Of a stretch of 59,458 nucleotides of DNA, positions 1 through 59,458 are shown piece by piece. Position numbers and translations under genes: made by a program. Under the pieces are notes generated by a model. The model had not been told where the DNA came from. It saw nothing but the letters and a program-made list of their open reading frames with translations, and did no database searches. The first letter of the stretch is position 1. Each line of letters begins with the position of its first letter. Source of the stretch: Oscillospiraceae bacterium (GTDB lineage Bacteria > Bacillota > Clostridia > Oscillospirales > Ruminococcaceae); assembly GCA_017848115.1 (NCBI GenBank), contig JAGAKZ010000044.1, positions 1-59,458 on the forward strand, in the 5' to 3' direction.

Positions 1-28
1 TTATTACCGGCTCCTCTAAAAGAGGTGC

Positions 29-448
29 TTACATATGAGTATCCTCGATTTTGCTCTCCTCTGCTTGCTCTCTTATGTAATTTTTAATTGTTTCTTCATT
101 GATATTGCCAATTGTCGTTACATAGTATCCTCTTGCCCAGAATGATCTGTTCCATTTACTTCCCATTTCTGGGTGTTTATCATATATCATCAGGGCTGAC
201 TTTCCCTTTAAGTACCCTACAAATTCTGATATACTTAATTTTGGCGGAATACTCACGCATAAATGAACATGATCTGAACACACTGCTCCTTCTATTATTT
301 CTACCTTCTTGTATTCACACAACCTTTTTATGATATCTTTCATCTCTACCTTATATTTCCCAAACATCACCTTTTTTCTGTATTTCGGTATAAATACTAT
401 GTGGTATTGACAACTCCACCTTGTGTGTGATAAACTTTTATTGTCCAT
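29..448 (-). CDS. tnpA: IS200/IS605 family transposase TnpA
   Basis: Full-length 139-aa Y1 transposase that cuts and joins single-stranded ends of the element through a phosphotyrosine intermediate. The HUH motif is visible as DHVHLCVSIPP (about residues 59-69), and the candidate nucleophilic Tyr is in YIREQ near the C-terminus. The WNRSFWARGYYV block is typical of the family. Length matches intact IS200 TnpA and there is no internal stop, so it may be active. The ATG at 448 is preceded by an AGGAGG ribosome site that is buried in the hairpin described at 454-510. No partner TnpB is adjacent. Confidence 0.93.
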   Translation of the reverse strand: MDNKSLSHTRWSCQYHIVFIPKYRKKVMFGKYKVEMKDIIKRLCEYKKVEIIEGAVCSDHVHLCVSIPPKLSISEFVGYLKGKSALMIYDKHPEMGSKWNRSFWARGYYVTTIGNINEETIKNYIREQAEESKIEDTHM

Positions 449-453
449 TGGAC

Positions 454-510
454 GCCTCCTGTGATTTTTACTTTGGCTTGCGACACCATTGTTATTATAT
501 CACAGGAGGC
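454..510 (-). promoter_or_regulatory. Translation-attenuating hairpin in the tnpA leader
   Basis: A perfect 12-bp inverted repeat (454-465 with 499-510) lies immediately upstream of the tnpA ATG. The tnpA-proximal arm contains the AGGAGG ribosome-binding site, so in the mRNA the hairpin would occlude ribosome entry. SD sequestration is a known way IS200 keeps transposase expression low; its presence here is read directly from the pairing. Confidence 0.75.
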
Positions 511-581
511 TTTTTATGTCTTGACACCCGACACGTCTTTTTCCAATCTCCCCAGCATAGCTGGGGGTTTAATATATTCAA

Positions 582-1907
582 TCATTCAACATCTCTGAGC
601 ATACCCATCAAATCATTAATATCAAAAAAATTATACCCTGCACTGTTTTTCTGGATAAAAAGATTATCGCACTTATACAATATACCATATTCAACTCCTA
701 CAGCCGAATATTCGCCATTATCTCTGCTTGCTACAAAAAAAGCATATTCTTTACCGAGCATTGGTTTTTCTTCGCTGATTGCCATCATTTTATAACAGGT
801 ATTATCAATGTCAATATTTTCATCAGACAAAACATCTTTATCTGATACTTCTATCATATCACGTGCCGAAATATATCCGCCTGCTGTAATTATTTCAACA
901 CGCTCGCCGGGGCTTACTATTCCATTTGCGTCATCTGAAACTGTAATACTGATTATCGTTTCAGCATTTCTGCCTGTTTCATAATTTCCCGATGGTCTGT
1001 ACGACAAACTTTCTACTGTTCCTGTTATAATATTTTCTGAATTTTTAGCTATATTTTCGATTTTATCAAAATCACATGGAAGATTATATACAAGAATCTT
1101 TTCAATTATCGTCTTTTCTTTAAATTCATCAGGAACAGCAGGTATTTCAAATATTTTTTCAGGAACCGGTTCGTTATTTTTCCAAACACCTTCTGTTGTA
1201 ACGTCCTCAATTTTACATGGTATAAGATTTGATGACAGTAAAGAACTATTTTCAGGCTGTACAGCACTACAAACAGTATTATAAACTTCGTCTGATATAC
1301 TATACTTTGATATATCCCCATCTTTTTCATAATCAACAGTATAGTCGCTGTAAAAAATCAATCTGAAAGGCTGACCGTCATTATATATAAAAACAGAGTA
1401 TGCTTCACCATCGGGACGAGGTTTATTTATATCTGCTTTTTCCCACTTTGCAAAATTAAAAGCAAATGCAAGCTTTTCAACAACATCATCTGTTATATCA
1501 AGCAGATATGGAGCATATGCAGGCGCCATGCATCTTACCTTGTCGCCTGATATATCTCCAAATGGTGCAGAGATCTCCAAAACGGGATTTTTTTGTTCTG
1601 TATTATCAGGAAATGCAGATGACGGACTTTCAGAATTTTTCATGGTTTCAAGTCTGATTCCTATTACTGTAACTACCAGCAATGCAGAAACAGTAGCAAG
1701 TATTTTGAACCATATATTCATTTTACTTTTTGAAACTACTGTTATATAGTTCTCACTTTTTTCTGTTCTTTCTTTATATATTTTCTCTGTCTTATCAAAA
1801 AGTCTCAGAAATTCTTCCTCATCAACCGGAGGATATTGTTCTGAAAGTATTTTAATCGTTTCGTTATCTGCATTTTCTAACAAATTGAGATTTAATTTTT
1901 TCTTCAT
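582..1907 (-). CDS. Membrane-anchored anti-sigma-like protein, partner of the ECF sigma factor
   Basis: 441-aa protein with a charged cytoplasmic N-terminus of about 65 residues, one transmembrane helix around residues 68-84 and a roughly 350-residue extracytoplasmic part. I do not recognise the outer domain; it has no zinc-binding HxxxCxxC anti-sigma motif. The gene starts 12 bp after the ECF sigma gene ends, so the two are probably co-transcribed. That arrangement and the single-helix topology suggest it holds the sigma factor inactive and senses an envelope signal (inference). Its 3' end is next to the IS200 element but the reading frame is intact. Confidence 0.6.
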   Translation of the reverse strand: MKKKLNLNLLENADNETIKILSEQYPPVDEEEFLRLFDKTEKIYKERTEKSENYITVVSKSKMNIWFKILATVSALLVVTVIGIRLETMKNSESPSSAFPDNTEQKNPVLEISAPFGDISGDKVRCMAPAYAPYLLDITDDVVEKLAFAFNFAKWEKADINKPRPDGEAYSVFIYNDGQPFRLIFYSDYTVDYEKDGDISKYSISDEVYNTVCSAVQPENSSLLSSNLIPCKIEDVTTEGVWKNNEPVPEKIFEIPAVPDEFKEKTIIEKILVYNLPCDFDKIENIAKNSENIITGTVESLSYRPSGNYETGRNAETIISITVSDDANGIVSPGERVEIITAGGYISARDMIEVSDKDVLSDENIDIDNTCYKMMAISEEKPMLGKEYAFFVASRDNGEYSAVGVEYGILYKCDNLFIQKNSAGYNFFDINDLMGMLRDVE

Positions 1908-1919
1908 GCGTTTTCCTCC

Positions 1920-2483
1920 TCACAGAAAGATATCATTTTTTTTGAGAATCTTTTTCAATTTAAATACAGCCCGACTGCTCCTTACTCTGACGTTTTCAGG
2001 AGACAAAGAAACTATTTTGGCAATCTCTACGGCAGAACGACCATAATAATATTTTTGAATAATAATAGTAGAATCGGGCTCACCAAGCTCAGATATTGCT
2101 TTAAGTATTATTCTTCGCAGTTCATTATTATCATTTTCTTTTTCGATATCACATTCGTCAGCAATTTGTTCTGCCGTTTTGTCATCTATAGGAACTGTAT
2201 CAGAACGACTCATATTTTTTCTGTACAAATCAGCCGACTTACGTCTTGCAACAGTTCCTATAAACCCGGAAATATCACCGCTTAGTTCCTTTTGGGTATC
2301 ATAATAAATATAGACATCAGCAAATACATCACACACGCAGTCTTCTATATCTTCATGACTCGAACAGCTTCTTAGCCTGTTGAAAACTATAGTATAAACA
2401 TAGTTAAAATAAGTTTTAAACAATTCCATATGTGCCTGTCTTGGAGAAACCTTTATTTTATTACGAAATTCCTCATGTGTCAT
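1920..2483 (-). CDS. ECF-type RNA polymerase sigma factor
   Basis: About 187 aa, the usual ECF size. Region 2 is seen in the stretch beginning ELFKTYFNYVYTIVFNRL, and the region 4 helix-turn-helix in SAVEIAKIVSLSPENVRVR, where polymerase would be directed to the -35 element. I start it at the ATG at 2483 because a strong GAGGGGG ribosome site lies about 7 nt upstream; the reading frame could extend to a GTG at 2525 but that has no ribosome site. The gene leads a two-gene unit with the membrane protein ending at 582. Specific promoter targets cannot be told from the window. Confidence 0.85.
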   Translation of the reverse strand: MTHEEFRNKIKVSPRQAHMELFKTYFNYVYTIVFNRLRSCSSHEDIEDCVCDVFADVYIYYDTQKELSGDISGFIGTVARRKSADLYRKNMSRSDTVPIDDKTAEQIADECDIEKENDNNELRRIILKAISELGEPDSTIIIQKYYYGRSAVEIAKIVSLSPENVRVRSSRAVFKLKKILKKNDIFL

Positions 2484-2619
2484 ATGAAGCACCCCCTCTA
2501 CAAATGTATTTATTATCGCTTTCACTATATCTATTCTTTATTATATTGCATTTCATAACAGTTTTAAAAAAATTTTTTTATTTTCAACAACACAAAAAAC
2601 ACCATAGCAACAAATAATA

Positions 2620-2648
2620 TTGACTTTTGCACTTTATTGTAGTAAAAT
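2620..2648 (+). promoter_or_regulatory. Sigma-A promoter for the AMP-dependent ligase
   Basis: TTGACT (2620-2625), 17-nt spacer, TAAAAT (2643-2648). It lies about 30 bp before the ATG at 2680, giving a very short leader. Confidence 0.6.
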
Positions 2649-2679
2649 TGATTATAGTAACTAATTTCAGAAAGGAAAA

Positions 2680-4320
2680 ATGGCTATGCCTATCACACAA
2701 TTACTAGAAAACAACGCCCAGAAATACGGCGATGAAATAGCACTCGTTGAAATCAACCCTGAAGTACAGGAAGTACGACGTGTTACATGGAAAGAATACG
2801 AACTCATCGAAGCAGGTTCTACCGAAACATACCGTCGTGAAATCACATGGAGTGTTTTCAACGAAAAAGCAAACAGATGCGCAAACCTTCTTTTGAGCCG
2901 TGGTATCAAAAAGGGCGATAAAGTCGGTATACTCCTTATGAACGGTCTTGAATGGCTCCCTGTATACTTCGGTATTCTCAAAACAGGCGCTCTTGCAGTT
3001 CCGCTCAACTATCGCTATACTTCTTCAGAAATCAAATACTGTCTCGACCTTGCAGATATAAACGCTCTTGTATTCGGTCCGGAATTTATCGGACGTATGG
3101 AAGAAATATGCGATACTATACCGGCTGTAAAACTTCTTTTCTATGTTGGCGATAACTGTCCTACATTTGCAGAAAATTATCTTCACCTTGCTGCAAATCA
3201 TTCAAGCGCCGCTCCTGAGATAGAGCTTAATGATTCTGACTATGCAGCTATTTATTTTTCTTCAGGAACTACAGGATTTCCGAAAGCTATACTTCATGAC
3301 CATGCAAGCCTTGTACACTCATGTAAAGTAGAACAGAACCATCACGGTCAGACACACGATGACGTATTTCTCTGTATTCCGCCTCTATACCATACAGGCG
3401 CTAAAATGCACTGGTTCGGCAGTCTTATTTCCGGAGGAAAAGCCGTTCTTCTCAAAGGAATAAAACCTGAAAACATTCTCAGAACAGTTTCAGAAGAAAA
3501 ATGTTCAATAGTATGGTTGCTAGTGCCGTGGGCTCAGGATATACTTGATGCTATAGACAGCAAGCAAGTGGATATAAGCAAGTTTGACCTTTCAAAATGG
3601 CGTCTTATGCATATCGGTGCTCAGCCGGTACCTCCAAGCCTTATAAAACGCTGGAAAAATATTTTCCCTGAACATAAGTATGATACAAACTACGGTCTTA
3701 GTGAATCTATAGGTCCGGGTTGCGTTCATCTCGGAATGGACAATATACATAAAGTTGGTGCTATCGGCATCGCAGGCTATGGCTGGGAAGTACGCATTGT
3801 TGATGAAAACAGAAATACTGTTTCAAGAGGCGAAGTCGGTGAACTTGCTGTCAAGGGCCCCGGTGTCATGAAATGCTACTACAAAGACGAAAAAGCTACA
3901 AACGAAGTTCTTGCAGACGGCTGGCTCTTTACAGGAGATATGGCACAGGAAGACGAAGACGGATTTATCTTCCTTGTTGACCGTAAAAAAGATGTTATCA
4001 TCAGTGGTGGTGAAAATATCTATCCTGTTCAGATCGAAGACTTCCTCCGTTCAAATATAAATATAAAAGACGTTGCAGTTATAGGACTTCCGCATCAGCG
4101 TCTCGGAGAAATCACTGCAGCTATCATAGAACTCAAACCGGAATGCACCTGCACAGAAGAAGACGTAAATCTCTTCTGCAAGTCACTTCCAAGATACAAA
4201 CGTCCTCATAAGATAATATTTGCTGACGTTCCAAGAAACCCCACAGGAAAAATCGAAAAACCAAAACTCAGAAAAATTTACTGCGGTGAAAGTCTTGTTG
4301 CTTCACAGATAAAAAATTAA
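2680..4320 (+). CDS. Class I adenylate-forming enzyme (AMP-dependent acyl-CoA synthetase family)
   Basis: 546 aa. It should activate a carboxylic acid to an acyl-adenylate and transfer it to a thiol, usually CoA; the acid is not identifiable. Family signatures are in the expected order: the phosphate-binding loop SSGTTGFPK (about 193-201), NYGLSES (about 339), the hinge region GWLFTGD and DRKKDVIISGGENIYP, and the catalytic lysine in PTGKIEKPK near residue 521. Residues 33-55 contain an extra segment beginning RRVTWKEYELIEAG whose start is echoed by RREITWSVFNEKA right after it, as if a short stretch had been duplicated. Start is the first ATG after AAAGG; the second ATG at 2686 is equally possible. 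Stand-alone gene with its own promoter and terminator. Confidence 0.88.
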   Translation: MAMPITQLLENNAQKYGDEIALVEINPEVQEVRRVTWKEYELIEAGSTETYRREITWSVFNEKANRCANLLLSRGIKKGDKVGILLMNGLEWLPVYFGILKTGALAVPLNYRYTSSEIKYCLDLADINALVFGPEFIGRMEEICDTIPAVKLLFYVGDNCPTFAENYLHLAANHSSAAPEIELNDSDYAAIYFSSGTTGFPKAILHDHASLVHSCKVEQNHHGQTHDDVFLCIPPLYHTGAKMHWFGSLISGGKAVLLKGIKPENILRTVSEEKCSIVWLLVPWAQDILDAIDSKQVDISKFDLSKWRLMHIGAQPVPPSLIKRWKNIFPEHKYDTNYGLSESIGPGCVHLGMDNIHKVGAIGIAGYGWEVRIVDENRNTVSRGEVGELAVKGPGVMKCYYKDEKATNEVLADGWLFTGDMAQEDEDGFIFLVDRKKDVIISGGENIYPVQIEDFLRSNINIKDVAVIGLPHQRLGEITAAIIELKPECTCTEEDVNLFCKSLPRYKRPHKIIFADVPRNPTGKIEKPKLRKIYCGESLVASQIKN

Positions 4321-4334
4321 ATAAATAAAAATTT

Positions 4335-4378
4335 ACTGCAAGCTCGATATTAAACTCTCAGGCTTGCAGTTTTTTTGA
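4335..4378. terminator. Bidirectional intrinsic terminator
   Basis: A 9-bp perfect stem (4335-4343 with 4362-4370) is followed by seven T on the plus strand. On the minus strand it lies just past the stop of the HAD gene at 4397 and is followed by an A/T-rich tract, so it can serve both convergent genes. Confidence 0.85.
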
Positions 4379-4396
4379 TTTTAAATTTATTTTTTA

Positions 4397-5023
4397 TTAC
4401 AGGAATATTTTCTTTATATCGGAAATACTATCTATTATATAATCATACTCTTGTACATTTCCAAAACCATAACTTGCATATACAAAAGGAATACCGGCAT
4501 CTACAGCAGACTGTCTGTCTCCTGCTGTGTCACCTACATAAACTGCATTTTTAAGATTATTTCTTGAGATTATCAGTTTATTGTTTTCGCCCTTTGACAG
4601 ACCAGTTTTACCTAAACATTCTATATCGTCAAAATATTTTTCAAGACCATGAGCGGTAAAGAAACTCTCAATATATCCGTCCTGACAGTTACTCACTATA
4701 AACAGTCTGTATTTTTCTGAAAGTTTTTTAAGTGTATCCTCAAGTTCCGGATATAATACACCTCCGTGCACGGAGAGATATTCATTTTCCAGGTCACAAC
4801 ATTCTTTCATAAGTTTTTTTCTCATATCCTCAGAAAGCTTGGGAAAAAGTTTTAACCCTATCTCATCAAGTGCAAGCCCCATACAACTATGAAGGTCGTC
4901 AACAGTGATTTTTCTGTCAACTTCAGGATATTTTCCTATAACCTGTTCCCAGGTACCGCATATACCTTCGGCAGAGTCCCAGAGAGTACCGTCAAGATCA
5001 AATATTATACCATCAAAATTCAT
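4397..5023 (-). CDS. HAD-superfamily hydrolase, phosphoglycolate-phosphatase-like
   Basis: 208-aa soluble HAD phosphatase of the beta-phosphoglucomutase/Gph type. Motif I is FDLDGTLWDS at residues 8-17 (nucleophile Asp and acid/base Asp), motif II is the Ser of FIVSNCQDG, and motif IV is GDTAGDRQSA with the metal-binding acidic pair. The cap domain lies between motifs I and II. A clear GAAAGGAA ribosome site precedes the ATG. It stands alone between two convergent/divergent neighbours, so its substrate cannot be deduced from context. Confidence 0.85.
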   Translation of the reverse strand: MNFDGIIFDLDGTLWDSAEGICGTWEQVIGKYPEVDRKITVDDLHSCMGLALDEIGLKLFPKLSEDMRKKLMKECCDLENEYLSVHGGVLYPELEDTLKKLSEKYRLFIVSNCQDGYIESFFTAHGLEKYFDDIECLGKTGLSKGENNKLIISRNNLKNAVYVGDTAGDRQSAVDAGIPFVYASYGFGNVQEYDYIIDSISDIKKIFL

Positions 5024-5208
5024 ACCATAGTTCCTTTCAATTAAAATAATAATTTACATACAACAATTATATCACATTTTTCACGTTTTTTAAAATATAA
5101 AATTAGCAATTGCTTACCTAATTAAAAGTTTAGGCACAATGAATAAAAATTACATTTTTTCAACATTAAATTTGCACATTTAATAGCCAAAAAAATTAAA
5201 AAACAATC

Positions 5209-5237
5209 TTTAAAAATAATTTGTGATATGATATAAT
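5209..5237 (+). promoter_or_regulatory. Extended -10 promoter for the phosphoglucomutase gene
   Basis: TATAAT at 5232-5237 preceded by TGA at 5229-5231 (extended -10), with a weak -35 TTTAAA 17 nt upstream. The surrounding 270 bp are gene-free and AT-rich. Confidence 0.55.
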
Positions 5238-5291
5238 ATTAATCGAGAGTATATTTTTTAACCACGATTTTATCAGAGGAGTAGTATAATT

Positions 5292-7007
5292 ATGAATGAG
5301 ATGCAGTTGTACGACTTATGGATTCAGAAAGCTATAGATGACAAGGATCTTCAGGATGAACTTGTTTCAATCAAAGGTGACTCTGATGCCATAAAAGACA
5401 GATTTTACAGGGACCTTGAATTTGGAACAGGCGGACTCAGAGGAGTAATAGGTGCCGGAACATACCGACTCAACATCTACACTATCCGCAGAGCTACTCA
5501 GGGGCTGGCAGATTATATAAATGGTTCTTACACAAACGGCAGTGTTGCTATCGCTTACGACAGCAGAATCAAATCTGATGTGTTCGCAAAAACTGCAGCA
5601 GGTGTCCTTGCAGCTAACGGTATAAAGGTCCACATTTACAAGGAACTCATGCCTACACCTATGCTTTCTTTTGCAGTACGTGCATTGAAATGCAGTGCAG
5701 GTATCGTAGTAACAGCAAGTCACAATCCTGCAAAGTATAACGGTTATAAAGTTTATGGCGATGACGGTTGCCAGATCACACTTGAAGTTGCCGAAACAGT
5801 AATAAATAAAATCGGTGCTGTTGATATGTTTGAAGGACCTAAATTCATATCATTTGAAGAAGGCCTTGCAAACGGCATGATCGAATATATCGGTCAGGAC
5901 GTTATCGAAGATTATTATAAAAACGTTATTTCACAGGGAATCCATACAGATCTCGTAAAGGACAGCGGTCTCAAAGTTGTTTATACACCACTCAACGGTA
6001 CAGGTAACAAACCTGTAAGAGCTGTACTTGATAAGATAGGTATAAAAGATGTAACAGTAGTTCCGGAACAGGAAAACCCTGACGGAAACTTTACAACATG
6101 TTCATACCCTAACCCGGAAATAAGAGAAGCACTCGAACTTGGTCTTAAACTTTCATATGAAGTAAAACCTGACCTTCTTCTTGCAACAGACCCTGATGCA
6201 GACCGTGTAGGAATAGCAGTTCCTGACGGCGACGAATATGTACTTTTCAGCGGTAACGAAGTAGGCGCTATGCTTCTCGAATACATCTGCGAAGAAAGAA
6301 TAAAACTCGGCACTATGCCACAAAAACCAATAGCTATAAAAACTATCGTAACAACTCAGATAGCTACAGCTATTGCTAAAAACTACAACGTAGAACTTAT
6401 CGATGTTCTCACAGGATTTAAGTTTATCGGTGAACAGATAGGTTTCCTTGAAGAAAAGGGCGAAGAAAACAGATATATATTCGGATTTGAAGAAAGCTAC
6501 GGCTATCTTGCAGGTTCATATGTAAGAGACAAAGACGCAGTTGTTGCATCTATGCTCATCTGCGAAATGGCTGCATACTACAGAACATGCGGTATCTCAC
6601 TTATAGAAGCAAGAGCAAGAATGTACAAGAAATACGGCGTTTACAAGCACCAGCTCAAGAGCTTTACATGTGAAGGTATAACAGGTATGGAAAGAATGAA
6701 AGAAATCATGTCTTCACTCCGTACACAGACACCTGAAAGCTTAGGCGGTCTTAAACTTATCGCATTCTCCGACTACATGGCAAGTGAAACTGTTGATAAG
6801 GTAACAGGAGCAAAAACAAAGATCGAACTTCCTAAGTCCGATGTTCTCGTTTTCACACTTGAAAACAACGCTTCTGTAATAATCAGACCTTCCGGTACCG
6901 AACCAAAGATCAAGGTTTACTACACTACAACAGGTGAAACTCATGAAGTTGCTACAGCTTCTTATGAAAAGATAGACGAAGAATTCAGAAAAGTTCTTGG
7001 TTTCTAA
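5292..7007 (+). CDS. Phospho-sugar mutase (phosphoglucomutase/phosphomannomutase family)
   Basis: 571-aa alpha-D-phosphohexomutase that shifts phosphate between C1 and C6 of glucose or mannose, linking glycolysis to polysaccharide precursors. All four functional loops are present: the phosphoserine loop VVTASHNPAKYNGYKVYG (Ser about residue 142), the Mg2+ loop DPDADRVG (about 300), the sugar-binding loop GFEESYGYL (about 397) and the phosphate-binding loop RPSGTEPKIKV (about 532). The length matches the PgcA-type Firmicute enzyme. GAGGAG lies 8 nt before the ATG. Single-gene unit bounded by a promoter and a terminator. Confidence 0.93.
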   Translation: MNEMQLYDLWIQKAIDDKDLQDELVSIKGDSDAIKDRFYRDLEFGTGGLRGVIGAGTYRLNIYTIRRATQGLADYINGSYTNGSVAIAYDSRIKSDVFAKTAAGVLAANGIKVHIYKELMPTPMLSFAVRALKCSAGIVVTASHNPAKYNGYKVYGDDGCQITLEVAETVINKIGAVDMFEGPKFISFEEGLANGMIEYIGQDVIEDYYKNVISQGIHTDLVKDSGLKVVYTPLNGTGNKPVRAVLDKIGIKDVTVVPEQENPDGNFTTCSYPNPEIREALELGLKLSYEVKPDLLLATDPDADRVGIAVPDGDEYVLFSGNEVGAMLLEYICEERIKLGTMPQKPIAIKTIVTTQIATAIAKNYNVELIDVLTGFKFIGEQIGFLEEKGEENRYIFGFEESYGYLAGSYVRDKDAVVASMLICEMAAYYRTCGISLIEARARMYKKYGVYKHQLKSFTCEGITGMERMKEIMSSLRTQTPESLGGLKLIAFSDYMASETVDKVTGAKTKIELPKSDVLVFTLENNASVIIRPSGTEPKIKVYYTTTGETHEVATASYEKIDEEFRKVLGF

Positions 7008-7026
7008 TAATTTATAATCAAACGAT

Positions 7027-7065
7027 AAAAAGACCACTTGTTTATTATATGAGTGGTCTTTTTTC
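7027..7065 (+). terminator. Intrinsic terminator after the phosphoglucomutase gene
   Basis: An 11-bp stem (7027-7037 with 7052-7062) with a 14-nt loop, followed by a T-run. Confidence 0.85.
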
Positions 7066-7155
7066 AAAAATATATATGTGATTTATTTGTAAAACAACAA
7101 TATTAGAAACAACGGAGCTATAAATGAATATAACATACTTATACGGAGGTATACT

Positions 7156-7320
7156 ATGAAGAAAAACAGCAGAAAAATTGCAGGTGTGATAATATTGCTA
7201 GCAGGAATTGCAGAACTGGTGATCGGAATAAGCAAAGTAACATTTTCTACAATACTTATCGGCATCTGCTTTTGCATAATAGGTTGTCTTTATTTCTTTG
7301 AAAAGAAAAACATATCATAA
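7156..7320 (+). CDS. Small two-helix membrane protein (54 aa)
   Basis: A 54-codon frame with a near-perfect ribosome site (CGGAGGT, 5 nt before the ATG). The protein begins MKKNSRK, has two hydrophobic segments (about residues 8-24 and 29-46) separated by a short turn, and ends with a basic tail FFEKKNIS. This positive-inside hairpin topology is typical of real small membrane proteins. I do not recognise a family. It is short enough to be missed by length-cut gene callers. It lies alone between the pgm terminator and the rpmE promoter. Confidence 0.6.
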   Translation: MKKNSRKIAGVIILLAGIAELVIGISKVTFSTILIGICFCIIGCLYFFEKKNIS

Positions 7321-7411
7321 ATCTCAAAATCTACGACAAAATAAACAATTTCTCACTATATTCACACTTGAAATTTGTTCGAAATATTTTTTATCTTTTT
7401 TTGAAAAACTA

Positions 7412-7440
7412 TTGACTTTTTTATTTATAAATGTTATAAT
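7412..7440 (+). promoter_or_regulatory. Strong sigma-A promoter for rpmE
   Basis: TTGACT (7412-7417), 17-nt spacer, TATAAT (7435-7440) with a TG extended -10 at 7432-7433. It leaves a leader of about 95 nt before rpmE. Confidence 0.85.
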
Positions 7441-7539
7441 AAATTCTACAAGTGAATTATCGATAGTACTACTGTCTAAAGAAACTGATGGGCTACTATG
7501 TTAATCATAATAGTTTTTTAGAAGAGAGGTGTCTTATTG

Positions 7540-7740
7540 ATGAAAAAGGATTTACATCCAAGTTTTGAAAAAGCAACAATTACATGTGCTTGTGGTAACG
7601 TAATTGAAACACGTTCAACAAAAGGCGATATCAAAGTTGAAATCTGTTCAAAATGCCACCCATTCTTTACAGGCAAACAGAAACTTATTGATACAGGCGG
7701 TCGTGTAGACAGATTCAAGAAGCGTTTCAATAAGAACTAA
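7540..7740 (+). CDS. rpmE: 50S ribosomal protein L31, zinc-binding form
   Basis: 66-aa L31. The zinc-binding cysteines are seen as TCACGN and CSKCHPF (the C+ form), and the C-terminal [12 protein letters not shown] is diagnostic. I start at the ATG at 7540, giving the usual MKKDLHP N-terminus; a TTG one codon upstream is less likely. AGAGAGG precedes it. The roughly 95-nt leader between promoter and start could carry feedback regulation, but I see only weak pairing in it. Confidence 0.97.
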
Positions 7741-7754
7741 GTTCTATCACAAAC

Positions 7755-7784
7755 AGGGTGACTTATATACAGTCGCCCTTTTTA
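7755..7784 (+). terminator. Intrinsic terminator after rpmE
   Basis: A 9-bp stem with one wobble (7755-7763 with 7771-7779), followed by TTTTTATTATT. Confidence 0.85.
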
Positions 7785-7809
7785 TTATTATGGAAAGGTT
7801 TTGAAAATT

Positions 7810-8439
7810 ATGGGGTATAAAACCATACGTAAACAACATAATATAACCTTTACAGAACGCCGTTCAGAGTTTATCGCATATATCTGCCCTGTCAAAACAA
7901 ATGATGAAGCTGTTGATTTTATTAATTCGATCAAAGCCATGCATCGAAAAGCAACTCACAATGTATATGCCTATATCCTGAGAGAAAACAATATCACAAG
8001 ATATTCCGATGATGGAGAACCACAAGGTACCGCAGGAGTTCCCGTACTTGATATACTTCAGAAAAATGGACTTACAGACGTGTGCTGCGTAGTTACAAGA
8101 TATTTCGGCGGAATTCTTTTAGGTGGCGGAGGGCTTGTACGTGCTTATTCAACATCTGCAAAACTTGTTGTTGAAGATGCCGGTATACTGGATATGTGCG
8201 AGTGTTACAGAACCGAGATACATATGGACTATAATATGTACAGCAAGGTATCATATTTTCTGCCTCAGTACGAGATCAAAGAACTTTCTTCAAAGTTTGA
8301 AGACGAAGTTTTTATGGAAGTGCTTGTAAAAGAACAATATTTTGAACCGCTAAGAGCAAAACTTATTGACGTGTCAAACGGTAAGATAGATATAGAAAAA
8401 TCCGAAAAATTATTCGAAGATTTTTCGGAAATGGCATAA
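7810..8439 (+). CDS. YigZ/IMPACT family protein
   Basis: 209 aa. The hallmark block of the UPF0029/IMPACT N-terminal domain is present, SDDGEPQGTAGVPVLDIL followed by VVTRYFGGILLGGGGLVRAYS. A C-terminal DUF1949-like ferredoxin-fold region follows. The family is linked to translation control; no enzymatic role is established. I choose the ATG at 7810 over the TTG at 7801 because AAAGG at 7793-7797 is too close to the TTG. It lies 37 bp before dnaG and may be transcribed with it. Confidence 0.9.
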   Translation: MGYKTIRKQHNITFTERRSEFIAYICPVKTNDEAVDFINSIKAMHRKATHNVYAYILRENNITRYSDDGEPQGTAGVPVLDILQKNGLTDVCCVVTRYFGGILLGGGGLVRAYSTSAKLVVEDAGILDMCECYRTEIHMDYNMYSKVSYFLPQYEIKELSSKFEDEVFMEVLVKEQYFEPLRAKLIDVSNGKIDIEKSEKLFEDFSEMA

Positions 8440-8476
8440 CAAATGATTTTCAGGATTTTTTATCAGGAGGATTATT

Positions 8477-10225
8477 ATGGCGCTATCTGATGATTTTATC
8501 TACCGTCTGCGAGCCGAAAATCCCATAGAAGATGTTTTTGGCTCTTATACTTTACTCAGAAGGCAAGGCTCAAACTTCAAATGCCTCTGCCCTTTTCATT
8601 CTGAAAGAACACCATCTTGTACAGTTTACAGGGATACACAAAGTTTTTATTGTTTCGGTTGCGGTGCAGGCGGAGATGTAATAACTTTTATAAAAAGAAT
8701 AGAAAACCTAAACTATATAGAAGCTGTTCGTTTTCTTGCCGAGCGTGCAGGACTGACTGTTCCCGAAAATAACTATAACGATAAGACGCTTAAAGAAAAA
8801 TCAAAAACTTTTGAAATCAATCGTGAAACTGCAAATTTTTATTATAAAAACCTTCTCTCAGGAGAAGATAAACGTGGACTTGCATATTTCAAATCACGTA
8901 ATCTCCTGCCTCAGACTATAAAAAAATATGGTCTTGGGTATGCTCCTGACAGCTGGAATGCCCTCAGAGATCATCTTCGTTCTCTTGGTTTTAAAGATAG
9001 TGAGATGATAACTGCCGGAGTTTGCAGAAGTTCACAAAAAGGCTGTTATGATGTATTCCGAGGTCGTGTGATGTTTCCTATCATAGATCTCAGAGGAAAT
9101 GTTATTGCATTCGGAGGAAGAATTATTTCCGGAGAAGGTGCAAAATATATAAACTCATCAGACACACCTGTATTCAAAAAAAGCCGTAACCTTTTTTCAC
9201 TCAATCACGCAAAGAATGCGGCATCAAAAAAACTTATCCTCGCAGAAGGATACATGGACGTTATCACCATAAATCAGGCAGGTTTTGAAAATGTTATAGC
9301 TACTCTTGGTACAGCTCTTACGCCTGAACAGGCGCGTATAATGTCACAATATGCAAATGAAGTCATCATCGCATATGACAGTGACATAGCAGGACAGGAA
9401 GCTACGCAGAAGGCTATAAATTTACTGAACGCCGCAGGTGTAACAACCAAAATAATAAAAATGGAATCTGCAAAAGATCCCGATGAATATATAAAAAAAT
9501 TCGGAAATACCCGATTTAAACTACTTCTCGAAAACTCAGGTGACGCAATCGCTTTTGAACTTGAAAAATGCAAAAACGGTCTTGACATCTCAAAAGAAGA
9601 AGATAAAGTAGTATATCTCAGAAAAATTGTATCAGTTATTTCCGCTCTTGATGATCCGCTCCAGAGAAGTGTATATATATCAAAAATTTCAAAAGAAACA
9701 GATATAAATACCGGAATAATAAATACTCAGGTTGAATACACAATCAAAAACAAACAAAATATAAAGAAAAAACTAGAGTGGAAAAACATTGAAAACAGCG
9801 TAAATACCCGCGATGAGATAAATCCCGATTCCGTAAAATATCCGAGAGAAAGCAAATCAGAAGAATTTATAATACTGTATACCAGTAAAAATCCGGACAA
9901 GTTAGAGCATATTCTTTCAAAAATAACTGCTCAGGACTTTGTTACAGAGTTTAATAAAAGAGTATTTTCATCTGTTTGTAAAGCAATCTCACAATCAGAA
10001 TCTTTTTCACTTTCTCATCTGTCTGATGAATACACTGATGCAGAAATGGGGAAAATATGCGGTATAGAGGCAAAAAATCGTGAAACCACGATAAAAGAAG
10101 AAACTCTGTACGATTGTATTGACGTTTTAAAGAATTTCAAAGGGAGTTTTGTATATAATAAAGACACAGAACTTTCCGATGATGATCTTTTGAAGATACA
10201 AACCCAAATGAAAAACAAAAAATAG
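8477..10225 (+). CDS. dnaG: DNA primase
   Basis: 582-aa primase that lays down RNA primers at the replication fork. The N-terminal CHC2 zinc finger is visible in CPFHSERTPSC and FYCFGCGAGGD (about residues 39-64). The TOPRIM catalytic core has EGYMDV (about 257) and the DSDIAGQEA metal-binding motif (about 301). The C-terminal part is the helicase-binding domain. An AGGAGG site lies 7 nt before the ATG. It is followed 12 bp later by rpoD, the classic Firmicute dnaG-rpoD arrangement. Confidence 0.97.
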   Translation: MALSDDFIYRLRAENPIEDVFGSYTLLRRQGSNFKCLCPFHSERTPSCTVYRDTQSFYCFGCGAGGDVITFIKRIENLNYIEAVRFLAERAGLTVPENNYNDKTLKEKSKTFEINRETANFYYKNLLSGEDKRGLAYFKSRNLLPQTIKKYGLGYAPDSWNALRDHLRSLGFKDSEMITAGVCRSSQKGCYDVFRGRVMFPIIDLRGNVIAFGGRIISGEGAKYINSSDTPVFKKSRNLFSLNHAKNAASKKLILAEGYMDVITINQAGFENVIATLGTALTPEQARIMSQYANEVIIAYDSDIAGQEATQKAINLLNAAGVTTKIIKMESAKDPDEYIKKFGNTRFKLLLENSGDAIAFELEKCKNGLDISKEEDKVVYLRKIVSVISALDDPLQRSVYISKISKETDINTGIINTQVEYTIKNKQNIKKKLEWKNIENSVNTRDEINPDSVKYPRESKSEEFIILYTSKNPDKLEHILSKITAQDFVTEFNKRVFSSVCKAISQSESFSLSHLSDEYTDAEMGKICGIEAKNRETTIKEETLYDCIDVLKNFKGSFVYNKDTELSDDDLLKIQTQMKNKK

Positions 10226-10237
10226 GAGGAAGATTTT

Positions 10238-11320
10238 ATGGCTAACGAAAAAAAGACTATCGAAAGCTTGCTTGAACAGGGTAAACTGACAGGTAAACTG
10301 ACAACAAAAGAAATCACTGACGCACTTGAGGAAACAGATTTCGATGTCGATCAGATGGATACGTTCTATGAAACCTGCGCAAACCTGAATATCGAAATCG
10401 TAGAAGATTTCTCCCCTGATACAGACCTTAAAATCGGTCTTGATTCTGGACTCAATGACGATCTGGAAATAGCACTTTCAACTGAAGGCATTGCTATAGA
10501 CGACCCTGTTAAGATTTATCTTAAAGAAATCGGTCGTGTTCCGCTTCTTACTCCTGAAGAAGAAATAGAGCTCGCAGCAAGAATGTCAAACGGAGACCCA
10601 TATGCAAGAAAACGCTTGTCAGAAGCAAATCTTCGTCTTGTTGTAAGTATAGCTAAACGTTACGGCGGAAGAGGAATGCAGTTCCTTGATCTTATCCAGG
10701 AAGGTAACCTCGGTCTTATAAAAGCCGTAGAAAAATTTGACCATACAAAAGGATTCAAGTTCTCCACATACGCAACATGGTGGATAAGACAAGCTATTAC
10801 AAGAGCTATCGCTGACCAGGCACGTACAATCAGAATCCCTGTTCACATGGTTGAAACTATCACTAAAGTAAAGAAAATTTCAAGCCAGCTTCTCCACGAA
10901 AACGGTCACGACCCAACGGCTGATGAAATCGCTGAAAAACTTGAAATGCCTGTTGACAAAGTTCGTGAAATAATGCGTATAGCCCAGGATCCTGTTTCAC
11001 TTGAAACACCTATCGGTGAAGAAGAAGACAGCCATCTCGGTGATTTTATACCTGATGATGACGCTCCTGCTCCAGCTGAAGCAGCTTCACTTGTTCTTCT
11101 TAAAGAACAGCTAAATGAAGTTCTTAACACACTTACAGAAAGAGAAGCGAAGGTTTTAAGACTCCGATTCGGTCTTGAAGATGGACGTTCACGCACACTT
11201 GAAGAAGTGGGCAAGGAATTTGAAGTAACAAGAGAAAGAATCAGACAGATTGAAGCCAAAGCTTTAAGAAAATTACGTCATCCAAGCAGAAGCAAAAAAG
11301 TTAGAGACTTTCTTGATTGA
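10238..11320 (+). CDS. rpoD: Primary (housekeeping) sigma factor RpoD/SigA
   Basis: 360-aa primary sigma factor. An acidic region 1.1 at the N-terminus is followed by region 1.2/2 ([16 protein letters not shown], then [17 protein letters not shown] and [15 protein letters not shown]), region 3 (the [11 protein letters not shown] stretch) and region 4 with the helix-turn-helix [27 protein letters not shown] precedes the start. It is 12 bp downstream of dnaG in the same transcription unit. The consensus-like promoters across the window match what this factor should recognise. Confidence 0.97.
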
Positions 11321-11354
11321 TCAAATTAAATTTCTGCAAAGGAGCTTTTAATAA

Positions 11355-11753
11355 ATGCGTTTAACATTAGAAGCTGACTACGCTGTTAGAATAATTAACT
11401 GTCTTTGCAATGATAATAACAGACTGGAAGCAAGAATAATATCCGAAAGATGTTGCATAACATTACGATTTACGTTAAAAATACTTCACAAGCTCGTTAC
11501 CGCCGGAATAGTACGCTCATTTAAGGGTACTAACGGCGGATACGAACTAAATATGAAGCCCTCTGAAATAACTCTTCGTAATGTTATTGAAACAGTTGAA
11601 GGTACATATTTTTTCAGTCGATGCCTTGAAGAACCTGCAGTATGCAGTAGTGGAAAAAAGAACTGCAAATTTCAGTGTATTTTCAATGAAATATCAACCA
11701 TGGTAAAAGAAAAGTTGGACAATTATACTTTTGATATGTTTATTGAAGATTAA
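11355..11753 (+). CDS. Rrf2 family transcriptional regulator, probable iron-sulfur type
   Basis: 132 aa with the Rrf2 winged helix (MRLTLEADYAVRIIN, then the wing KGTNGGYELNMKPSEITL). The C-terminal half carries cysteines in RCLEEPAVC, KNCKFQC, similar in placement to the [2Fe-2S] ligands of IscR-type members, so it may sense iron-sulfur status or redox (inference). No iscS/nifU/suf genes are in the window. It follows rpoD by 34 bp with an AAAGGAG site, so it may share that transcript. Its stop codon overlaps the U-tract of the minus-strand RNA terminator. Confidence 0.88.
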   Translation: MRLTLEADYAVRIINCLCNDNNRLEARIISERCCITLRFTLKILHKLVTAGIVRSFKGTNGGYELNMKPSEITLRNVIETVEGTYFFSRCLEEPAVCSSGKKNCKFQCIFNEISTMVKEKLDNYTFDMFIED

Positions 11754-11823
11754 AAAAATTATTGAATAAAACACGAAGGAGACCGAACTTCCACGGTCTC
11801 CTTTATGTTTGATTCAATAATTT
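11752..11823. terminator. Long-stem terminator, mainly of the minus-strand RNA
   Basis: A stem of 27 bp in three blocks (11756-11767 with 11812-11823; 11769-11773 with 11806-11810; 11776-11785 with 11794-11803), interrupted by a 2x2 internal loop and one mismatch. On the minus strand it ends in seven U (complement of 11752-11758). On the plus strand the inner stem also follows the Rrf2 gene but the T-tract there is weak. Confidence 0.85.
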
Positions 11824-12203
11824 CAGCATATTAATGCATCGGTACCACCTTTTATTCATGATACTAAGTGTTAAAAGCTTCCGGCCTATAATCACCACGT
11901 TTTAACACTCTCTTGTCCGAATGCTCTCGCATCTTTAAATGACCCCTTGTTAAACTCAAAGCCATTCATGATATCCTTCTGGCGGAACCACCCTCCTTAC
12001 TGTTTAATCGTTCTCCTCTTAAGAAAATCCAAGTAAACCATCGTTACCACTCTTTTCTAAGATTTATTTCAACAAACCTCGCACCAACCAGCAGCCACTC
12101 GGTCTGTTATTTTCACAGTTAAAAATCAATATATTACTTCATTGGTTTCACCTTTAATAATTATTTTTTTCTCAAAACTTCTTTATAATTTATAATTTTT
12201 ACA

Positions 12204-12503
12204 TTGGAAACACCTTTTTCTGTTTTTATTTTTGTCCGTTACTTAAACTGACTATTCCATTGGTCACACCTTTTTCTGTTTTTATTTTTTGTCCGTTACT
12301 TAAACCGACTATTCCATTGGTCACACCTTTTTCCGTTTTTATTTTTTGTCCGTTACTTAAACTGACTATTCCATTGGTCACACCTTTTTCTGTTTTTATT
12401 TTTTTCCGTCACTTAAACTGACTATTCCATTGGTCACACCTTTTTCTGTTTTTATTTTTTGTCCGTTACTTAAACTGACTATTCCATCGGAAACACCTTT
12501 TCA
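12204..12503 (-). repeat. Tandem 56-57-bp repeat carrying SD-AUG-GAA-UAG cassettes
   Basis: Anchors CATYGG on the plus strand fall at 12204, 12260, 12317, 12374, 12430 and 12487, spacing 56, 57, 57, 56 and 57. On the minus strand each unit runs A-rich tract, AAAAAGGTG, six nt, ATG. In five of six units the frame is ATG GAA TAG; in the sixth it is ATG TAA. The copies are nearly identical except for the three bases after GGTG (TTT in the outer two, TGA in the inner four) and a few point changes. Confidence 0.85.
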
Positions 12504-13124
12504 TTTAACTTATTTTTTTATTTTTATAGAATAATTATTGTTTTTTGCATGTAATAAAATTCTCTAATAAATCACATCAAACTAGCCATTGGAATCACCT
12601 TTGATACCTTATAAAATACTTCCCGGACCTGTTATTTCAAAGCACATCCGTTATAAACCTTTGTAAGTTCCCCCTACCAAAATCACACCATGTCAAATTG
12701 TAATATATAAAATCATGTGAGCTTCTTCACTTACAAAAGCGAATAACATTTGTAATCCGCTATGAACAACGCCTTTGTTTTTGCGGCCCATGACCTTCAC
12801 CAAAAACTTATGCTACGTTGATGACTCGTCGAACTTTAACATCCCTTTTAAAATCCCTAACCATCTGAGTCACGAAAGTCAATCCCGCTAATTTTAAAAA
12901 ACTCGTCAACTGTCAAGTCCATCGGACCCTACCTCCAAACATCATATATTTGTCTTACCGAAACCCTCTACCGAACCTGAACTACTATCCGTCTGTCATC
13001 ACATCCGACGACTTTACTACTTCTTTGGATCTGTTCACCGTCCTTGGTTTCCCAATAAAACCAAACTGTCAAGTTTGAGTCCAATTCTTATCGCCTGAAT
13101 TGTTCTCTCCCTTTCCATGTCTCT

Positions 13125-13153
13125 ATAATACCATAAGTTTTTGTCATTGTCAA
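13125..13153 (-). promoter_or_regulatory. Consensus sigma-A promoter driving the minus-strand RNA
   Basis: On the minus strand: TTGACA (complement of 13148-13153), 17-nt spacer, TATTAT (complement of 13125-13130), with an extended -10 TG. The predicted start near 13118 coincides with an ATG, so a leaderless short frame of 27 codons is a formal possibility. Confidence 0.85.
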
Positions 13154-13211
13154 CACTTTTTTATAAAAAAATTAAAAAAATATGTTTAATATGATGTTTA
13201 CAGAATATATC

Positions 13212-13240
13212 TTGACTTTCATCTGATTTTGTAGTAGAAT
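13212..13240 (+). promoter_or_regulatory. Sigma-A promoter for the DUF1292 gene
   Basis: TTGACT (13212-13217), 17-nt spacer, TAGAAT (13235-13240). The leader contains a small hairpin (13248-13252 with 13258-13262). It is divergent from the minus-strand RNA promoter about 60 bp away. Confidence 0.7.
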
Positions 13241-13316
13241 TATTTATGTAAGCGTGCCTTACGCATACATAAAAAAATGCCTTATTATTATATAAAGGCA
13301 GAAACGGAGTTATATT

Positions 13317-13631
13317 ATGTCAGAAGAAAAATCAGAATACACTCCTGACCTCTACACTTTAGAGGACGAAAACGGAGTAGAACAGACATTTGAAATGCTC
13401 GATGCGCTCGAAGAAAACGGTACACGTTATTTTGCACTTGTTCCTTACTATGAAAATCCTGAAGAGTCACTTACTGAAAATGATGAACTGGTAATACTCA
13501 AAGCTGAAATGGAAGGCGATGAGGAAATGCTCGTTTCCATTGATGATGATGACGAATTTGACAGAATCGGTCAGATTTTCCTCAAACGTATCGAAGAGAT
13601 GTTTGAAGACGACTATGAAGATGAGGAATAA
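13317..13631 (+). CDS. DUF1292 family protein
   Basis: 104-aa acidic protein of the DUF1292 (YrzB-like) family. The core TLEDENGVEQTFEMLDALEENGTRYFALVPY and the later EEMLVSIDDDDEFDRI region match the family pattern (quoted pieces are partial). The C-terminus is a run of Asp/Glu. Function is unknown; in many Firmicutes it sits near yrrL/yqgF-type genes, not seen here. An ACGGAG site precedes the ATG. Single-gene unit, followed at once by the 6S promoter. Confidence 0.85.
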   Translation: MSEEKSEYTPDLYTLEDENGVEQTFEMLDALEENGTRYFALVPYYENPEESLTENDELVILKAEMEGDEEMLVSIDDDDEFDRIGQIFLKRIEEMFEDDYEDEE

Positions 13632-13658
13632 TTTTTTTCATTTTCCATAAAATTTTTA

Positions 13659-13687
13659 TTGACATTTGGAGATCAGTATGTTATAAT
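13659..13687 (+). promoter_or_regulatory. Perfect-consensus promoter for the 6S RNA candidate
   Basis: TTGACA (13659-13664), 17-nt spacer, TATAAT (13682-13687), TG extended -10. This is an exact match to the sigma-A consensus, which fits an abundant stable RNA. Confidence 0.9.
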
Positions 13688-13693
13688 TCTAAA

Positions 13694-13960
13694 TGTAAAC
13701 AGGTTATCATTTCTGCCTTGTGCGTATGTGTATGGCTCATATAATCCAACACATTATCCTAGGGAATTTCGCTCTGGATGTGGATTGCAGACCTCCCTTG
13801 TATTTGTTTTTCAGGTATATAGGACGAAGGGAGCGTGAATCTTTCAGGCTGATACCCACCTGCTTTATAAGCGGGTTTTATATGCCGTATGTTACGGCAA
13901 GGCGGTTTATTTCTTGTAAATTTAAATCAGGTGCTTTTGTAGCATCTGATTTTTATTTTT
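13694..13960 (+). ncRNA. ssrS: 6S RNA candidate
   Basis: A transcript bounded by a perfect promoter and an intrinsic terminator folds as one long rod. The ends pair (13713-13720 with 13898-13905), a second block UAUGGC/GCCGUA follows, and an 8-bp stem CTCCCTT/GAAGGGAG lies further in, with unpaired central segments. The region enclosed by the closing stem is 193 nt, the usual 6S length. The ACCCACCTGC...GCGGGT hairpin near the 3' side resembles the Firmicute 6S pattern as I remember it. 6S RNA mimics an open promoter and binds the housekeeping RNA polymerase. No open frame is supported. It lacks the GGNA-loop hallmarks of SRP RNA. Confidence 0.7.
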
Positions 13961-13962
13961 TC
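13925..13962 (+). terminator. Terminator of the 6S RNA candidate
   Basis: A 10-bp stem with one wobble (13925-13934 with 13942-13951) followed by a T-rich tract. Confidence 0.85.
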
Positions 13963-13987
13963 TCAAAAAAACTTAATATACAAACAA

Positions 13988-14030
13988 AAAATCAGAAGCG
14001 AAATACTATACTTCGTTTCTGATTTTTTTA
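13988..14030. terminator. Bidirectional terminator between 6S RNA and the kinase-like gene
   Basis: A 15-bp stem with one wobble (13988-14002 with 14012-14026) followed by T on the plus strand and by TTTTTGTTTG on the minus strand. On the minus strand it closes the gene ending at 14040. Confidence 0.85.
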
Positions 14031-14039
14031 TTTATTGAT

Positions 14040-15950
14040 TTATTCTGGCGAAACACCCGGTGAACATATCACCTTTCCGTTTCCTGAATTATCTGTGAAA
14101 TGTACGATGAGAACATCTCCACCTTCAAGTATCTCTCCTGCCTTAGGCTCTGTACCTATAGCATATCCACTATGATATCCTGTGTTTACTTGTGGAATAG
14201 CTCTGTAGGAAATACCCATATCATCAAGAAGCGCAAGGAAGTCCTCGATCTTATAACAGTTTACAGGACCTGTCTTATATGATGGTACCTCAGCCTCACC
14301 GTCGCCCTTACTAACCTGAACAGTAACAGTAGCTCCTTCTGATACCCATGTATTTGCTGCGACACTCTGAGATATGATCATTCCCTTTTCATAAGTTTCG
14401 CTCTTTACATATTCCGGAACAAGTTCTATGTACTGCAATATAGATGAATACATCTTGATGTCTTCATAATACTTTCCTACAAGGTCTATCATCTTGATAT
14501 TTGCATCAACGTCTCCCGTAACATCAACAACAGTCGTTTCTTCCGGTTCATCAGTTTCCGGAGGAAGAGTTACCTGAGCTCCGTTATCAATTTCAGTATC
14601 GGATACCGGCTCTTCTGTTACCGGCAACGGTGTTGTAGTAACCGGAGGAGGAGTTGTAATGGTCGGAAGCTGAGCCTCAAGACTCTCCTTGGCACTTATA
14701 CCATCCATTATATTTTTTATAAAGACTCCAAGTATAGTACCTACTATTACAAGAAGTATTATGATAATAAGCGGTATCTTGATTTTATCAAGAACATTTC
14801 CGTTTTCATTATCATCCGGGGTTCTTCTGACTGGCATATCTTGATATTCACGCCTTTCTGTTTTTTTCTCAGAATCAGCTGTTGATCTTGCAGAAGAATC
14901 AGAATATGACCTTCCTGAAGAATTTGCAGCAGCTGTAGCTGACATAGCTCTCTGTATCTTTACATTAAGCGAAGTCTTCAGCTTTTCTTCTTCAGACGGT
15001 TCAAAAATTCTTGTCACAAGTTCTGTAACCGTCCTTATTCTGTTATCCCCGTTAATCCTTAATCCTTCCATAATAGCATTTGAAACATTGCGAGGAATAT
15101 CCGGATTTATAGCATCCGGTGGTGTAAGTTTACTTTCCTCACTTCTTAAAGATGCCTCTGTAGGCATACAACCTGTGAGTATTCTGTAAAGCACAGCACA
15201 GATGCCGTAAACATCTGTCCATGCACCTTGCCAACTACTCGGTGAATACTGTTCAGGTGCTGCATATCCCTTAAAAACTTCCGATCTCAATTCATTTCCG
15301 GTAGTTCTTGCAGCAGCTATACAAAAGTCTATAAGTCTGAGCTCACCTTTTGTAGTAACATATATTGTTTTCGGACTTATCCCTCTGTGAATTATTCCAG
15401 CGTTATGCAGTATACTAAGTGTCGTAAATATCGGCGGAAATAATGCTGAAACCTGTTCCCAATTAAGTTCACCTGCATTTTCCTTGAGATACTGTATAAG
15501 GTTTACTCCCTCAACGTACTCATAAACTGCATAAGTAGTATTGTTTTCTGAAAACATATCCAGAACTGTATTTATATTATTTATAGTCTTTAACTTTGCA
15601 AGCTTTCTATGCAACTCTGTAAACTCAGCCATCAATGATTTGTACTGCGCAACATCACTGTGATTTACATTTATCATAGGAGATTTTGCCTCTCTTGAAC
15701 AGAGCGCATCAGGCATATATTCTCTTATAAAAACCTTTGAAGACATAAGAGTATCAAACGCAAGGTATGTAGCACCCTCGCCATTTTGCATTATAAGTTT
15801 TCCAAATATATACCGACCATTGTTAAGCTTTGTTCCGGGAATTATATACGATGGCGAACATTCAGTATCTTGCTTAAATCCACAGACCGGGCATTTTATC
15901 TGCTCGCCTATGGGTTCAAAACATCCATAACACAACTTGGTATCCCCCAT
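14040..15950 (-). CDS. Membrane protein-kinase-like protein with zinc ribbon and PASTA-like ectodomain; predicted pseudokinase
   Basis: 636 aa. An N-terminal zinc ribbon uses C7, C10, C20, C23. A protein-kinase fold spans about 36-315, followed by a Ser-rich linker, one transmembrane helix (about 389-411), a Pro/Thr-rich stalk and two PASTA-like extracellular repeats. The catalytic residues are changed: the VAIK lysine is Arg76 (VFIRE), the HRD aspartate is Gly190 (HRGISPKT), and DFG is DFC at 208-210. The protein should therefore keep the fold but not transfer phosphate in the usual way. PASTA kinases sense cell-wall muropeptides, so a scaffold or sensor role at the envelope is likely (inference). 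AAGGAGG precedes the ATG. Own promoter and terminator. Confidence 0.85.
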   Translation of the reverse strand: MGDTKLCYGCFEPIGEQIKCPVCGFKQDTECSPSYIIPGTKLNNGRYIFGKLIMQNGEGATYLAFDTLMSSKVFIREYMPDALCSREAKSPMINVNHSDVAQYKSLMAEFTELHRKLAKLKTINNINTVLDMFSENNTTYAVYEYVEGVNLIQYLKENAGELNWEQVSALFPPIFTTLSILHNAGIIHRGISPKTIYVTTKGELRLIDFCIAAARTTGNELRSEVFKGYAAPEQYSPSSWQGAWTDVYGICAVLYRILTGCMPTEASLRSEESKLTPPDAINPDIPRNVSNAIMEGLRINGDNRIRTVTELVTRIFEPSEEEKLKTSLNVKIQRAMSATAAANSSGRSYSDSSARSTADSEKKTERREYQDMPVRRTPDDNENGNVLDKIKIPLIIIILLVIVGTILGVFIKNIMDGISAKESLEAQLPTITTPPPVTTTPLPVTEEPVSDTEIDNGAQVTLPPETDEPEETTVVDVTGDVDANIKMIDLVGKYYEDIKMYSSILQYIELVPEYVKSETYEKGMIISQSVAANTWVSEGATVTVQVSKGDGEAEVPSYKTGPVNCYKIEDFLALLDDMGISYRAIPQVNTGYHSGYAIGTEPKAGEILEGGDVLIVHFTDNSGNGKVICSPGVSPE

Positions 15951-15993
15951 ATTTTACCTCCTTGTTTTTAATAATTCATTCATTACCTAAAAT

Positions 15994-16022
15994 ATAATAT
16001 CAATAATTATCCGGTTTGTCAA
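15994..16022 (-). promoter_or_regulatory. Promoter for the PASTA pseudokinase gene
   Basis: Minus-strand TTGACA (complement of 16017-16022), 17-nt spacer, TATTAT (complement of 15994-15999). Confidence 0.75.
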
Positions 16023-16064
16023 CTGTTTTTCCATATTATAGAAACATAAGTGTTCAAAAACAAA

Positions 16065-16787
16065 TTACTCTGATGAAGGTCTGAGTATATCGGAAATAAA
16101 ATCATTTTTTTCCTCTATCACAGGCGCATTTACAACATTCTTGTCATTAAACATCACAGTTATATAATAAGCCTCTATACTATCATTTATATTGTCTTCA
16201 CAATAATATTTGTATTTCTTGACTTTTGTTTCTTCAAGATAACAAATCTGATACGGCTCCATATCCAGTATCTCATCAGCATCTTTTTCAGTAGTACCTA
16301 CGGTAATATCAAGAACATCTACTTTTGATTCTTTTTTCACCCCATTGATATTGTCACTCAGAACATCAAAGTTATAATAAGTCACGTCCCCGAGATTTCC
16401 AAATGTATTTTCTGTACAGAATATACACCAGGACGGAAGTTTAACTCCATAAACATCTGTATCTGAACCTGACTCAACAACTAGACTGCTTTCTGTTATT
16501 CCATCAAGAAAATCATACTTCAGTGCAGACTGAAATTCAACTTTTGCATATGCTGAAGCTTTATTTACCGGCTCACCTATTTTTTTTGCTAGTTTTTCCG
16601 ACTTACGCATTCCGGACTTTCCTAAGGCAGAAAACACAAGAGATACAATTATAATCACAAGCACTGCCAAAACAACAGCTATAATAACTATTTTGACTTT
16701 TTTTGAAATCCTTCTTAAAAAACCTCTTTTTTTATCCGAAGATTTAGAACCGGATAACTTCGCAACATCGTTGTCTGATGTAGTCAT
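16065..16787 (-). CDS. Single-pass membrane protein of unknown function
   Basis: 240 aa from the ATG at 16787, chosen because GGGGAG lies 7 nt upstream; an in-frame ATG at 16808 is possible. A Lys-rich cytoplasmic segment of about 30 residues is followed by a strongly hydrophobic helix (IVIIAVVLAVLVIIIVSLVF) and an extracytoplasmic region of about 190 residues rich in Asp, Lys and Tyr. I recognise no domain. It lies behind the PASTA pseudokinase on the same strand but has its own promoter, so co-function is only a possibility. Confidence 0.65.
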   Translation of the reverse strand: MTTSDNDVAKLSGSKSSDKKRGFLRRISKKVKIVIIAVVLAVLVIIIVSLVFSALGKSGMRKSEKLAKKIGEPVNKASAYAKVEFQSALKYDFLDGITESSLVVESGSDTDVYGVKLPSWCIFCTENTFGNLGDVTYYNFDVLSDNINGVKKESKVDVLDITVGTTEKDADEILDMEPYQICYLEETKVKKYKYYCEDNINDSIEAYYITVMFNDKNVVNAPVIEEKNDFISDILRPSSE

Positions 16788-16831
16788 TTCCTTTCTCCCC
16801 TTTATCATAAAATCAAATACCTATAATATTA

Positions 16832-16860
16832 ATAATATCAGATTTCATACATAAAGTCAA
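16832..16860 (-). promoter_or_regulatory. Promoter for the 16065 membrane-protein gene
   Basis: Minus-strand TTGACT (complement of 16855-16860), 17-nt spacer, TATTAT (complement of 16832-16837). Confidence 0.7.
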
Positions 16861-16901
16861 ACATTATAGAAAAATTTGTATGCAATTTTTTTGTTGAAGT
16901 A

Positions 16902-18176
16902 CTACAGTGTAATAAGTCCACGATTAATCATTTCCTGAGCGGCAAGAAGCACGCCTATCTTTCCACTTGTATATGTTATTCCTCCCTGCAACCACGCAGC
17001 ATACGGATCACGTATAGGAGCATCAGCCGAAAGCTCTATTGAAGCACCAAGAGTAAATGCACCGGCAGCCATTATTACCTTGCTGTCATAACCAGGCATA
17101 TCCCACGCTTCAGGTGTTACAAATGAATCCACAGGTGAACCCTTTTGTATACCCTGACAAAAGGCTGTGAGCAATTCTTCACTACCAAGTTTGAGAACAG
17201 TGATTATATCTCCTCTCTGCTCATTTTTCTTCGGATAACATTCAAATCCGAGTTTTGAAAAAAGTTCCGCAGCAAATGTTGCTGTTTTTACTGCATTTGA
17301 AACAACATCAGGTGCCATAAAAAGACCTAAAAACATTTCTCTGTTCTGTGAGAGCGTACAACCTACTTCTTTACCCATTCCTACACAGGTAAGTCTGTAA
17401 GAGCAAAGCTCGACGAGATCCTTTCTTCCTGCTATATATCCACCCGTACGTGCTATTCCGCCACCGGCATTTTTTATAAGTGAACCAGCCATAAGGTCAA
17501 CACCTACCTGAACAGGTTCTCTTTTTTCAACAAACTCACCATAACAGTTATCAACCATTATTATGGTATCAGGACTTGCGACTTTTATTCCACAAACTAT
17601 CTGCTCTATCTGGGAAACAGTCAGAGCCGGTCGAAGCGAATATCCTCTCGAACGCTGAATGTATGCGAGTTTTGCTCCCTGAACGGCTTTTAATATACTA
17701 TCCATATCAGGTTCACCGTTTTCAAGCAAATCAACCTGATCATACTCTATTCCAAAATCGATAAGAGAACCGTCTCCTTTATTTCCCCTTATACCGATTA
17801 TCTCTTCGAGAGTATCATACGGTTTTCCTGTTATAGACACCATCTTATCTCCGGGTCTTAAAACACCTGAAAGCGCAACCGAAAGGGCGTGCGTACCGGA
17901 AACAAAATTATGTCTTACAAGTGCATCTTCACAACCAAATACATCTGCATATATTCTGTCCAGAGTATCACGTCCGATATCACCATAACCATATCCTGTA
18001 CTTCCGTAAAAGCACTGTTCACTTACTTTATTCTTTATAAACGCGGACAATACTTTTGAACCGTTATATTCTGCAACAGTCTCACATCCTGCAAGTGTAA
18101 GAGAACACGCACTTTCCGCCTCTCTGGCAAGCTGCATGAGCTTGTCGCTAAAATCAAAAAAATTATTGTTTAACAT
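16902..18176 (-). CDS. Methionine gamma-lyase family PLP enzyme (YnbB/aluminium-resistance type)
   Basis: 424-aa fold-type I PLP enzyme related to cystathionine lyases. Family signatures include GSTGYGYGDIGRDTLD, the substrate loop VRHNFVSGTHA and the PLP-lysine region GSLIKNAGGGIARTGG. The reaction has not been firmly established for this subfamily; C-S bond cleavage is the expectation. It is the last gene of a four-gene unit (two M42 peptidases and a GNAT), 17 bp after the GNAT gene, so it may act on amino acids released by those peptidases (inference). GGAGG lies before two closely spaced ATGs; only the second is in frame. Confidence 0.88.
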   Translation of the reverse strand: MLNNNFFDFSDKLMQLAREAESACSLTLAGCETVAEYNGSKVLSAFIKNKVSEQCFYGSTGYGYGDIGRDTLDRIYADVFGCEDALVRHNFVSGTHALSVALSGVLRPGDKMVSITGKPYDTLEEIIGIRGNKGDGSLIDFGIEYDQVDLLENGEPDMDSILKAVQGAKLAYIQRSRGYSLRPALTVSQIEQIVCGIKVASPDTIIMVDNCYGEFVEKREPVQVGVDLMAGSLIKNAGGGIARTGGYIAGRKDLVELCSYRLTCVGMGKEVGCTLSQNREMFLGLFMAPDVVSNAVKTATFAAELFSKLGFECYPKKNEQRGDIITVLKLGSEELLTAFCQGIQKGSPVDSFVTPEAWDMPGYDSKVIMAAGAFTLGASIELSADAPIRDPYAAWLQGGITYTSGKIGVLLAAQEMINRGLITL

Positions 18177-18193
18177 ACATAATTTCCTCCAAA

Positions 18194-18940
18194 CTACTCT
18201 GCCTGAATAACATTTTCAACACTTACAGCTTTAAATCCTATCTCACGGTAAAAACTTTCACGATAATCAAGTGCGAAAAGACTCACTTTTTTTCCGCCTA
18301 CGCTGAGAATATGTCCTATCCAGTACAGAAGCTCTCTCGCATATCCTTTACCCCTTGCCTCTGACTTTGTTGCAACCTGCCCTATAAGAACATGATCATC
18401 AATATCATATATAACCGTTGCAGTAGTGCAACCTTTGTACAGATATATTTCTGACATTCCCCTTCGTATCTTATGAGAATGCTCGGTAATCCACAGACCG
18501 TACTCGGCAATAGACGGAAATCCTTCATGAAGAATTTCGTATATATCATCAAGTAACGGAGTAGTGGTAAACTCATCCTCATTAAAATTTTCCGGTTTAT
18601 GATCAGTAAACTCAAACTTTGTTCTTTTTAACATCTTATAACCAGATATATCACATAACCCCTCAAGAGTACTCCATGGTGCCTCCACACGAAAAGGAGC
18701 GTGCATTTTTATAAACATAACGAGTTCATCAGAATAAAGATTATTCTCTGATGAGATTATCATAAGTGCGTTAAAATGAACTATATACCCCGTATGATCT
18801 CCGTCAGCTATTTCATAAAATCTGCAAAAATCATACCCTGTACCATACGCTGTATAATATGAAAGTATCCTTCTTCCATAATAATCTTTGTGAAGCGATC
18901 CTACTGCATTCAGATCGACATCGGTTATCTGTCTTATCAT
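18194..18940 (-). CDS. GNAT family N-acetyltransferase
   Basis: 248 aa. The acetyl-CoA binding loop is visible in the C-terminal third as ATKSEARGKGYARELL (the Q/RxxGxG/A motif), followed by LFALDYRESFYREIGFKAV, the usual GNAT tail. The N-terminal 120 residues are less conserved and may form a second degenerate lobe. The substrate is unknown. Its ATG overlaps the stop of the M42 peptidase upstream by 4 bp, a sign of translational coupling. Confidence 0.82.
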   Translation of the reverse strand: MIRQITDVDLNAVGSLHKDYYGRRILSYYTAYGTGYDFCRFYEIADGDHTGYIVHFNALMIISSENNLYSDELVMFIKMHAPFRVEAPWSTLEGLCDISGYKMLKRTKFEFTDHKPENFNEDEFTTTPLLDDIYEILHEGFPSIAEYGLWITEHSHKIRRGMSEIYLYKGCTTATVIYDIDDHVLIGQVATKSEARGKGYARELLYWIGHILSVGGKKVSLFALDYRESFYREIGFKAVSVENVIQAE

Positions 18941-19959
18941 AATTCAAATATCCTTGGTATCAACAAATTTACAAGCTTGCTGCAAGCTTCTATATCACTC
19001 ATATCAGCTACACACGCAGGCGAATGAAGATATCTGCAGGGTGCCGATATCGCCAGCGTACGTACTCCATTGCCTGAAATGTGAATAGCACCACTGTCAT
19101 TTCCGCCGGCTACCATTGTCTTTGTCTGACATGGAATCTTATTTTCACGCGCCGTTTCAAAACAAAGTTCGTAAAGCGCCTTATCATAAATAGTTCGTCT
19201 GTCCATGTATGAAACCACTGCACCTTTTCCAAGTTCACACACACGCTGTGCTCCGCTTACTGCCGATATATCTGATGCGGTTGTTGTTTCAAGCACTATT
19301 GCAAAATCAGGATTTACACCGAACGCCGCTGCTGTGGCACCTCTCAGGCCTACTTCTTCCTGTACTGTAAATGCAAAATATGTGTCATATTCGATCTCGT
19401 TTTCTATCATATCAAGCATTATAGCACAACCTGCTCTGTCATCAATTGCCTTACTGCACACACGCCCGTTTCCGAGCATAGTGAACTTTGCTGCAAAAGA
19501 AGCAAAATCCCCTGTACTGACATATTTCTCGGCTTCCTCTCTTGAAGAAGCTCCGATATCTATACATAGTTTTGAAACCTTAACTTTTTCTTTTCTTTCT
19601 GAATCCGACATATTGTGTACAGCCTTTGAGCCGATAACACCTCTGATCCCGTCTTTACACAGTACGATCTGCCTTCCTGCTACAACGTCAGCATTCACGC
19701 CACCTACTGTATCAAAGCAAAGTGTGCCGTCACTATTGATATATGTGATAATAAATCCTACTTCATCCATATGAGCTGCTATCATAAGTTTCTTTTTGGG
19801 TGTCTTTTTCCCTTTTTTGAAAACTATAAGATTTCCGAGGTTGTCTACATTGTACTCACACTTTCCGTCTATAACAGAAATAATATACTCCCTCACCGCA
19901 TCCTCGTTTCCGGAAACACCGTAAAGCGATGAAAGTTCCTCTATATATTTTAACATCAT
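18937..19959 (-). CDS. M42 family metallo-aminopeptidase (second of two paralogues)
   Basis: 340-aa cytoplasmic di-metal aminopeptidase. Metal and catalytic residues are in IAAHMDEVGF, AIDDRAGCAIM and VQEEVGLRGA, and the C-terminal histidine region RYLHSPACVADMSDIE follows. It trims peptides from the N-terminus, probably after transport or proteolysis. It overlaps its upstream paralogue and the downstream GNAT gene by 4 bp each. The two paralogues differ clearly in sequence, so this is an old duplication or a heteromeric pair. Confidence 0.93.
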   Translation of the reverse strand: MMLKYIEELSSLYGVSGNEDAVREYIISVIDGKCEYNVDNLGNLIVFKKGKKTPKKKLMIAAHMDEVGFIITYINSDGTLCFDTVGGVNADVVAGRQIVLCKDGIRGVIGSKAVHNMSDSERKEKVKVSKLCIDIGASSREEAEKYVSTGDFASFAAKFTMLGNGRVCSKAIDDRAGCAIMLDMIENEIEYDTYFAFTVQEEVGLRGATAAAFGVNPDFAIVLETTTASDISAVSGAQRVCELGKGAVVSYMDRRTIYDKALYELCFETARENKIPCQTKTMVAGGNDSGAIHISGNGVRTLAISAPCRYLHSPACVADMSDIEACSKLVNLLIPRIFEL

Positions 19960-20975
19960 CGCACCTCCCTGATAAATTCCGCAAGAAGCTCTGCTGTTGA
20001 TTCTATATCTTTAATATCAACAACTTCATTGGGTGTATGCATATATCTCAAAGGAACAGAACAGGTACAGGTCTTTACACCACATCTGCTCACGCTGAAT
20101 TTATCCGCATTAGTTCCGGTAAGACCACTCATTATTTCTTTCTGATATACTATGCCTCTCATATTTGCAACGTGAATAAGCATATCTGTTATCTCACGCG
20201 AAAGAGAAGGTGATACGCCTATCATAGGGCCTTTCCCCATCTCTCCGCATTTTTTCGGATCTTCTCCTGGTGAAACAGCAAAACCCATATCAACCGCTAT
20301 TGCTATATCAGGATTGATCTCGTAACAAGCTGTTACCGCACCACGTTGTCCGACTTCCTCCGAAGCTGAAAAAAGAACAGTGTACGAACAACTAATATCA
20401 CTATAATTTTTCAGAATATCAAGCATTTTTATGATAACTGCAACTCCTGCACGATCATCAAGGGACTTTCCGCACATACGTCCTCCAAGAAGCTCATAGC
20501 TTTCTGTCGCAAAAGAGACCGTATCGCCGGGGCTTACTATTTTCATGAGTTGCTCTTTTGTATATCCGGTATCTATAAGCAACTCAGACGCTGATGATAT
20601 AACTTCGTTTCCATCAGATAGATGAGGAGGGACTGATGCTATAACTCCTGGAATATCTTTTTTTCCGTGGACTATAACATTTTGTGCAGGAAGAATCCTG
20701 TAATCCATACCGCCAACATTTGCAGGAACTATAAAACCTTCATCGTCTATATATGAACACACAAAACCTATTTCATCAATATGTGCATCAATAAGAACAT
20801 GCTTTCTGTCCTGCTGTCTGTTTCCAAAATTTATAATCACATTTCCATGCAACACATCACACTTTGCATCATATCTCTTTTCAAGAAAATCAATAAATTT
20901 TTCCGTTATAAAAACTTCATTTCCGGAAACACAATGCAGATTGCTGAGTTCAGATAATATTTTTTTCAAACCCAA
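19956..20975 (-). CDS. M42 family metallo-aminopeptidase (first of two paralogues)
   Basis: 339 aa with the same signature set as its neighbour: LIDAHIDEIGF, SLDDRAGVAV, ASEEVGQRGA and RYMHTPNEVVDIKDIE. It starts at a TTG preceded by AAAGGAG at the right distance; no better ATG exists. It heads the four-gene unit M42-M42-GNAT-PLP enzyme. Many M42 enzymes form dodecamers, and adjacent paralogues can co-assemble (known for related enzymes; not shown here). Confidence 0.93.
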   Translation of the reverse strand: MGLKKILSELSNLHCVSGNEVFITEKFIDFLEKRYDAKCDVLHGNVIINFGNRQQDRKHVLIDAHIDEIGFVCSYIDDEGFIVPANVGGMDYRILPAQNVIVHGKKDIPGVIASVPPHLSDGNEVISSASELLIDTGYTKEQLMKIVSPGDTVSFATESYELLGGRMCGKSLDDRAGVAVIIKMLDILKNYSDISCSYTVLFSASEEVGQRGAVTACYEINPDIAIAVDMGFAVSPGEDPKKCGEMGKGPMIGVSPSLSREITDMLIHVANMRGIVYQKEIMSGLTGTNADKFSVSRCGVKTCTCSVPLRYMHTPNEVVDIKDIESTAELLAEFIREVR

Positions 20976-21038
20976 AATTCATCTCCTTTAACTCTATAAA
21001 TTTCCGCAACAAAAATAAAAATTAAACATACAATAATT

Positions 21039-21067
21039 ATTATAGCAATTTTTATTACAAAAATCAA
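21039..21067 (-). promoter_or_regulatory. Promoter of the M42 peptidase operon
   Basis: Minus-strand TTGATT (complement of 21062-21067), 17-nt spacer, TATAAT (complement of 21039-21044). Confidence 0.65.
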
Positions 21068-21072
21068 TTATT

Positions 21073-21110
21073 AAAAAAAATAAAAACGCCGTCTTTTAGG
21101 ACAGCGTTTT
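21073..21110 (-). terminator. Intrinsic terminator after hom
   Basis: On the minus strand an AAAACGC...GCGTTTT stem (about 10 bp, one mismatch) is followed by TTATTTTTTTT. It overlaps the upstream edge of the next promoter region. Confidence 0.8.
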
Positions 21111-21122
21111 GTATGTATTTAC

Positions 21123-22337
21123 TTATACTTCAAGAACAGGCATCATAGCTTTAACTTCTACACCTGATTTTTCCAGTGAAGTAGCAATCTCTTCTGCCTT
21201 TGCTACAGTAATTTTTTCTGTAACAAATGTGAAGTCTGAGCTATTATCTATAACTTCAATATTTTCTATGCCGGGTTCCTGTGTTCCGGAAATACGGAAA
21301 TACATTCTGCATTCATTTTCTTTGTAATCAGCAATAAATGAAACATCCTCGGAATCCTGCCATGTCTGAGCAAGATCAGTCTTTCCTTCTGTCTTAAGCT
21401 GTTCAATAACGTCGCCGAGAACTGCACTTGCTGTAGGAAGCATTCCTGCACCTCTGCCATAGAACATAGCACGGTCTATACCATCGCCAAAAACCATAAC
21501 AGCGTTGAATACATCGTCAACTCTCGAAATAAGATTATCATAAGGTACAAGTGTCGGCATTACAGATGGAAGTATTCTACCGTCAGAAAGCTTCTTTACA
21601 CTTGCTATAAGTTTTACAGCTGCGCCAAATTTTCCGGCAAGCGTTACATCCTCAAGAGATACCTTTGTTATGCCCTTTGTATATACATTTTCAGGGTACA
21701 CGTGTTTACCGAAAACAAGCGAAGAAAGGATACAGATTTTTCTGCAAGCATCATGACCTTCAACGTCAGCTGTAGGATCTTTTTCAGCATATCCAAGTTC
21801 CTGAGCCATTTTAAGAGCATCATCAAAATCCATCTTTTCGTTTATCATCTTACCGAGGATAAAGTTTGTTGTTCCGTTTAAGATACCTGCTATCTGTGTT
21901 ATATCATTTGCAGCAAGACACTTGTGAAGAGGTCTGATAATCGGAATTGCTCCGCCTACACTTGCTTCAAAGAAGAAATTGCATCCTTTTTCCTTCGCAA
22001 TTGCAAGAAGTTCTGCACCCTTTGCAGCAACAAGTTCTTTGTTTGATGTTGATACGCTCTTACCTTTCATAAGACAAGACTTTACGAAATCATATGCAAA
22101 TGTTGCACCACCCATACACTCAGCAACGATTGTAACCTCATCATCACCAAGAATATCATTGATATCTTTTGTAAACTTTTCCTTGTAAGGACTGTCCGGG
22201 AAATCTCTTATATCAAGTATATATTTTATATCAGCATCCTTACCTACTTTTTTCAATATACTTTCTTTATTTTTGTAGAAAAGCTCAACTACTCCTGAGC
22301 CAACCACACCATATCCCAGAACCGCTAACTTAGACAT
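21123..22337 (-). CDS. hom: Homoserine dehydrogenase
   Basis: 404 aa. It reduces aspartate semialdehyde to homoserine, the branch point for threonine and methionine. The N-terminal Rossmann motif is LGYGVVGSGVVELF, the catalytic region contains NGTTNFILGKM and AEKDPTADVEGHDACRK, and the last 70 residues look like an ACT-type regulatory domain for threonine feedback. I use the ATG at 22337 (GGAG 5 nt upstream), not the upstream ATG at 22367, since the protein then begins MSKLAVLGYG. It follows an ACT-domain gene and is preceded by the leader hairpin at 22353-22372. Confidence 0.95.
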   Translation of the reverse strand: MSKLAVLGYGVVGSGVVELFYKNKESILKKVGKDADIKYILDIRDFPDSPYKEKFTKDINDILGDDEVTIVAECMGGATFAYDFVKSCLMKGKSVSTSNKELVAAKGAELLAIAKEKGCNFFFEASVGGAIPIIRPLHKCLAANDITQIAGILNGTTNFILGKMINEKMDFDDALKMAQELGYAEKDPTADVEGHDACRKICILSSLVFGKHVYPENVYTKGITKVSLEDVTLAGKFGAAVKLIASVKKLSDGRILPSVMPTLVPYDNLISRVDDVFNAVMVFGDGIDRAMFYGRGAGMLPTASAVLGDVIEQLKTEGKTDLAQTWQDSEDVSFIADYKENECRMYFRISGTQEPGIENIEVIDNSSDFTFVTEKITVAKAEEIATSLEKSGVEVKAMMPVLEV

Positions 22338-22352
22338 AAAAACTCCATTTCC

Positions 22353-22372
22353 CCGCAGAATATCCACTGCGG
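22353..22372 (-). promoter_or_regulatory. CCGCAG/CTGCGG leader hairpin before hom
   Basis: A perfect 6-bp GC-rich stem (22353-22358 with 22367-22372) with an 8-nt loop, ending about 15 nt before the hom ATG, with the ribosome site just after it. Stems of identical sequence precede the genes starting at 36886 and 39581. Confidence 0.6.
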
Positions 22373-22405
22373 ATTTGCTTATTTAAAAAATTAATTTGGT
22401 TATTG

Positions 22406-22858
22406 TTATTCTCTGTTGAGTATCCGAACGTCAACTACGCCGTCAACAGAAGAAATTGATGATTTGATATTGTCTTCGCTGTATCTTTCTGAATTAAGCT
22501 TAAGTGTTATTGTTATTGTGGCAACACCGTCTGTTGGAATACATTGATTGAGTGTCATAACATTTGCATCTGAAGAGTGGATCACACTAAGAACATTTGC
22601 AAGAACGCCGGGTCTGTCCTGAAGAACAGAACTTATAGTGATAAGTTTCTGCGTAAATTTTTCATCATAAAAAAACACATGATCCTTATACTTATAATAT
22701 GCACTTCTGGATATACCTGATTTTCTGCACGCTTCAGCAAGACTTTTGGCTCCTCTGTTTGCCATTGTCTTTTTAACCTCAAGCACTTTGACGAAAACTT
22801 CAGGGATAACACGTGAATCAATAACAATCATCTGTGAAGAACATGATAAGTTATCCAT
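22406..22858 (-). CDS. ACT domain-containing regulatory protein (PheB-like)
   Basis: 150 aa. An N-terminal helix-turn-helix-like segment (SLAEACRKSGISRSAYYKYK) is joined to a C-terminal ACT domain (LQDRPGVLANVLSVIHSSDA). This matches the PheB/YszB-type proteins that commonly sit upstream of hom in Firmicutes. The ACT domain should bind an amino acid, and the first part may contact DNA; both are inferred from the family. It is co-transcribed with hom, 68 bp downstream. Confidence 0.88.
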   Translation of the reverse strand: MDNLSCSSQMIVIDSRVIPEVFVKVLEVKKTMANRGAKSLAEACRKSGISRSAYYKYKDHVFFYDEKFTQKLITISSVLQDRPGVLANVLSVIHSSDANVMTLNQCIPTDGVATITITLKLNSERYSEDNIKSSISSVDGVVDVRILNRE

Positions 22859-22887
22859 AAATTTTAAACCTCAAAATAGTCCATCAT

Positions 22888-22907
22888 ACAAATACAACTG
22901 TATTTGT
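22888..22907. promoter_or_regulatory. Palindrome at the start of the ACT-hom transcript
   Basis: A perfect 8-bp inverted repeat (22888-22895 with 22900-22907, 4-nt centre) covers about +3 to +22 of the predicted transcript. Its position suits an operator or a 5' stabilising hairpin. Confidence 0.5.
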
Positions 22908-22916
22908 GACTTTATT

Positions 22917-22945
22917 AATATAACACTTTTTAATGCTTTTGTCAA
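22917..22945 (-). promoter_or_regulatory. Promoter of the ACT-hom operon
   Basis: Minus-strand TTGACA (complement of 22940-22945), 17-nt spacer, TATATT (complement of 22917-22922) with an extended -10 TG. Confidence 0.8.
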
Positions 22946-23059
22946 CCCGGTTTTTTTCATAAAAAACATAATCAGTAACATATACATACATTAATATTTT
23001 CTATGTTATTCCTTACAAACATTTTTAGTATATTTATACCGAATTTTCTTCGAAAATCA

Positions 23060-23088
23060 TTGACAAAAACTACTTTATATACTATAAT
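23060..23088 (+). promoter_or_regulatory. Promoter of the GGDEF operon
   Basis: TTGACA (23060-23065), 17-nt spacer, TATAAT (23083-23088): a full-consensus sigma-A promoter with a leader of roughly 90 nt. Confidence 0.85.
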
Positions 23089-23184
23089 ATCATTGTAATA
23101 TATCAAAGTCTGTTCTTTTTCTTCTACCGATTTTACATTTCCAAAAGAGTATATTAAAAATATTTAGCATTGGAGGAAAATATT

Positions 23185-24225
23185 ATGAAAACTAATGAAA
23201 AAGAAAACTCATTTTCAACTTCGCAATTAATCGCTCTCATCATTTATCTCATCGCTTATCTAGCAACAAACTATCTCAACGCAAGAGTAACAAGCGGTCA
23301 AGGTCAGACAATAGGAGAGACAATGCAAAAATTGGGTGCAGCTATTCAGAATAAACCACAGGAAATAATGCCCAATGCAGAATTTCTTGTGAAATTGATG
23401 AGAGAAAGTTCTGCAACAGTAGGTACTATCACACAAATATCTTCTTTGTTATCAGCTTTTATTACATTGGCTGTCTATAAAAAAGGCTTTATCGTAGCTT
23501 TTGCAGTTAATTTTATAAGCGTTATCAGTGTTGTTATTCAGATTGTTATGACTAAAAACACACAGCCTTTGCCGGGTGTTATTTCAGGCGTTGTAACTCT
23601 TATTCTTATAACAATAATCTACTTCTTCTCTAAGAAAATCACAGAAAAGAACAGCGAAATCGCAAAAAGTTATGCGCAGATTGTTGAAACAAACAAAGTT
23701 ATCAAAGAAAAAGACGAAAAGCTTTCATACCTTGCATACTATGATATTCTTACTAAGCTCCCTAACAGACATATGTTTATTGAGAAAATCAACGAAACTA
23801 TTCTCAACGCTTCAAATTCACCATTTACAGTTCTTCTTGTTGATATCGACAACTTCAAGCAGATAAATGATGCCTACGGTAACCAGTCAGGCGATGTAAT
23901 GCTTGTTACATATGCTGAAAAGCTCAAATTATTCTGTCAGGATTCTATCTTCCTCGGACGTATCGGTGGAGATGAATACGGATTTATAATCCAGGGCAAT
24001 TTAACAGAAGCAAATATTCTCAACTATGTTGAAAAGATTCAGAATATAATCTCTGAACCTATTCAGATCAACAACACAATGGTTTCTTCAACAGCAAGTA
24101 TAGGTATAGCTTCTTACCCGAACAATGCTGTAAACTCATCTGATATGCTCAGATGCCTTGACAGTGCGGTTTATTTCGCAAAGGCAAACGGCAAGAACAG
24201 ACCATGTTTTTACGAACAGCACTGA
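23185..24225 (+). CDS. Membrane GGDEF-domain protein, probable diguanylate cyclase
   Basis: 346 aa from the ATG at 23185 (GGAGG 7 nt upstream; the TTG at 23170 overlaps that ribosome site and is rejected). About four hydrophobic segments occupy residues 12-155. A short coiled-coil follows, then a GGDEF domain with LTKLPNRHMF, DIDNFKQINDAYGNQSGD and the active loop RIGGDEYGF (about 258-266). The loop is intact, so cyclic-di-GMP synthesis from two GTP is plausible. No RxxD inhibitory site is obvious. It is followed 37 bp later by a diverged paralogue. Confidence 0.88.
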   Translation: MKTNEKENSFSTSQLIALIIYLIAYLATNYLNARVTSGQGQTIGETMQKLGAAIQNKPQEIMPNAEFLVKLMRESSATVGTITQISSLLSAFITLAVYKKGFIVAFAVNFISVISVVIQIVMTKNTQPLPGVISGVVTLILITIIYFFSKKITEKNSEIAKSYAQIVETNKVIKEKDEKLSYLAYYDILTKLPNRHMFIEKINETILNASNSPFTVLLVDIDNFKQINDAYGNQSGDVMLVTYAEKLKLFCQDSIFLGRIGGDEYGFIIQGNLTEANILNYVEKIQNIISEPIQINNTMVSSTASIGIASYPNNAVNSSDMLRCLDSAVYFAKANGKNRPCFYEQH

Positions 24226-24262
24226 TCCTAAGTAAAACATATTAAATCGGAGGTCTATCGCA

Positions 24263-25201
24263 ATGTTGGATAAACCAAATCAGAAAAAGTCTTCATTTGA
24301 TATATTAATTTTGATAATCTATATCGCCATATATTCATTAATGTTATTTTATCGTAACAAGATAGAGGATTATGGAAATGTAGGTATCATGATACAAGGT
24401 ATAACCACACAATTACAGTTATTGCTTTCTTCCTTTATCGTAGTAGCCGTTTCAAAATTCGGCTACTACGTAGCAATGGCAATAAATATTTTCTCAGCAT
24501 TGCGACTTATGATCGACGTAATAACATTACAGAAAGGTTCTGTAATAACCGGTTTCATTTCGACTGTTGCTACAATTATCCTGATAACCATTATTCATAT
24601 ATTTTATAAAAGAATTATGAAAAACACCACTGAGTTAATCAGAACAAATGAAGAATTACGCCAAAAAGATGAGAAGCTTACATATCTGGCTTATTATGAT
24701 ATTTTGACAGGACTTCCAAACAGACAGCTTTTTATAGAAAGGATAGATGAAGCGATAAATCTTAAATCATCTGTCCCCTTTACCGTAATCTCTGCAAATA
24801 TTGATAATTTTAAACTTATCAACAACGAATACGGAAACAATGCAGGCGATGCTGTTTTATGCTCATATTCAAAAAAATTAAAAAGATTTTGTGGCAATTC
24901 AATATTTCTTGCTAGAATAAACGCTGATGAATTTGGAATGATTGTATACGGCAAAGAATCCGAAGACACGATAGTTAATTATATCGAAGCTATCAGAGAA
25001 ATTGTTGCTGAACCAATTAAGTTCAAAGAAATAAAAATCAATGTTACGATGAGCTTCGGCGTATCTTCTTATCCATCTGATGCAACAGATTCCACAGAAA
25101 TTCTCAAATGCGTAAACAGCGCACTGAGTATTTCAAAGTTAAACGGAAAAAATATGCATACATTTTATAACAAAACTAATAGTTATAATTCTTATAAATA
25201 A
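24263..25201 (+). CDS. Membrane protein with degenerate GGDEF domain
   Basis: 312-aa paralogue of the upstream protein with the same layout: hydrophobic segments in the first 110 residues and a C-terminal GGDEF fold (LTGLPNRQLFIERID, NIDNFKLINNEYGNNAGD). The signature loop reads RINADEFGM, so both glycines of GGDEF are lost and cyclase activity is not expected. Such proteins often act as GTP or c-di-GMP sensors or as partners of an active cyclase (inference). CGGAGG precedes the ATG. It sits between the intact cyclase and the MYQQQPMN-repeat protein in one apparent operon. Confidence 0.85.
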   Translation: MLDKPNQKKSSFDILILIIYIAIYSLMLFYRNKIEDYGNVGIMIQGITTQLQLLLSSFIVVAVSKFGYYVAMAINIFSALRLMIDVITLQKGSVITGFISTVATIILITIIHIFYKRIMKNTTELIRTNEELRQKDEKLTYLAYYDILTGLPNRQLFIERIDEAINLKSSVPFTVISANIDNFKLINNEYGNNAGDAVLCSYSKKLKRFCGNSIFLARINADEFGMIVYGKESEDTIVNYIEAIREIVAEPIKFKEIKINVTMSFGVSSYPSDATDSTEILKCVNSALSISKLNGKNMHTFYNKTNSYNSYK

Positions 25202-25224
25202 TCAAACGAAAGGGTGTTTTATAT

Positions 25225-26613
25225 ATGGATATTTTAAATTTATATGAAAATGCTTCAGGTAAACTTGAAAACGCTTCAAAAACTTCTTTTGAAATCGAAA
25301 ACAAAATCACTTCTATTACCATGATCTTGTCTTCGAAAGAACAACTCTATGTTGGATTTAACTCAAAAAAGATAAATCAGTCTCTTGAAACAGAAGACAT
25401 ATCTTCCGAGTATATGGCTTTGGCTGAGTTTTTATTTGCACAGGAATCAGCAATTGATACAATTGTTACAATTGATTCTGAAACACTTCTTCCTCAGAAT
25501 CCGAGTGATGATTTTATCAATATGATTCTGAATATGAACATTGATAACAAGTCGTGTAAAGTAGTAACAGGTAAAAACTCTCAGGTTGTACTTTCTTCTC
25601 TTAACGACAAAATCCCCGGACTGATTACTGAGATCGAGACAAAGTTAAAAGAAAAAGTAGATGAAGTACTTAAGATAGTTGATGATGTTGAAGAAGCAAA
25701 GACCAAGGAAGAGGAAAAGAATGACGGCTCTTCTATGGGGATAGATACTTCAGGATTGAAAATGATATATGACGACTGGGAATCAACAGATGTTTCAGAA
25801 GAAAAAACAAATGATGTTCAGGAAAACAAACCTTTTAATGCAAATTCACTTTCGTCACAAAATCATGATACTGCTACAACTGAACCGCAGCCTATGAACA
25901 ATGGCATGTATCAGCAGCAGCCTATGAACAATGGCATGTATCAGCAGCAGCAGCCTATGAATAACATGTATCAGCAGCAACCTATGAACGGTATGTATCA
26001 GCAGCAACCCATGAACAACATGTATCAGCAGCAGCCTATGAACGGTATGTATCAACAGCAACCTATGAACAATATGTACCAGCAGCAGCCTATGAACGGT
26101 ATGTATCAGCAGCAGCCCATGAACAACATGTATCAGCAGCAGCCTATGAATGGTATGTATCAACAGCAGCCCATGAACAACATGTATCAGCAGCAGCCTA
26201 TGAATGGTATGTATCAACAGCAACCTATGAACAATATGTATCAGCCAAATGGTACTAACAGTGTTTATCTTAATCAGATGAATAATCAGGGCTCACCGAA
26301 TCAAAATTTCCGACAAACAGCAAATTCAAATACAAGTAATTATCTTAACGGCTTGCAGGCTCCGGTAACACCTACAGCTTCACCAAGCGGTACTACACAG
26401 CAGATGTCTGTATACGGTTCAAACATTAATGCCGGAGATAATAACGCGATATTCAAAGACAGACTTAACGATATTCTTGGTACAAACAGCAAATCATCTC
26501 CCGTTGAAGAAGAACCAATAGAAGATGCTATGCAGTCAGTTATGGATAAAAAGAAAGCCGCAAAGATAGATGCCAAGTTTCTGAAAAAGCAAAAGAAAAA
26601 TAATAATCTTTAA
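25225..26613 (+). CDS. Repeat protein with 13 MYQQQPMN-type units
   Basis: 462 aa. Residues 1-145 form a globular N-terminus whose SSKEQLYVGFNSKKI...SSEYMALAEFLF pattern faintly recalls the GxN...(C)xE core of cytidine deaminases, with the cysteine replaced by Ser; this is weak. A charged linker follows. Residues about 223-341 hold 13 PMN units, mostly alternating PMNNMYQQQ and PMNGMYQQQ. A Gln/Asn/Ser-rich stretch and a basic Lys-rich tail end the protein. No signal peptide or membrane helix is visible, so it is probably cytoplasmic. It is the last gene of the GGDEF operon. Function unknown. Confidence 0.75.
   Translation: MDILNLYENASGKLENASKTSFEIENKITSITMILSSKEQLYVGFNSKKINQSLETEDISSEYMALAEFLFAQESAIDTIVTIDSETLLPQNPSDDFINMILNMNIDNKSCKVVTGKNSQVVLSSLNDKIPGLITEIETKLKEKVDEVLKIVDDVEEAKTKEEEKNDGSSMGIDTSGLKMIYDDWESTDVSEEKTNDVQENKPFNANSLSSQNHDTATTEPQPMNNGMYQQQPMNNGMYQQQQPMNNMYQQQPMNGMYQQQPMNNMYQQQPMNGMYQQQPMNNMYQQQPMNGMYQQQPMNNMYQQQPMNGMYQQQPMNNMYQQQPMNGMYQQQPMNNMYQPNGTNSVYLNQMNNQGSPNQNFRQTANSNTSNYLNGLQAPVTPTASPSGTTQQMSVYGSNINAGDNNAIFKDRLNDILGTNSKSSPVEEEPIEDAMQSVMDKKKAAKIDAKFLKKQKKNNNL
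25893..26247 (+). repeat. 27-bp coding minisatellite (13 units) within the 25225 gene
   Basis: In-frame 27-bp units encode PMN(N/G)MYQQQ. Units alternate in type, so the higher-order period is 54 bp. The first three units differ slightly (NNG, extra Q). Neighbouring units are nearly identical in DNA, which suggests recent expansion and likely length variation between strains. Confidence 0.9.
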
Positions 26614-26616
26614 TAG

Positions 26617-26657
26617 AAAAATCCTGTTGTAAAATAGAATTACAACAGGATTTTTTT
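26617..26657. terminator. Bidirectional terminator between the GGDEF and PP2C operons
   Basis: A 16-bp stem (26617-26632 with 26640-26655) followed by T on the plus strand; on the minus strand it follows the PP2C gene ending at 26663. Confidence 0.9.
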
Positions 26658-26662
26658 ATTCT

Positions 26663-27736
26663 TTATTCTGAAACGTCTGAAACAACTTCTGAAGATGTGT
26701 CAGCTTCCTCTGGAACTTCTACTTCCAGACTCTCCATCTCTTCTCTGAGTTTCGCTTTCTGAGCGAGCATACGCTTTTCAGCTTCTTCCATCATACGCTT
26801 TTCATAACGTATCTGCTCAACTCTTGCCTTGCGTTTTAACTGTTTAGCTTTTTCTTCCGCTTCTCTTATAGCCGCCTTATTCTTATTTATATCAACCTGC
26901 ATCTGAACATTGATATAGTTTTCATCAAACATTTCTTTTTCAAATATCATTGCTATCGATATATCATCACGACTACCGGAATTTGTTCTTCTTACAAAGT
27001 TTTTGTTCATTCTTGCTTTCAAAAGTTCAGGATCATCAAGCTGACTGGCGATAAGGCAATTGTATTCCTCAAAACTTTCTTTGCTTGAGAATGAAGTAAA
27101 TAACCCGTCTGTTGAGACTATCATTGTAAGTGGTCTGTCATATGTATAAAAATATCCAAACATTTTTATAGCATTTGAGTTACACAGTGACGCTGTAAGA
27201 TTTGCAGGACAACTCTCATCGTCAACAATCGGCATATATGATTCGCCACATTGTTTTATAACAACAAGACTTCCATCACCAAGCTGCATACCAAAACAAA
27301 GATTTTCTGTAAGTACAGCAACTATAAGTGTTGAACCGTATATTGACTCTGTTTTTATAGCAGCAAGTTCTTCATCAGTCAACTTTTCACGTTCTTCCTG
27401 CTTTACTTCATTATTGTTATAATGTTCATTCACAACATCATACCAACTTTTTATGATGTATTTCTGAATTTTTGTAATGAGATAATCCGGATCCTCCATG
27501 AATTTCTTTTCAAATTCATCAATATCCGCACAGAATTCATCAATTGCTTTTATTGTTACTTCAACAGCAGATTTTGCACCAAAATCACTTCTGAAATGTT
27601 TTTTGCTGCCATGACCATCTGCCACAGCTGCCACGGCATAACCATCAGTTGTTTTGTATGCCGAATAATCCTGGCAAACTGTACCACTATCCACATGACT
27701 GGCGCCTCTTACGGTTTCATTTAACCCGATAAACAT
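26663..27736 (-). CDS. PP2C-family protein phosphatase
   Basis: 357 aa. Metal-dependent Ser/Thr phosphatase domain in residues 1-270: the DSGTVCQDYSA start motif, AAVADGHGSKKHF (metal-binding DGH), GSTLIVAVL, MQLGDGSLVV, STDGLFTSF and SRDDISIAMIF are all present. The last 80 residues form a Lys/Glu-rich coiled coil and an acidic tail. It is the final gene of a four-gene minus-strand operon with vWA, kinase and LRR proteins and should reverse the kinase's phosphorylation (inference from the TerY-P triad pattern). Confidence 0.9.
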   Translation of the reverse strand: MFIGLNETVRGASHVDSGTVCQDYSAYKTTDGYAVAAVADGHGSKKHFRSDFGAKSAVEVTIKAIDEFCADIDEFEKKFMEDPDYLITKIQKYIIKSWYDVVNEHYNNNEVKQEEREKLTDEELAAIKTESIYGSTLIVAVLTENLCFGMQLGDGSLVVIKQCGESYMPIVDDESCPANLTASLCNSNAIKMFGYFYTYDRPLTMIVSTDGLFTSFSSKESFEEYNCLIASQLDDPELLKARMNKNFVRRTNSGSRDDISIAMIFEKEMFDENYINVQMQVDINKNKAAIREAEEKAKQLKRKARVEQIRYEKRMMEEAEKRMLAQKAKLREEMESLEVEVPEEADTSSEVVSDVSE

Positions 27737-27778
27737 TAAAGCATACCTCTTTTCTTATATTATGCCAGATCAGGAATA

Positions 27779-28573
27779 CTACCAGCCACTATCGAACGGT
27801 ACATCTTTTGGATACTCATCTGAATCAACAATATTTTTGATCTGTTCAGCAAGCTGTTCTTGCTTTTTATCAATAACATCCATTTCATTAAGATCTTTAA
27901 GAACATCATCTGCAAGAGTCATACTCTTACTTCCTATCTGTGATGATGTTACCGCAATCTTTTTGATAAGCTGTGCAAGCTGTCCGCCTGAGTAAGCATG
28001 AACAACTGTATCCGGATTTGTTGTAAATTCAGCAAGCATATCATCATTAGCTTCTTTTCCTATGCCCAAAGCAACCTTAAGACCATATCTGTACCAACTA
28101 TTTACCTGAAGTTTTCTCAATCCCGCTTTATAATCATCCGTCGGATATCCATCTGTCATGAGGAATATTACAGGAGCAAATGAAAGTGACGGAGAGTTAA
28201 GGAACTCGCTTCTTGAAAGCTTTCTGTTAAGCTCCTCAAATGTCATTCCGAGGTCTGTAATTCCTTTTGCCTCAAGTCTTGCCCATTCAAACTCCTCAAC
28301 AGAAATCGGTTCAGGATACATCCATGCACAACCGGTAGAAAATGTGAGAACTGCAATCTTTATATCCGTATCGGCTTCACCTATGCTTCTTATTTCAGGC
28401 ATAAGTTCTTCCATTGCGGTATTAAGCTCTCCCATCTTAGTACCTTTCATACTTCCCGATGTATCTATCAAAAAGAAAATAACAAGGCTTTTTCTTGAAA
28501 CACCTGTCGCTCCCAGTGGATCATCATCTTCTAAATCAATAAGTTCCCTGGCTTTTGTACTAAAATCTTCCAT
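27779..28573 (-). CDS. TerY-like von Willebrand factor A domain protein
   Basis: 264 aa made up mostly of a vWA domain. The metal-ion-dependent adhesion site is FLIDTSGSMKG (DxSxS) with the downstream acidic MTDGYPTDDYK. This is the TerY type, which together with a PP2C phosphatase and a protein kinase forms the TerY-P triad described for Ter-related stress systems. There is no signal peptide, so it is cytoplasmic. It lies 19 bp after the kinase gene and 42 bp before the phosphatase gene. Confidence 0.88.
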   Translation of the reverse strand: MEDFSTKARELIDLEDDDPLGATGVSRKSLVIFFLIDTSGSMKGTKMGELNTAMEELMPEIRSIGEADTDIKIAVLTFSTGCAWMYPEPISVEEFEWARLEAKGITDLGMTFEELNRKLSRSEFLNSPSLSFAPVIFLMTDGYPTDDYKAGLRKLQVNSWYRYGLKVALGIGKEANDDMLAEFTTNPDTVVHAYSGGQLAQLIKKIAVTSSQIGSKSMTLADDVLKDLNEMDVIDKKQEQLAEQIKNIVDSDEYPKDVPFDSGW

Positions 28574-28592
28574 GATATCTAAATACCCCTTT

Positions 28593-29936
28593 CTATATTT
28601 CTATATTGACTCCACCAATGTCAGCAACGACACCATTCCACAACGGGAAACCTCTGCCGGTTGTTACATCATGATGTGAGCCATCAGGCATTCTGACCTT
28701 CCAAGTCTTATCTGAAAGATTCTTTATACCAAGAACACCTTTTTGAATCTTATTTTCAACAATTTCTCCTACAACTGTTGTAAAATCGTCAGAACCCGGA
28801 ACCGCATCACACATATAAAGCTTACGCCCTGTGTATATAGGAGTTCTGTAATCTCTGTTACTGAACTTTAGTGTAGGATATCTGTTACCGCAACGCTTAC
28901 ATACAAGTGTATTATTTTCACCCTGATCATATGCAGATGAAAAAGTAGTCTTTCCACAGTAACACGGCAATATCTCAGAACGTAATCTTATGAAAAGCTT
29001 CTGCCATTCATTTTCTATCATTCTCTTATTTGCCTGTGCAATACCTGTTGTAAACGTAAATGTAAATGCCTGTCTTATGTAATTAGGATATATACCCCAG
29101 AACTTTATTACATTATCGTGTATACCCTTTACAGGACGATTTGTGTCATTGTTCGGATCAAAAACAAACACTGCTTCTTTTCCGTAATGTTTCAGTTCTG
29201 CAGTTTCTGTAAGACAAACTGTCTTTACAACCTTTTCGCCTTCAAGAGGATCACCTCTGAAAAGAAGTTTGAAAAGTACAACTGCAAGTGAATATTTGTC
29301 AGTCTGAACATTTGGACGACAAACACCTCTTACTATTTCAGGAGCCATATACCCTGGCTTACCACCTATACCGAAGTTATATCCATCAGGTGCAATATTA
29401 TCACAGTCACAGACAAGAACATCACCGTTTGAAACATTTATAAAGAAACCACCATCATTAAGGTCCTGATAACTCTTTCCGGCACGATGAAGCTGTCTGA
29501 ATGCATTTACAATATTTATTGAAGCTGTAACAAGAGCATAAAGATTTTTGAACTGCACCGTAACTCTTCTTGCTTTTCCTGTTGCAGAATCAACTTCAAG
29601 TTTGTACATGTTAAGTATATCAACAAATGAATCATACTCCGGAGGTCTTAGTGCCATAAGATATCCGAAACTTCCATCGTTATCCATCTTTGTAAGGTAC
29701 TTTGGCCATAAGAACTTATCACTCGGAGGGCCATCCTTTATGTTTACCTCAAGATTTTTTCTGAAAGCCTGAGGATCACGCATCTTATCCATGTCATACC
29801 ATTTAAGTGCGTATTTGAGATTATTGTATTCTACCAGGTAAACGATACCCTGTCCACCTCGGCCAAGTGTACTTATTACTCTGAGTTCACCGCCATATTC
29901 CATAGGGATCGTCTGACCGGATTTAAATTCTACCAT
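28593..29936 (-). CDS. Protein kinase of the TerY-P triad with C-terminal zinc ribbon
   Basis: 447 aa. The kinase domain covers about residues 14-320: glycine loop LGRGGQGIVY, ATP lysine K45 in YALKWYD, catalytic loop YQDLNDGGFFIN with D158, and the metal site as CDCDN in place of DFG. These variants are typical of this kinase group and leave the key Lys, Asp and Asn in place, so activity is likely. A zinc ribbon (CYCGK...CKRCGNRYP) and a beta-rich tail resembling an FHA/SH3-like end follow. It is embedded with vWA and PP2C partners in one operon. Confidence 0.87.
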   Translation of the reverse strand: MVEFKSGQTIPMEYGGELRVISTLGRGGQGIVYLVEYNNLKYALKWYDMDKMRDPQAFRKNLEVNIKDGPPSDKFLWPKYLTKMDNDGSFGYLMALRPPEYDSFVDILNMYKLEVDSATGKARRVTVQFKNLYALVTASINIVNAFRQLHRAGKSYQDLNDGGFFINVSNGDVLVCDCDNIAPDGYNFGIGGKPGYMAPEIVRGVCRPNVQTDKYSLAVVLFKLLFRGDPLEGEKVVKTVCLTETAELKHYGKEAVFVFDPNNDTNRPVKGIHDNVIKFWGIYPNYIRQAFTFTFTTGIAQANKRMIENEWQKLFIRLRSEILPCYCGKTTFSSAYDQGENNTLVCKRCGNRYPTLKFSNRDYRTPIYTGRKLYMCDAVPGSDDFTTVVGEIVENKIQKGVLGIKNLSDKTWKVRMPDGSHHDVTTGRGFPLWNGVVADIGGVNIEI

Positions 29937-29963
29937 ATCTAACCATTCCTTTTTTTATAAAAT

Positions 29964-31022
29964 TTATTTTACGAATTCAAAATGTATGCTGTTTGTCATA
30001 CAAAACTTATGAACATAAGAATTTTCCCGACATACAACGGTGATATGCGGACAGTATAAAAATACATTTGCACCAATAAATTTTATTGAGTCTGGAAGAT
30101 GAAGTTCACGAAGAGTTTCACATCCTTCAAAAGCCTCGTCACCAATACTTGATACAGTAGCCGGAATCTCAACATCTTCGAGATTCTGACAAAACGCAAA
30201 CGTTCCTTCCTGTATCGCATCAACACCATATGGTATTTTTATGGATTCAAGTGAACCACACGCACTGAAAGCTGATTTTTTTATAACTCTCAATGAACTT
30301 GGCAATTCAACTGTTCTTAGTCTTTTACATTCAGAAAAAGCATAATCATCAATAGATACTATGGTTTCCGGAAGTTTTATCGACCTAAGAAATCCATATC
30401 CGTCAAAAGCAAAACTTTTTATAGAAGTATACCCTTCAGGTATTCTTACATTTGGTATAAGCTTATACTTGATAGCATCAAATGGTCTGAAAGGTTTTTG
30501 TTTTACTTCCTTTTCTGACTGACTCTGAGCTGAGGGCGCCGGTGAATCTGATGCTGCCTTGTTGCTTTTGGATGAATTTGATGCTGATGGGGTAACCATT
30601 ACCGGAATCTCTTTTATTTCCGGTGTAAAACTCCAGCCAAGCATATATGTGAAGCAATCCAGAACAAATTCTGCCGCATATGCCGAAAGGAACATATCAT
30701 TTAGCATATATTCCCTTGCCTTTATGATGGCAAGCTTCTGATCAGGCTCACTTATCATCTGCGATATAATATCATTTGATATCACATTTCTTATGAGCCT
30801 TCGTTCTTTTTCATACTCCGGCATATAGTCATTCAGCAGTCCGGTAAATCTTTTAGAATCCTTAAAAAGTTCAACACCATGTTCTGATACAATACTCTTT
30901 AAAGCTTCTCTAACTTCAATTATATTCTCAAACTGGCCATTCATCAATGCAATAGGCTTGCCGCAGTTTGGACAAGCACTCACATTTTCTCCTAGTTCAG
31001 TGTTACAGTACTTGCAGAGCAT
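29964..31022 (-). CDS. Zinc-ribbon protein with BspA-type leucine-rich repeats
   Basis: 352 aa. An N-terminal zinc ribbon (CKYCN...CPNCGK, residues 3-21) is followed by a helical middle of about 120 residues, a Ser/Ala-rich linker and four to five LRR_5 units in the C-terminal 150 residues (SIKSFAFDGYGFLRSIKLP, VSIDDYAFSECKRLRTVELP and similar). Such repeats usually mediate protein binding. No signal peptide is seen, so unlike most BspA proteins it appears cytoplasmic. It is the first gene of the kinase-vWA-PP2C operon and may be the adaptor or target of that module. Confidence 0.8.
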   Translation of the reverse strand: MLCKYCNTELGENVSACPNCGKPIALMNGQFENIIEVREALKSIVSEHGVELFKDSKRFTGLLNDYMPEYEKERRLIRNVISNDIISQMISEPDQKLAIIKAREYMLNDMFLSAYAAEFVLDCFTYMLGWSFTPEIKEIPVMVTPSASNSSKSNKAASDSPAPSAQSQSEKEVKQKPFRPFDAIKYKLIPNVRIPEGYTSIKSFAFDGYGFLRSIKLPETIVSIDDYAFSECKRLRTVELPSSLRVIKKSAFSACGSLESIKIPYGVDAIQEGTFAFCQNLEDVEIPATVSSIGDEAFEGCETLRELHLPDSIKFIGANVFLYCPHITVVCRENSYVHKFCMTNSIHFEFVK

Positions 31023-31086
31023 AAAATTTACCTCCCGATGAAAAATAATAATAAATTAAAAATCTATCATCACTATATTATATATA

Positions 31087-31115
31087 ATTATACCATGAAA
31101 TTAAAGTTCTTGCAA
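31087..31115 (-). promoter_or_regulatory. Promoter of the LRR-kinase-vWA-PP2C operon
   Basis: Minus-strand TTGCAA (complement of 31110-31115), 17-nt spacer, TATAAT (complement of 31087-31092), extended -10 TGG. Confidence 0.7.
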
Positions 31116-31220
31116 GAGTATATTAGTGTATTTTGTATAACAAGAGTATTTTTTCAATGAACGTCAGTAAAATACACAAAACAAACCTTATTTTTCAAAC
31201 TATATATCATACATATAAGG

Positions 31221-31250
31221 TTGACAATCAAGCATATGTTATTGTATAAT
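31221..31250 (+). promoter_or_regulatory. Plus-strand promoter reading antisense across tRNA-Arg
   Basis: TTGACA (31221-31226), 18-nt spacer, TATAAT (31245-31250). Its transcript would begin in the tRNA terminator hairpin (31259-31282), run antisense through the tRNA and reach the hydrolase gene at 31456, for which no closer plus-strand promoter is seen. Confidence 0.65.
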
Positions 31251-31252
31251 GT

Positions 31253-31282
31253 AAAAAGACCCTGTATTAAGGTCTACAGGGT
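31253..31282 (-). terminator. Terminator of tRNA-Arg
   Basis: An 8-bp perfect stem (31259-31266 with 31275-31282) followed on the minus strand by CTTTTTAC. Confidence 0.75.
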
Positions 31283-31300
31283 TTGTATTAAAAAAATATA

Positions 31301-31372
31301 TCCGCCTGACAGGAATCGAACCTGCGCACATACGGTCGGAGCGTATTGCTCTATCCACTGAGCTACAGGCGG
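31301..31372 (-). tRNA. tRNA-Arg (anticodon CCG)
   Basis: 72 nt. The acceptor stem is CCGCCTG/CAGGCGG with discriminator A; the D arm is GCTC-AGTGGATA-GAGC; the anticodon arm is ATACG-CTCCGAC-CGTAT with anticodon CCG, reading CGG; a 4-nt variable loop and the T arm with TTCGATT follow. The terminal CCA is not encoded. A promoter and a terminator flank it. Confidence 0.95.
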
Positions 31373-31391
31373 GAAAAAATAATACTATATA

Positions 31392-31420
31392 AGTATATCA
31401 AATATCATAAACTTTTTCAA
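31392..31420 (-). promoter_or_regulatory. Promoter of tRNA-Arg
   Basis: Minus-strand TTGAAA (complement of 31415-31420), 17-nt spacer, TATACT (complement of 31392-31397). Confidence 0.65.
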
Positions 31421-31455
31421 GACTTTTTTATATTTTTTTCGGGAGTACAAACATT

Positions 31456-32034
31456 ATGACTGATGCAATATACATTACTGTATCTCAGACAGGTACAACA
31501 GTTGCAAAAATAATAAAATTTTTCACACGAAAACCATATAATCATTCGTCAATCGCAGCTGATCTATCATTATCAGATATGTACAGCTTTTGTCGCAAAT
31601 ACACACCTTTTCCTCTACCTGCTGGATTTAAGCAAGAGATAGTCGGCGAAGGTACTTTAGGACTTTTTTCTAATATCCCTTGTGAAATTTATGAAGTCCC
31701 TGTAAGCAAAGAGCAAAAAGAAAAATTTTATAAAATATTAAATCACTTCAAAATAAACAGTGATATATATTCGTACAATATCATGGGATTCTGGTCAATA
31801 CCGTTCAGACTTCATATAGAAAGAAAAAACAAATTTGTATGTTCGCAGTTTGTTGCCTACATAATCAAAGAAGCAGGAGTAAACCTGACTAAACCTGTCT
31901 GCATGTACTCTCCGGAAGATTTAAGACATCTTCCAAATGCACGTCTCATATACAGAGGAGAACTTAATGAATTTTACCGACGCTATTCGCTTACCGGTTC
32001 GACTCCTCCAAATAAAATCTCAATGTACAACTAA
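31456..32034 (+). CDS. Permuted NlpC/P60-like (YiiX/papain-fold) hydrolase
   Basis: 192 aa. The order of catalytic elements fits the circularly permuted papain fold of the YiiX/YaeF group: an early histidine in KPYNHSSIAAD (about residue 29) and a later cysteine in KFVCSQFVAYIIKEAG (about residue 133). Members cleave or bind amide or lipid-linked substrates; the substrate here is unknown. No signal peptide or membrane helix is evident. GGGAG precedes the ATG. Its only clear promoter lies beyond the tRNA (31221-31250). Confidence 0.75.
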   Translation: MTDAIYITVSQTGTTVAKIIKFFTRKPYNHSSIAADLSLSDMYSFCRKYTPFPLPAGFKQEIVGEGTLGLFSNIPCEIYEVPVSKEQKEKFYKILNHFKINSDIYSYNIMGFWSIPFRLHIERKNKFVCSQFVAYIIKEAGVNLTKPVCMYSPEDLRHLPNARLIYRGELNEFYRRYSLTGSTPPNKISMYN

Positions 32035-32048
32035 ATACACTCAAAATA

Positions 32049-32075
32049 AAAAGCCGGATAACCCGGCTTTTTTTA
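32049..32075. terminator. Bidirectional terminator between the papain-like gene and spoIIP
   Basis: A 9-bp stem (32049-32057 with 32063-32071) with a short loop, followed by T; the mirror tract serves spoIIP on the minus strand. Confidence 0.85.
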
Positions 32076-33158
32076 CGCTAATCCCTGAAGTACTTTTCCT
32101 ATGGAATTTCCTATAAGCTCTCCTGCATAACATACTTCATCTATTGAGTTTCCGTGACTTCCGACTTCTATAAGCAAACTTCCAGTAGTGAGTTCCTGAT
32201 TATAATTTCTGTAGTCAAAAAGTATCGGTCGTGTTATTCCTGGGGTATCATGTTCAAACTGCTGCTGAAAAAGCGTTGCCAGTCTGAAATTTTTCAGATA
32301 CTCAGGCATACCCATAGTACCATCATCGCAACCTGATATTATCATAACCTGGGCACTGTTTTTACCATCAACATTTATCACAGGTGCGATAAGATCTCCA
32401 CTTGCCTCCATAGCATCACGATGAATATCAAGCACAACTTTTATACTCGGATTTTCACTGAGTATTTTTTTCACTGTTTCTGCACTTCTTTCATACGAAC
32501 CTTCATATGATGGATAATCGTGTATTGTTGTATCATGTATCACTGATATACCGTATTTTTCTATCTGATTTTTCATTATCGCGCCTACTGATACAATATT
32601 CATAGTTTCATCAGATGAACGATATGAAAATGATGCATCATAATAATTTCTTTCAAAAGGCTCAAAACTCTCTGTGGTATGTGTATGCATTATCAGTACC
32701 TGTGGCTGACTGTTGAGCATTATCTCAAACTCCGGCTTCAGACGACTCTGGGCCAGAAGTACGTTTACAGGTTCATCCGTACAGTTACGTACTTGTCCAC
32801 CACCTTCAAGGTCAAAATACTGATCTCCTGAGTAACGTCCGTACGTTTCCCTTATTACATTCCCTGAACGTACCTGCGTTATTTCAGGATACGGAACAGG
32901 GCCTTTGTCCATACTAAGACTTATAACGTTTTCTGTTTCCTCATTCCATCCAAATCCATATGATAACATCTCTGTACTGTACTTCTCTATTTCTGGAGTT
33001 CCGCTGTCCCCTACTTTTATCTCTGAAAGCATATTTGCAGCCGCTTCAAACCCGCTAAGCCCTTTTATAACTCCTGATGCGACAGCAGGAGAAAGTAATA
33101 TGCCAAGCGTTATCATCCATACAGTCTGAACTTTGTCAGTTCTTCTTCTGTTTCTCAC
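32073..33158 (-). CDS. spoIIP: Stage II sporulation protein P
   Basis: 361 aa from a GTG at 33158, chosen because AGGAG lies 8 nt upstream; the longer open frame has no ribosome site. An N-terminal signal anchor (WMITLGILLSPAVASGV) precedes the amidase/endopeptidase domain with its zinc residues: LIMHTHTTESF, LDIHRDAM and LIEVGSHGNS. SpoIIP strips peptidoglycan with SpoIID and SpoIIM during engulfment. Its presence indicates a spore-forming lineage, although the window holds no other sporulation gene. It is divergent from the DUF2752 gene. Confidence 0.93.
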   Translation of the reverse strand: MRNRRRTDKVQTVWMITLGILLSPAVASGVIKGLSGFEAAANMLSEIKVGDSGTPEIEKYSTEMLSYGFGWNEETENVISLSMDKGPVPYPEITQVRSGNVIRETYGRYSGDQYFDLEGGGQVRNCTDEPVNVLLAQSRLKPEFEIMLNSQPQVLIMHTHTTESFEPFERNYYDASFSYRSSDETMNIVSVGAIMKNQIEKYGISVIHDTTIHDYPSYEGSYERSAETVKKILSENPSIKVVLDIHRDAMEASGDLIAPVINVDGKNSAQVMIISGCDDGTMGMPEYLKNFRLATLFQQQFEHDTPGITRPILFDYRNYNQELTTGSLLIEVGSHGNSIDEVCYAGELIGNSIGKVLQGLA

Positions 33159-33232
33159 TAAAATCACTCCTGTCAGTGTGCTCTGATAAATATATATTCT
33201 TAAATCATCAATATTATTCTCAAAAAGAAAGG

Positions 33233-33658
33233 GTGATAAACCTGAAAAGAAAAATATTTGTAATACTTCTCCCATTGATCTGTATTTCTATATTTCTGAT
33301 TATATGCAATATATATATAAAATTTTCAAATATACTTCGCATACCATGTTTTCTGTATGCATCTACAGGATATCTCTGTCCGGGATGCGGCGCAACAAGA
33401 TGTATCAAAGCACTTCTGAAAGGAAATATTTTCAGAGCTTTTATAAATAATCCAATAATTTTTCTGCTTATAGTTTTTATAATTCTTATATATATAAAAC
33501 TTTTCTGTCGTACTTTTCTTAGTAAAGATAAAAAAATAATCCCCGAAAGCAAATATTTTTATATTGCTTTATCGGGAATTATCTTAATTTATTGCATACT
33601 CAGAAACTTTATTCCGTACATACAACCAACGTGCTTGTTTCTGTGTTTGCTCCGTTAA
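33233..33658 (+). CDS. DUF2752 family membrane protein
   Basis: About 141 aa with three predicted membrane helices. The family signature YLCPGCGATRCIKALLKGN lies between helix 1 and helix 2. Function is unknown. The start is uncertain: a GTG at 33233 has no spacing to a ribosome site, while a CTG at 33242 follows AAAGGGTGA well and gives an LKRKIF start. The 3' end overlaps the convergent DUF4190-like gene by 50 bp. Confidence 0.78.
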   Translation: MINLKRKIFVILLPLICISIFLIICNIYIKFSNILRIPCFLYASTGYLCPGCGATRCIKALLKGNIFRAFINNPIIFLLIVFIILIYIKLFCRTFLSKDKKIIPESKYFYIALSGIILIYCILRNFIPYIQPTCLFLCLLR

Positions 33659-34067
33659 CGGCATCCACAAGTGAATCCATAAATTTCTTTATATCTTCTT
33701 CTCTATAACCTGCTTTTTCAAAGATCTCTTCAATAAAATCAGGAATCTCTCCTGTTTCTTCGTAATTTTCAGCGTATTCTTCAACGTTTTCTCCAAAATC
33801 TCTGATATCATCCACATACGGCGCTATCATTGTATACACTGAGAATATCATAAGAACACTTACAACTACACTTATAATTGACATAATAAGACCGGCTATA
33901 GCCATACCCTTGCCATTCTTTTTGCCTGCAATAGCAATTATTGAAAGGATAAGTCCTACTATACCAAACAGACCACCTATACCGCAGCAAAGAAGTACAA
34001 TTGAAATTATACCAAATACCATAGCCGCTATCGCTACGCCTTTTGAACCTCCGCCATTTTCATACAT
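33609..34067 (-). CDS. DUF4190-like two-helix membrane protein
   Basis: 152 aa from the ATG at 34067 (AAAGGAAAGAG upstream). Two glycine-rich hydrophobic helices (AIAAMVFGIISIVLLCCGIG and an AIAGLIMSIISVVVSVLMIF segment, near 10-75) are separated by a GKKNGKG turn, typical of the DUF4190 family. An acidic extracytoplasmic tail of about 70 residues follows. Function unknown. It lies 22 bp behind the homoserine acyltransferase gene and overlaps the convergent DUF2752 gene. Confidence 0.78.
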   Translation of the reverse strand: MYENGGGSKGVAIAAMVFGIISIVLLCCGIGGLFGIVGLILSIIAIAGKKNGKGMAIAGLIMSIISVVVSVLMIFSVYTMIAPYVDDIRDFGENVEEYAENYEETGEIPDFIEEIFEKAGYREEDIKKFMDSLVDAVNGANTETSTLVVCTE

Positions 34068-34089
34068 AAATTTTCTCTTTCCTTTCCGT

Positions 34090-35019
34090 CTAGAATTCAC
34101 ATTCCGGTATTTTTTCTATATCATACGGTGTCCGTTGATATACACAATAGTTAAGCCAGTTTGAAAACATAAGATTTGCATGACCTCTCCATCTGAAAAG
34201 AGGCTTTTTACTGCAATCATCATCAGGAAAATAATTGTAAGGCAATGCTATATCTATTCCCTTATCCTTATCTCTGAAGTATTCATTTGCGAGCGTATCG
34301 AGATCATACTCGCTGTGCCCCATTATAAAATACTGGCGTTTATTTTTATTTGATACTATATAGAGTCCTGCACTGTCCGATTCACTTGTGATCTTCAGTT
34401 GCGGGACTTTTTCAACATCTTCACGTCTTATCTCCGTATTTCTTGAATGAGGCGCAAGAAAACCGTCATCAAAGCCTTTGAGGAGTTGTGAATGAGGTCT
34501 TAAAAGATTGTGTTCAAATACTCCAAACATTTTCTCTTTAAGCATGTATTTCGGAACGCCATAATGATAATAAAGACCTGCCATCGCACCCCAGCAGATG
34601 TGAAGCGTTGAATAAACATTTGTTTTTGTCCATTCCATTATAGAACAGAGTTCATTCCAGTAATCCACATCTTCATATTCAAGATGTTCAACCGGTGCAC
34701 CTGTTATAATAAATCCATCATATTTATTTTCTTTAATTTCATTGAAGGTTCTGTAGAATGTATTAAGATGACTAAGTGATGTGTTTTTAGAAATATGTGA
34801 CTCAACATGAACGAAGTCAATATCTACCTGCAACGGTGTGTTGCTGAGCAATCTTAAAAACTGCGTTTCGGTTTCTATTTTCTTTGGCATGAGATTTAAA
34901 ATTGCAATTTTTAATGCTCTGATATCCTGATGCTCTGCTACATTGTCAGGCATCACAAATATATTTTCATCCAACAGAGTTTTATAAGCCGGCAGATCCT
35001 GTGATATTTTTATTGGCAT
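34090..35019 (-). CDS. metA: Homoserine O-acetyltransferase (MetA family)
   Basis: 309 aa from the ATG at 35019, 8 nt after GGAGG. It acylates homoserine for methionine synthesis. The catalytic Cys is in [10 protein letters not shown], and the His/Glu pair in MGHSEYD. In the specificity region the sequence is [17 protein letters not shown]; a Glu after APV (Gly in the E. coli enzyme) is the residue reported to favour acetyl-CoA over succinyl-CoA in this family, so I predict acetyl transfer although the family name is succinyltransferase. It follows the carboxyltransferase genes by about 80 bp. Confidence 0.93.
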
Positions 35020-35042
35020 TTTCAAAACCTCCATATATCCAA

Positions 35043-35075
35043 AGCAGGTGAATCGGAAAAATCAACTCACCTGCT
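35043..35075 (-). terminator. Hairpin between the carboxylase alpha gene and metA
   Basis: A 9-bp perfect stem (35043-35051 with 35067-35075). On the minus strand it is not followed by a proper U-tract, so it may be a processing or attenuation hairpin and not a full terminator. Confidence 0.45.
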
Positions 35076-35100
35076 CTACCTTATTGATTTTCAGATACGA

Positions 35101-36501
35101 TTAAACCGGATGTATCTGTTTTGATGCGTCACCGTGCTTGCCGTCAACGCCATATTTTTTATTTCTTCTGTTTTCAAAGAATTTAACAGCAACCTGACCG
35201 AACTGAGCATAGCTGAGAACGTCTTCTTCCTGTTCGATCCATTCTGCACATTCTTCACGAAGTGTTTCAAGTTCTGGCTTGAGAAGATCTGCAGGACGAC
35301 AATCGATAGGTTCTGCGTCACCTATTATCTTCTTTCTGAACTGAGGATCGATCGGAACAGGTGTTGTACCGTATTCACCTCTTACTACACCCTTAAATTC
35401 CTTAGTAACAGTCTTGTATCTTTCACCTGTGATAACATTGAATACAGCCTGTGTACCAACGATCTGTGATGATGGTGTAACGAGTGGCGGATAACCTGCA
35501 TCTTCACGTACTCTTGGAACTTCCTTGAGAACTTCTGTAAGCTGATCTTCCTTACCTGCCTGCTTAAGCTGTGAGAGGAGGTTTGAAAGCATACCACCCG
35601 GAACCTGATAAATAAGTGCGTTTGCATCTACTGCAAGCATCTTAGGATCAAGAAGTCCCTTATCAATATATTTCTGACGGAGAGTCATGAAGTAATCTCT
35701 TATTTCTGTAAGAAGAACAAGGTCAAGACCTGTATCGTATTCTGTACCCTGAAGTGCAGCAACCATAGACTCTGTAGGAGCGTGTGATGTACCAAGAGCA
35801 AGAGGTGACATAGCTGTATCTACTACGTCTACACCTGCTTCTATACCCTTGAGGAGACACATTGAAGCAAGACCTGAAGTATAGTGAGTATGAAGCTGTA
35901 TCGGAATATTTACAGCAGACTTGAGTGCTGAAACGAGCTCGCTTGTTGCATAAGGAGTAAGAAGAGCCGCCATATCCTTGATACAGATAGAATCTGCACC
36001 TGCTGACTCAATAGCCTTTGCGTAGTTTACATAGTATTCTGTTGTAAATACTTCACCGAGAGTGTATGAGATCGCAACCTGTGTATGTGCGCCTTCTTTT
36101 TTAGCAGCCTTTATAGCTGTGTCAAGATTTCTGATGTCGTTAAGAGCATCAAAAATTCTGATAATATCAATACCATTTGCTACTGACTTCTGAACAAAGT
36201 ATTCGAGAACGTCGTCAGCATAGTGACGGTATCCGAGCATATTCTGACCTCTGAAAAGCATCTGAAGCTTTGTGTCAGGCATATGTTTCTTTATTGTACG
36301 GAGTCTTTCCCACGGATCTTCATTTAAGAATCTGAGACAGGAGTCAAATGTTGCACCGCCCCAGCATTCAACTGAATGATAACCTACCTTGTTGAGCTTG
36401 TCAAGGATAGGAAGCATATCATCAATTGTCATACGTGTAGCGAGAAGTGACTGATGCGCATCACGAAGTACAGTTTCGGTAATTCCTATTTTCTTAGCCA
36501 T
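35101..36501 (-). CDS. oadA: Carboxyltransferase subunit: oxaloacetate decarboxylase alpha / pyruvate carboxylase subunit B type
   Basis: 466 aa. HMGL-like TIM barrel with TVLRDAHQSLLATRM, the metal and substrate region ECWGGATFDSCLRFL, IRIFDALNDIRN and QLHTHYTSGLAS. The C-terminal conserved carboxylase domain is present, but the biotinyl domain is not fused; it is the separate gene just downstream of the 36983 gene. It should move CO2 between oxaloacetate and biotin. No membrane beta subunit (OadB) is present, so this looks like part of a soluble transcarboxylase or carboxylase (inference). Confidence 0.9.
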   Translation of the reverse strand: MAKKIGITETVLRDAHQSLLATRMTIDDMLPILDKLNKVGYHSVECWGGATFDSCLRFLNEDPWERLRTIKKHMPDTKLQMLFRGQNMLGYRHYADDVLEYFVQKSVANGIDIIRIFDALNDIRNLDTAIKAAKKEGAHTQVAISYTLGEVFTTEYYVNYAKAIESAGADSICIKDMAALLTPYATSELVSALKSAVNIPIQLHTHYTSGLASMCLLKGIEAGVDVVDTAMSPLALGTSHAPTESMVAALQGTEYDTGLDLVLLTEIRDYFMTLRQKYIDKGLLDPKMLAVDANALIYQVPGGMLSNLLSQLKQAGKEDQLTEVLKEVPRVREDAGYPPLVTPSSQIVGTQAVFNVITGERYKTVTKEFKGVVRGEYGTTPVPIDPQFRKKIIGDAEPIDCRPADLLKPELETLREECAEWIEQEEDVLSYAQFGQVAVKFFENRRNKKYGVDGKHGDASKQIHPV

Positions 36502-36526
36502 TATACTTTAAACCGCCTTTCGTGAA

Positions 36527-36886
36527 TTATTGGATCGTAGCGAGAGCGTCAGAAGCATTAACTGTGTCGCCCTTGTTAGCGAGAATGCTTGTAACCTTAC
36601 CATCACAAGGTGCAACGATATCATTTTCCATTTTCATAGCTTCAAGTACGAGCAATACCTGTCCCTTTGAAACTGTATCGCCAACGCTTACCTTTATGTC
36701 AAGAATTGTTCCAGGCATAGGTGCTGAAACCTTTGTGCCTTCGCCTGCTGCTGCTGCTGCCGGAGCAGGTGCAGGTGCTGCCGCCGGTGCCGGTGCTGCT
36801 GCAACTACAGGAGCTGAACCGTCTGTGATTTCTTCAACTGCAACGTCATATGCCTTACCATTTACTGTGATATTGAATCTTTTCAT
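36527..36886 (-). CDS. Biotin carboxyl carrier protein
   Basis: 119 aa from the ATG at 36886 (TTGGAG upstream). A short N-terminal domain (MKRFNITVNGKAYDV) is followed by an Ala/Pro-rich flexible linker and the biotinyl domain with the modified lysine in VLEAMKMENDI. The linker lets the biotin arm swing between the two carboxyltransferase subunits encoded on either side (35101 and 36983). The CCGCAG/CTGCGG hairpin lies in its leader. Confidence 0.95.
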   Translation of the reverse strand: MKRFNITVNGKAYDVAVEEITDGSAPVVAAAPAPAAAPAPAPAAAAAGEGTKVSAPMPGTILDIKVSVGDTVSKGQVLLVLEAMKMENDIVAPCDGKVTSILANKGDTVNASDALATIQ

Positions 36887-36904
36887 TTTAAAAACTCCAA
36901 TTCT

Positions 36905-36949
36905 CCGCAGAAACAAACTTAATATATCAGAAGAATTATTTTACTGCGG
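36905..36949 (-). promoter_or_regulatory. CCGCAG/CTGCGG leader hairpin before the biotin carrier gene
   Basis: The same 6-bp arms as in the hom leader (36905-36910 with 36944-36949), here enclosing 33 nt. The sequence from the second arm to the start (CTGCGGAGAATTGGAGTTTT) is nearly that of the hom leader. Confidence 0.6.
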
Positions 36950-36982
36950 ATAAATAATTCTGAAAAAAACATAAGTATATAA

Positions 36983-38341
36983 TTAAAGCGGAAGATTGTT
37001 GTGTTTCTTAGGAAGATTTGATACTCTCTTACCTGAAAGAACATCAAGAACTTCAACAAGCTTTGCTTTTGTATCAGCACAAGCTATTATTTCGTCAACT
37101 GCATTTTTGTTTGCAGCCATTTCTGCTGTAGCACATGTATCTACATATTCACGTGCAAGCTCTGCTCTCTTAACAGCAACATCTGCAGCACCTGCAAGTT
37201 TGTCATGCCACATAAATTCTACTGCTGTGAGAGGATTGAGCGGTGATACTACAGCCTTTTCCCATGCAAATGTAAAGTCAGCATTTGCACTCTTGCTTGC
37301 AAATGCAACAAAAGCAGGACCATATGCTTTTCCTGTGATAAGAGTGATCTTTGCTGTAGTTGCTTCAGAATATGAACCTGAAAGCATAGCCATATTTCTT
37401 ATGCAGCCTGCTGTTTCGGATTCACCTTCAAAACCTTCTGTATCAACTACAGTGATAACAGGAATACCAAAAGCATCACATGTTCTTACGAAGCGTGCGA
37501 TCTTTGCGCAGTCGTCCGATACAAGCTTGTCACTTGTCTTGTTTGTAGCTACTATACCTACTGTTGAGCCACCTGTTGTTGCAAGTGCTGTGTATGAAGC
37601 TTTTCCGAATTCTGCTGAAAGTTCTGTTACTGAATCAGCATCTGTTATCATGCTGACAATGTCTTCGAGAGTATTTCCTGCTGTTACAGCATTGTCACTG
37701 TATTCGTAAACAGGAACAGATGAAAGGTTGTTTTCAGGAATAAGTCTGAGCAGTTCAACTACCTTTTCCATCGCTGTTTTATCATCATCACATACGATAG
37801 AAGCTGTACCTGCCTTTGCAGCAGACTTTGCTGTTCCCATTCCGTTCTTTTCTGAATCAAACGGTGGTGTTACAAAAAGTTCGCCGTCATTTGTCATAAC
37901 TACAAAATCAGATGAACAAGCAAGAATAGCCGCACTGCCTGCACATGTTCCGGCAATAACTGATATCTGAGGAACAACGCCTGAAATAGCTGCTGAAGCA
38001 CCTATCATATCACCGTAAGCTGTAAGTGAATCAACTGTACCATCAATAAAAGCACCGTTTGAATCGTGAATGCCAACTATAGGTCTGCCTGTTTTAGCCG
38101 CAAGTGAATACAACTTAGAGATTTTCTGAGCGTGTGGTAAACCTACCGCACCATTGTTCACTGTCTTATCCTGTGAATAAGCATAAACAAGTGAGCCATT
38201 AACATAACCGTATGCTGTTACTACACCTGAAAGGCTGTCTTTTTGCATAGATAATGAATTTATTTCTGTATAAACTCCATCATCAAACAAGTAAGAAAGT
38301 CTTTTACGTGCTGCACTGTCCATATTTTTTTCCATCTGCAT
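36983..38341 (-). CDS. Acyl-CoA carboxyltransferase-like subunit (crotonase fold)
   Basis: 452 aa from the ATG at 38341, preceded by GGAAGG. Two crotonase-type halves, as in propionyl/methylmalonyl-CoA carboxyltransferases: the N-terminal half has GVVTAYGYVNGSLVYAYSQD and ISVIAGTCAGSAAILAC, and the C-terminal half has VDTEGFEGESETAGCI and ITGKAYGPAFVAF. It is shorter and more diverged than canonical MmdA (about 510 aa). With the biotin carrier and the alpha subunit it would make a soluble transcarboxylase-like complex; the acyl-CoA substrate is uncertain. Confidence 0.85.
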   Translation of the reverse strand: MQMEKNMDSAARKRLSYLFDDGVYTEINSLSMQKDSLSGVVTAYGYVNGSLVYAYSQDKTVNNGAVGLPHAQKISKLYSLAAKTGRPIVGIHDSNGAFIDGTVDSLTAYGDMIGASAAISGVVPQISVIAGTCAGSAAILACSSDFVVMTNDGELFVTPPFDSEKNGMGTAKSAAKAGTASIVCDDDKTAMEKVVELLRLIPENNLSSVPVYEYSDNAVTAGNTLEDIVSMITDADSVTELSAEFGKASYTALATTGGSTVGIVATNKTSDKLVSDDCAKIARFVRTCDAFGIPVITVVDTEGFEGESETAGCIRNMAMLSGSYSEATTAKITLITGKAYGPAFVAFASKSANADFTFAWEKAVVSPLNPLTAVEFMWHDKLAGAADVAVKRAELAREYVDTCATAEMAANKNAVDEIIACADTKAKLVEVLDVLSGKRVSNLPKKHNNLPL

Positions 38342-38422
38342 ATAAAATTTCCTTCCTGACATATTCAAAGGTTATTTGTTTAAAAATAACCTTTATAACT
38401 TTAATAAATCAAACATAGATTA

Positions 38423-38451
38423 ATCATAACATATTTTTTGATTTTTTGCAA
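38423..38451 (-). promoter_or_regulatory. Promoter of the carboxyltransferase operon
   Basis: Minus-strand TTGCAA (complement of 38446-38451), 17-nt spacer, TATGAT (complement of 38423-38428). Confidence 0.55.
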
Positions 38452-38467
38452 TAGCTCTGAAAATTTA

Positions 38468-38851
38468 TTAACTATTTTCTTTGCATTTTTTGCATCCATC
38501 AAGAAAATCGCTTATTGATCTTACTTCATACGGAACTTCAGGAGTACCATAACGGAATTTTTCAAAAAGATTTGTTCCGTTATTAGTTGCATGACAAACG
38601 CCCTTGTCTATTCCCTTCAGACACGCCTTGAACAAAACTGTGCGGAGTATACCATCACACAAGGCTGTATCTTCTCCATATTCACAATGATATATACATA
38701 CGCTGTCATTTTCATATGCATAGACAGCAAAGCCTGTTACTTCGCCGTCTCTTCCGTATGACTCGACTGCTTCGTACTGTTTACCGGGTGAAAGATTTTC
38801 TAATATATTATTATATTTTGAGATATCATTTGTCTGATGTATTTCAAGCAT
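38468..38851 (-). CDS. Hypothetical protein, possibly GNAT-like
   Basis: 127 aa from the ATG at 38851 (GGGAGAG upstream). The beta-strand pattern EVTGFAVYAYENDSVCIYHC followed by a helix is reminiscent of an N-acetyltransferase fold, but the acetyl-CoA loop is not evident. The C-terminus carries CKKCKENS. It begins 4 bp after the pseudouridine synthase stop codon, so the two are translationally linked. Function unknown. Confidence 0.6.
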   Translation of the reverse strand: MLEIHQTNDISKYNNILENLSPGKQYEAVESYGRDGEVTGFAVYAYENDSVCIYHCEYGEDTALCDGILRTVLFKACLKGIDKGVCHATNNGTNLFEKFRYGTPEVPYEVRSISDFLDGCKKCKENS

Positions 38852-38855
38852 TTTC

Positions 38856-39581
38856 TCACTCTCCCATTGCATTTCTGAGGGCACGGAGTTCTTCAGCAGT
38901 AAGATTTCTGTATGCTCCCGGTTTTAGCATTCCGAGTTTTATCGGACCGACACTGACTCTTCTGAGTCTTGCCACTTCAAGGCCGACACCTTCGCACATT
39001 TTTCTTATCTGACGATTTCTTCCCTCTTTTATAGTAATAAGCAGTACTACTCTGCCCTGTTCTTTTGAAAGTACATTTACAGTTGCCGGCTGAGTCTTGT
39101 ATCCATCTATCTCCATTCCCGAAGAAAGCGTGATAAGCTGGTCGTCATTTATATCCGGTCTTACTGTTACTCTGTATGTCTTTGAAATATGTTTGCTCGG
39201 ATGCATAACACTGTTGGCAAACTTTCCGTCATTTGTAAAAAGAAGAAGTCCTTCAGAATTTTTATCAAGTCTTCCTATAGGATATACTCTTTCTCCTACG
39301 CCTTCAAGGAGGTCCATTACACACTTTCTGTCGAGTTCGTCAGAAACAGTTGTAACATATCCTCTTGGCTTGTTAAGCATTAAATACACATGATTTTTTC
39401 TTCTGGGTCTGTTAAGACGTTCGCCGCATACTGTAATTTCATCTTTTACAGTAGCCTTGTCACCGAGCTTTGCCGGATGACCGTTTACTTTTACTTTACC
39501 TTTCTCGATAAATTCTTCAGCCTTACGTCTTGAACAGTAACCACAGTCAGCAATTATTTTCTGTAATCTTATCTTTTCCAT
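38856..39581 (-). CDS. Pseudouridine synthase, RluB/RsuA family
   Basis: 241 aa. An N-terminal S4 RNA-binding domain (IRLQKIIADCGYCSRRKAEE) is followed by the RsuA/RluB catalytic domain with the active aspartate in PIGRLDKNSEGLLLFTND and the conserved YLMLNKPRGYVTT and EGRNRQIRKMCEGVG. Members isomerise uridine in 16S or 23S rRNA; the length and lack of an extension favour RluB (inference). The CCGCAG/CTGCGG hairpin lies in the leader. Confidence 0.92.
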   Translation of the reverse strand: MEKIRLQKIIADCGYCSRRKAEEFIEKGKVKVNGHPAKLGDKATVKDEITVCGERLNRPRRKNHVYLMLNKPRGYVTTVSDELDRKCVMDLLEGVGERVYPIGRLDKNSEGLLLFTNDGKFANSVMHPSKHISKTYRVTVRPDINDDQLITLSSGMEIDGYKTQPATVNVLSKEQGRVVLLITIKEGRNRQIRKMCEGVGLEVARLRRVSVGPIKLGMLKPGAYRNLTAEELRALRNAMGE

Positions 39582-39601
39582 ATTATATCAGTTCCGTTTC
39601 T

Positions 39602-39641
39602 CCGCAGATATTATAACAGGACAAAGATTATTCAGCTGCGG
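39602..39641 (-). promoter_or_regulatory. CCGCAG/CTGCGG leader hairpin before the pseudouridine synthase
   Basis: Arms at 39602-39607 and 39636-39641 with the same stem sequence as before hom and the biotin carrier gene, followed by GAGAAACGGAA. On the 5' side it shares ATTATTTA with the 36949 copy. Confidence 0.6.
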
Positions 39642-39685
39642 TTTAAATAATCATGTCTTTTCACAAACGATGTACACACCTTGTA

Positions 39686-39715
39686 ATTATATCATGGTAA
39701 ATCGTAATGTGTCAA
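39686..39715 (-). promoter_or_regulatory. Promoter of the pseudouridine synthase gene
   Basis: Minus-strand TTGACA (complement of 39710-39715), 18-nt spacer, TATAAT (complement of 39686-39691). Confidence 0.7.
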
Positions 39716-39750
39716 TTATTTTTTTGTTAAGCTTTTATTTTTCCAACCCC

Positions 39751-39835
39751 AAAACAAAAACTGTGCAAATCAGAAAAAATTTCAAAGCTGATATATTTTT
39801 CACTCTGAAAACTTATCCTGATATTGCACAGTTTT
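39751..39835 (-). terminator. Terminator after the VanY-type carboxypeptidase
   Basis: Long arms (39757-39773 with 39818-39835, 17 bp with one bulge) around a 44-nt loop, followed on the minus strand by TTTTTGTTTT. Confidence 0.75.
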
Positions 39836-39836
39836 A

Positions 39837-40925
39837 TTAACTTTCTGAATTTGTACTGGCCGGCGATTCTGTCTGAGCAGGCTGATTTGGCTGATTGTTT
39901 GAAACAGTTGTTTCCTGAGAACAGATAGTAACTATAAAACCGTCCATATTATTACCTGATATACCATAAGCTTTGTCTGACGGAACCGGAACTATGGTGT
40001 TTTGTCCGTCAATCGGAACATAGTATATTTCATAATCATATCCGTACAGTTTATATTTGAGATGATCATAACCATACACGTACTGTTTTAGATGATTTAT
40101 ATATTCTTCAAGCGTAAATCCGTTTTCATGCATTATATACGAATGCGGTACGCCGACATATCTCAGATGAGCAGGCTGATATGAAACACCTGTCGAATTT
40201 TCCTTTCCCTCAGGATATCTTATGATAAATCCATATTTATAGCAATTCTGGGTTATCCACGCATAATCACCTGTTCCGTCAAATGCGGATATCTTACCCG
40301 CATCACTGACAAGTTTAAGATCTATCGCATACCCTGTATGGTGTTCACTGTTTCCTGCCATGATCGAATTTTCAGAAGTAATAACATCACCTGACGGTGC
40401 AGTATATGCTTCGTTCTGTGCAGCATATGATGTGTAGGCTGTTACTATAGTCACATCATTATGACCGTAAAGAGAATAAAAATCATTCATCATGGAATTA
40501 AGCGGAGAAATTATCGACTTGTGTGCTGTATGGGTAAGGTATGATAACTTGTAACTGTCCCCATCCTTATTTTCAAAAATATTCACAAGCAAAGTTTCTA
40601 TATCCGGAAATCTGCAAGGATATTCTGCATTTACAACAGCAAGTTCTCCAAGATATATCTCAGATTCTGATTTTTCAAGACTGTAATATTTATCCTCATC
40701 TATTCCTGCTTTTACATAATCATTTTCAGTCTGTGACACATCTGTTTCTGCTCCGCTCACCTGCGGTTCTGTTGTTGATGCAGTATCGACAACACTTATT
40801 TTCAGACTGTTATTAGGATCTCTGGCAGCAGCATTTCTTTTGAAAAAATCTATGCCAAATATAAGAACTATGACAAGAAATGTTACCATCATGATACGAC
40901 TGTAACTTATCCGCCTTTTCTGCAA
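39837..40925 (-). CDS. VanY-type D-alanyl-D-alanine carboxypeptidase (M15B)
   Basis: 362 aa from a TTG that follows GAGGTGAT. A signal anchor (MMVTFLVIVLIFGIDFF, about 12-28) places the domain outside the membrane. The M15 zinc motif is NSEHHTGYAIDL, with the second part in QPAHLRYVGVPHS. It should remove the terminal D-Ala from peptidoglycan stem peptides. The C-terminal 30 residues are Gln/Pro/Thr/Ser-rich. The protein is in a single-gene unit; no vancomycin-resistance genes accompany it, so a housekeeping wall role is likely. Confidence 0.9.
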   Translation of the reverse strand: MQKRRISYSRIMMVTFLVIVLIFGIDFFKRNAAARDPNNSLKISVVDTASTTEPQVSGAETDVSQTENDYVKAGIDEDKYYSLEKSESEIYLGELAVVNAEYPCRFPDIETLLVNIFENKDGDSYKLSYLTHTAHKSIISPLNSMMNDFYSLYGHNDVTIVTAYTSYAAQNEAYTAPSGDVITSENSIMAGNSEHHTGYAIDLKLVSDAGKISAFDGTGDYAWITQNCYKYGFIIRYPEGKENSTGVSYQPAHLRYVGVPHSYIMHENGFTLEEYINHLKQYVYGYDHLKYKLYGYDYEIYYVPIDGQNTIVPVPSDKAYGISGNNMDGFIVTICSQETTVSNNQPNQPAQTESPASTNSES

Positions 40926-40961
40926 AATTTATCACCTCAACAAATCAAATGTATACTTATA

Positions 40962-40990
40962 ATTTTATCGCATTTACGCCCGATTGTCAA
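40962..40990 (-). promoter_or_regulatory. Promoter of the VanY-type gene
   Basis: Minus-strand TTGACA (complement of 40985-40990), 17-nt spacer, TAAAAT (complement of 40962-40967). Confidence 0.7.
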
Positions 40991-40996
40991 CTAAAT

Positions 40997-41030
40997 AAAA
41001 AACCGGATCGTATATACGACCCGATTTTAT
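40997..41030 (-). terminator. Terminator after the U32-like gene
   Basis: A stem of CGG plus TCGTA with one internal mismatch (41004-41012 with 41015-41023), followed on the minus strand by GGTTTTTTATTT. Confidence 0.7.
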
Positions 41031-41048
41031 ATATATTAAAAAAATCTG

Positions 41049-42347
41049 TTAAACAGGCATATTAGGATTCATTTTCATATCAGCTCTTGCAAACTGATGA
41101 GCTCCTGGATTTCCGGCAAATTCACCTGTTTCAAGAAGCCATGCTAATTTTCTTACACTTTCAAGCCAGTCATTAACCTCTGCCTGATTATATGAAATTG
41201 CCTTCTTAGCCCACGCATTGCAGTAGCCGCAATTTTCCATGCAACCTGAACCACAATTCAATGCAACAGTATCGCACATTTTTTCGGAACAATTGCTTCC
41301 TTTAAGGAAATGCTCTATAAATCCGTCGAGTTTCTTGTTGTCGATCATGATCTCAGGATTACACATTACTCTTCCATACAATCTCATCATATCAGGATTC
41401 ATTTTTTCAGCACCCTTGAAAGGCATACGCCCCTTCATGTCTGTCATTTTTCTTCTCTCATTCCAGTTTACTATATCAAGAAGGTTTCCATCATATGATT
41501 CGTTAAGATAAGCTGTTATAACTCTCTTTATAAAATCATTTGACTTTGTTCTGTCAACAAGTTTTATAGAGAAATTGTGATTTCCTGTCTTCTCGCACAA
41601 TTCTTCATAATAATGAACGTCTTCCGGTCTTATCCAGTCTGAACTGATAAAGAGTGACGGATTTTCAACCTTAGTACGAGTACAGTTTGCTAAACAGTAG
41701 TCCATAACCATACCCTGATTTGAACTATGTGAAACAAAGTTACCGTGTGACAATCTGAGTATACAATCCTTAACACAAAGGTTATTTGCTATGAGTCTGA
41801 AAGAAACACCTGAATCTTTATACATTGTCAGCAACTTTTCAAGAAGTGGGAAATTTCTGTTAAATGAATGATCAAGAGTTATCTCATCAACTCCCCAGTT
41901 CACCCACAAATTAACCTGCTGAAGTGTTGTAGGATATGCATACAGTCCCAGAGTAACCCATACATCTTTGAAAGTATCCTTAAAATACTTAGCAAGAATA
42001 GGTGAATTTACAGTAAACTGTCTTACACCCATATCATAGATGTTATGTATGATTTTTCTTAACTCAAATGCTGTATCAGGATCTGTTTCACGCTGACCCA
42101 TACACATAGGATTTATAAGATAATTAAACTCTATACCTGCCTCTTTGCACTTGGCAACATATCCACCGATATCTTCAAGAGAAAATCCTGATTCCATCAT
42201 AGGACTTCTTCCGCCTGAAAGCTTGTCATCCTTTACCTTACCGTAAAGAGTCTTTATTCTGTTATCTTTATCATTTGCTTTGATAAACTCCAGAATCTCA
42301 TCATCAAAATTTGTACCGACATCAAATGTTACAATCTTCTTATTCAT
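41049..42347 (-). CDS. Peptidase U32-like TIM-barrel protein with C-terminal CxxxCxxC
   Basis: 432 aa. The barrel-like repeats (EFNYLINPMCMGQRE, VRQFTVNSPILAKYF, VTLGLYAYPTTLQQVNLWV) and the cysteine pairs NNLCVKDC and DYCLANC resemble the U32 group, now known to include iron-sulfur hydroxylases/tRNA-modification proteins. The C-terminal part adds CSEKMC, LNCGSGCMENCGYCNAW, in which CMENCGYC is a CxxxCxxC motif of radical-SAM type, but placed near the C-terminus, not at the start of a barrel. The reaction is unknown. No peptide precursor gene is adjacent. Single-gene unit. Confidence 0.6.
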   Translation of the reverse strand: MNKKIVTFDVGTNFDDEILEFIKANDKDNRIKTLYGKVKDDKLSGGRSPMMESGFSLEDIGGYVAKCKEAGIEFNYLINPMCMGQRETDPDTAFELRKIIHNIYDMGVRQFTVNSPILAKYFKDTFKDVWVTLGLYAYPTTLQQVNLWVNWGVDEITLDHSFNRNFPLLEKLLTMYKDSGVSFRLIANNLCVKDCILRLSHGNFVSHSSNQGMVMDYCLANCTRTKVENPSLFISSDWIRPEDVHYYEELCEKTGNHNFSIKLVDRTKSNDFIKRVITAYLNESYDGNLLDIVNWNERRKMTDMKGRMPFKGAEKMNPDMMRLYGRVMCNPEIMIDNKKLDGFIEHFLKGSNCSEKMCDTVALNCGSGCMENCGYCNAWAKKAISYNQAEVNDWLESVRKLAWLLETGEFAGNPGAHQFARADMKMNPNMPV

Positions 42348-42527
42348 TATTTCCTAAACCTCATTTTTTCACAATAATATTTCCTGAAAAATCTTAATCA
42401 GCTATTTTTTAGCTAATTACCGCATTTTAAACCCCTTAAATAGTAATGGCTGTTAATTGTGTATTTTACACCTAATTTAATAAACTAATCATTAAGTATG
42501 TTATATAATTCACATATAGTCCCTAAA

Positions 42528-42568
42528 ATATTTTCAGCACCTTCGAAAAATCGAGGTGCTGAAAATAT
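42528..42568 (-). terminator. Long-stem terminator after the CD1247-like gene
   Basis: A perfect 15-bp stem (42528-42542 with 42554-42568) with an 11-nt loop, between the CD1247-like gene and the U32-like gene. The minus-strand tail TTTAGGG is weak, so it may also protect RNA ends. Confidence 0.7.
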
Positions 42569-42600
42569 ATCAATAATATAATCTTAAAAAATCAGAAAAA

Positions 42601-43080
42601 TCAGATTTCTTCTTCTAAATCTTCAATCTCAAGAACATCTTCAATATCTTCAGATATGATATCATCAATATCAAATTCAAGTTCTTCATTGCAACTCGGA
42701 CATGCTATGGAACCTTCTTCAAGCATTCCAACATCAAGAAGGATTGAATCACCGCATGTAGGACAAACTACCTCATAAAGTTCATCATCATCGAAGTCAA
42801 AATCTTCGTCCTCAGAAAAATCGAAGTCATCATCTTCGTCGTCTTCGTCATCTTCATCTATGTCGTAGAAATCATCTTCAACACAGCCGAGATCTTCATC
42901 GAGTATCTCACAAAGTTCTGTAAGTTCATCAACCTGTCCCTGAAGATCCTCAATATATGCAACCATGTCCTGCATAACAGTTATCATGTTTACAAGAACC
43001 TTGCCTTCTTTTGATGATGTATCAATATCAACGCCATCAATATAACCTTTAAGATATGACATTTTTTCTGTCAGCTTCAT
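42601..43080 (-). CDS. CD1247-like acidic zinc-ribbon protein
   Basis: 159 aa. The N-terminal helical domain (MSYLKGYIDGVDID, then a coiled coil to about residue 60) matches the small CD1247 N-terminal family of Clostridia, followed by a very acidic Asp/Glu stretch and a C-terminal zinc ribbon CPTCGDS...CPSCNEEL. Such proteins are usually encoded right after efp, as here (49 bp). Function is unknown; the design suggests a nucleic-acid- or ribosome-associated factor (inference). Confidence 0.8.
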   Translation of the reverse strand: MKLTEKMSYLKGYIDGVDIDTSSKEGKVLVNMITVMQDMVAYIEDLQGQVDELTELCEILDEDLGCVEDDFYDIDEDDEDDEDDDFDFSEDEDFDFDDDELYEVVCPTCGDSILLDVGMLEEGSIACPSCNEELEFDIDDIISEDIEDVLEIEDLEEEI

Positions 43081-43129
43081 AATAAAATCCTCCCTTTTAG
43101 AAAAATTTAAAAATTACACAAGAAGTGCA

Positions 43130-43687
43130 TTAAGCACGTTCCATGTATTCACCTGTTCTTGTGTCGATCCTTACCTTATCCCCCTGGTTGATAAAGAGCG
43201 GAACCTTTATTTCTGCACCTGTTTCAAGAACAGCAGGCTTTGTAGCGTTTGTAGCTGTATCGCCCTTGAAACCAGGATCAGTTTCTGTTACTTCAAGTTC
43301 TACGAAGAATGGTGGTTCAACACCGAAAACATTACCCTTGTATGAAAGAACCTTTACTTCCATATTTTCTGTTACAAATGCAAAGCTGTCGCCGAGCTTG
43401 CTCTTGTCGATCGGTATCTGTTCGTATGTTTCCATATCCATAAAGTAGTAGAGATTGTCCTCAGCATAAAGATACTGCATATCTTTTCTTTCTACAAATG
43501 CTGTAGGATACTTGTCAGTAGGGTTGAATGATCTTTCAACAACAGCACCTGTAATAACGTTCTTGAACTTTGTTCTTACAAAAGCTGCACCCTTACCCGG
43601 CTTAACGTGCTGGAATTCGATAACCTGTACTACGTTACCGTCCATCTCAAATGTTACACCGTTTCTGAAATCACCAGCTGAAATCAT
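43130..43687 (-). CDS. efp: Elongation factor P
   Basis: 185-aa EF-P with three OB-like domains, which rescues ribosomes stalled on polyproline. The tip loop that enters the peptidyl-transferase centre reads [14 protein letters not shown] with an unmodified-type Lys at the tip. The C-terminal signature [17 protein letters not shown] is intact. TTGGAGG precedes the ATG. The cluster yqeG-aroQ-M24 peptidase-efp is a conserved Firmicute neighbourhood. Confidence 0.97.
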
Positions 43688-43801
43688 AAAATAAATACCT
43701 CCAAAAATATAATAACAAATAATGATAATTTTTTTTCATTCCATTACTTTTTCTATTTTACTATAAAATCGTATTTTTTGCAATACCTAAATTAAATATT
43801 T

Positions 43802-44875
43802 TTACAATACAATAAATTCTTTTGGGCTACCTGTAAAATTCATATACGAATCATCAGTTATAACAACCTTATCTTCAATCCTTATTCCAAATTTGCCTGG
43901 TATATATATACCCGGTTCTATGGTTATAACCATACCTTTTTCAATAACGGTATCATTATTTCTCTGTGACACGGCAGGTTTTTCATGTATTTCCATACCT
44001 ACACCATGTCCGAGTGAATGTCCGAATGCACCCTTGTATGCTGTTGAATCGATATACTCTCTGGCAACAAAGTCGAGTTGTTTGCACGTCATACCCGGTT
44101 TTATTGCCTCAAGTGCCTTAAGCTGTGCCGAAAGCACAATATTATAGGCTTCCTTTTCCTCTTCTGAAGGCGTTCCGAAATAAACCGTTCTGGTCATATC
44201 ACTGTGAAGTCCGTCAACAACCGCACCGAAATCCATAAGTATAAAACAGTTTCCGCTCACCTTGTCATATCCCGGAACTCCATGAGGAAGTGATGTATTT
44301 TTTCCGCAAAGAGCAATTGTTTCAAACGAAATATCTTCTGCACCAAGAAACTTCATTCTGTTATCTATCATAAGTGCAATATCACGTTCAGTCATTCCTT
44401 CTGATATATTCTGAATAACATATTCAAAAGTTTCATCGGCTATTTTCTGTGCCGCACTTATCTTTTCTATTTCATACGCATTTTTTAATATACGCATATT
44501 ATTTATTCCGTTGCTAAGAGTATTGGAAAAGTCAACATTTATCCTGGGAAAAGACTCTCTGAAACTGCCAAGCTGACTCACTGTCATTGTTGAGGCTTCT
44601 ATCATCGCAGTCTTGATGCAGTGTTTCTTCATTAATTCATTTATCTGTACAGTTTTTTCCTTTTCAAGTATCACCTCACAGCCTTTTACTATTTCACAAG
44701 CTTTTTCAAAATATCTGAAGTCAACAATAAAATATGCTTTTTCCTTAAAACATATCAGTGTACCGCTGCTTGTCTTAAAACCCGTAAAATATCTTCGGTT
44801 CACCTGTGAGGTAACAACTGCGCAGGTATTTGCGTCAGGAATAAATTCCATAAGTTTTTCTATATTTGTTTTCAA
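43802..44875 (-). CDS. M24 family Xaa-Pro aminopeptidase
   Basis: 357 aa. The N-terminal creatinase-type domain is followed by a pita-bread catalytic domain with the di-metal ligands in ILMDFGAVVDGLHSDMTRT, GHSLGHGVGMEIHE, VITIEPGIYIPG and GIRIEDKV. It removes N-terminal residues preceding proline. It starts at a TTG that follows GGAGG located inside the end of aroQ, so translation is coupled to aroQ. Confidence 0.93.
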   Translation of the reverse strand: MKTNIEKLMEFIPDANTCAVVTSQVNRRYFTGFKTSSGTLICFKEKAYFIVDFRYFEKACEIVKGCEVILEKEKTVQINELMKKHCIKTAMIEASTMTVSQLGSFRESFPRINVDFSNTLSNGINNMRILKNAYEIEKISAAQKIADETFEYVIQNISEGMTERDIALMIDNRMKFLGAEDISFETIALCGKNTSLPHGVPGYDKVSGNCFILMDFGAVVDGLHSDMTRTVYFGTPSEEEKEAYNIVLSAQLKALEAIKPGMTCKQLDFVAREYIDSTAYKGAFGHSLGHGVGMEIHEKPAVSQRNNDTVIEKGMVITIEPGIYIPGKFGIRIEDKVVITDDSYMNFTGSPKEFIVL

Positions 44876-44879
44876 GTTT

Positions 44880-45317
44880 TTATTCCTCCGAAAGAAGTCT
44901 TATAAGTCCGTCCATACCGAGAATATAGCTGTATCTTCCGAATCCCGCGATTGACGCACGGCATACAGGTCCTATAACAGAAGTTTTTCTGAACTCGTCT
45001 CTTGCATTTATATTGCTTATGTGTACCTCTATGCATGGAATTTTTATTGCGGAGATAGCATCTCTTATAGCATAACTGTAATGTGTATATGCACCTGCAT
45101 TTATCACAACACCGTCAAACTTTGTACGTGCATCATGGAGTTTATCTATTATCATTCCTTCATGATTTGACTGATATATCTCGCACTCAACACCTGATTT
45201 TTCAGCGTGTTTCATAATATCAGAGTTAAGCTTTTCAAATGTTTCGTCTCCGTAAACACCGGGTTCTCTTTCTCCGAGAAGATTAAGATTAGGTCCGTGG
45301 ATAACAAGTATTTTCAT
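44880..45317 (-). CDS. aroQ: Type II 3-dehydroquinate dehydratase
   Basis: 145 aa. Shikimate-pathway enzyme that dehydrates 3-dehydroquinate. The active-site motif is HGPNLNLLGEREPGVYG with the catalytic Tyr; further conserved parts are NAGAYTHYSYAIRDA and EVHISNINARDEFR. It follows yqeG by 1 bp and is followed by the M24 peptidase after 4 bp. Confidence 0.96.
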   Translation of the reverse strand: MKILVIHGPNLNLLGEREPGVYGDETFEKLNSDIMKHAEKSGVECEIYQSNHEGMIIDKLHDARTKFDGVVINAGAYTHYSYAIRDAISAIKIPCIEVHISNINARDEFRKTSVIGPVCRASIAGFGRYSYILGMDGLIRLLSEE

Positions 45318-45318
45318 A

Positions 45319-45822
45319 TTATTTCTCTCCTGATCTGTCAGTATATAATTTTTTTGGCAAAAACGGTTTTTCTATTTTTCTTTTAAACTTTAAAAAGCCT
45401 TTCTTCTCATGTTCAATAGGAAAAACAAATATACATTTTACACGTTTGAGATTTGCCCCTAAAACATCGGTGTATATCTGGTCACCGACTACGGCAAGCT
45501 GTGAAAACGGCAGTCCCATACGCTGTGCCGCACGATTAAATCCGCTCGACAAAGGCTTTTTTCCTTCACACACAAAATCAAGTCCGAGCATATCCGCAAA
45601 AGGTTTGACACGTTCATGGTGATTGTTTGAAACTATGACCATCATGATATTTTCTGACTTCATAAGTGCTATCCAGTCAAGCACACCGTCAGCCGGACGT
45701 GGATTGTCATGCGTAGTAAGTGTATTATCCAGATCGAGCAAAAGCCCTTTTATACCATTTTTCATAAGAAGTTCAGGCGTTATATCAAGCACTGACCTTA
45801 ATGCTATATCTATTTTGAACAA
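45319..45822 (-). CDS. YqeG family HAD IIIA-type phosphatase
   Basis: 167 aa. HAD motif I LLLDLDNTLTTHD (about residues 29-41), motif II VIVSNNHHERV and motif IV VGDQIYTDVLGAN are present, the pattern of YqeG. The enzyme is believed to act on phosphatidylglycerophosphate in some lineages; here the substrate is not proven. It begins at a TTG preceded by AAAGGTGG, and heads the aroQ-peptidase-efp run. Confidence 0.9.
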   Translation of the reverse strand: MFKIDIALRSVLDITPELLMKNGIKGLLLDLDNTLTTHDNPRPADGVLDWIALMKSENIMMVIVSNNHHERVKPFADMLGLDFVCEGKKPLSSGFNRAAQRMGLPFSQLAVVGDQIYTDVLGANLKRVKCIFVFPIEHEKKGFLKFKRKIEKPFLPKKLYTDRSGEK

Positions 45823-45867
45823 AACAAGATACCACCTTTTTTATTTTCTTCTATGACTTACTATAAG

Positions 45868-45896
45868 ATTATACCACTTATTTATTTTTAACGCAA
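45868..45896 (-). promoter_or_regulatory. Promoter of the yqeG-aroQ gene run
   Basis: Minus-strand TTGCGT (complement of 45891-45896), 17-nt spacer, TATAAT (complement of 45868-45873). It is back to back with the hydrogenase-maturation promoter. Confidence 0.65.
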
Positions 45897-45901
45897 ATGT
45901 A

Positions 45902-45930
45902 TTGCTTAAAAAAATATCATATGATATAAT
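45902..45930 (+). promoter_or_regulatory. Promoter of the hydrogenase-maturation genes
   Basis: TTGCTT (45902-45907), 17-nt spacer, TATAAT (45925-45930) with an extended -10 TGA. Confidence 0.65.
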
Positions 45931-45992
45931 ATTAACATAGGCAGAAAGCTTGATACAGCATTTTGTGATTTTTAAACAAGGAAGTAAAAAAT

Positions 45993-46241
45993 ATGGACAA
46001 TCGTGTGGCTATAATAGGTATAATAATCGAAAATACAGAATCAGTACAGAAACTCAACGAGATCCTGCATCTTTACAACGACCACATAATAGGCCGTATG
46101 GGACTGCCGTACAAGGAAAAGAAAATTTGCATCATAAGCATAGCGGTTGACGCTCCTGAAGATGTGATAAGTGCTCTTTCCGGAAAAATCGGCAGACTTC
46201 CGGGTGTTTCGTCAAAGACCCTGTACTCAAAGCTAAACTGA
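45993..46241 (+). CDS. TM1266-type iron-only hydrogenase system regulator
   Basis: 82 aa, a small ferredoxin-fold regulator (MDNRVAIIGIIIENTESV, then GRMGLPYKEKKICIISI) belonging to the group routinely found with HydE/F/G. It lies 69 bp before hydG. Family annotation calls it a putative transcriptional regulator; no DNA-binding motif is obvious in the sequence. Confidence 0.92.
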   Translation: MDNRVAIIGIIIENTESVQKLNEILHLYNDHIIGRMGLPYKEKKICIISIAVDAPEDVISALSGKIGRLPGVSSKTLYSKLN

Positions 46242-46310
46242 CACTATAGACTCTGACTTAACGGTAAAGATATAATTTCTGACCCGAAAACGAAAGGAAT
46301 GTTTAATTTT

Positions 46311-47729
46311 ATGTATGATCCAAAATCACTCAAAGCAGAAGAATTTATTTCACACGAAGAGGTGCTTGATACTCTCGAATATGCAGAAAAAAATAAAAAC
46401 AACGCTGAACTTATCGATAAGATAATCGAAAAAGCAAAACAGAGAAAAGGCCTTTCCCATCGTGAAGCTTCCGTACTTCTCGTCTGTGAACTCGAAGATA
46501 AGAACAAAGAAATTCTTCAGCTTGCCGAGCAGATAAAAAAAGATTTTTACGGAAACAGAATCGTTATGTTTGCTCCGCTCTATCTTTCAAACTACTGTGT
46601 AAACGGCTGTGTATACTGTCCTTATCATCTCAAGAACAAGCATATCACACGTAAAAAGCTTTCACAGGAAGAAATAAAGCGTGAAGTTATCGCACTTCAG
46701 GATATGGGTCACAAAAGACTCGCTATAGAAGCAGGCGAAGATCCTGTAATGAATCCGATAGAATATATACTTGAATCAATAGAAACAATATATAGTATAA
46801 AACACAAAAACGGTGCTATCAGACGTGTAAACGTAAATATCGCGGCTACTACAGTGGAAAACTACAGAAAGCTCAGAGATGCAGGAATAGGAACATATAT
46901 TCTCTTCCAGGAAACTTATCACAAAGAAAGTTATGAACAGCTCCATCCGACAGGTCCGAAACATGACTATGCGTACCACACTGAAGCCATGGACAGAGCA
47001 ATGGAAGGCGGAATCGATGACGTAGGTCTCGGCGTTCTTTTCGGTCTTGAACTCTACAAATACGAATTTGCTGCACTTCTTATGCATGCTGAACACCTCG
47101 AAGCGGTTCACGGTGTAGGCCCTCATACTATAAGTGTACCAAGAATAAAGAAAGCTGACGATATAGACCCTGATTTATTTGACAACGGTATAAATGATGA
47201 TATATTTGAAAAAATAGTTGCCTGTATCAGAATTTCTGTTCCTTATACAGGTATGATAATCTCTACAAGAGAAACAGCTTCATGTCGTGAAAGAATACTT
47301 CGTGTGGGAATATCACAGATAAGTGGCGGTTCAAGAACAAGTGTCGGCGGTTACTGCGAACCTGAACCTGAAGATGAAAACTCAACTCAGTTTGATGTAA
47401 GTGACAAACGTACACTTGACGAAGTAGTAAACTGGCTCATGAAACTCGGATATATACCAAGTTTCTGTACTGCCTGCTACCGTGAAGGAAGAACAGGCGA
47501 CAGATTTATGGCCCTTTGCAAAAATATGCAGATCCAGAACTGCTGTCACCCGAATGCACTTATGACACTTAACGAATATCTCGAAGACTATGCCGCAGCT
47601 GAAACCAAGGAAATCGGCAAAAAACTCATCATGTCCGAAGTTCCGAATATCCCTAACGAAAAAGTAAGAGGCATAGCACTTGACTATCTTAAAAATATCG
47701 AAAACGGTAAACGTGACTTCAGATTTTAA
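46311..47729 (+). CDS. hydG: [FeFe] hydrogenase H-cluster radical SAM maturase HydG
   Basis: 472 aa. HydG splits tyrosine to make the CO and CN ligands of the H-cluster. The radical-SAM cluster motif is CVNGCVYCPYH (CxxxCxxC, about residues 95-103), and the C-terminal auxiliary-cluster cysteines are in CTACYREGRTGDRFM and the CCHPNA region. I start at the ATG at 46311 because the AAAGGA site abuts the earlier ATG at 46299 with no spacing. It is followed by hydF. Confidence 0.95.
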   Translation: MYDPKSLKAEEFISHEEVLDTLEYAEKNKNNAELIDKIIEKAKQRKGLSHREASVLLVCELEDKNKEILQLAEQIKKDFYGNRIVMFAPLYLSNYCVNGCVYCPYHLKNKHITRKKLSQEEIKREVIALQDMGHKRLAIEAGEDPVMNPIEYILESIETIYSIKHKNGAIRRVNVNIAATTVENYRKLRDAGIGTYILFQETYHKESYEQLHPTGPKHDYAYHTEAMDRAMEGGIDDVGLGVLFGLELYKYEFAALLMHAEHLEAVHGVGPHTISVPRIKKADDIDPDLFDNGINDDIFEKIVACIRISVPYTGMIISTRETASCRERILRVGISQISGGSRTSVGGYCEPEPEDENSTQFDVSDKRTLDEVVNWLMKLGYIPSFCTACYREGRTGDRFMALCKNMQIQNCCHPNALMTLNEYLEDYAAAETKEIGKKLIMSEVPNIPNEKVRGIALDYLKNIENGKRDFRF

Positions 47730-47746
47730 TGGAGGTATCCAAAAAA

Positions 47747-48946
47747 ATGAGTCTTAATAATACACCATCTTCCGAAAGAACACATATCGCTTTCTTCGGA
47801 AAAAGAAATGCCGGAAAATCAAGTACAGTAAATGCTGTTACAAATCAATCTCTTTCAATAGTTTCCGATACCAAAGGAACTACTACCGACCCTGTCTTCA
47901 AGGCAATGGAACTTCTTCCGGCAGGTCCTGTAATGATAATAGATACACCCGGTTTTGACGATGAAGGTAAACTTGGAAATCTCAGAATAGAAAAAACTAT
48001 GCAGATACTCGCAAAAACTGATATTGCGGTACTGATAATAGATGCTTCTATCGGTATTTCGGAAGAAGACAAAAGACTTACAGATATTTTCAAAGAAAAA
48101 AATATAGACTATATTATTGCTTTTAACAAATCAGATCTTCTTGAAACTATCCCGACTGCAAATGAAAATGAAATTTTTATAAGCTCGGCTAAAAAGACCA
48201 ATATAGATAAACTTAAAGAAATGATAGCTTCACTTTGCAGTAAAAACTCCCATAACAAAACTATCATCAGCCACCTTCTCAAAGAAGATGACGTTGTAAT
48301 ACTTGTAACACCTATAGATGAATCAGCTCCAAAAGGAAGACTTATACTGCCACAACAGCAGACGATCAGAGATATTATCGACAAGCATGCTGTTTCTGTT
48401 GTCGTACAGCCTTCTCAGCTTAAAACAACTCTTTCGTTATTAAAACAAAAACCAAAACTTGTTATAACTGACAGTCAGGTATTTGCCGAAGTTGCAAAGG
48501 ACACACCTGATGACATAAAACTTACATCATTCTCTATCCTTTTTGCAAACTATAAGGGCGTACTTGAACAGTCAGTCAGAGGTGTAAAAGCTCTCGATTC
48601 CCTGCGTGATGGTGACAGGATACTGATTTCAGAAGGATGTACGCATCATCGTCAGTGCGGAGATATAGGTACTGTAAAGCTCCCGAAACTTATAGAAAAG
48701 TATACAGGCGTAAAACCCACATACGAATTTTCTTCGGGAACTGATTATCCGGGAAACCGATACAAGATGATCATTCACTGCGGTGGCTGTATGCTCAGTG
48801 ACCGTGAAATGAAAAACCGCCTTTCCATCGCAAGCACAGAAGATATCCCGTTTACCAACTACGGAATAGCAATATCATATATGAACGGTATACTCAAAAG
48901 GACTATAGAAATTTTCCCTGATCTTTATTCTCTGCTTGATAAATAA
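47747..48946 (+). CDS. hydF: [FeFe] hydrogenase H-cluster maturation GTPase HydF
   Basis: 399 aa. HydF is the scaffold GTPase on which the di-iron subcluster is assembled. The P-loop is FGKRNAGKSST, followed by TKGTTTDP, DTPGFDD and NKSD. The C-terminal iron-sulfur site is seen as EGCTHHRQCGDIG and IHCGGCMLSDREM (the CxHx..HCxxC pattern). The ATG at 47747 follows GGAGG by 10 nt. hydE and the hydrogenase itself are outside the window. Confidence 0.95.
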   Translation: MSLNNTPSSERTHIAFFGKRNAGKSSTVNAVTNQSLSIVSDTKGTTTDPVFKAMELLPAGPVMIIDTPGFDDEGKLGNLRIEKTMQILAKTDIAVLIIDASIGISEEDKRLTDIFKEKNIDYIIAFNKSDLLETIPTANENEIFISSAKKTNIDKLKEMIASLCSKNSHNKTIISHLLKEDDVVILVTPIDESAPKGRLILPQQQTIRDIIDKHAVSVVVQPSQLKTTLSLLKQKPKLVITDSQVFAEVAKDTPDDIKLTSFSILFANYKGVLEQSVRGVKALDSLRDGDRILISEGCTHHRQCGDIGTVKLPKLIEKYTGVKPTYEFSSGTDYPGNRYKMIIHCGGCMLSDREMKNRLSIASTEDIPFTNYGIAISYMNGILKRTIEIFPDLYSLLDK

Positions 48947-49010
48947 AACAACTTTTTTACCTATCTATATGAAAATTTTCTGAAAAAGCAATGAAAAACG
49001 ACATATTGGC

Positions 49011-49038
49011 TTGACATTCACAACTGATATGTTATAAT
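49011..49038 (+). promoter_or_regulatory. Promoter of the first cohesin-like lipoprotein gene
   Basis: TTGACA (49011-49016), 16-nt spacer, TATAAT (49033-49038). Confidence 0.8.
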
Positions 49039-49131
49039 AAGGTAGGATTAAATTGTATCGGACCACCGCGTACAAAATTTATGAAAATTAAAAAGATTGG
49101 TATTCATTTATCAGGAAAGGATAATGACAAT

Positions 49132-50133
49132 ATGAAAAAATCAAGACTTATTGCTGTAACTCTGGCTTGTCTCCTCTCTGTTTCTTTCACTTCATGTACA
49201 GATGACAAAAAAGAAAACAGTACTGTAGTTGTTAATTCTGATTCAAAGGATTCCCAGACAGAATCGAAATCCGATGACAGCAAAAACGATGAAAGTAAAA
49301 ATGATGAAACAAAAAAAGATGACGACGTGGGAACAGAAGTAACTACTGTAACACTTCCCGAAAAGGATGACGACGGAAGCAAGATAACTGTTGTTGCTGT
49401 TACTGACGCAGACAACAAACCTGTTACTGACGCAAAGGGTTCAGAAGTTACAAAGGTTGCCATCGTTGATGATAAAGGAAATGTTATTACTGACTCCAAA
49501 GGCAGCGAAGTTGCTCCTAACATAAAGGAAACAGAAGCAACTACAACCAAAAAACCTGACCGTATAGTTACTACTGCGGCAACTACTGCAGCTAAGCCTG
49601 AAGATACTTCTCAGTCATCCAAAAATGAAAATGCATCTCCTGTACTTGATGACGGCCCTACATTGACTATTCCAAATGATATCGAAGTAGCTCCGGGCGA
49701 AGAATTTACATTCAAGATTTCTGTAACAGGAAATGCCGGATATTCTTCATTAATTGCATGGCTCGATATAGAAGAAAAATATTTTGAGTTTATTTCATTC
49801 AAGGCCGGAGACCCTGATTCAAGCAACTATAACCGTTCTCCAGAAAAACAGAATACAACATGCAAGGAATACACCAAACCTGGCACAACAGGACTTAAAA
49901 CATTATTGATGTTCTACTTTGACGCAAGCGGTGAAAATCTCTCAGGCGATACAACATACGCAACTATCACGCTCAAAGCAAAAGAAGACGTCAATCCCGG
50001 TAAATATGAACTTTGCTTTGACTCGGTAGCCGACGGAAAGACAATGGCAAACAGAGTTGTTCCGGACGGCTCGCAGAAAACAGGAGCTGTTCTTAAGCCA
50101 ACTTATGTAAACGGATCTGTTACAATAAAATAA
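49132..50133 (+). CDS. Cohesin-like lipoprotein (canonical domain order)
   Basis: 333 aa from the ATG at 49132. Lipoprotein signal: basic start MKKSR, hydrophobic core and lipobox SFTSC, so Cys23 or nearby is lipidated and the protein sits outside the membrane. A Lys/Asp-rich linker and a segment with repeated DxKGxxVTD motifs follow. The C-terminal domain (about 176-333) has a cohesin-like layout: IEVAPGEEFTFKISVTGNAG, then LKTLLMFYFDASGENL and TYATITLKAKEDVNPGKYEL, ending VNGSVTIK. It may bind a dockerin or another surface partner. First of three related genes. Confidence 0.8.
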   Translation: MKKSRLIAVTLACLLSVSFTSCTDDKKENSTVVVNSDSKDSQTESKSDDSKNDESKNDETKKDDDVGTEVTTVTLPEKDDDGSKITVVAVTDADNKPVTDAKGSEVTKVAIVDDKGNVITDSKGSEVAPNIKETEATTTKKPDRIVTTAATTAAKPEDTSQSSKNENASPVLDDGPTLTIPNDIEVAPGEEFTFKISVTGNAGYSSLIAWLDIEEKYFEFISFKAGDPDSSNYNRSPEKQNTTCKEYTKPGTTGLKTLLMFYFDASGENLSGDTTYATITLKAKEDVNPGKYELCFDSVADGKTMANRVVPDGSQKTGAVLKPTYVNGSVTIK

Positions 50134-50159
50134 CAGCCTTTTAATCACGATATTTTTTC

Positions 50160-50188
50160 AAAGAGGCACCTTATGCGGTGTCTCTTTT
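50160..50188 (+). terminator. Terminator after the first cohesin-like gene
   Basis: An 11-bp stem with one wobble (50160-50170 with 50177-50187), short T-tract. Partial readthrough into the next gene is possible. Confidence 0.7.
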
Positions 50189-50210
50189 CATGTTATTATG
50201 GAGGTATTTT

Positions 50211-51071
50211 ATGAAAAGAAATAAATTTATTGTTCTTATGATGTCATGCATATTTGCATTGAGCGTTACTTCATGTTCCGGTGATAAAAATTCATCAACA
50301 ATCGAAGTAAACACAAATCCTGATACAACTGTTTCTGACGATGCAGAAAGCAAAAATAATGCCGGCGACAGCAGTGATGATGGTAGTAGCAATGCAAATG
50401 CGCAGACTACAGTTGCTTACCCGTCTCTCGTTGACGAAGACGGTAACTTTGTAACAGAAATAACAGTTACTGATGCAGCAGGTGCTACACAGACCGAATA
50501 CGTAATTGTAAATGACAGCAATGAAATAGTTACAGATAATGATGGTAACAATATAAAACCATCCGCTCCTGTTAAACCGACTGTTGAAGTTATGAATCCA
50601 ACATCAAAAGCTACAGCTCTCTGGATCGGCTCTTTTAATTCAAACTCTGAAACAGAAGATGACAAGTGGTTTGACCTTAAAGAGGACGGAGATTTTATGG
50701 CTATTACTTTCAAGGTAAAAGATAACTGTCCGGAAGGAAACTATAAAGTTACCCTCAATCCGACTGCAAGTTCTTTTTCCGATGAAAAATCAAAAAGTAT
50801 AACACCTGTTTACAGTTCAGGAACTATTTCTGTAGGTAATGCTCAGGCCAAAACAAATGCTCCGTCAACTTCGGGTACTCAGCTCTATATTACAGATAAA
50901 ACTGCTCAACCAGGTGAAACTGTAACAGTCAACATAGGCATAAATAACAATACAAAGGGTCTTCTTGGTTTTATTGTATGCTTTGACTATGATTCATCAG
51001 CACTTGAACTTGTAGATATCAAACCGGTAGGATTTATCAGTACTACAGGTGACTTTACATCAAGTCTCTGA
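50211..51071 (+). CDS. Lipoprotein with cohesin halves in reversed order (first)
   Basis: 286 aa from the ATG at 50211 after TATGGAGG. Signal and lipobox SVTSC are clear. A Thr/Asp linker region resembles that of the upstream protein. Then comes what looks like the C-terminal half of a cohesin (about 135-215: TALWIGSF, FMAITFKVKDNCPEGNYKV, ISVGNA), followed by what looks like the N-terminal half (about 223-286: LYITDKTAQPGETVTVNIG, GFIVCFDYDSSALELVDI), where the protein ends. There is no leftover coding sequence for a missing half downstream. See findings. It is 33 bp before the next gene of the same design. Confidence 0.75.
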   Translation: MKRNKFIVLMMSCIFALSVTSCSGDKNSSTIEVNTNPDTTVSDDAESKNNAGDSSDDGSSNANAQTTVAYPSLVDEDGNFVTEITVTDAAGATQTEYVIVNDSNEIVTDNDGNNIKPSAPVKPTVEVMNPTSKATALWIGSFNSNSETEDDKWFDLKEDGDFMAITFKVKDNCPEGNYKVTLNPTASSFSDEKSKSITPVYSSGTISVGNAQAKTNAPSTSGTQLYITDKTAQPGETVTVNIGINNNTKGLLGFIVCFDYDSSALELVDIKPVGFISTTGDFTSSL

Positions 51072-51104
51072 TAAACTTCATACAGGATTGCAGGATAATA
51101 AAAT

Positions 51105-52037
51105 ATGAAAAAAACAAACAGCAAATCTACTTTAGCAGCGGTTATAGCTATTATGGCATTATCACTTTTTGCCTGCAGTGATAAAAACAACAGCAAAGGC
51201 AAAAAAGTATCTGATACAAGTACAACTACAGTAACAAATCCGATAAGCGAAACAAAACAAAGCAAAAACACAACAACCTCTGCTACATCTCAGACAGATA
51301 CAGATACTGTGACAACAAAAACGGTTTCTGACAGCAATAGTACTTCTGTAACTACTACAAATACAGAAAAAACAAAAGATACAACATCATCAAATACTGC
51401 AATTTCTTCTGACAGTACTGATATCTCAACTACTGCGTCAAAGTCAACCGATGCTCCTGTCACAACTGTATCTTCTTCTGAAACAACAGTGACAACCGTA
51501 TCTACTACTATAACAGAAGCAACTCCTCCACCCGGGGTAGTAAACTCAAATGGTATACTCCTTACCTGGATATGCGCAAATAAGGAAAACTCTCTTCCGG
51601 GGAACGGCCAGCTTGCCGCTCTAACCTTCCGTATAAAAGAAAATGCTCCAAGCGGCGAATACTACATATCACTTGGTGCAAAAAACGGCGATAACAACAG
51701 CGCTTTTGCCAAATATAATGGAACACAAAAATATGCTGACTTTGATGGCGGAATAATCAGTGTTTCAACCGGATATGTTGCTGCCGATTATGATTATCAG
51801 GGAGTTGAAATATTTGCAAATCTTACAAATGCGCACGGCAATCCGGGCGACACTGTGACTATATACGCAGATATCTCAAACAACTTCGCAGGAGCAATAG
51901 GTGCATTTACACTAAAACTTGAATATGACTACAATGCTCTTGAAATAGTTTCCATAGAACAAGGAACAATATTTGACTATATAGAAAAAGGGACATTTGC
52001 CTCAAATATAGACAATGATCTCGGCGAAACCGACTGA
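51105..52037 (+). CDS. Lipoprotein with cohesin halves in reversed order (second)
   Basis: 310 aa. Signal with lipobox SLFACS, then about 110 residues of Thr/Ser-rich linker. The C-terminal-type cohesin half comes first (about 147-222: GILLTWICANKE, LAALTFRIKENAPSGEYYI, FDGGIISVS), followed by the N-terminal-type half (about 233-310: VEIFANLTNAHGNPGDTVT, GAFTLKLEYDYNALEIVSI), ending DNDLGETD. The layout matches the upstream protein but the sequences are diverged, so the arrangement is stable and not an assembly slip. It is followed by a terminator. Confidence 0.75.
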   Translation: MKKTNSKSTLAAVIAIMALSLFACSDKNNSKGKKVSDTSTTTVTNPISETKQSKNTTTSATSQTDTDTVTTKTVSDSNSTSVTTTNTEKTKDTTSSNTAISSDSTDISTTASKSTDAPVTTVSSSETTVTTVSTTITEATPPPGVVNSNGILLTWICANKENSLPGNGQLAALTFRIKENAPSGEYYISLGAKNGDNNSAFAKYNGTQKYADFDGGIISVSTGYVAADYDYQGVEIFANLTNAHGNPGDTVTIYADISNNFAGAIGAFTLKLEYDYNALEIVSIEQGTIFDYIEKGTFASNIDNDLGETD

Positions 52038-52096
52038 TTATCTGTGTAGAAAATTATTAACCTGAGAGCGTTATTTTAGTACAGTTTCACAACTAC

Positions 52097-52121
52097 AGAA
52101 GATTATTTATCTTCTTTTTTA
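52097..52121 (+). terminator. Terminator after the cohesin-like lipoprotein genes
   Basis: A 7-bp stem (52097-52103 with 52109-52115) followed by TTTTTT. Confidence 0.75.
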
Positions 52122-52216
52122 AAATGCAATCTGCGTTTTCACGTGATTTTGTGATTTCTCACAGACATAGGGCAATAAAAAAAATAATAATTTAACAACT
52201 TTTTTTTAAAACCCTC

Positions 52217-52245
52217 TTGAAATTATTCACGATTTAGTATAGAAT
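52217..52245 (+). promoter_or_regulatory. Promoter of gapA
   Basis: TTGAAA (52217-52222), 17-nt spacer, TAGAAT (52240-52245). Confidence 0.75.
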
Positions 52246-52293
52246 ATATACATAGACTTTTTTCTAACAATTATTTATGGAGGTATTTTAACT

Positions 52294-53325
52294 ATGTCAG
52301 TTAAAGTTGCAATCAATGGTTTTGGACGTATCGGACGTCTTGCATTCAGACAGATGTTCGGTGCAGAAGGATATGAGGTAGTAGCTATCAACGATCTTAC
52401 AGATCCTAAGATGCTCGCTAATCTTCTCAAATATGATACAGCACAGGGTGGTTACTGTGGTACAATCGGTGAAGGTCTTCACACAGTAGAAGCTGGTGAA
52501 AACTCAATCACAGTTGACGGCAAGAAGATCACAATCTACGCTAAGGCTAACGCTGCTGAACTCCCATGGGGCGAACTCGGTGTTGACGTTGTTCTTGAAT
52601 GTACAGGTTTCTACTGCTCAAAAGAAAAGTCACAGGCTCACATCAACGCAGGTGCTAAGAAGGTTGTTATCTCAGCTCCAGCTGGTAACGATCTCCCAAC
52701 AATCGTATACAGCGTAAACGAAAACACACTTACAAAGGAAGACAAGATCATTTCAGCTGCTTCATGCACAACAAACTGTCTTGCTCCTATGGCTAACGCT
52801 CTTAACAAGTACGCTCCAATCCAGAGCGGTATCATGAGCACAATCCACGCTTACACAGGCGACCAGATGATCCTCGACGGACCACACAGAAAGGGCGACC
52901 TCAGAAGAGCTAGAGCTGGTGCTGCTAACATCGTTCCAAACTCAACAGGTGCTGCTAAGGCTATCGGTCTTGTTATCCCAGAACTCAACGGCAAGCTCAT
53001 CGGTTCTGCACAGAGAGTTCCAGTTCCAACAGGTTCTACAACAATCCTTACAGCTGTAGTTAAGGGTACAGACGTTACTAAGGAAGGCATCAACGCTGCT
53101 ATGAAGGCTGCTGCTTCTGAATCATTCGGTTACAACGAAGACGAAATCGTTTCTTCAGACGTTATCGGTATGAGATACGGTTCACTCTTTGATGCTACAC
53201 AGACAATGGTATCAAAGGTTGCTGATGATCTTTACGAAGTTCAGGTTGTTTCATGGTATGACAACGAAAACTCATACACAAGCCAGATGGTTAGAACAAT
53301 CAAATATTTTGCTGAATTAGGCTAA
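52294..53325 (+). CDS. gapA: Type I glyceraldehyde-3-phosphate dehydrogenase
   Basis: 343 aa. Oxidises glyceraldehyde-3-phosphate to 1,3-bisphosphoglycerate with NAD. The NAD-binding start is [18 protein letters not shown], the catalytic Cys lies in [14 protein letters not shown], and the C-terminal [13 protein letters not shown] is diagnostic. Codon use is strongly biased (for example AAC, GGT, CTC, TTC), as expected for a highly expressed glycolytic gene. GGAGG precedes the start. Single-gene unit. Confidence 0.98.
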
Positions 53326-53343
53326 TTTTGACGCTATATTTTT

Positions 53344-53392
53344 TCAACAAAGGGCTAGCTTAGCTAGTCCTTTGTTTGTTGAATATATCTTA
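53344..53392 (+). terminator. Hairpin terminator after gapA
   Basis: A long stem (about 14 bp with one wobble, AACAAAGG and CTAGC arms around TTA) extended outward by TTCAACAAA/TTTGTTGAA. The T-tract after it is short. Confidence 0.65.
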
Positions 53393-53455
53393 TGATAAAA
53401 AGGAAAAATGGGAAAAGATTTTTTTGGGAAAAATAAAAAAAGGAAGATTAAAAAA

Positions 53456-54544
53456 ATGAAAATGAAAAAAATAGTTGCTGCAAGTGCTGCAGCAGTTCTC
53501 GCATTCACAGGTGCTTTCTCTATGTCAGTATATGCTGCTGATACAGAAGATATCATCGTACTCGGTGACAGCATCGCTGAAGGTTACAAGGCAAACACAG
53601 GTTTTGCAAGCATAATCGATGCACTTGACGGTGCTTCTGTTACTAACAAGGGTCTTTTCGGTACTTCTTCTTCTGAACTCGCTGATTCAGTAAAGAACGT
53701 TGACTTTTCTAACGCTGATTCTGTAATCATTTCTGTTGGTGCTAACGACTACCTCGACATCCTCGTTGATGTATTTGATGATTACTATGTTAAGGGCGAC
53801 ACTGTTGCTGAGCTTAAAGAAAAGTTAAAAGCTGACTCTGCAAATGTTATCACAAAGCTTTCAAACGTAACAGCTGCTACAGATCCTGCTATCACAAATA
53901 TCACTAACACAGTAGCTACTATCAAGAGCGCTAATGCTGATGCTGATATCTATGTTCTTGATCTTTACAACCCATTTGAATCACTCGCTTCAGACGAAAC
54001 ACTCGGTATGGTAAGTTCATATGCCGGAAGCGTTATGAGCACATTCAACACAAAGCTCGGTATGATTGACGGTGTAGAAGTTATCAATGTAGCAGATGCA
54101 TTTACCGGTAAAATTCTTGATTTGACAAACTTCCCTGCTGATATCTCAAAGGTTACATCAAGAGAAGATGCTGACGTACATCCAAACGATGCAGGTCACA
54201 AGGTTATAGCTGACCTCATTATGGAAAAGATAGAACTTCCAAAAGCTGAAGTTACAACAACTACACCTGTAACAACAACAGAAGCTACAACAACTACTAC
54301 AGAAGCTACAACAGTTACAACAGTTACTACAACATTAGACACTACAACTGCAGCTACAACAACTACAAAAGCAGGTACAACAACTACTTCTGCAGCTACA
54401 ACTACAAAGGCTACAACAACTACTACAAAGGCTAAGACATCAAACAGCCCTGCTACTTCAGACAAGGGTGTTGGTGCAATTGCATTTGCAGGTGTAATGA
54501 GTATCGCTGCTATCTGTGCTACTGCATTCAAGAAAAAAGACTAA
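53456..54544 (+). CDS. Secreted SGNH/GDSL hydrolase with Thr-rich stalk and C-terminal anchor
   Basis: 362 aa from the ATG at 53456 (GGAAG upstream). A Sec signal peptide (KKIVAASAAAVLAFTGAF, cleavage near VYAAD) leads into an SGNH hydrolase domain with the nucleophile in IVLGDSIAEGY, the Asn/Gly block VGANDYLD, and the catalytic DxxH in ADVHPNDAGH. A stalk of about 75 residues is nearly all Thr with Ala, Val and Glu. The end is SPATSDKG, a hydrophobic helix and FKKKD, an arrangement like a sortase sorting signal with an atypical motif. It is probably an esterase displayed on the cell wall, acting on carbohydrate esters (inference). Codon use resembles gapA, suggesting high expression. Confidence 0.87.
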   Translation: MKMKKIVAASAAAVLAFTGAFSMSVYAADTEDIIVLGDSIAEGYKANTGFASIIDALDGASVTNKGLFGTSSSELADSVKNVDFSNADSVIISVGANDYLDILVDVFDDYYVKGDTVAELKEKLKADSANVITKLSNVTAATDPAITNITNTVATIKSANADADIYVLDLYNPFESLASDETLGMVSSYAGSVMSTFNTKLGMIDGVEVINVADAFTGKILDLTNFPADISKVTSREDADVHPNDAGHKVIADLIMEKIELPKAEVTTTTPVTTTEATTTTTEATTVTTVTTTLDTTTAATTTTKAGTTTTSAATTTKATTTTTKAKTSNSPATSDKGVGAIAFAGVMSIAAICATAFKKKD

Positions 54545-54568
54545 TTAAAATATCTCTTTGATTATATT

Positions 54569-54606
54569 AAAGGCTTAACCGAAAATTTATCGGTTAAGCC
54601 TTTTTC
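54569..54606. terminator. Bidirectional terminator between the SGNH hydrolase gene and topB
   Basis: A perfect 14-bp stem (54569-54582 with 54590-54603) with a 7-nt loop, T-rich on the plus side; on the minus strand it directly follows the topB stop. Confidence 0.9.
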
Positions 54607-54607
54607 T

Positions 54608-56743
54608 TTATCTTTTTTCAAAATCAAAAACTGCTTTTCCATCTTCAAGTTTTAAAAAAGCATCAAACGGTGTTCCTTTTTTTGAAATAAACCCATTTAT
54701 CTTGCCTGTTCTTCCCTCGGTAATTAGTTTTTGCACATTTGATACAGATATTATTCTTTTACATATGATTCCGTTTACTGAAAACTTACAGCCATTTTTA
54801 TAATTATCACAACCGTATCCGAACTTTGTACGTACTACATTCCCCTGACAAACAGGACATTTTCCAATGATATCGCCTATAAAACCGTACTCTGAATCAT
54901 CAAGGGCTGATTTTTCTCCTGAAAAGATATCTGTTATTTCCTTTATGGCCAGAGCTGTACTGTCTTCTACATTTATTTCTCCTCTGTACACTTTTTTAAG
55001 CGAACGTCCGAGTTCAGCAGTTTTATACTTATCCATTCCTATATGCATACCGCTGAGTGCTTCTATAAAGAATATTCCGTCGGGAAGTATAGTATATACG
55101 TCTTTTTTGAGAAGAATGTAATTGCTTTTACGTGCATTGTCTATTATCCCTGTACGTGTAGCTTCCGTACCAAGTTCCAGTCCTTCAAAAATTGCACGAT
55201 ATTCCTCTTCATCATTGCTGACATTTTCTTCGATATCCGCATTTTCTTTTTTTGCAGCTTTTTCTTCTTTAAAAGGATTTTTAAGATAGTTATTGAGTGT
55301 TTCTATTGTATAATGTTTTGGCGGAGAAGTTTCTTTTTCAACAGGTTTAAAATCTGTTGGTATTTTTTCTCCTTTTTCAAGAGGCGGAAGAAATTTATCT
55401 TTGAGATTGCTGTCATCATATTTTGTCCAGCCGGGTTCTGCTATGACATTTCCTCTGAGTATAAAGTCTTCCATACCACCGACATTTACAGTGATCTCAG
55501 TTTTGTTTACTATACACGGATTTGCGCAGAATACTGCTGCAAATCTTCTCATTATTGTTGCATACACCTTTAACTCATCGGGCGTAAGTTTTGATTTGTC
55601 AGGAATTTTATAAGTCGGTGTGAGTGCTGAGTGCGATTCTATCTTACTGTCATCAAAAACTGTCTTGTCATCTCTGAATTTTACCGGATAACCCATTTTT
55701 CCGACGCTTTCAAGTATCTTTTTTATTTTATCCTTTTCTGCTGTTGCAAGGTATTCTGAATTTGTACGGGGATATGTCACATAACCGTTTTCATAAAGTT
55801 TCTGGATTATTTCGAGGCTGTCGTGCATGGACATCTTGTATTTTTTTCCGAGGACATTCTGAAGTTTGGTAAGTGAGTATAATTTTCCGGGAGCAAGAGT
55901 CTGCTTACGGCGTTTGACTGATGTAACTATTGCTTCGGCATTGTTGTATTTATCTGCAAGAGCCTGCGCATCCGCAAGTTTATCCTTATCAAATTTCTGC
56001 TTGCTCTGGAGTACTATAGGCTTCCCCTCTTTTTCGGTATTGCTTACAATAGCATAATAAATATCGGGAACAAAATTTTTAATAGCCATATCACGCTCAT
56101 ATATTGCTTTTACAATAGGCACTATAACTCTTCCTACCCTCAGCAATGTTCCACTTTTTAGTGTTGCATATCTTGTCAGATTTACTCCATAGAGCCAGTC
56201 TATATACATTCTCGCAAATCCCTCATTTGCAAGGCAGTCATAGTCACTGTCATCTTTCATATCGGCAAGAGCTTTATTTATAGTTTCGGGTGTCTGATCG
56301 GGAAGCCAGAGACGTTTTATTCTTTTTACTATACGTGCACATTTTCCCATGAGAGCATTTTCGATACAGAGTCTTACTATGATCTCTCCTTCTCTGTCAG
56401 AGTCCCCGGCATTTACTATAGTATCTGTCTGCGGATCACAGCAAAGTTCCTGTATGATCTTAAACTGTTTCTCAACGCCCTTATCGGTGACTTTGTTTTT
56501 ATCTTTTTTCAGTTCAAAGTGATACTGCTGAGGAAAACACGGCAGATTTTTCATCGTCCAATAACGTTCGCCTTCTGGGAGCGGATTGTAGTGTTCGATA
56601 TCTGCAAGCGTAAAAAGATGACCGAACGCCCATGTTACTATATATTCTTCTCCCCTATAGTAACCGTCACACTTTTTCATATTTCCTATAGCAGATGTTA
56701 TATTTCTTGCCAGGCTTGGTTTTTCGGCTATTATAACTGTCAT
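54608..56743 (-). CDS. topB: DNA topoisomerase III
   Basis: 711-aa type IA topoisomerase. The TOPRIM domain begins VIIAEKPSLARNI and contains AGDSDREGEIIV; the catalytic Tyr is in GYVTYPRTNSEYL (about residue 330). Only one C-terminal zinc-ribbon-like segment is present (CPVCQGNV...GCDNYKNGCKF), followed by a short OB-like tail. It relaxes and decatenates DNA; the compact tail fits the TopB/Topo III class of Firmicutes and mobile elements. GAAAGG precedes the ATG. No conjugation genes are nearby, so chromosomal origin is more likely. Confidence 0.95.
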   Translation of the reverse strand: MTVIIAEKPSLARNITSAIGNMKKCDGYYRGEEYIVTWAFGHLFTLADIEHYNPLPEGERYWTMKNLPCFPQQYHFELKKDKNKVTDKGVEKQFKIIQELCCDPQTDTIVNAGDSDREGEIIVRLCIENALMGKCARIVKRIKRLWLPDQTPETINKALADMKDDSDYDCLANEGFARMYIDWLYGVNLTRYATLKSGTLLRVGRVIVPIVKAIYERDMAIKNFVPDIYYAIVSNTEKEGKPIVLQSKQKFDKDKLADAQALADKYNNAEAIVTSVKRRKQTLAPGKLYSLTKLQNVLGKKYKMSMHDSLEIIQKLYENGYVTYPRTNSEYLATAEKDKIKKILESVGKMGYPVKFRDDKTVFDDSKIESHSALTPTYKIPDKSKLTPDELKVYATIMRRFAAVFCANPCIVNKTEITVNVGGMEDFILRGNVIAEPGWTKYDDSNLKDKFLPPLEKGEKIPTDFKPVEKETSPPKHYTIETLNNYLKNPFKEEKAAKKENADIEENVSNDEEEYRAIFEGLELGTEATRTGIIDNARKSNYILLKKDVYTILPDGIFFIEALSGMHIGMDKYKTAELGRSLKKVYRGEINVEDSTALAIKEITDIFSGEKSALDDSEYGFIGDIIGKCPVCQGNVVRTKFGYGCDNYKNGCKFSVNGIICKRIISVSNVQKLITEGRTGKINGFISKKGTPFDAFLKLEDGKAVFDFEKR

Positions 56744-56769
56744 TTTCTCTTTCCTTTCGTATTTAATGC

Positions 56770-56800
56770 AAAAACACAGCCGTAAAGACTGCGTTTTTTT
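56770..56800 (-). terminator. Terminator of the 56803 gene
   Basis: On the minus strand an AAAACGCAG...CTGTGTTTT stem with one wobble is followed by TTGCATT, just before the topB ribosome site. The U-tract is short. Confidence 0.6.
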
Positions 56801-56802
56801 CT

Positions 56803-57285
56803 TTATACTATTATTTTAAAGAAATATCTTAGTTTAACATAATTCTTGACCAGTCCCCATTTTACATCGACACCGACATAATAAACTTCTTCTTCAAAAA
56901 GGGACATATCAAGAGTTTTGGTAGTTGATAAAAGTTCATAGTCACCGTTGTAGATACTATAAATTATTTCATCTTCACCGTCTATAAAATCACCTTCATA
57001 ACAAACAGCAACTTCTATCTGTTCCTCGCCCTCGGCTGCCTTTTCAGGTTTTCTTATTACAGTCAGATCATCAGCTATCTCCGAAAGAACAGGTTCTTCA
57101 AATGTTTCTATATCGTCTTCATAACGTTTTTCGATTTTTGTACCTTCAAGATCAAGCGTTACTCCACCGTAGGCTATTCTTACATCACCTACATTTTTCA
57201 GATCATCATTTCCTTTTCCAAGCAACGCCGCTATTCCCCATATAAATAGTACAGCAAAAATGAGGACAATTATGCCTTTTTTCAT
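56803..57285 (-). CDS. Small membrane-anchored protein of unknown function
   Basis: 160 aa. An N-terminal signal anchor (KKGIIVLIFAVLFIWGIAALL, residues 2-22) is followed by a roughly 135-residue extracytoplasmic beta-rich domain (LDLEGTKIEKRYEDDIETF and DGEDEIIYSIYNGDYELL). I recognise no family. GGAGG-type ribosome site upstream. It precedes topB on the same strand, but a terminator-like hairpin lies between them. Confidence 0.65.
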   Translation of the reverse strand: MKKGIIVLIFAVLFIWGIAALLGKGNDDLKNVGDVRIAYGGVTLDLEGTKIEKRYEDDIETFEEPVLSEIADDLTVIRKPEKAAEGEEQIEVAVCYEGDFIDGEDEIIYSIYNGDYELLSTTKTLDMSLFEEEVYYVGVDVKWGLVKNYVKLRYFFKIIV

Positions 57286-57420
57286 TATCTATTTTCCTCC
57301 GGATATATCATATATGTATTCTGTTATAGTCTGTGTAAAGGCTACATATATATTTTACTACAAAAAAGCTTAAAATTCAATATATCGGGGAAAAGTTTCA
57401 GAAAAGATATTGTGTTTGTA

Positions 57421-58224
57421 TTATCTCAAACTTCCAAGAATAGCGATCACTTCATCTTTTTCCTGCTGTGTCATCTCTCTGTCATCAACATATCCTACAA
57501 ATGAAATATGTCCGCCATAATAGAATGTATATTCTTCACTGAAATTAAGACAACTATATGTTTTCTTTCCTACCTCACTCTTCGGAAAAACAGCATAACA
57601 CGATGCTCCGTCTATATCTGTAAAATCAGAATCATACATCATATTCAGAGTACCTGTTATTTTTGAGTTGATAACCATAAACTCGCCTAATCCCGAATAA
57701 TCCTTTCCATTGACAACAGACGGAACAAACTGAGAAGGTGCTATAGATTTATCTTCTATTCTGTTCATGCTCACACGACTGCCAACAAATCTAAAATCCT
57801 TGCCAAAATCATAATGACTATATTTTATAGTTACACCATTTTCATTTTCGAGCGTTACAAATTCTCCGTGTCCTTTGGTCAATGTTTTATCTGTAATTTT
57901 CCAGTTATCAGGATAATCAAATCTGAAAGTAGGATATGAATTCTGCTTCAATGAACCATACTCTGTAGAATATTCATTGTAGTGAACAGCAGGAGTCTGA
58001 CTTTCACTTTTGGCAAGCTCATTTCTCTTAATACGTATAAAATCAAAAACATTTACCTTATTGTCCTTGTTAAAGTCAAGATCACTGTTGTATTCTTCTT
58101 TGTTTAATATAATACGTTTTATATCAGACCACGAATAACTTTCATTTGCCGATAAAGAGGTACTACCCAAACTGGCAATAATACCTGCAACCAAAACAGC
58201 ACAAATTGAAAATCTTTTCTTCAT
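57421..58224 (-). CDS. Secreted protein with an N-terminal dockerin-like motif
   Basis: 267 aa. A signal peptide (residues 1-26, cleavage near SLSANES) is followed at once by a dockerin-like module (about 30-70). One complete calcium loop is present, D50-F-N52-K-D54-N-K-V-N58-V-F-D61, followed by the helix FIRIKRNEL. The first duplicated repeat keeps its helix (SDIKRIILNKEEY) but not the calcium loop. Dockerins bind cohesins, and they are usually C-terminal and double. The remaining 190 residues form a globular domain resembling lipoprotein/PsbP-like stress proteins (DYPDNWKITDKT, GGHISFVGYV). Own promoter. Confidence 0.75.
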   Translation of the reverse strand: MKKRFSICAVLVAGIIASLGSTSLSANESYSWSDIKRIILNKEEYNSDLDFNKDNKVNVFDFIRIKRNELAKSESQTPAVHYNEYSTEYGSLKQNSYPTFRFDYPDNWKITDKTLTKGHGEFVTLENENGVTIKYSHYDFGKDFRFVGSRVSMNRIEDKSIAPSQFVPSVVNGKDYSGLGEFMVINSKITGTLNMMYDSDFTDIDGASCYAVFPKSEVGKKTYSCLNFSEEYTFYYGGHISFVGYVDDREMTQQEKDEVIAILGSLR

Positions 58225-58336
58225 TTAATAACCACTCCCTAAAAATATCAAAAAAATAAAGACAATGACTAAAAATAAGTTGTATTTGAACTACTAATCG
58301 CAAATATGATAAATGTGTCATCGTCATATGAATAAA

Positions 58337-58365
58337 AGTATACACCATTTTGAAACTATTTTCAA
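58337..58365 (-). promoter_or_regulatory. Promoter of the dockerin-motif gene
   Basis: Minus-strand TTGAAA (complement of 58360-58365), 17-nt spacer, TATACT (complement of 58337-58342), TG extended -10. Confidence 0.65.
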
Positions 58366-58569
58366 TAAGTTGGAGAAATTTAATTTGCAGTTAATTGGTG
58401 TGTGAAACAGAGTTTGTATGCGGTACATCTGATAAATATACAACTAAACAACAAAAATATTAACAGATTTATTTCACATCGTTTTATACATTTTTTTCTA
58501 TAGGAGTGCAGGAAAACTATGAATATGTTATAATCTTTTAAGATTTAAAGTAAATTGATAAATATTACC
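58366..58569. other. Gene-free AT-rich spacer between divergent genes
   Basis: The 58225-58647 interval holds only the two divergent promoters. Between them I see no open frame with a ribosome site, no RNA fold and no repeat. Confidence 0.5.
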
Positions 58570-58598
58570 TTGAAATTTGTAAAAAAATAGTGTATAAT
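58570..58598 (+). promoter_or_regulatory. Promoter of the cohesin-like scaffold gene
   Basis: TTGAAA (58570-58575), 17-nt spacer, TATAAT (58593-58598), TG extended -10. The leader is about 45 nt. Confidence 0.75.
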
Positions 58599-58647
58599 TA
58601 AAGTGTTTATTTGTTAAAAGTAAAACATGCAAAGGAGATATTTGAGT

Positions 58648-59458
58648 ATGCGCTTTAAGAAAGTTTTGTGTATGACAACACTAGTGACATTACTATTTCC
58701 GGTTGTGCAGAACATTGAGTATGTTGATGCGGCGAAGTATAGTATTGATATTGTCGTTGATACTGTAGAGATTGATATTAATGATATACCTGAGGATAGG
58801 TGTGTTAAGGTTGGGATTTCGCTTAGGAATAATCCGGGAATGAGTGCTATTTTCATCCCATTAGAAAAAGATAGTAGAATAAAATATAGTGATTATAACG
58901 ACAAATTTCCTCTTGAATCTCATATTCCTTTAAAAAGTATATCGGTAGATTTATGTACTGACGACATAAATATTTTCACCATAGCACCATGTGAGAATAT
59001 TATTGAAAGCAATATTTTACTTTGTACGGCTACATTAATTATTCCTGAAAGTGCTTCTATAGGTGATTATTATTCATTAAATATATTACCATTGTATGAT
59101 GAACTCGCTTTATGTTTCTATAATAATGATAGACAAGCTTTTTTTGAAGATTGTTTTAATATAACAAATGGTGGTATACATATCGTTGGAGCTGAGTTAT
59201 CTCAAACTGAGCCTCCTCAAACCGATCCACCACAAACTGAACCACCTCAAACCGAACCACCTCAAACAGAGCTACCTCAAACCGAACCACCTCAAAACTC
59301 AACATCATCAGCTACCTCTACAACTATAGAATCTACCACAATTACAACAACATCTATCACACTCTCAACAAACGAATCAACGGTCACAACAAAAGAAAAC
59401 ACAACAATCTCAACAACTTCTGTTACCACTACTTCTTCTGTTTCAAGTATAACAACAA
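58648..59458 (+). CDS. Secreted cohesin-like protein with Gln/Pro/Thr repeat linker (3' end outside window)
   Basis: At least 270 codons, open to the window edge. AAAGGAG precedes the ATG. Signal peptide MRFKKVLCMTTLVTLLFPVV with cleavage near VDAAKY. Residues about 30-185 have a cohesin-like strand pattern (VKVGISLRNNPGMSAIFIPL, CTATLIIPESASIGDYYSL, ITNGGIHIVG) in canonical order. A linker of seven PPQTE-type units follows, then a Thr/Ser-rich run that continues past the edge. It is likely a cell-surface scaffold or anchoring protein; the C-terminal modules (more cohesins, dockerin or sorting signal) are not visible. Confidence 0.75.
   Translation, partial: MRFKKVLCMTTLVTLLFPVVQNIEYVDAAKYSIDIVVDTVEIDINDIPEDRCVKVGISLRNNPGMSAIFIPLEKDSRIKYSDYNDKFPLESHIPLKSISVDLCTDDINIFTIAPCENIIESNILLCTATLIIPESASIGDYYSLNILPLYDELALCFYNNDRQAFFEDCFNITNGGIHIVGAELSQTEPPQTDPPQTEPPQTEPPQTELPQTEPPQNSTSSATSTTIESTTITTTSITLSTNESTVTTKENTTISTTSVTTTSSVSSITT

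Follow-up and report, generated by a model that had tools for sequence, protein, structure and literature searches.

Minigenes and titrating RNAs are the closest described systems to the locus reported here. The bar minigenes of phage lambda cause drop-off and place a load on peptidyl-tRNA hydrolase. In eukaryotes, the start-stop uORFs, for which a ribosome-holding role has been considered, lie in 5' UTRs, rely on cap scanning and act in cis, without an SD. 6S RNA imitates the template of a central machine and thereby titrates it. CsrB and RsmZ are marked by tandem SD-like motifs; in CsrB, CsrC and RsmZ the GGA motifs in hairpin loops bind CsrA, and no AUG-stop is known. The bacterial minigenes named in one paper, i.e. 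the axe-txe mini-ORF, LEE1/LEE4 and ycbK, lie before the gene that is affected, a short ORF with a strong SD protects its mRNA via ribosome occupancy, and a two-codon ORF raises expression, possibly via mRNA stability (PMC8708949). Long bacterial RNAs are represented by OLE, GOLLD and ROOL (PMC12286853).

The window analysed here is a 59,458-nt stretch of DNA from an Oscillospiraceae bacterium, in which the initial annotation had proposed an uncharacterised large RNA gene on the minus strand. This proposal is supported: promoter, terminator and place are conserved, no Rfam match was found, and long frames matched each other only between two genomes of one genus. Searches of an open-access library listed no description of an RNA built from tandem start-stop minigenes, and on the basis of this negative result we rate a tandem minigene array in an RNA of its own as a new kind.

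Organization and distribution of the RNA unit

The minus-strand unit (13153-11752) has two protein genes as neighbours, Rrf2 (PF02082), which is convergent with it, and DUF1292, which is divergent (Table 1). Its promoter, TTGACA-N17-TATTAT with extended -10, is present as the initial annotation described it and ranks second best among 23 sites scored in 9000-16000, a site count which in itself proves nothing since shuffled sequences also average 23.0 sites. The promoter block is identical in the sister species G010 (48/48), and the promoter is much like those read at four of the eight 16S loci of G007, where an upstream A run is followed by TATTGACA or TGTTGACA and then by GTATAAT or GATATAAT. 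This rRNA-like character suggests strong, growth-linked transcription of the RNA. The terminator, for which a 27-bp stem with U7 had been claimed, agrees with that description in its 30-nt arms of 90% complementarity and its T7 tract, and has an 8-nt loop; it differs from G010 at 1 of 69 aligned sites, with one further base missing.

Table 1. Features of the RNA unit and of its neighbours (positions in the window)
Feature	Position	Strand	Basis or detail
Promoter TTGACA-N17-TATTAT, extended -10 (TG before second hexamer)	13125..13153	-	11/12 consensus matches
Expected start site of RNA	near 13118	-	listed with the promoter
5' hairpin	13083..13101	-	stem of 4 pairs, a fifth possible; loop of 9 nt, AGGCGAUAA
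First cassette and its ORF, 21 codons MDLTVDEFFKISGIDFRDSDG	12857..12936	-	aligned to G010
Cassette 2, ATG + 4 codons + TGA (MASLM)	12572..12599	-	aligned to G010
Start-stop cassette 3, ATGGAATAG	12479..12497	-	strict pattern; G010 alignment
Start-stop cassette 4, ATGGAATAG	12422..12440	-	strict pattern; G010 alignment
Start-stop cassette 5, ATGGAATAG	12366..12384	-	strict pattern; G010 alignment
Start-stop cassette 6, ATGGAATAG	12309..12327	-	strict pattern; G010 alignment
Start-stop cassette 7, ATGGAATAG	12252..12270	-	strict pattern; G010 alignment
Start-stop cassette 8, ATGTAA, no sense codon	12199..12214	-	strict pattern; G010 alignment
Start-stop cassette 9, ATGAAGTAA	12134..12152	-	strict pattern; G010 alignment
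Short basic ORF MVYLDFLKRRTIKQ	11997..12041	-	nearer 3' end of RNA
Start-less SD element GGAGGGTGGTTCCGCCAGAA	11977..11996	-	directly 3' of basic ORF
Start-stop cassette 10, ATGCATTAA	11831..11849	-	strict pattern; G010 alignment
Intrinsic terminator	11752..11823	-	arms 11756-11785 and 11794-11823, 30 nt, 90% complementary
DUF1292 protein gene, syntenic anchor	13317..13631	+	Pfam PF06949, E 3.9e-16; divergent from RNA
6S RNA gene, neighbour	13707..13912	+	Rfam RF00013, 62.7 bits; just beyond DUF1292

The order 6S, DUF1292, (divergent) RNA, Rrf2 and rpoD is shared between the window and G010, and Rrf2 lies beside the array also in G002 and G006. In G001, G007, G005 and G009 (L022, L025, L026 and L027) no Rrf2 match was found between the RNA and rpoD, which there comes next; the RNA persists without an Rrf2 neighbour. 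In genera beyond that of the window the RNA is again divergent from DUF1292, as a rule. The 6S gene, located approximately 0.6 kb from the expected start of the RNA, was present in 10 of 12 related loci scanned, and 6S RNA adjoining DUF1292 is itself a frequent pairing (10/12 of these loci). As the unit is closed by a terminator of its own and Rrf2, which comes next, is convergent with it, the RNA is not the leader of a cis-regulated gene.

In line with the claim that a long reading frame is missing, no ATG frame in the first 1200 nt exceeds 32 aa for the RNA strand or 33 aa for the opposite strand; when other starts are allowed, a 51-aa GTG frame (RNA strand) and a 53-aa TTG frame (opposite strand) appear, both over the repeats. 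Both strands of 21 such RNAs yielded 35 ATG frames of ≥ 45 aa, with some on the opposite strand reaching up to 142 aa. Mutual matches among these occurred only between two g53 genomes. A protein-coding repeat on either strand was rejected, the frames being broken at the 56-nt units and not generally conserved over the 21 RNAs.

The Rfam search suggested by the initial annotation returned no family at gathering score for the RNA unit, either in the window, where only the 6S RNA and a tRNA were found, or in the 12 loci scanned from relatives. With the threshold relaxed to E 5, seven matches were obtained in 11700-13320, all under their cut-offs (SNORD73, two microRNA families, TUC338, snoZ165 and psRNA6), and no 6S match was found within the unit itself. 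The only covarying element found is a 4-bp hairpin near the 5' end, and extensive conserved structure was not found. Pairs 1-4 of this hairpin are standard in 9/9 genus sequences, with pair 3 changed on both sides in one sequence and pair 4 in two; the loop carries one C in G008. Folding z-scores, calculated per 200 nt for five RNAs, range from -1.6 to +0.9 in the window (G000), from -2.3 to +1.0 in G010 and from -2.0 to +2.5 in G007. L047 reaches -3.2 near the 3' end and L051 -3.7 inside its RNA, lower values lying mostly beyond the RNA; the L051 value indicates that some relatives are more structured. The cassettes are predicted to be no more accessible than other stretches (21 RNAs, p 0.24).

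In a search of 61 genomes, 10 of the 11 belonging to the window's genus matched the unit with E values no higher than 1e-10; the sole miss within the genus is G003, which is 85% complete. Fourteen other genomes called positive have best E values of 4e-4 to 0.008 and look like AT-rich chance. The G010 match is 82% over the RNA length, and other members of the genus share the promoter block and/or the array. For G002, G006 and G008 the contig breaks off within the array. In G004 the contig (L028) ends just before it, with about 35 last bases that are adapter-like and presumably are sequencing adapter; since the contig ends there in such letters, the array may be an assembly break point in this genome.

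The strict two-cassette pattern was found in 4 of 394 genomes of the order, i.e. that of the window and three of genus g53. A looser single-cassette pattern was found in 27 of 197 family genomes, with controls matching in 3. Of 30 loci fetched from this looser search, 12 carried ≥ 2 cassettes (10 genomes, 7 genera), and DUF1292 lies within 9 of these 12 stretches. These 7 genera together with g1 and g53 place the RNA in at least 9 genera of the family, and this conserved RNA gene near 6S appears to be present in Ruminococcus-related bacteria of rumen and gut. A class-wide sample of 216 genomes, searched with a pattern that scores 0 on the window's own genome, returned G067 (same family) and one unrelated single minigene match. 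The family boundary is provisional, since this sample holds two family genomes and the pattern misses GGUG types. The RNA is not a general need, as it was not found in the samples of other families.

The match from another family (G712/L166) was rejected as an instance of the RNA, as it is a single ATGGTTTAA between two frames; at about position 1500 of the minus strand of L166, a lone SD-ATGGTTTAA minigene lies in the short leader of a secreted-protein-like frame. The phage collection gave no match to the RNA. A phage origin was also rejected, the 10 viral contigs with the two-cassette pattern looking, by eye, like coding repeats or other coding sequence. As a side observation, L069, L072 and L073, from Bacteroidales-labelled MAGs, encode a DUF1292 relative of the clostridial protein, and are perhaps mis-binned contigs.

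Start-stop cassettes and associated elements

In its strict form the cassette reads AGGTGnnnCC(A/G)ATG, and the stop follows directly or one codon later (as in ATGGAATAG, ATGTAA and ATGAAGTAA). The pattern occurs eight times in the 59-kb window, all within the RNA, so that several SD-CC(A/G)-AUG-(0-3 codons)-stop cassettes lie on one strand of an independent unit; 56/57-nt units form a tandem array within 12199-12501. The tandem array noted by the initial annotation is thus present, while its description as start cassettes has to be amended to start-stop cassettes, the stop being the conserved feature. Nine of the ten cassettes in the window carry GGUG instead of GGA. The ATGTAA cassette 3' of the array is also found in G001, G002, G005, G007, G009 and G010.

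When the window is aligned with G010, 5 of 196 cassette sites carry a difference, compared to 195 of 1085 sites in the remainder of the RNA (p 4e-10, Fisher test). As the spacers (18%) diverge more than the intergenic stretch towards DUF1292 (13/159), the background with which the low rate of the cassettes is contrasted is itself a fast one. The first ORF differs at 4 of 66 sites, the basic ORF including its SD at 3 of 59 and the start-less SD element at 0 of 20. Cassettes, promoter, terminator and start-less SD are accordingly the most conserved parts, the rest of the RNA being 18% divergent between the two species. The pattern points to purifying selection on the cassettes.

Relatives keep an SD-like word, a short spacer ending in CCA or CCG, an AUG, and a stop after 0-1 codon. 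The forms seen include ATGGAATAG, ATGGAATAA, ATGGACTGA, ATGGAGTAA, ATGTAA and ATGAAGTAA in the window's genus, ATGAAATAA, ATGTACAGGTAA and ATGATTTAA in g53, and ATGTACTGA, ATGAGATAA, ATGACTTGA and ATGGCATGA in other genera. A stop within one sense codon of the cassette start was found in frame at 115 of 194 sites, compared to 8 in the +1 and 12 in the +2 frame, in a set drawn from 40 of 92 sequences picked for ≥ 3 sites, which includes near-duplicates (L042/L043, L050/L052, L061/L062, L064/L065) and a few sites past the RNA end (L037, L046, L058, L062, L066). L039, a copy of G001, was dropped from this set, and G157, entered on the wrong strand, contributes nothing. Within three codons the corresponding values are 140, 42 and 32.

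A set of 153 cassettes from 39 loci, which takes in seven of the twelve family loci and in which a few cassettes (e.g. in L080) are chance, contains 120 of the one-sense-codon form AUG-X-stop, with 18 different codons at X, and 8 of the form AUG-stop without any X. The stops of these 128 cassettes are TAA in 83, TAG in 25 and TGA in 20 cases. As the second codons vary and all three stops are used, it is codon meaning that is kept rather than a fixed string.

For 125 of the 153 cassettes, the best match to the complement of the 16S tail (taken from the G007 16S) has its end at position -2 or -1 relative to the AUG, the remaining values including nine cassettes at -3 and ten at -4. The register of gene SDs peaks at -2 to 0 with a wider spread (38/113 at -2 or -1). 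Cassettes with an AGGUG core are mostly at -2 and those with GGAG or AGGAG mostly at -1, i.e. two different cores are held in nearly one register. The median SD binding energy is -12.5 for cassettes (n=133, 37 chosen sequences) and -10.2 for genes (n=108), a comparison that is partly selected, as an SD-like word plus CC(A/G) is a precondition of the cassette pattern, and only supportive, as cassettes and genes were chosen by different rules. Similarly, CC(A/G)ATG is found at 0 of 108 gene starts and is carried by the cassettes by construction. The tests of frame, codon make-up and SD register point, indirectly, to translation of the cassettes.

The association with DUF1292 was quantified in 80 DUF1292 loci. 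The 1.7 kb divergent from DUF1292 contain 65 strict matches (0.504 per kb), compared to 18 elsewhere on both strands (0.0118 per kb), although these counts are not independent, as the cassettes are partly copies of each other. At least one strict match was found in the divergent 1.7 kb of 22 loci and at least two in 17; 58 had none. A looser scan gave clusters in 18 of the 80 loci, one of which (L044) is a single site counted twice, and 18/18 lie on the strand that diverges from DUF1292. Where the DUF1292 protein is less similar, in L069 to L111, next to no cassettes were seen.

Two short ORFs accompany the cassettes. In relatives translated by eye, the first cassette starts an ORF that is roughly 13-34 codons long and often has acidic residues among its early ones. 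The second ORF is short and basic, and behind it comes GGAGUGAGUCCRCCAGAA, which is SD-like but lacks a start codon. Of 44 rows from a search that permitted distances of -22 to +6, 29 have the basic-ORF stop 8-10 nt ahead of this start-less SD; among the 44, two pairs (L032, G000) each represent a single site, and L100, L107, L037 and the third of L043 look like chance. In the window's genus the gap is mostly shorter, or the two overlap; in G001 it is 10.

Possible functions of the array

The explanation that we prefer, with confidence somewhat short of even, is that the RNA acts in trans as a ribosome decoy, tuning free initiation capacity. It would be a stand-alone RNA gene, the working parts of which are tandem minigenes of the form SD-AUG-0/1 codon (sometimes 2-4)-stop. 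Transcribed from a promoter of the rRNA class, it would load 30S subunits at about ten SD sites, and each initiating ribosome would terminate or drop off at once. Ribosomes, initiator tRNA, and initiation as well as release/recycling factors would thereby be engaged without protein being made or the next site being overrun. The start-less SD after the basic ORF would provide a parking site for post-termination subunits, and the RNA as a whole would be the translational counterpart of the 6S RNA encoded about 0.6 kb away. The cassettes, with their conservation, frame, SD register and place in the genome, are read directly from the DNA; transcription and its level, ribosome binding and the decoy function are inferred, as is the link to growth control, which rests on the rRNA-like promoter and the 6S neighbour. 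In favour of the decoy we count the in-frame stops, the free choice of second codon, the purifying selection on the cassettes, their density in this RNA, their SD register, the 16S-like promoter and the independent, terminated unit. The recurring first-cassette ORF and short basic ORF count against a pure decoy, which would need neither. Further points against are the unremarkable predicted accessibility of the cassettes, the negative samples of other families and the 58 of 80 DUF1292 loci without a strict match.

The main rival, unlikely on balance, is protection in cis: the minigenes would load ribosomes that shield a long, weakly structured transcript from Rho or RNases, the payload being elsewhere in the RNA, e.g. 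one of the two short peptides (first or basic) or a segment with antisense action. The protection of mRNA by a short ORF with a strong SD, and the effect of a two-codon ORF, are described in PMC8708949. The recurrence of the basic ORF at its typical distance from the start-less SD, and the fair conservation of both ORFs between the window and G010, also favour this reading. Conversely, a payload is expected to be conserved, and the most conserved parts are instead the cassettes, promoter, terminator and start-less SD.

Other readings are less probable. In one, which we consider improbable, the AUG-X-stop minigenes promote drop-off and so load peptidyl-tRNA hydrolase and recycling factors, forming a sink for tRNA or peptidyl-tRNA. 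The predominance of the AUG-X-stop form fits, as does ATGATATAA in the relative L033, which we take to be the form of lambda barI; against it, X is not one fixed codon, and AUG-stop forms without X recur. A CsrB-like sponge for an RNA-binding protein of GGA or SD-like sites, such as CsrA, is quite improbable. The tandem SD-like motifs resemble those of CsrB/RsmZ, and CsrA (PF02599) is encoded in 7 of 12 RNA-carrying genomes searched, G000 included. Still, CsrA was not found in the other 5 carriers (11 of the 12 genomes are at least 90% complete), by which the sponge was rejected as a general answer; the window cassettes favour GGUG over GGA, and a sponge has no need of an in-frame stop. Many cassettes of other genera carry GGAG, with hairpin pairing not clearly above shuffle.

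A relay between cassettes, with the ribosome on one opening a hairpin that masks the SD of the next, is very improbable. SD-hiding pairings exist in L051 (z -2.31 and -1.03), and z is below -1.5 in 10 of 101 consecutive cassette pairs; the mean over the 101 pairs is nevertheless -0.10, so that the relay, promising in L051, fails in general. A GGN/N'CC mini-hairpin, found in 26 of 48 distinct motifs versus 21.1 in shuffled sequences and reached in 441 of 5000 shuffles, was also set aside as not clearly above shuffle. In L051 itself (~1.1 kb divergent from DUF1292), SDs can pair just 3' of the preceding stop, e.g. CUUUUGCAA with UUGCAGGAG, a possible relay that is not general. A decayed protein gene or neutral tandem repeat, to which a 57-nt unit reading as a 19-aa repeat in one frame might point, is hardly credible and already contradicted by the start-stop frame kept across genera, by the promoter, cassettes and terminator kept between species, and by unit-length changes that break the repeat frame.

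Extending the decoy reading, we more tentatively propose a new class of regulatory RNA: a decoy that would capture and release ribosomes via start-stop minigenes and start-less SDs, co-regulated with rRNA and paired with 6S, setting transcription and translation capacity together. If true, a conserved gene made up almost entirely of successive minigenes would show that bacteria put non-productive initiation to use as a function, and would be relevant to how the number of free ribosomes is adjusted. Such a gene is of a kind missed by both protein annotation and RNA-structure models, and the idea is testable by ordinary methods in culturable relatives.

Comparison with known systems

The RNA shares its length with OLE, GOLLD and ROOL, which are ornate folded complexes; here the window shows no excess structure and no Rfam match. 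A compact RNA of that ornate sort was rejected on the z range of the window and the single 4-bp covarying hairpin. With T-box leaders there is a likeness in GGUGGUACC, which we take to resemble the T-box motif AGGGUGGNACC. The T-box reading was rejected as well, since no T-box match appears even at E 5 and the terminator precedes any same-strand gene; the RNA is not a leader, and the motif is an SD in AUG register. The ornate-RNA and T-box readings, like those of a CsrA sponge and a hairpin relay, are weak.

CsrB, CsrC and RsmZ are similar in that tandem SD-like motifs in an RNA possibly titrate a factor, and differ in having no known AUG-stop and in that the factor, CsrA, was not found in 5/12 carriers here. 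6S RNA is both a neighbouring gene and a precedent for titration of a central machine, that machine being RNA polymerase, whereas here the target would be the ribosome and the unit has no 6S match. The eukaryotic AUG-stop uORFs likewise have a start codon directly followed by a stop; they differ in their 5' UTR location, cap scanning, cis action and lack of an SD, the cassettes here being SD-led. Closest are the bacterial minigenes (axe-txe, LEE1/LEE4, ycbK and lambda bar), which have the same succession of SD, AUG, one or few codons and stop, and act through ribosomes rather than through a protein product. Those described in PMC8708949 are single or few, act in cis and lie before a gene, whereas here about ten are gathered in a separate, terminated unit with no downstream gene.
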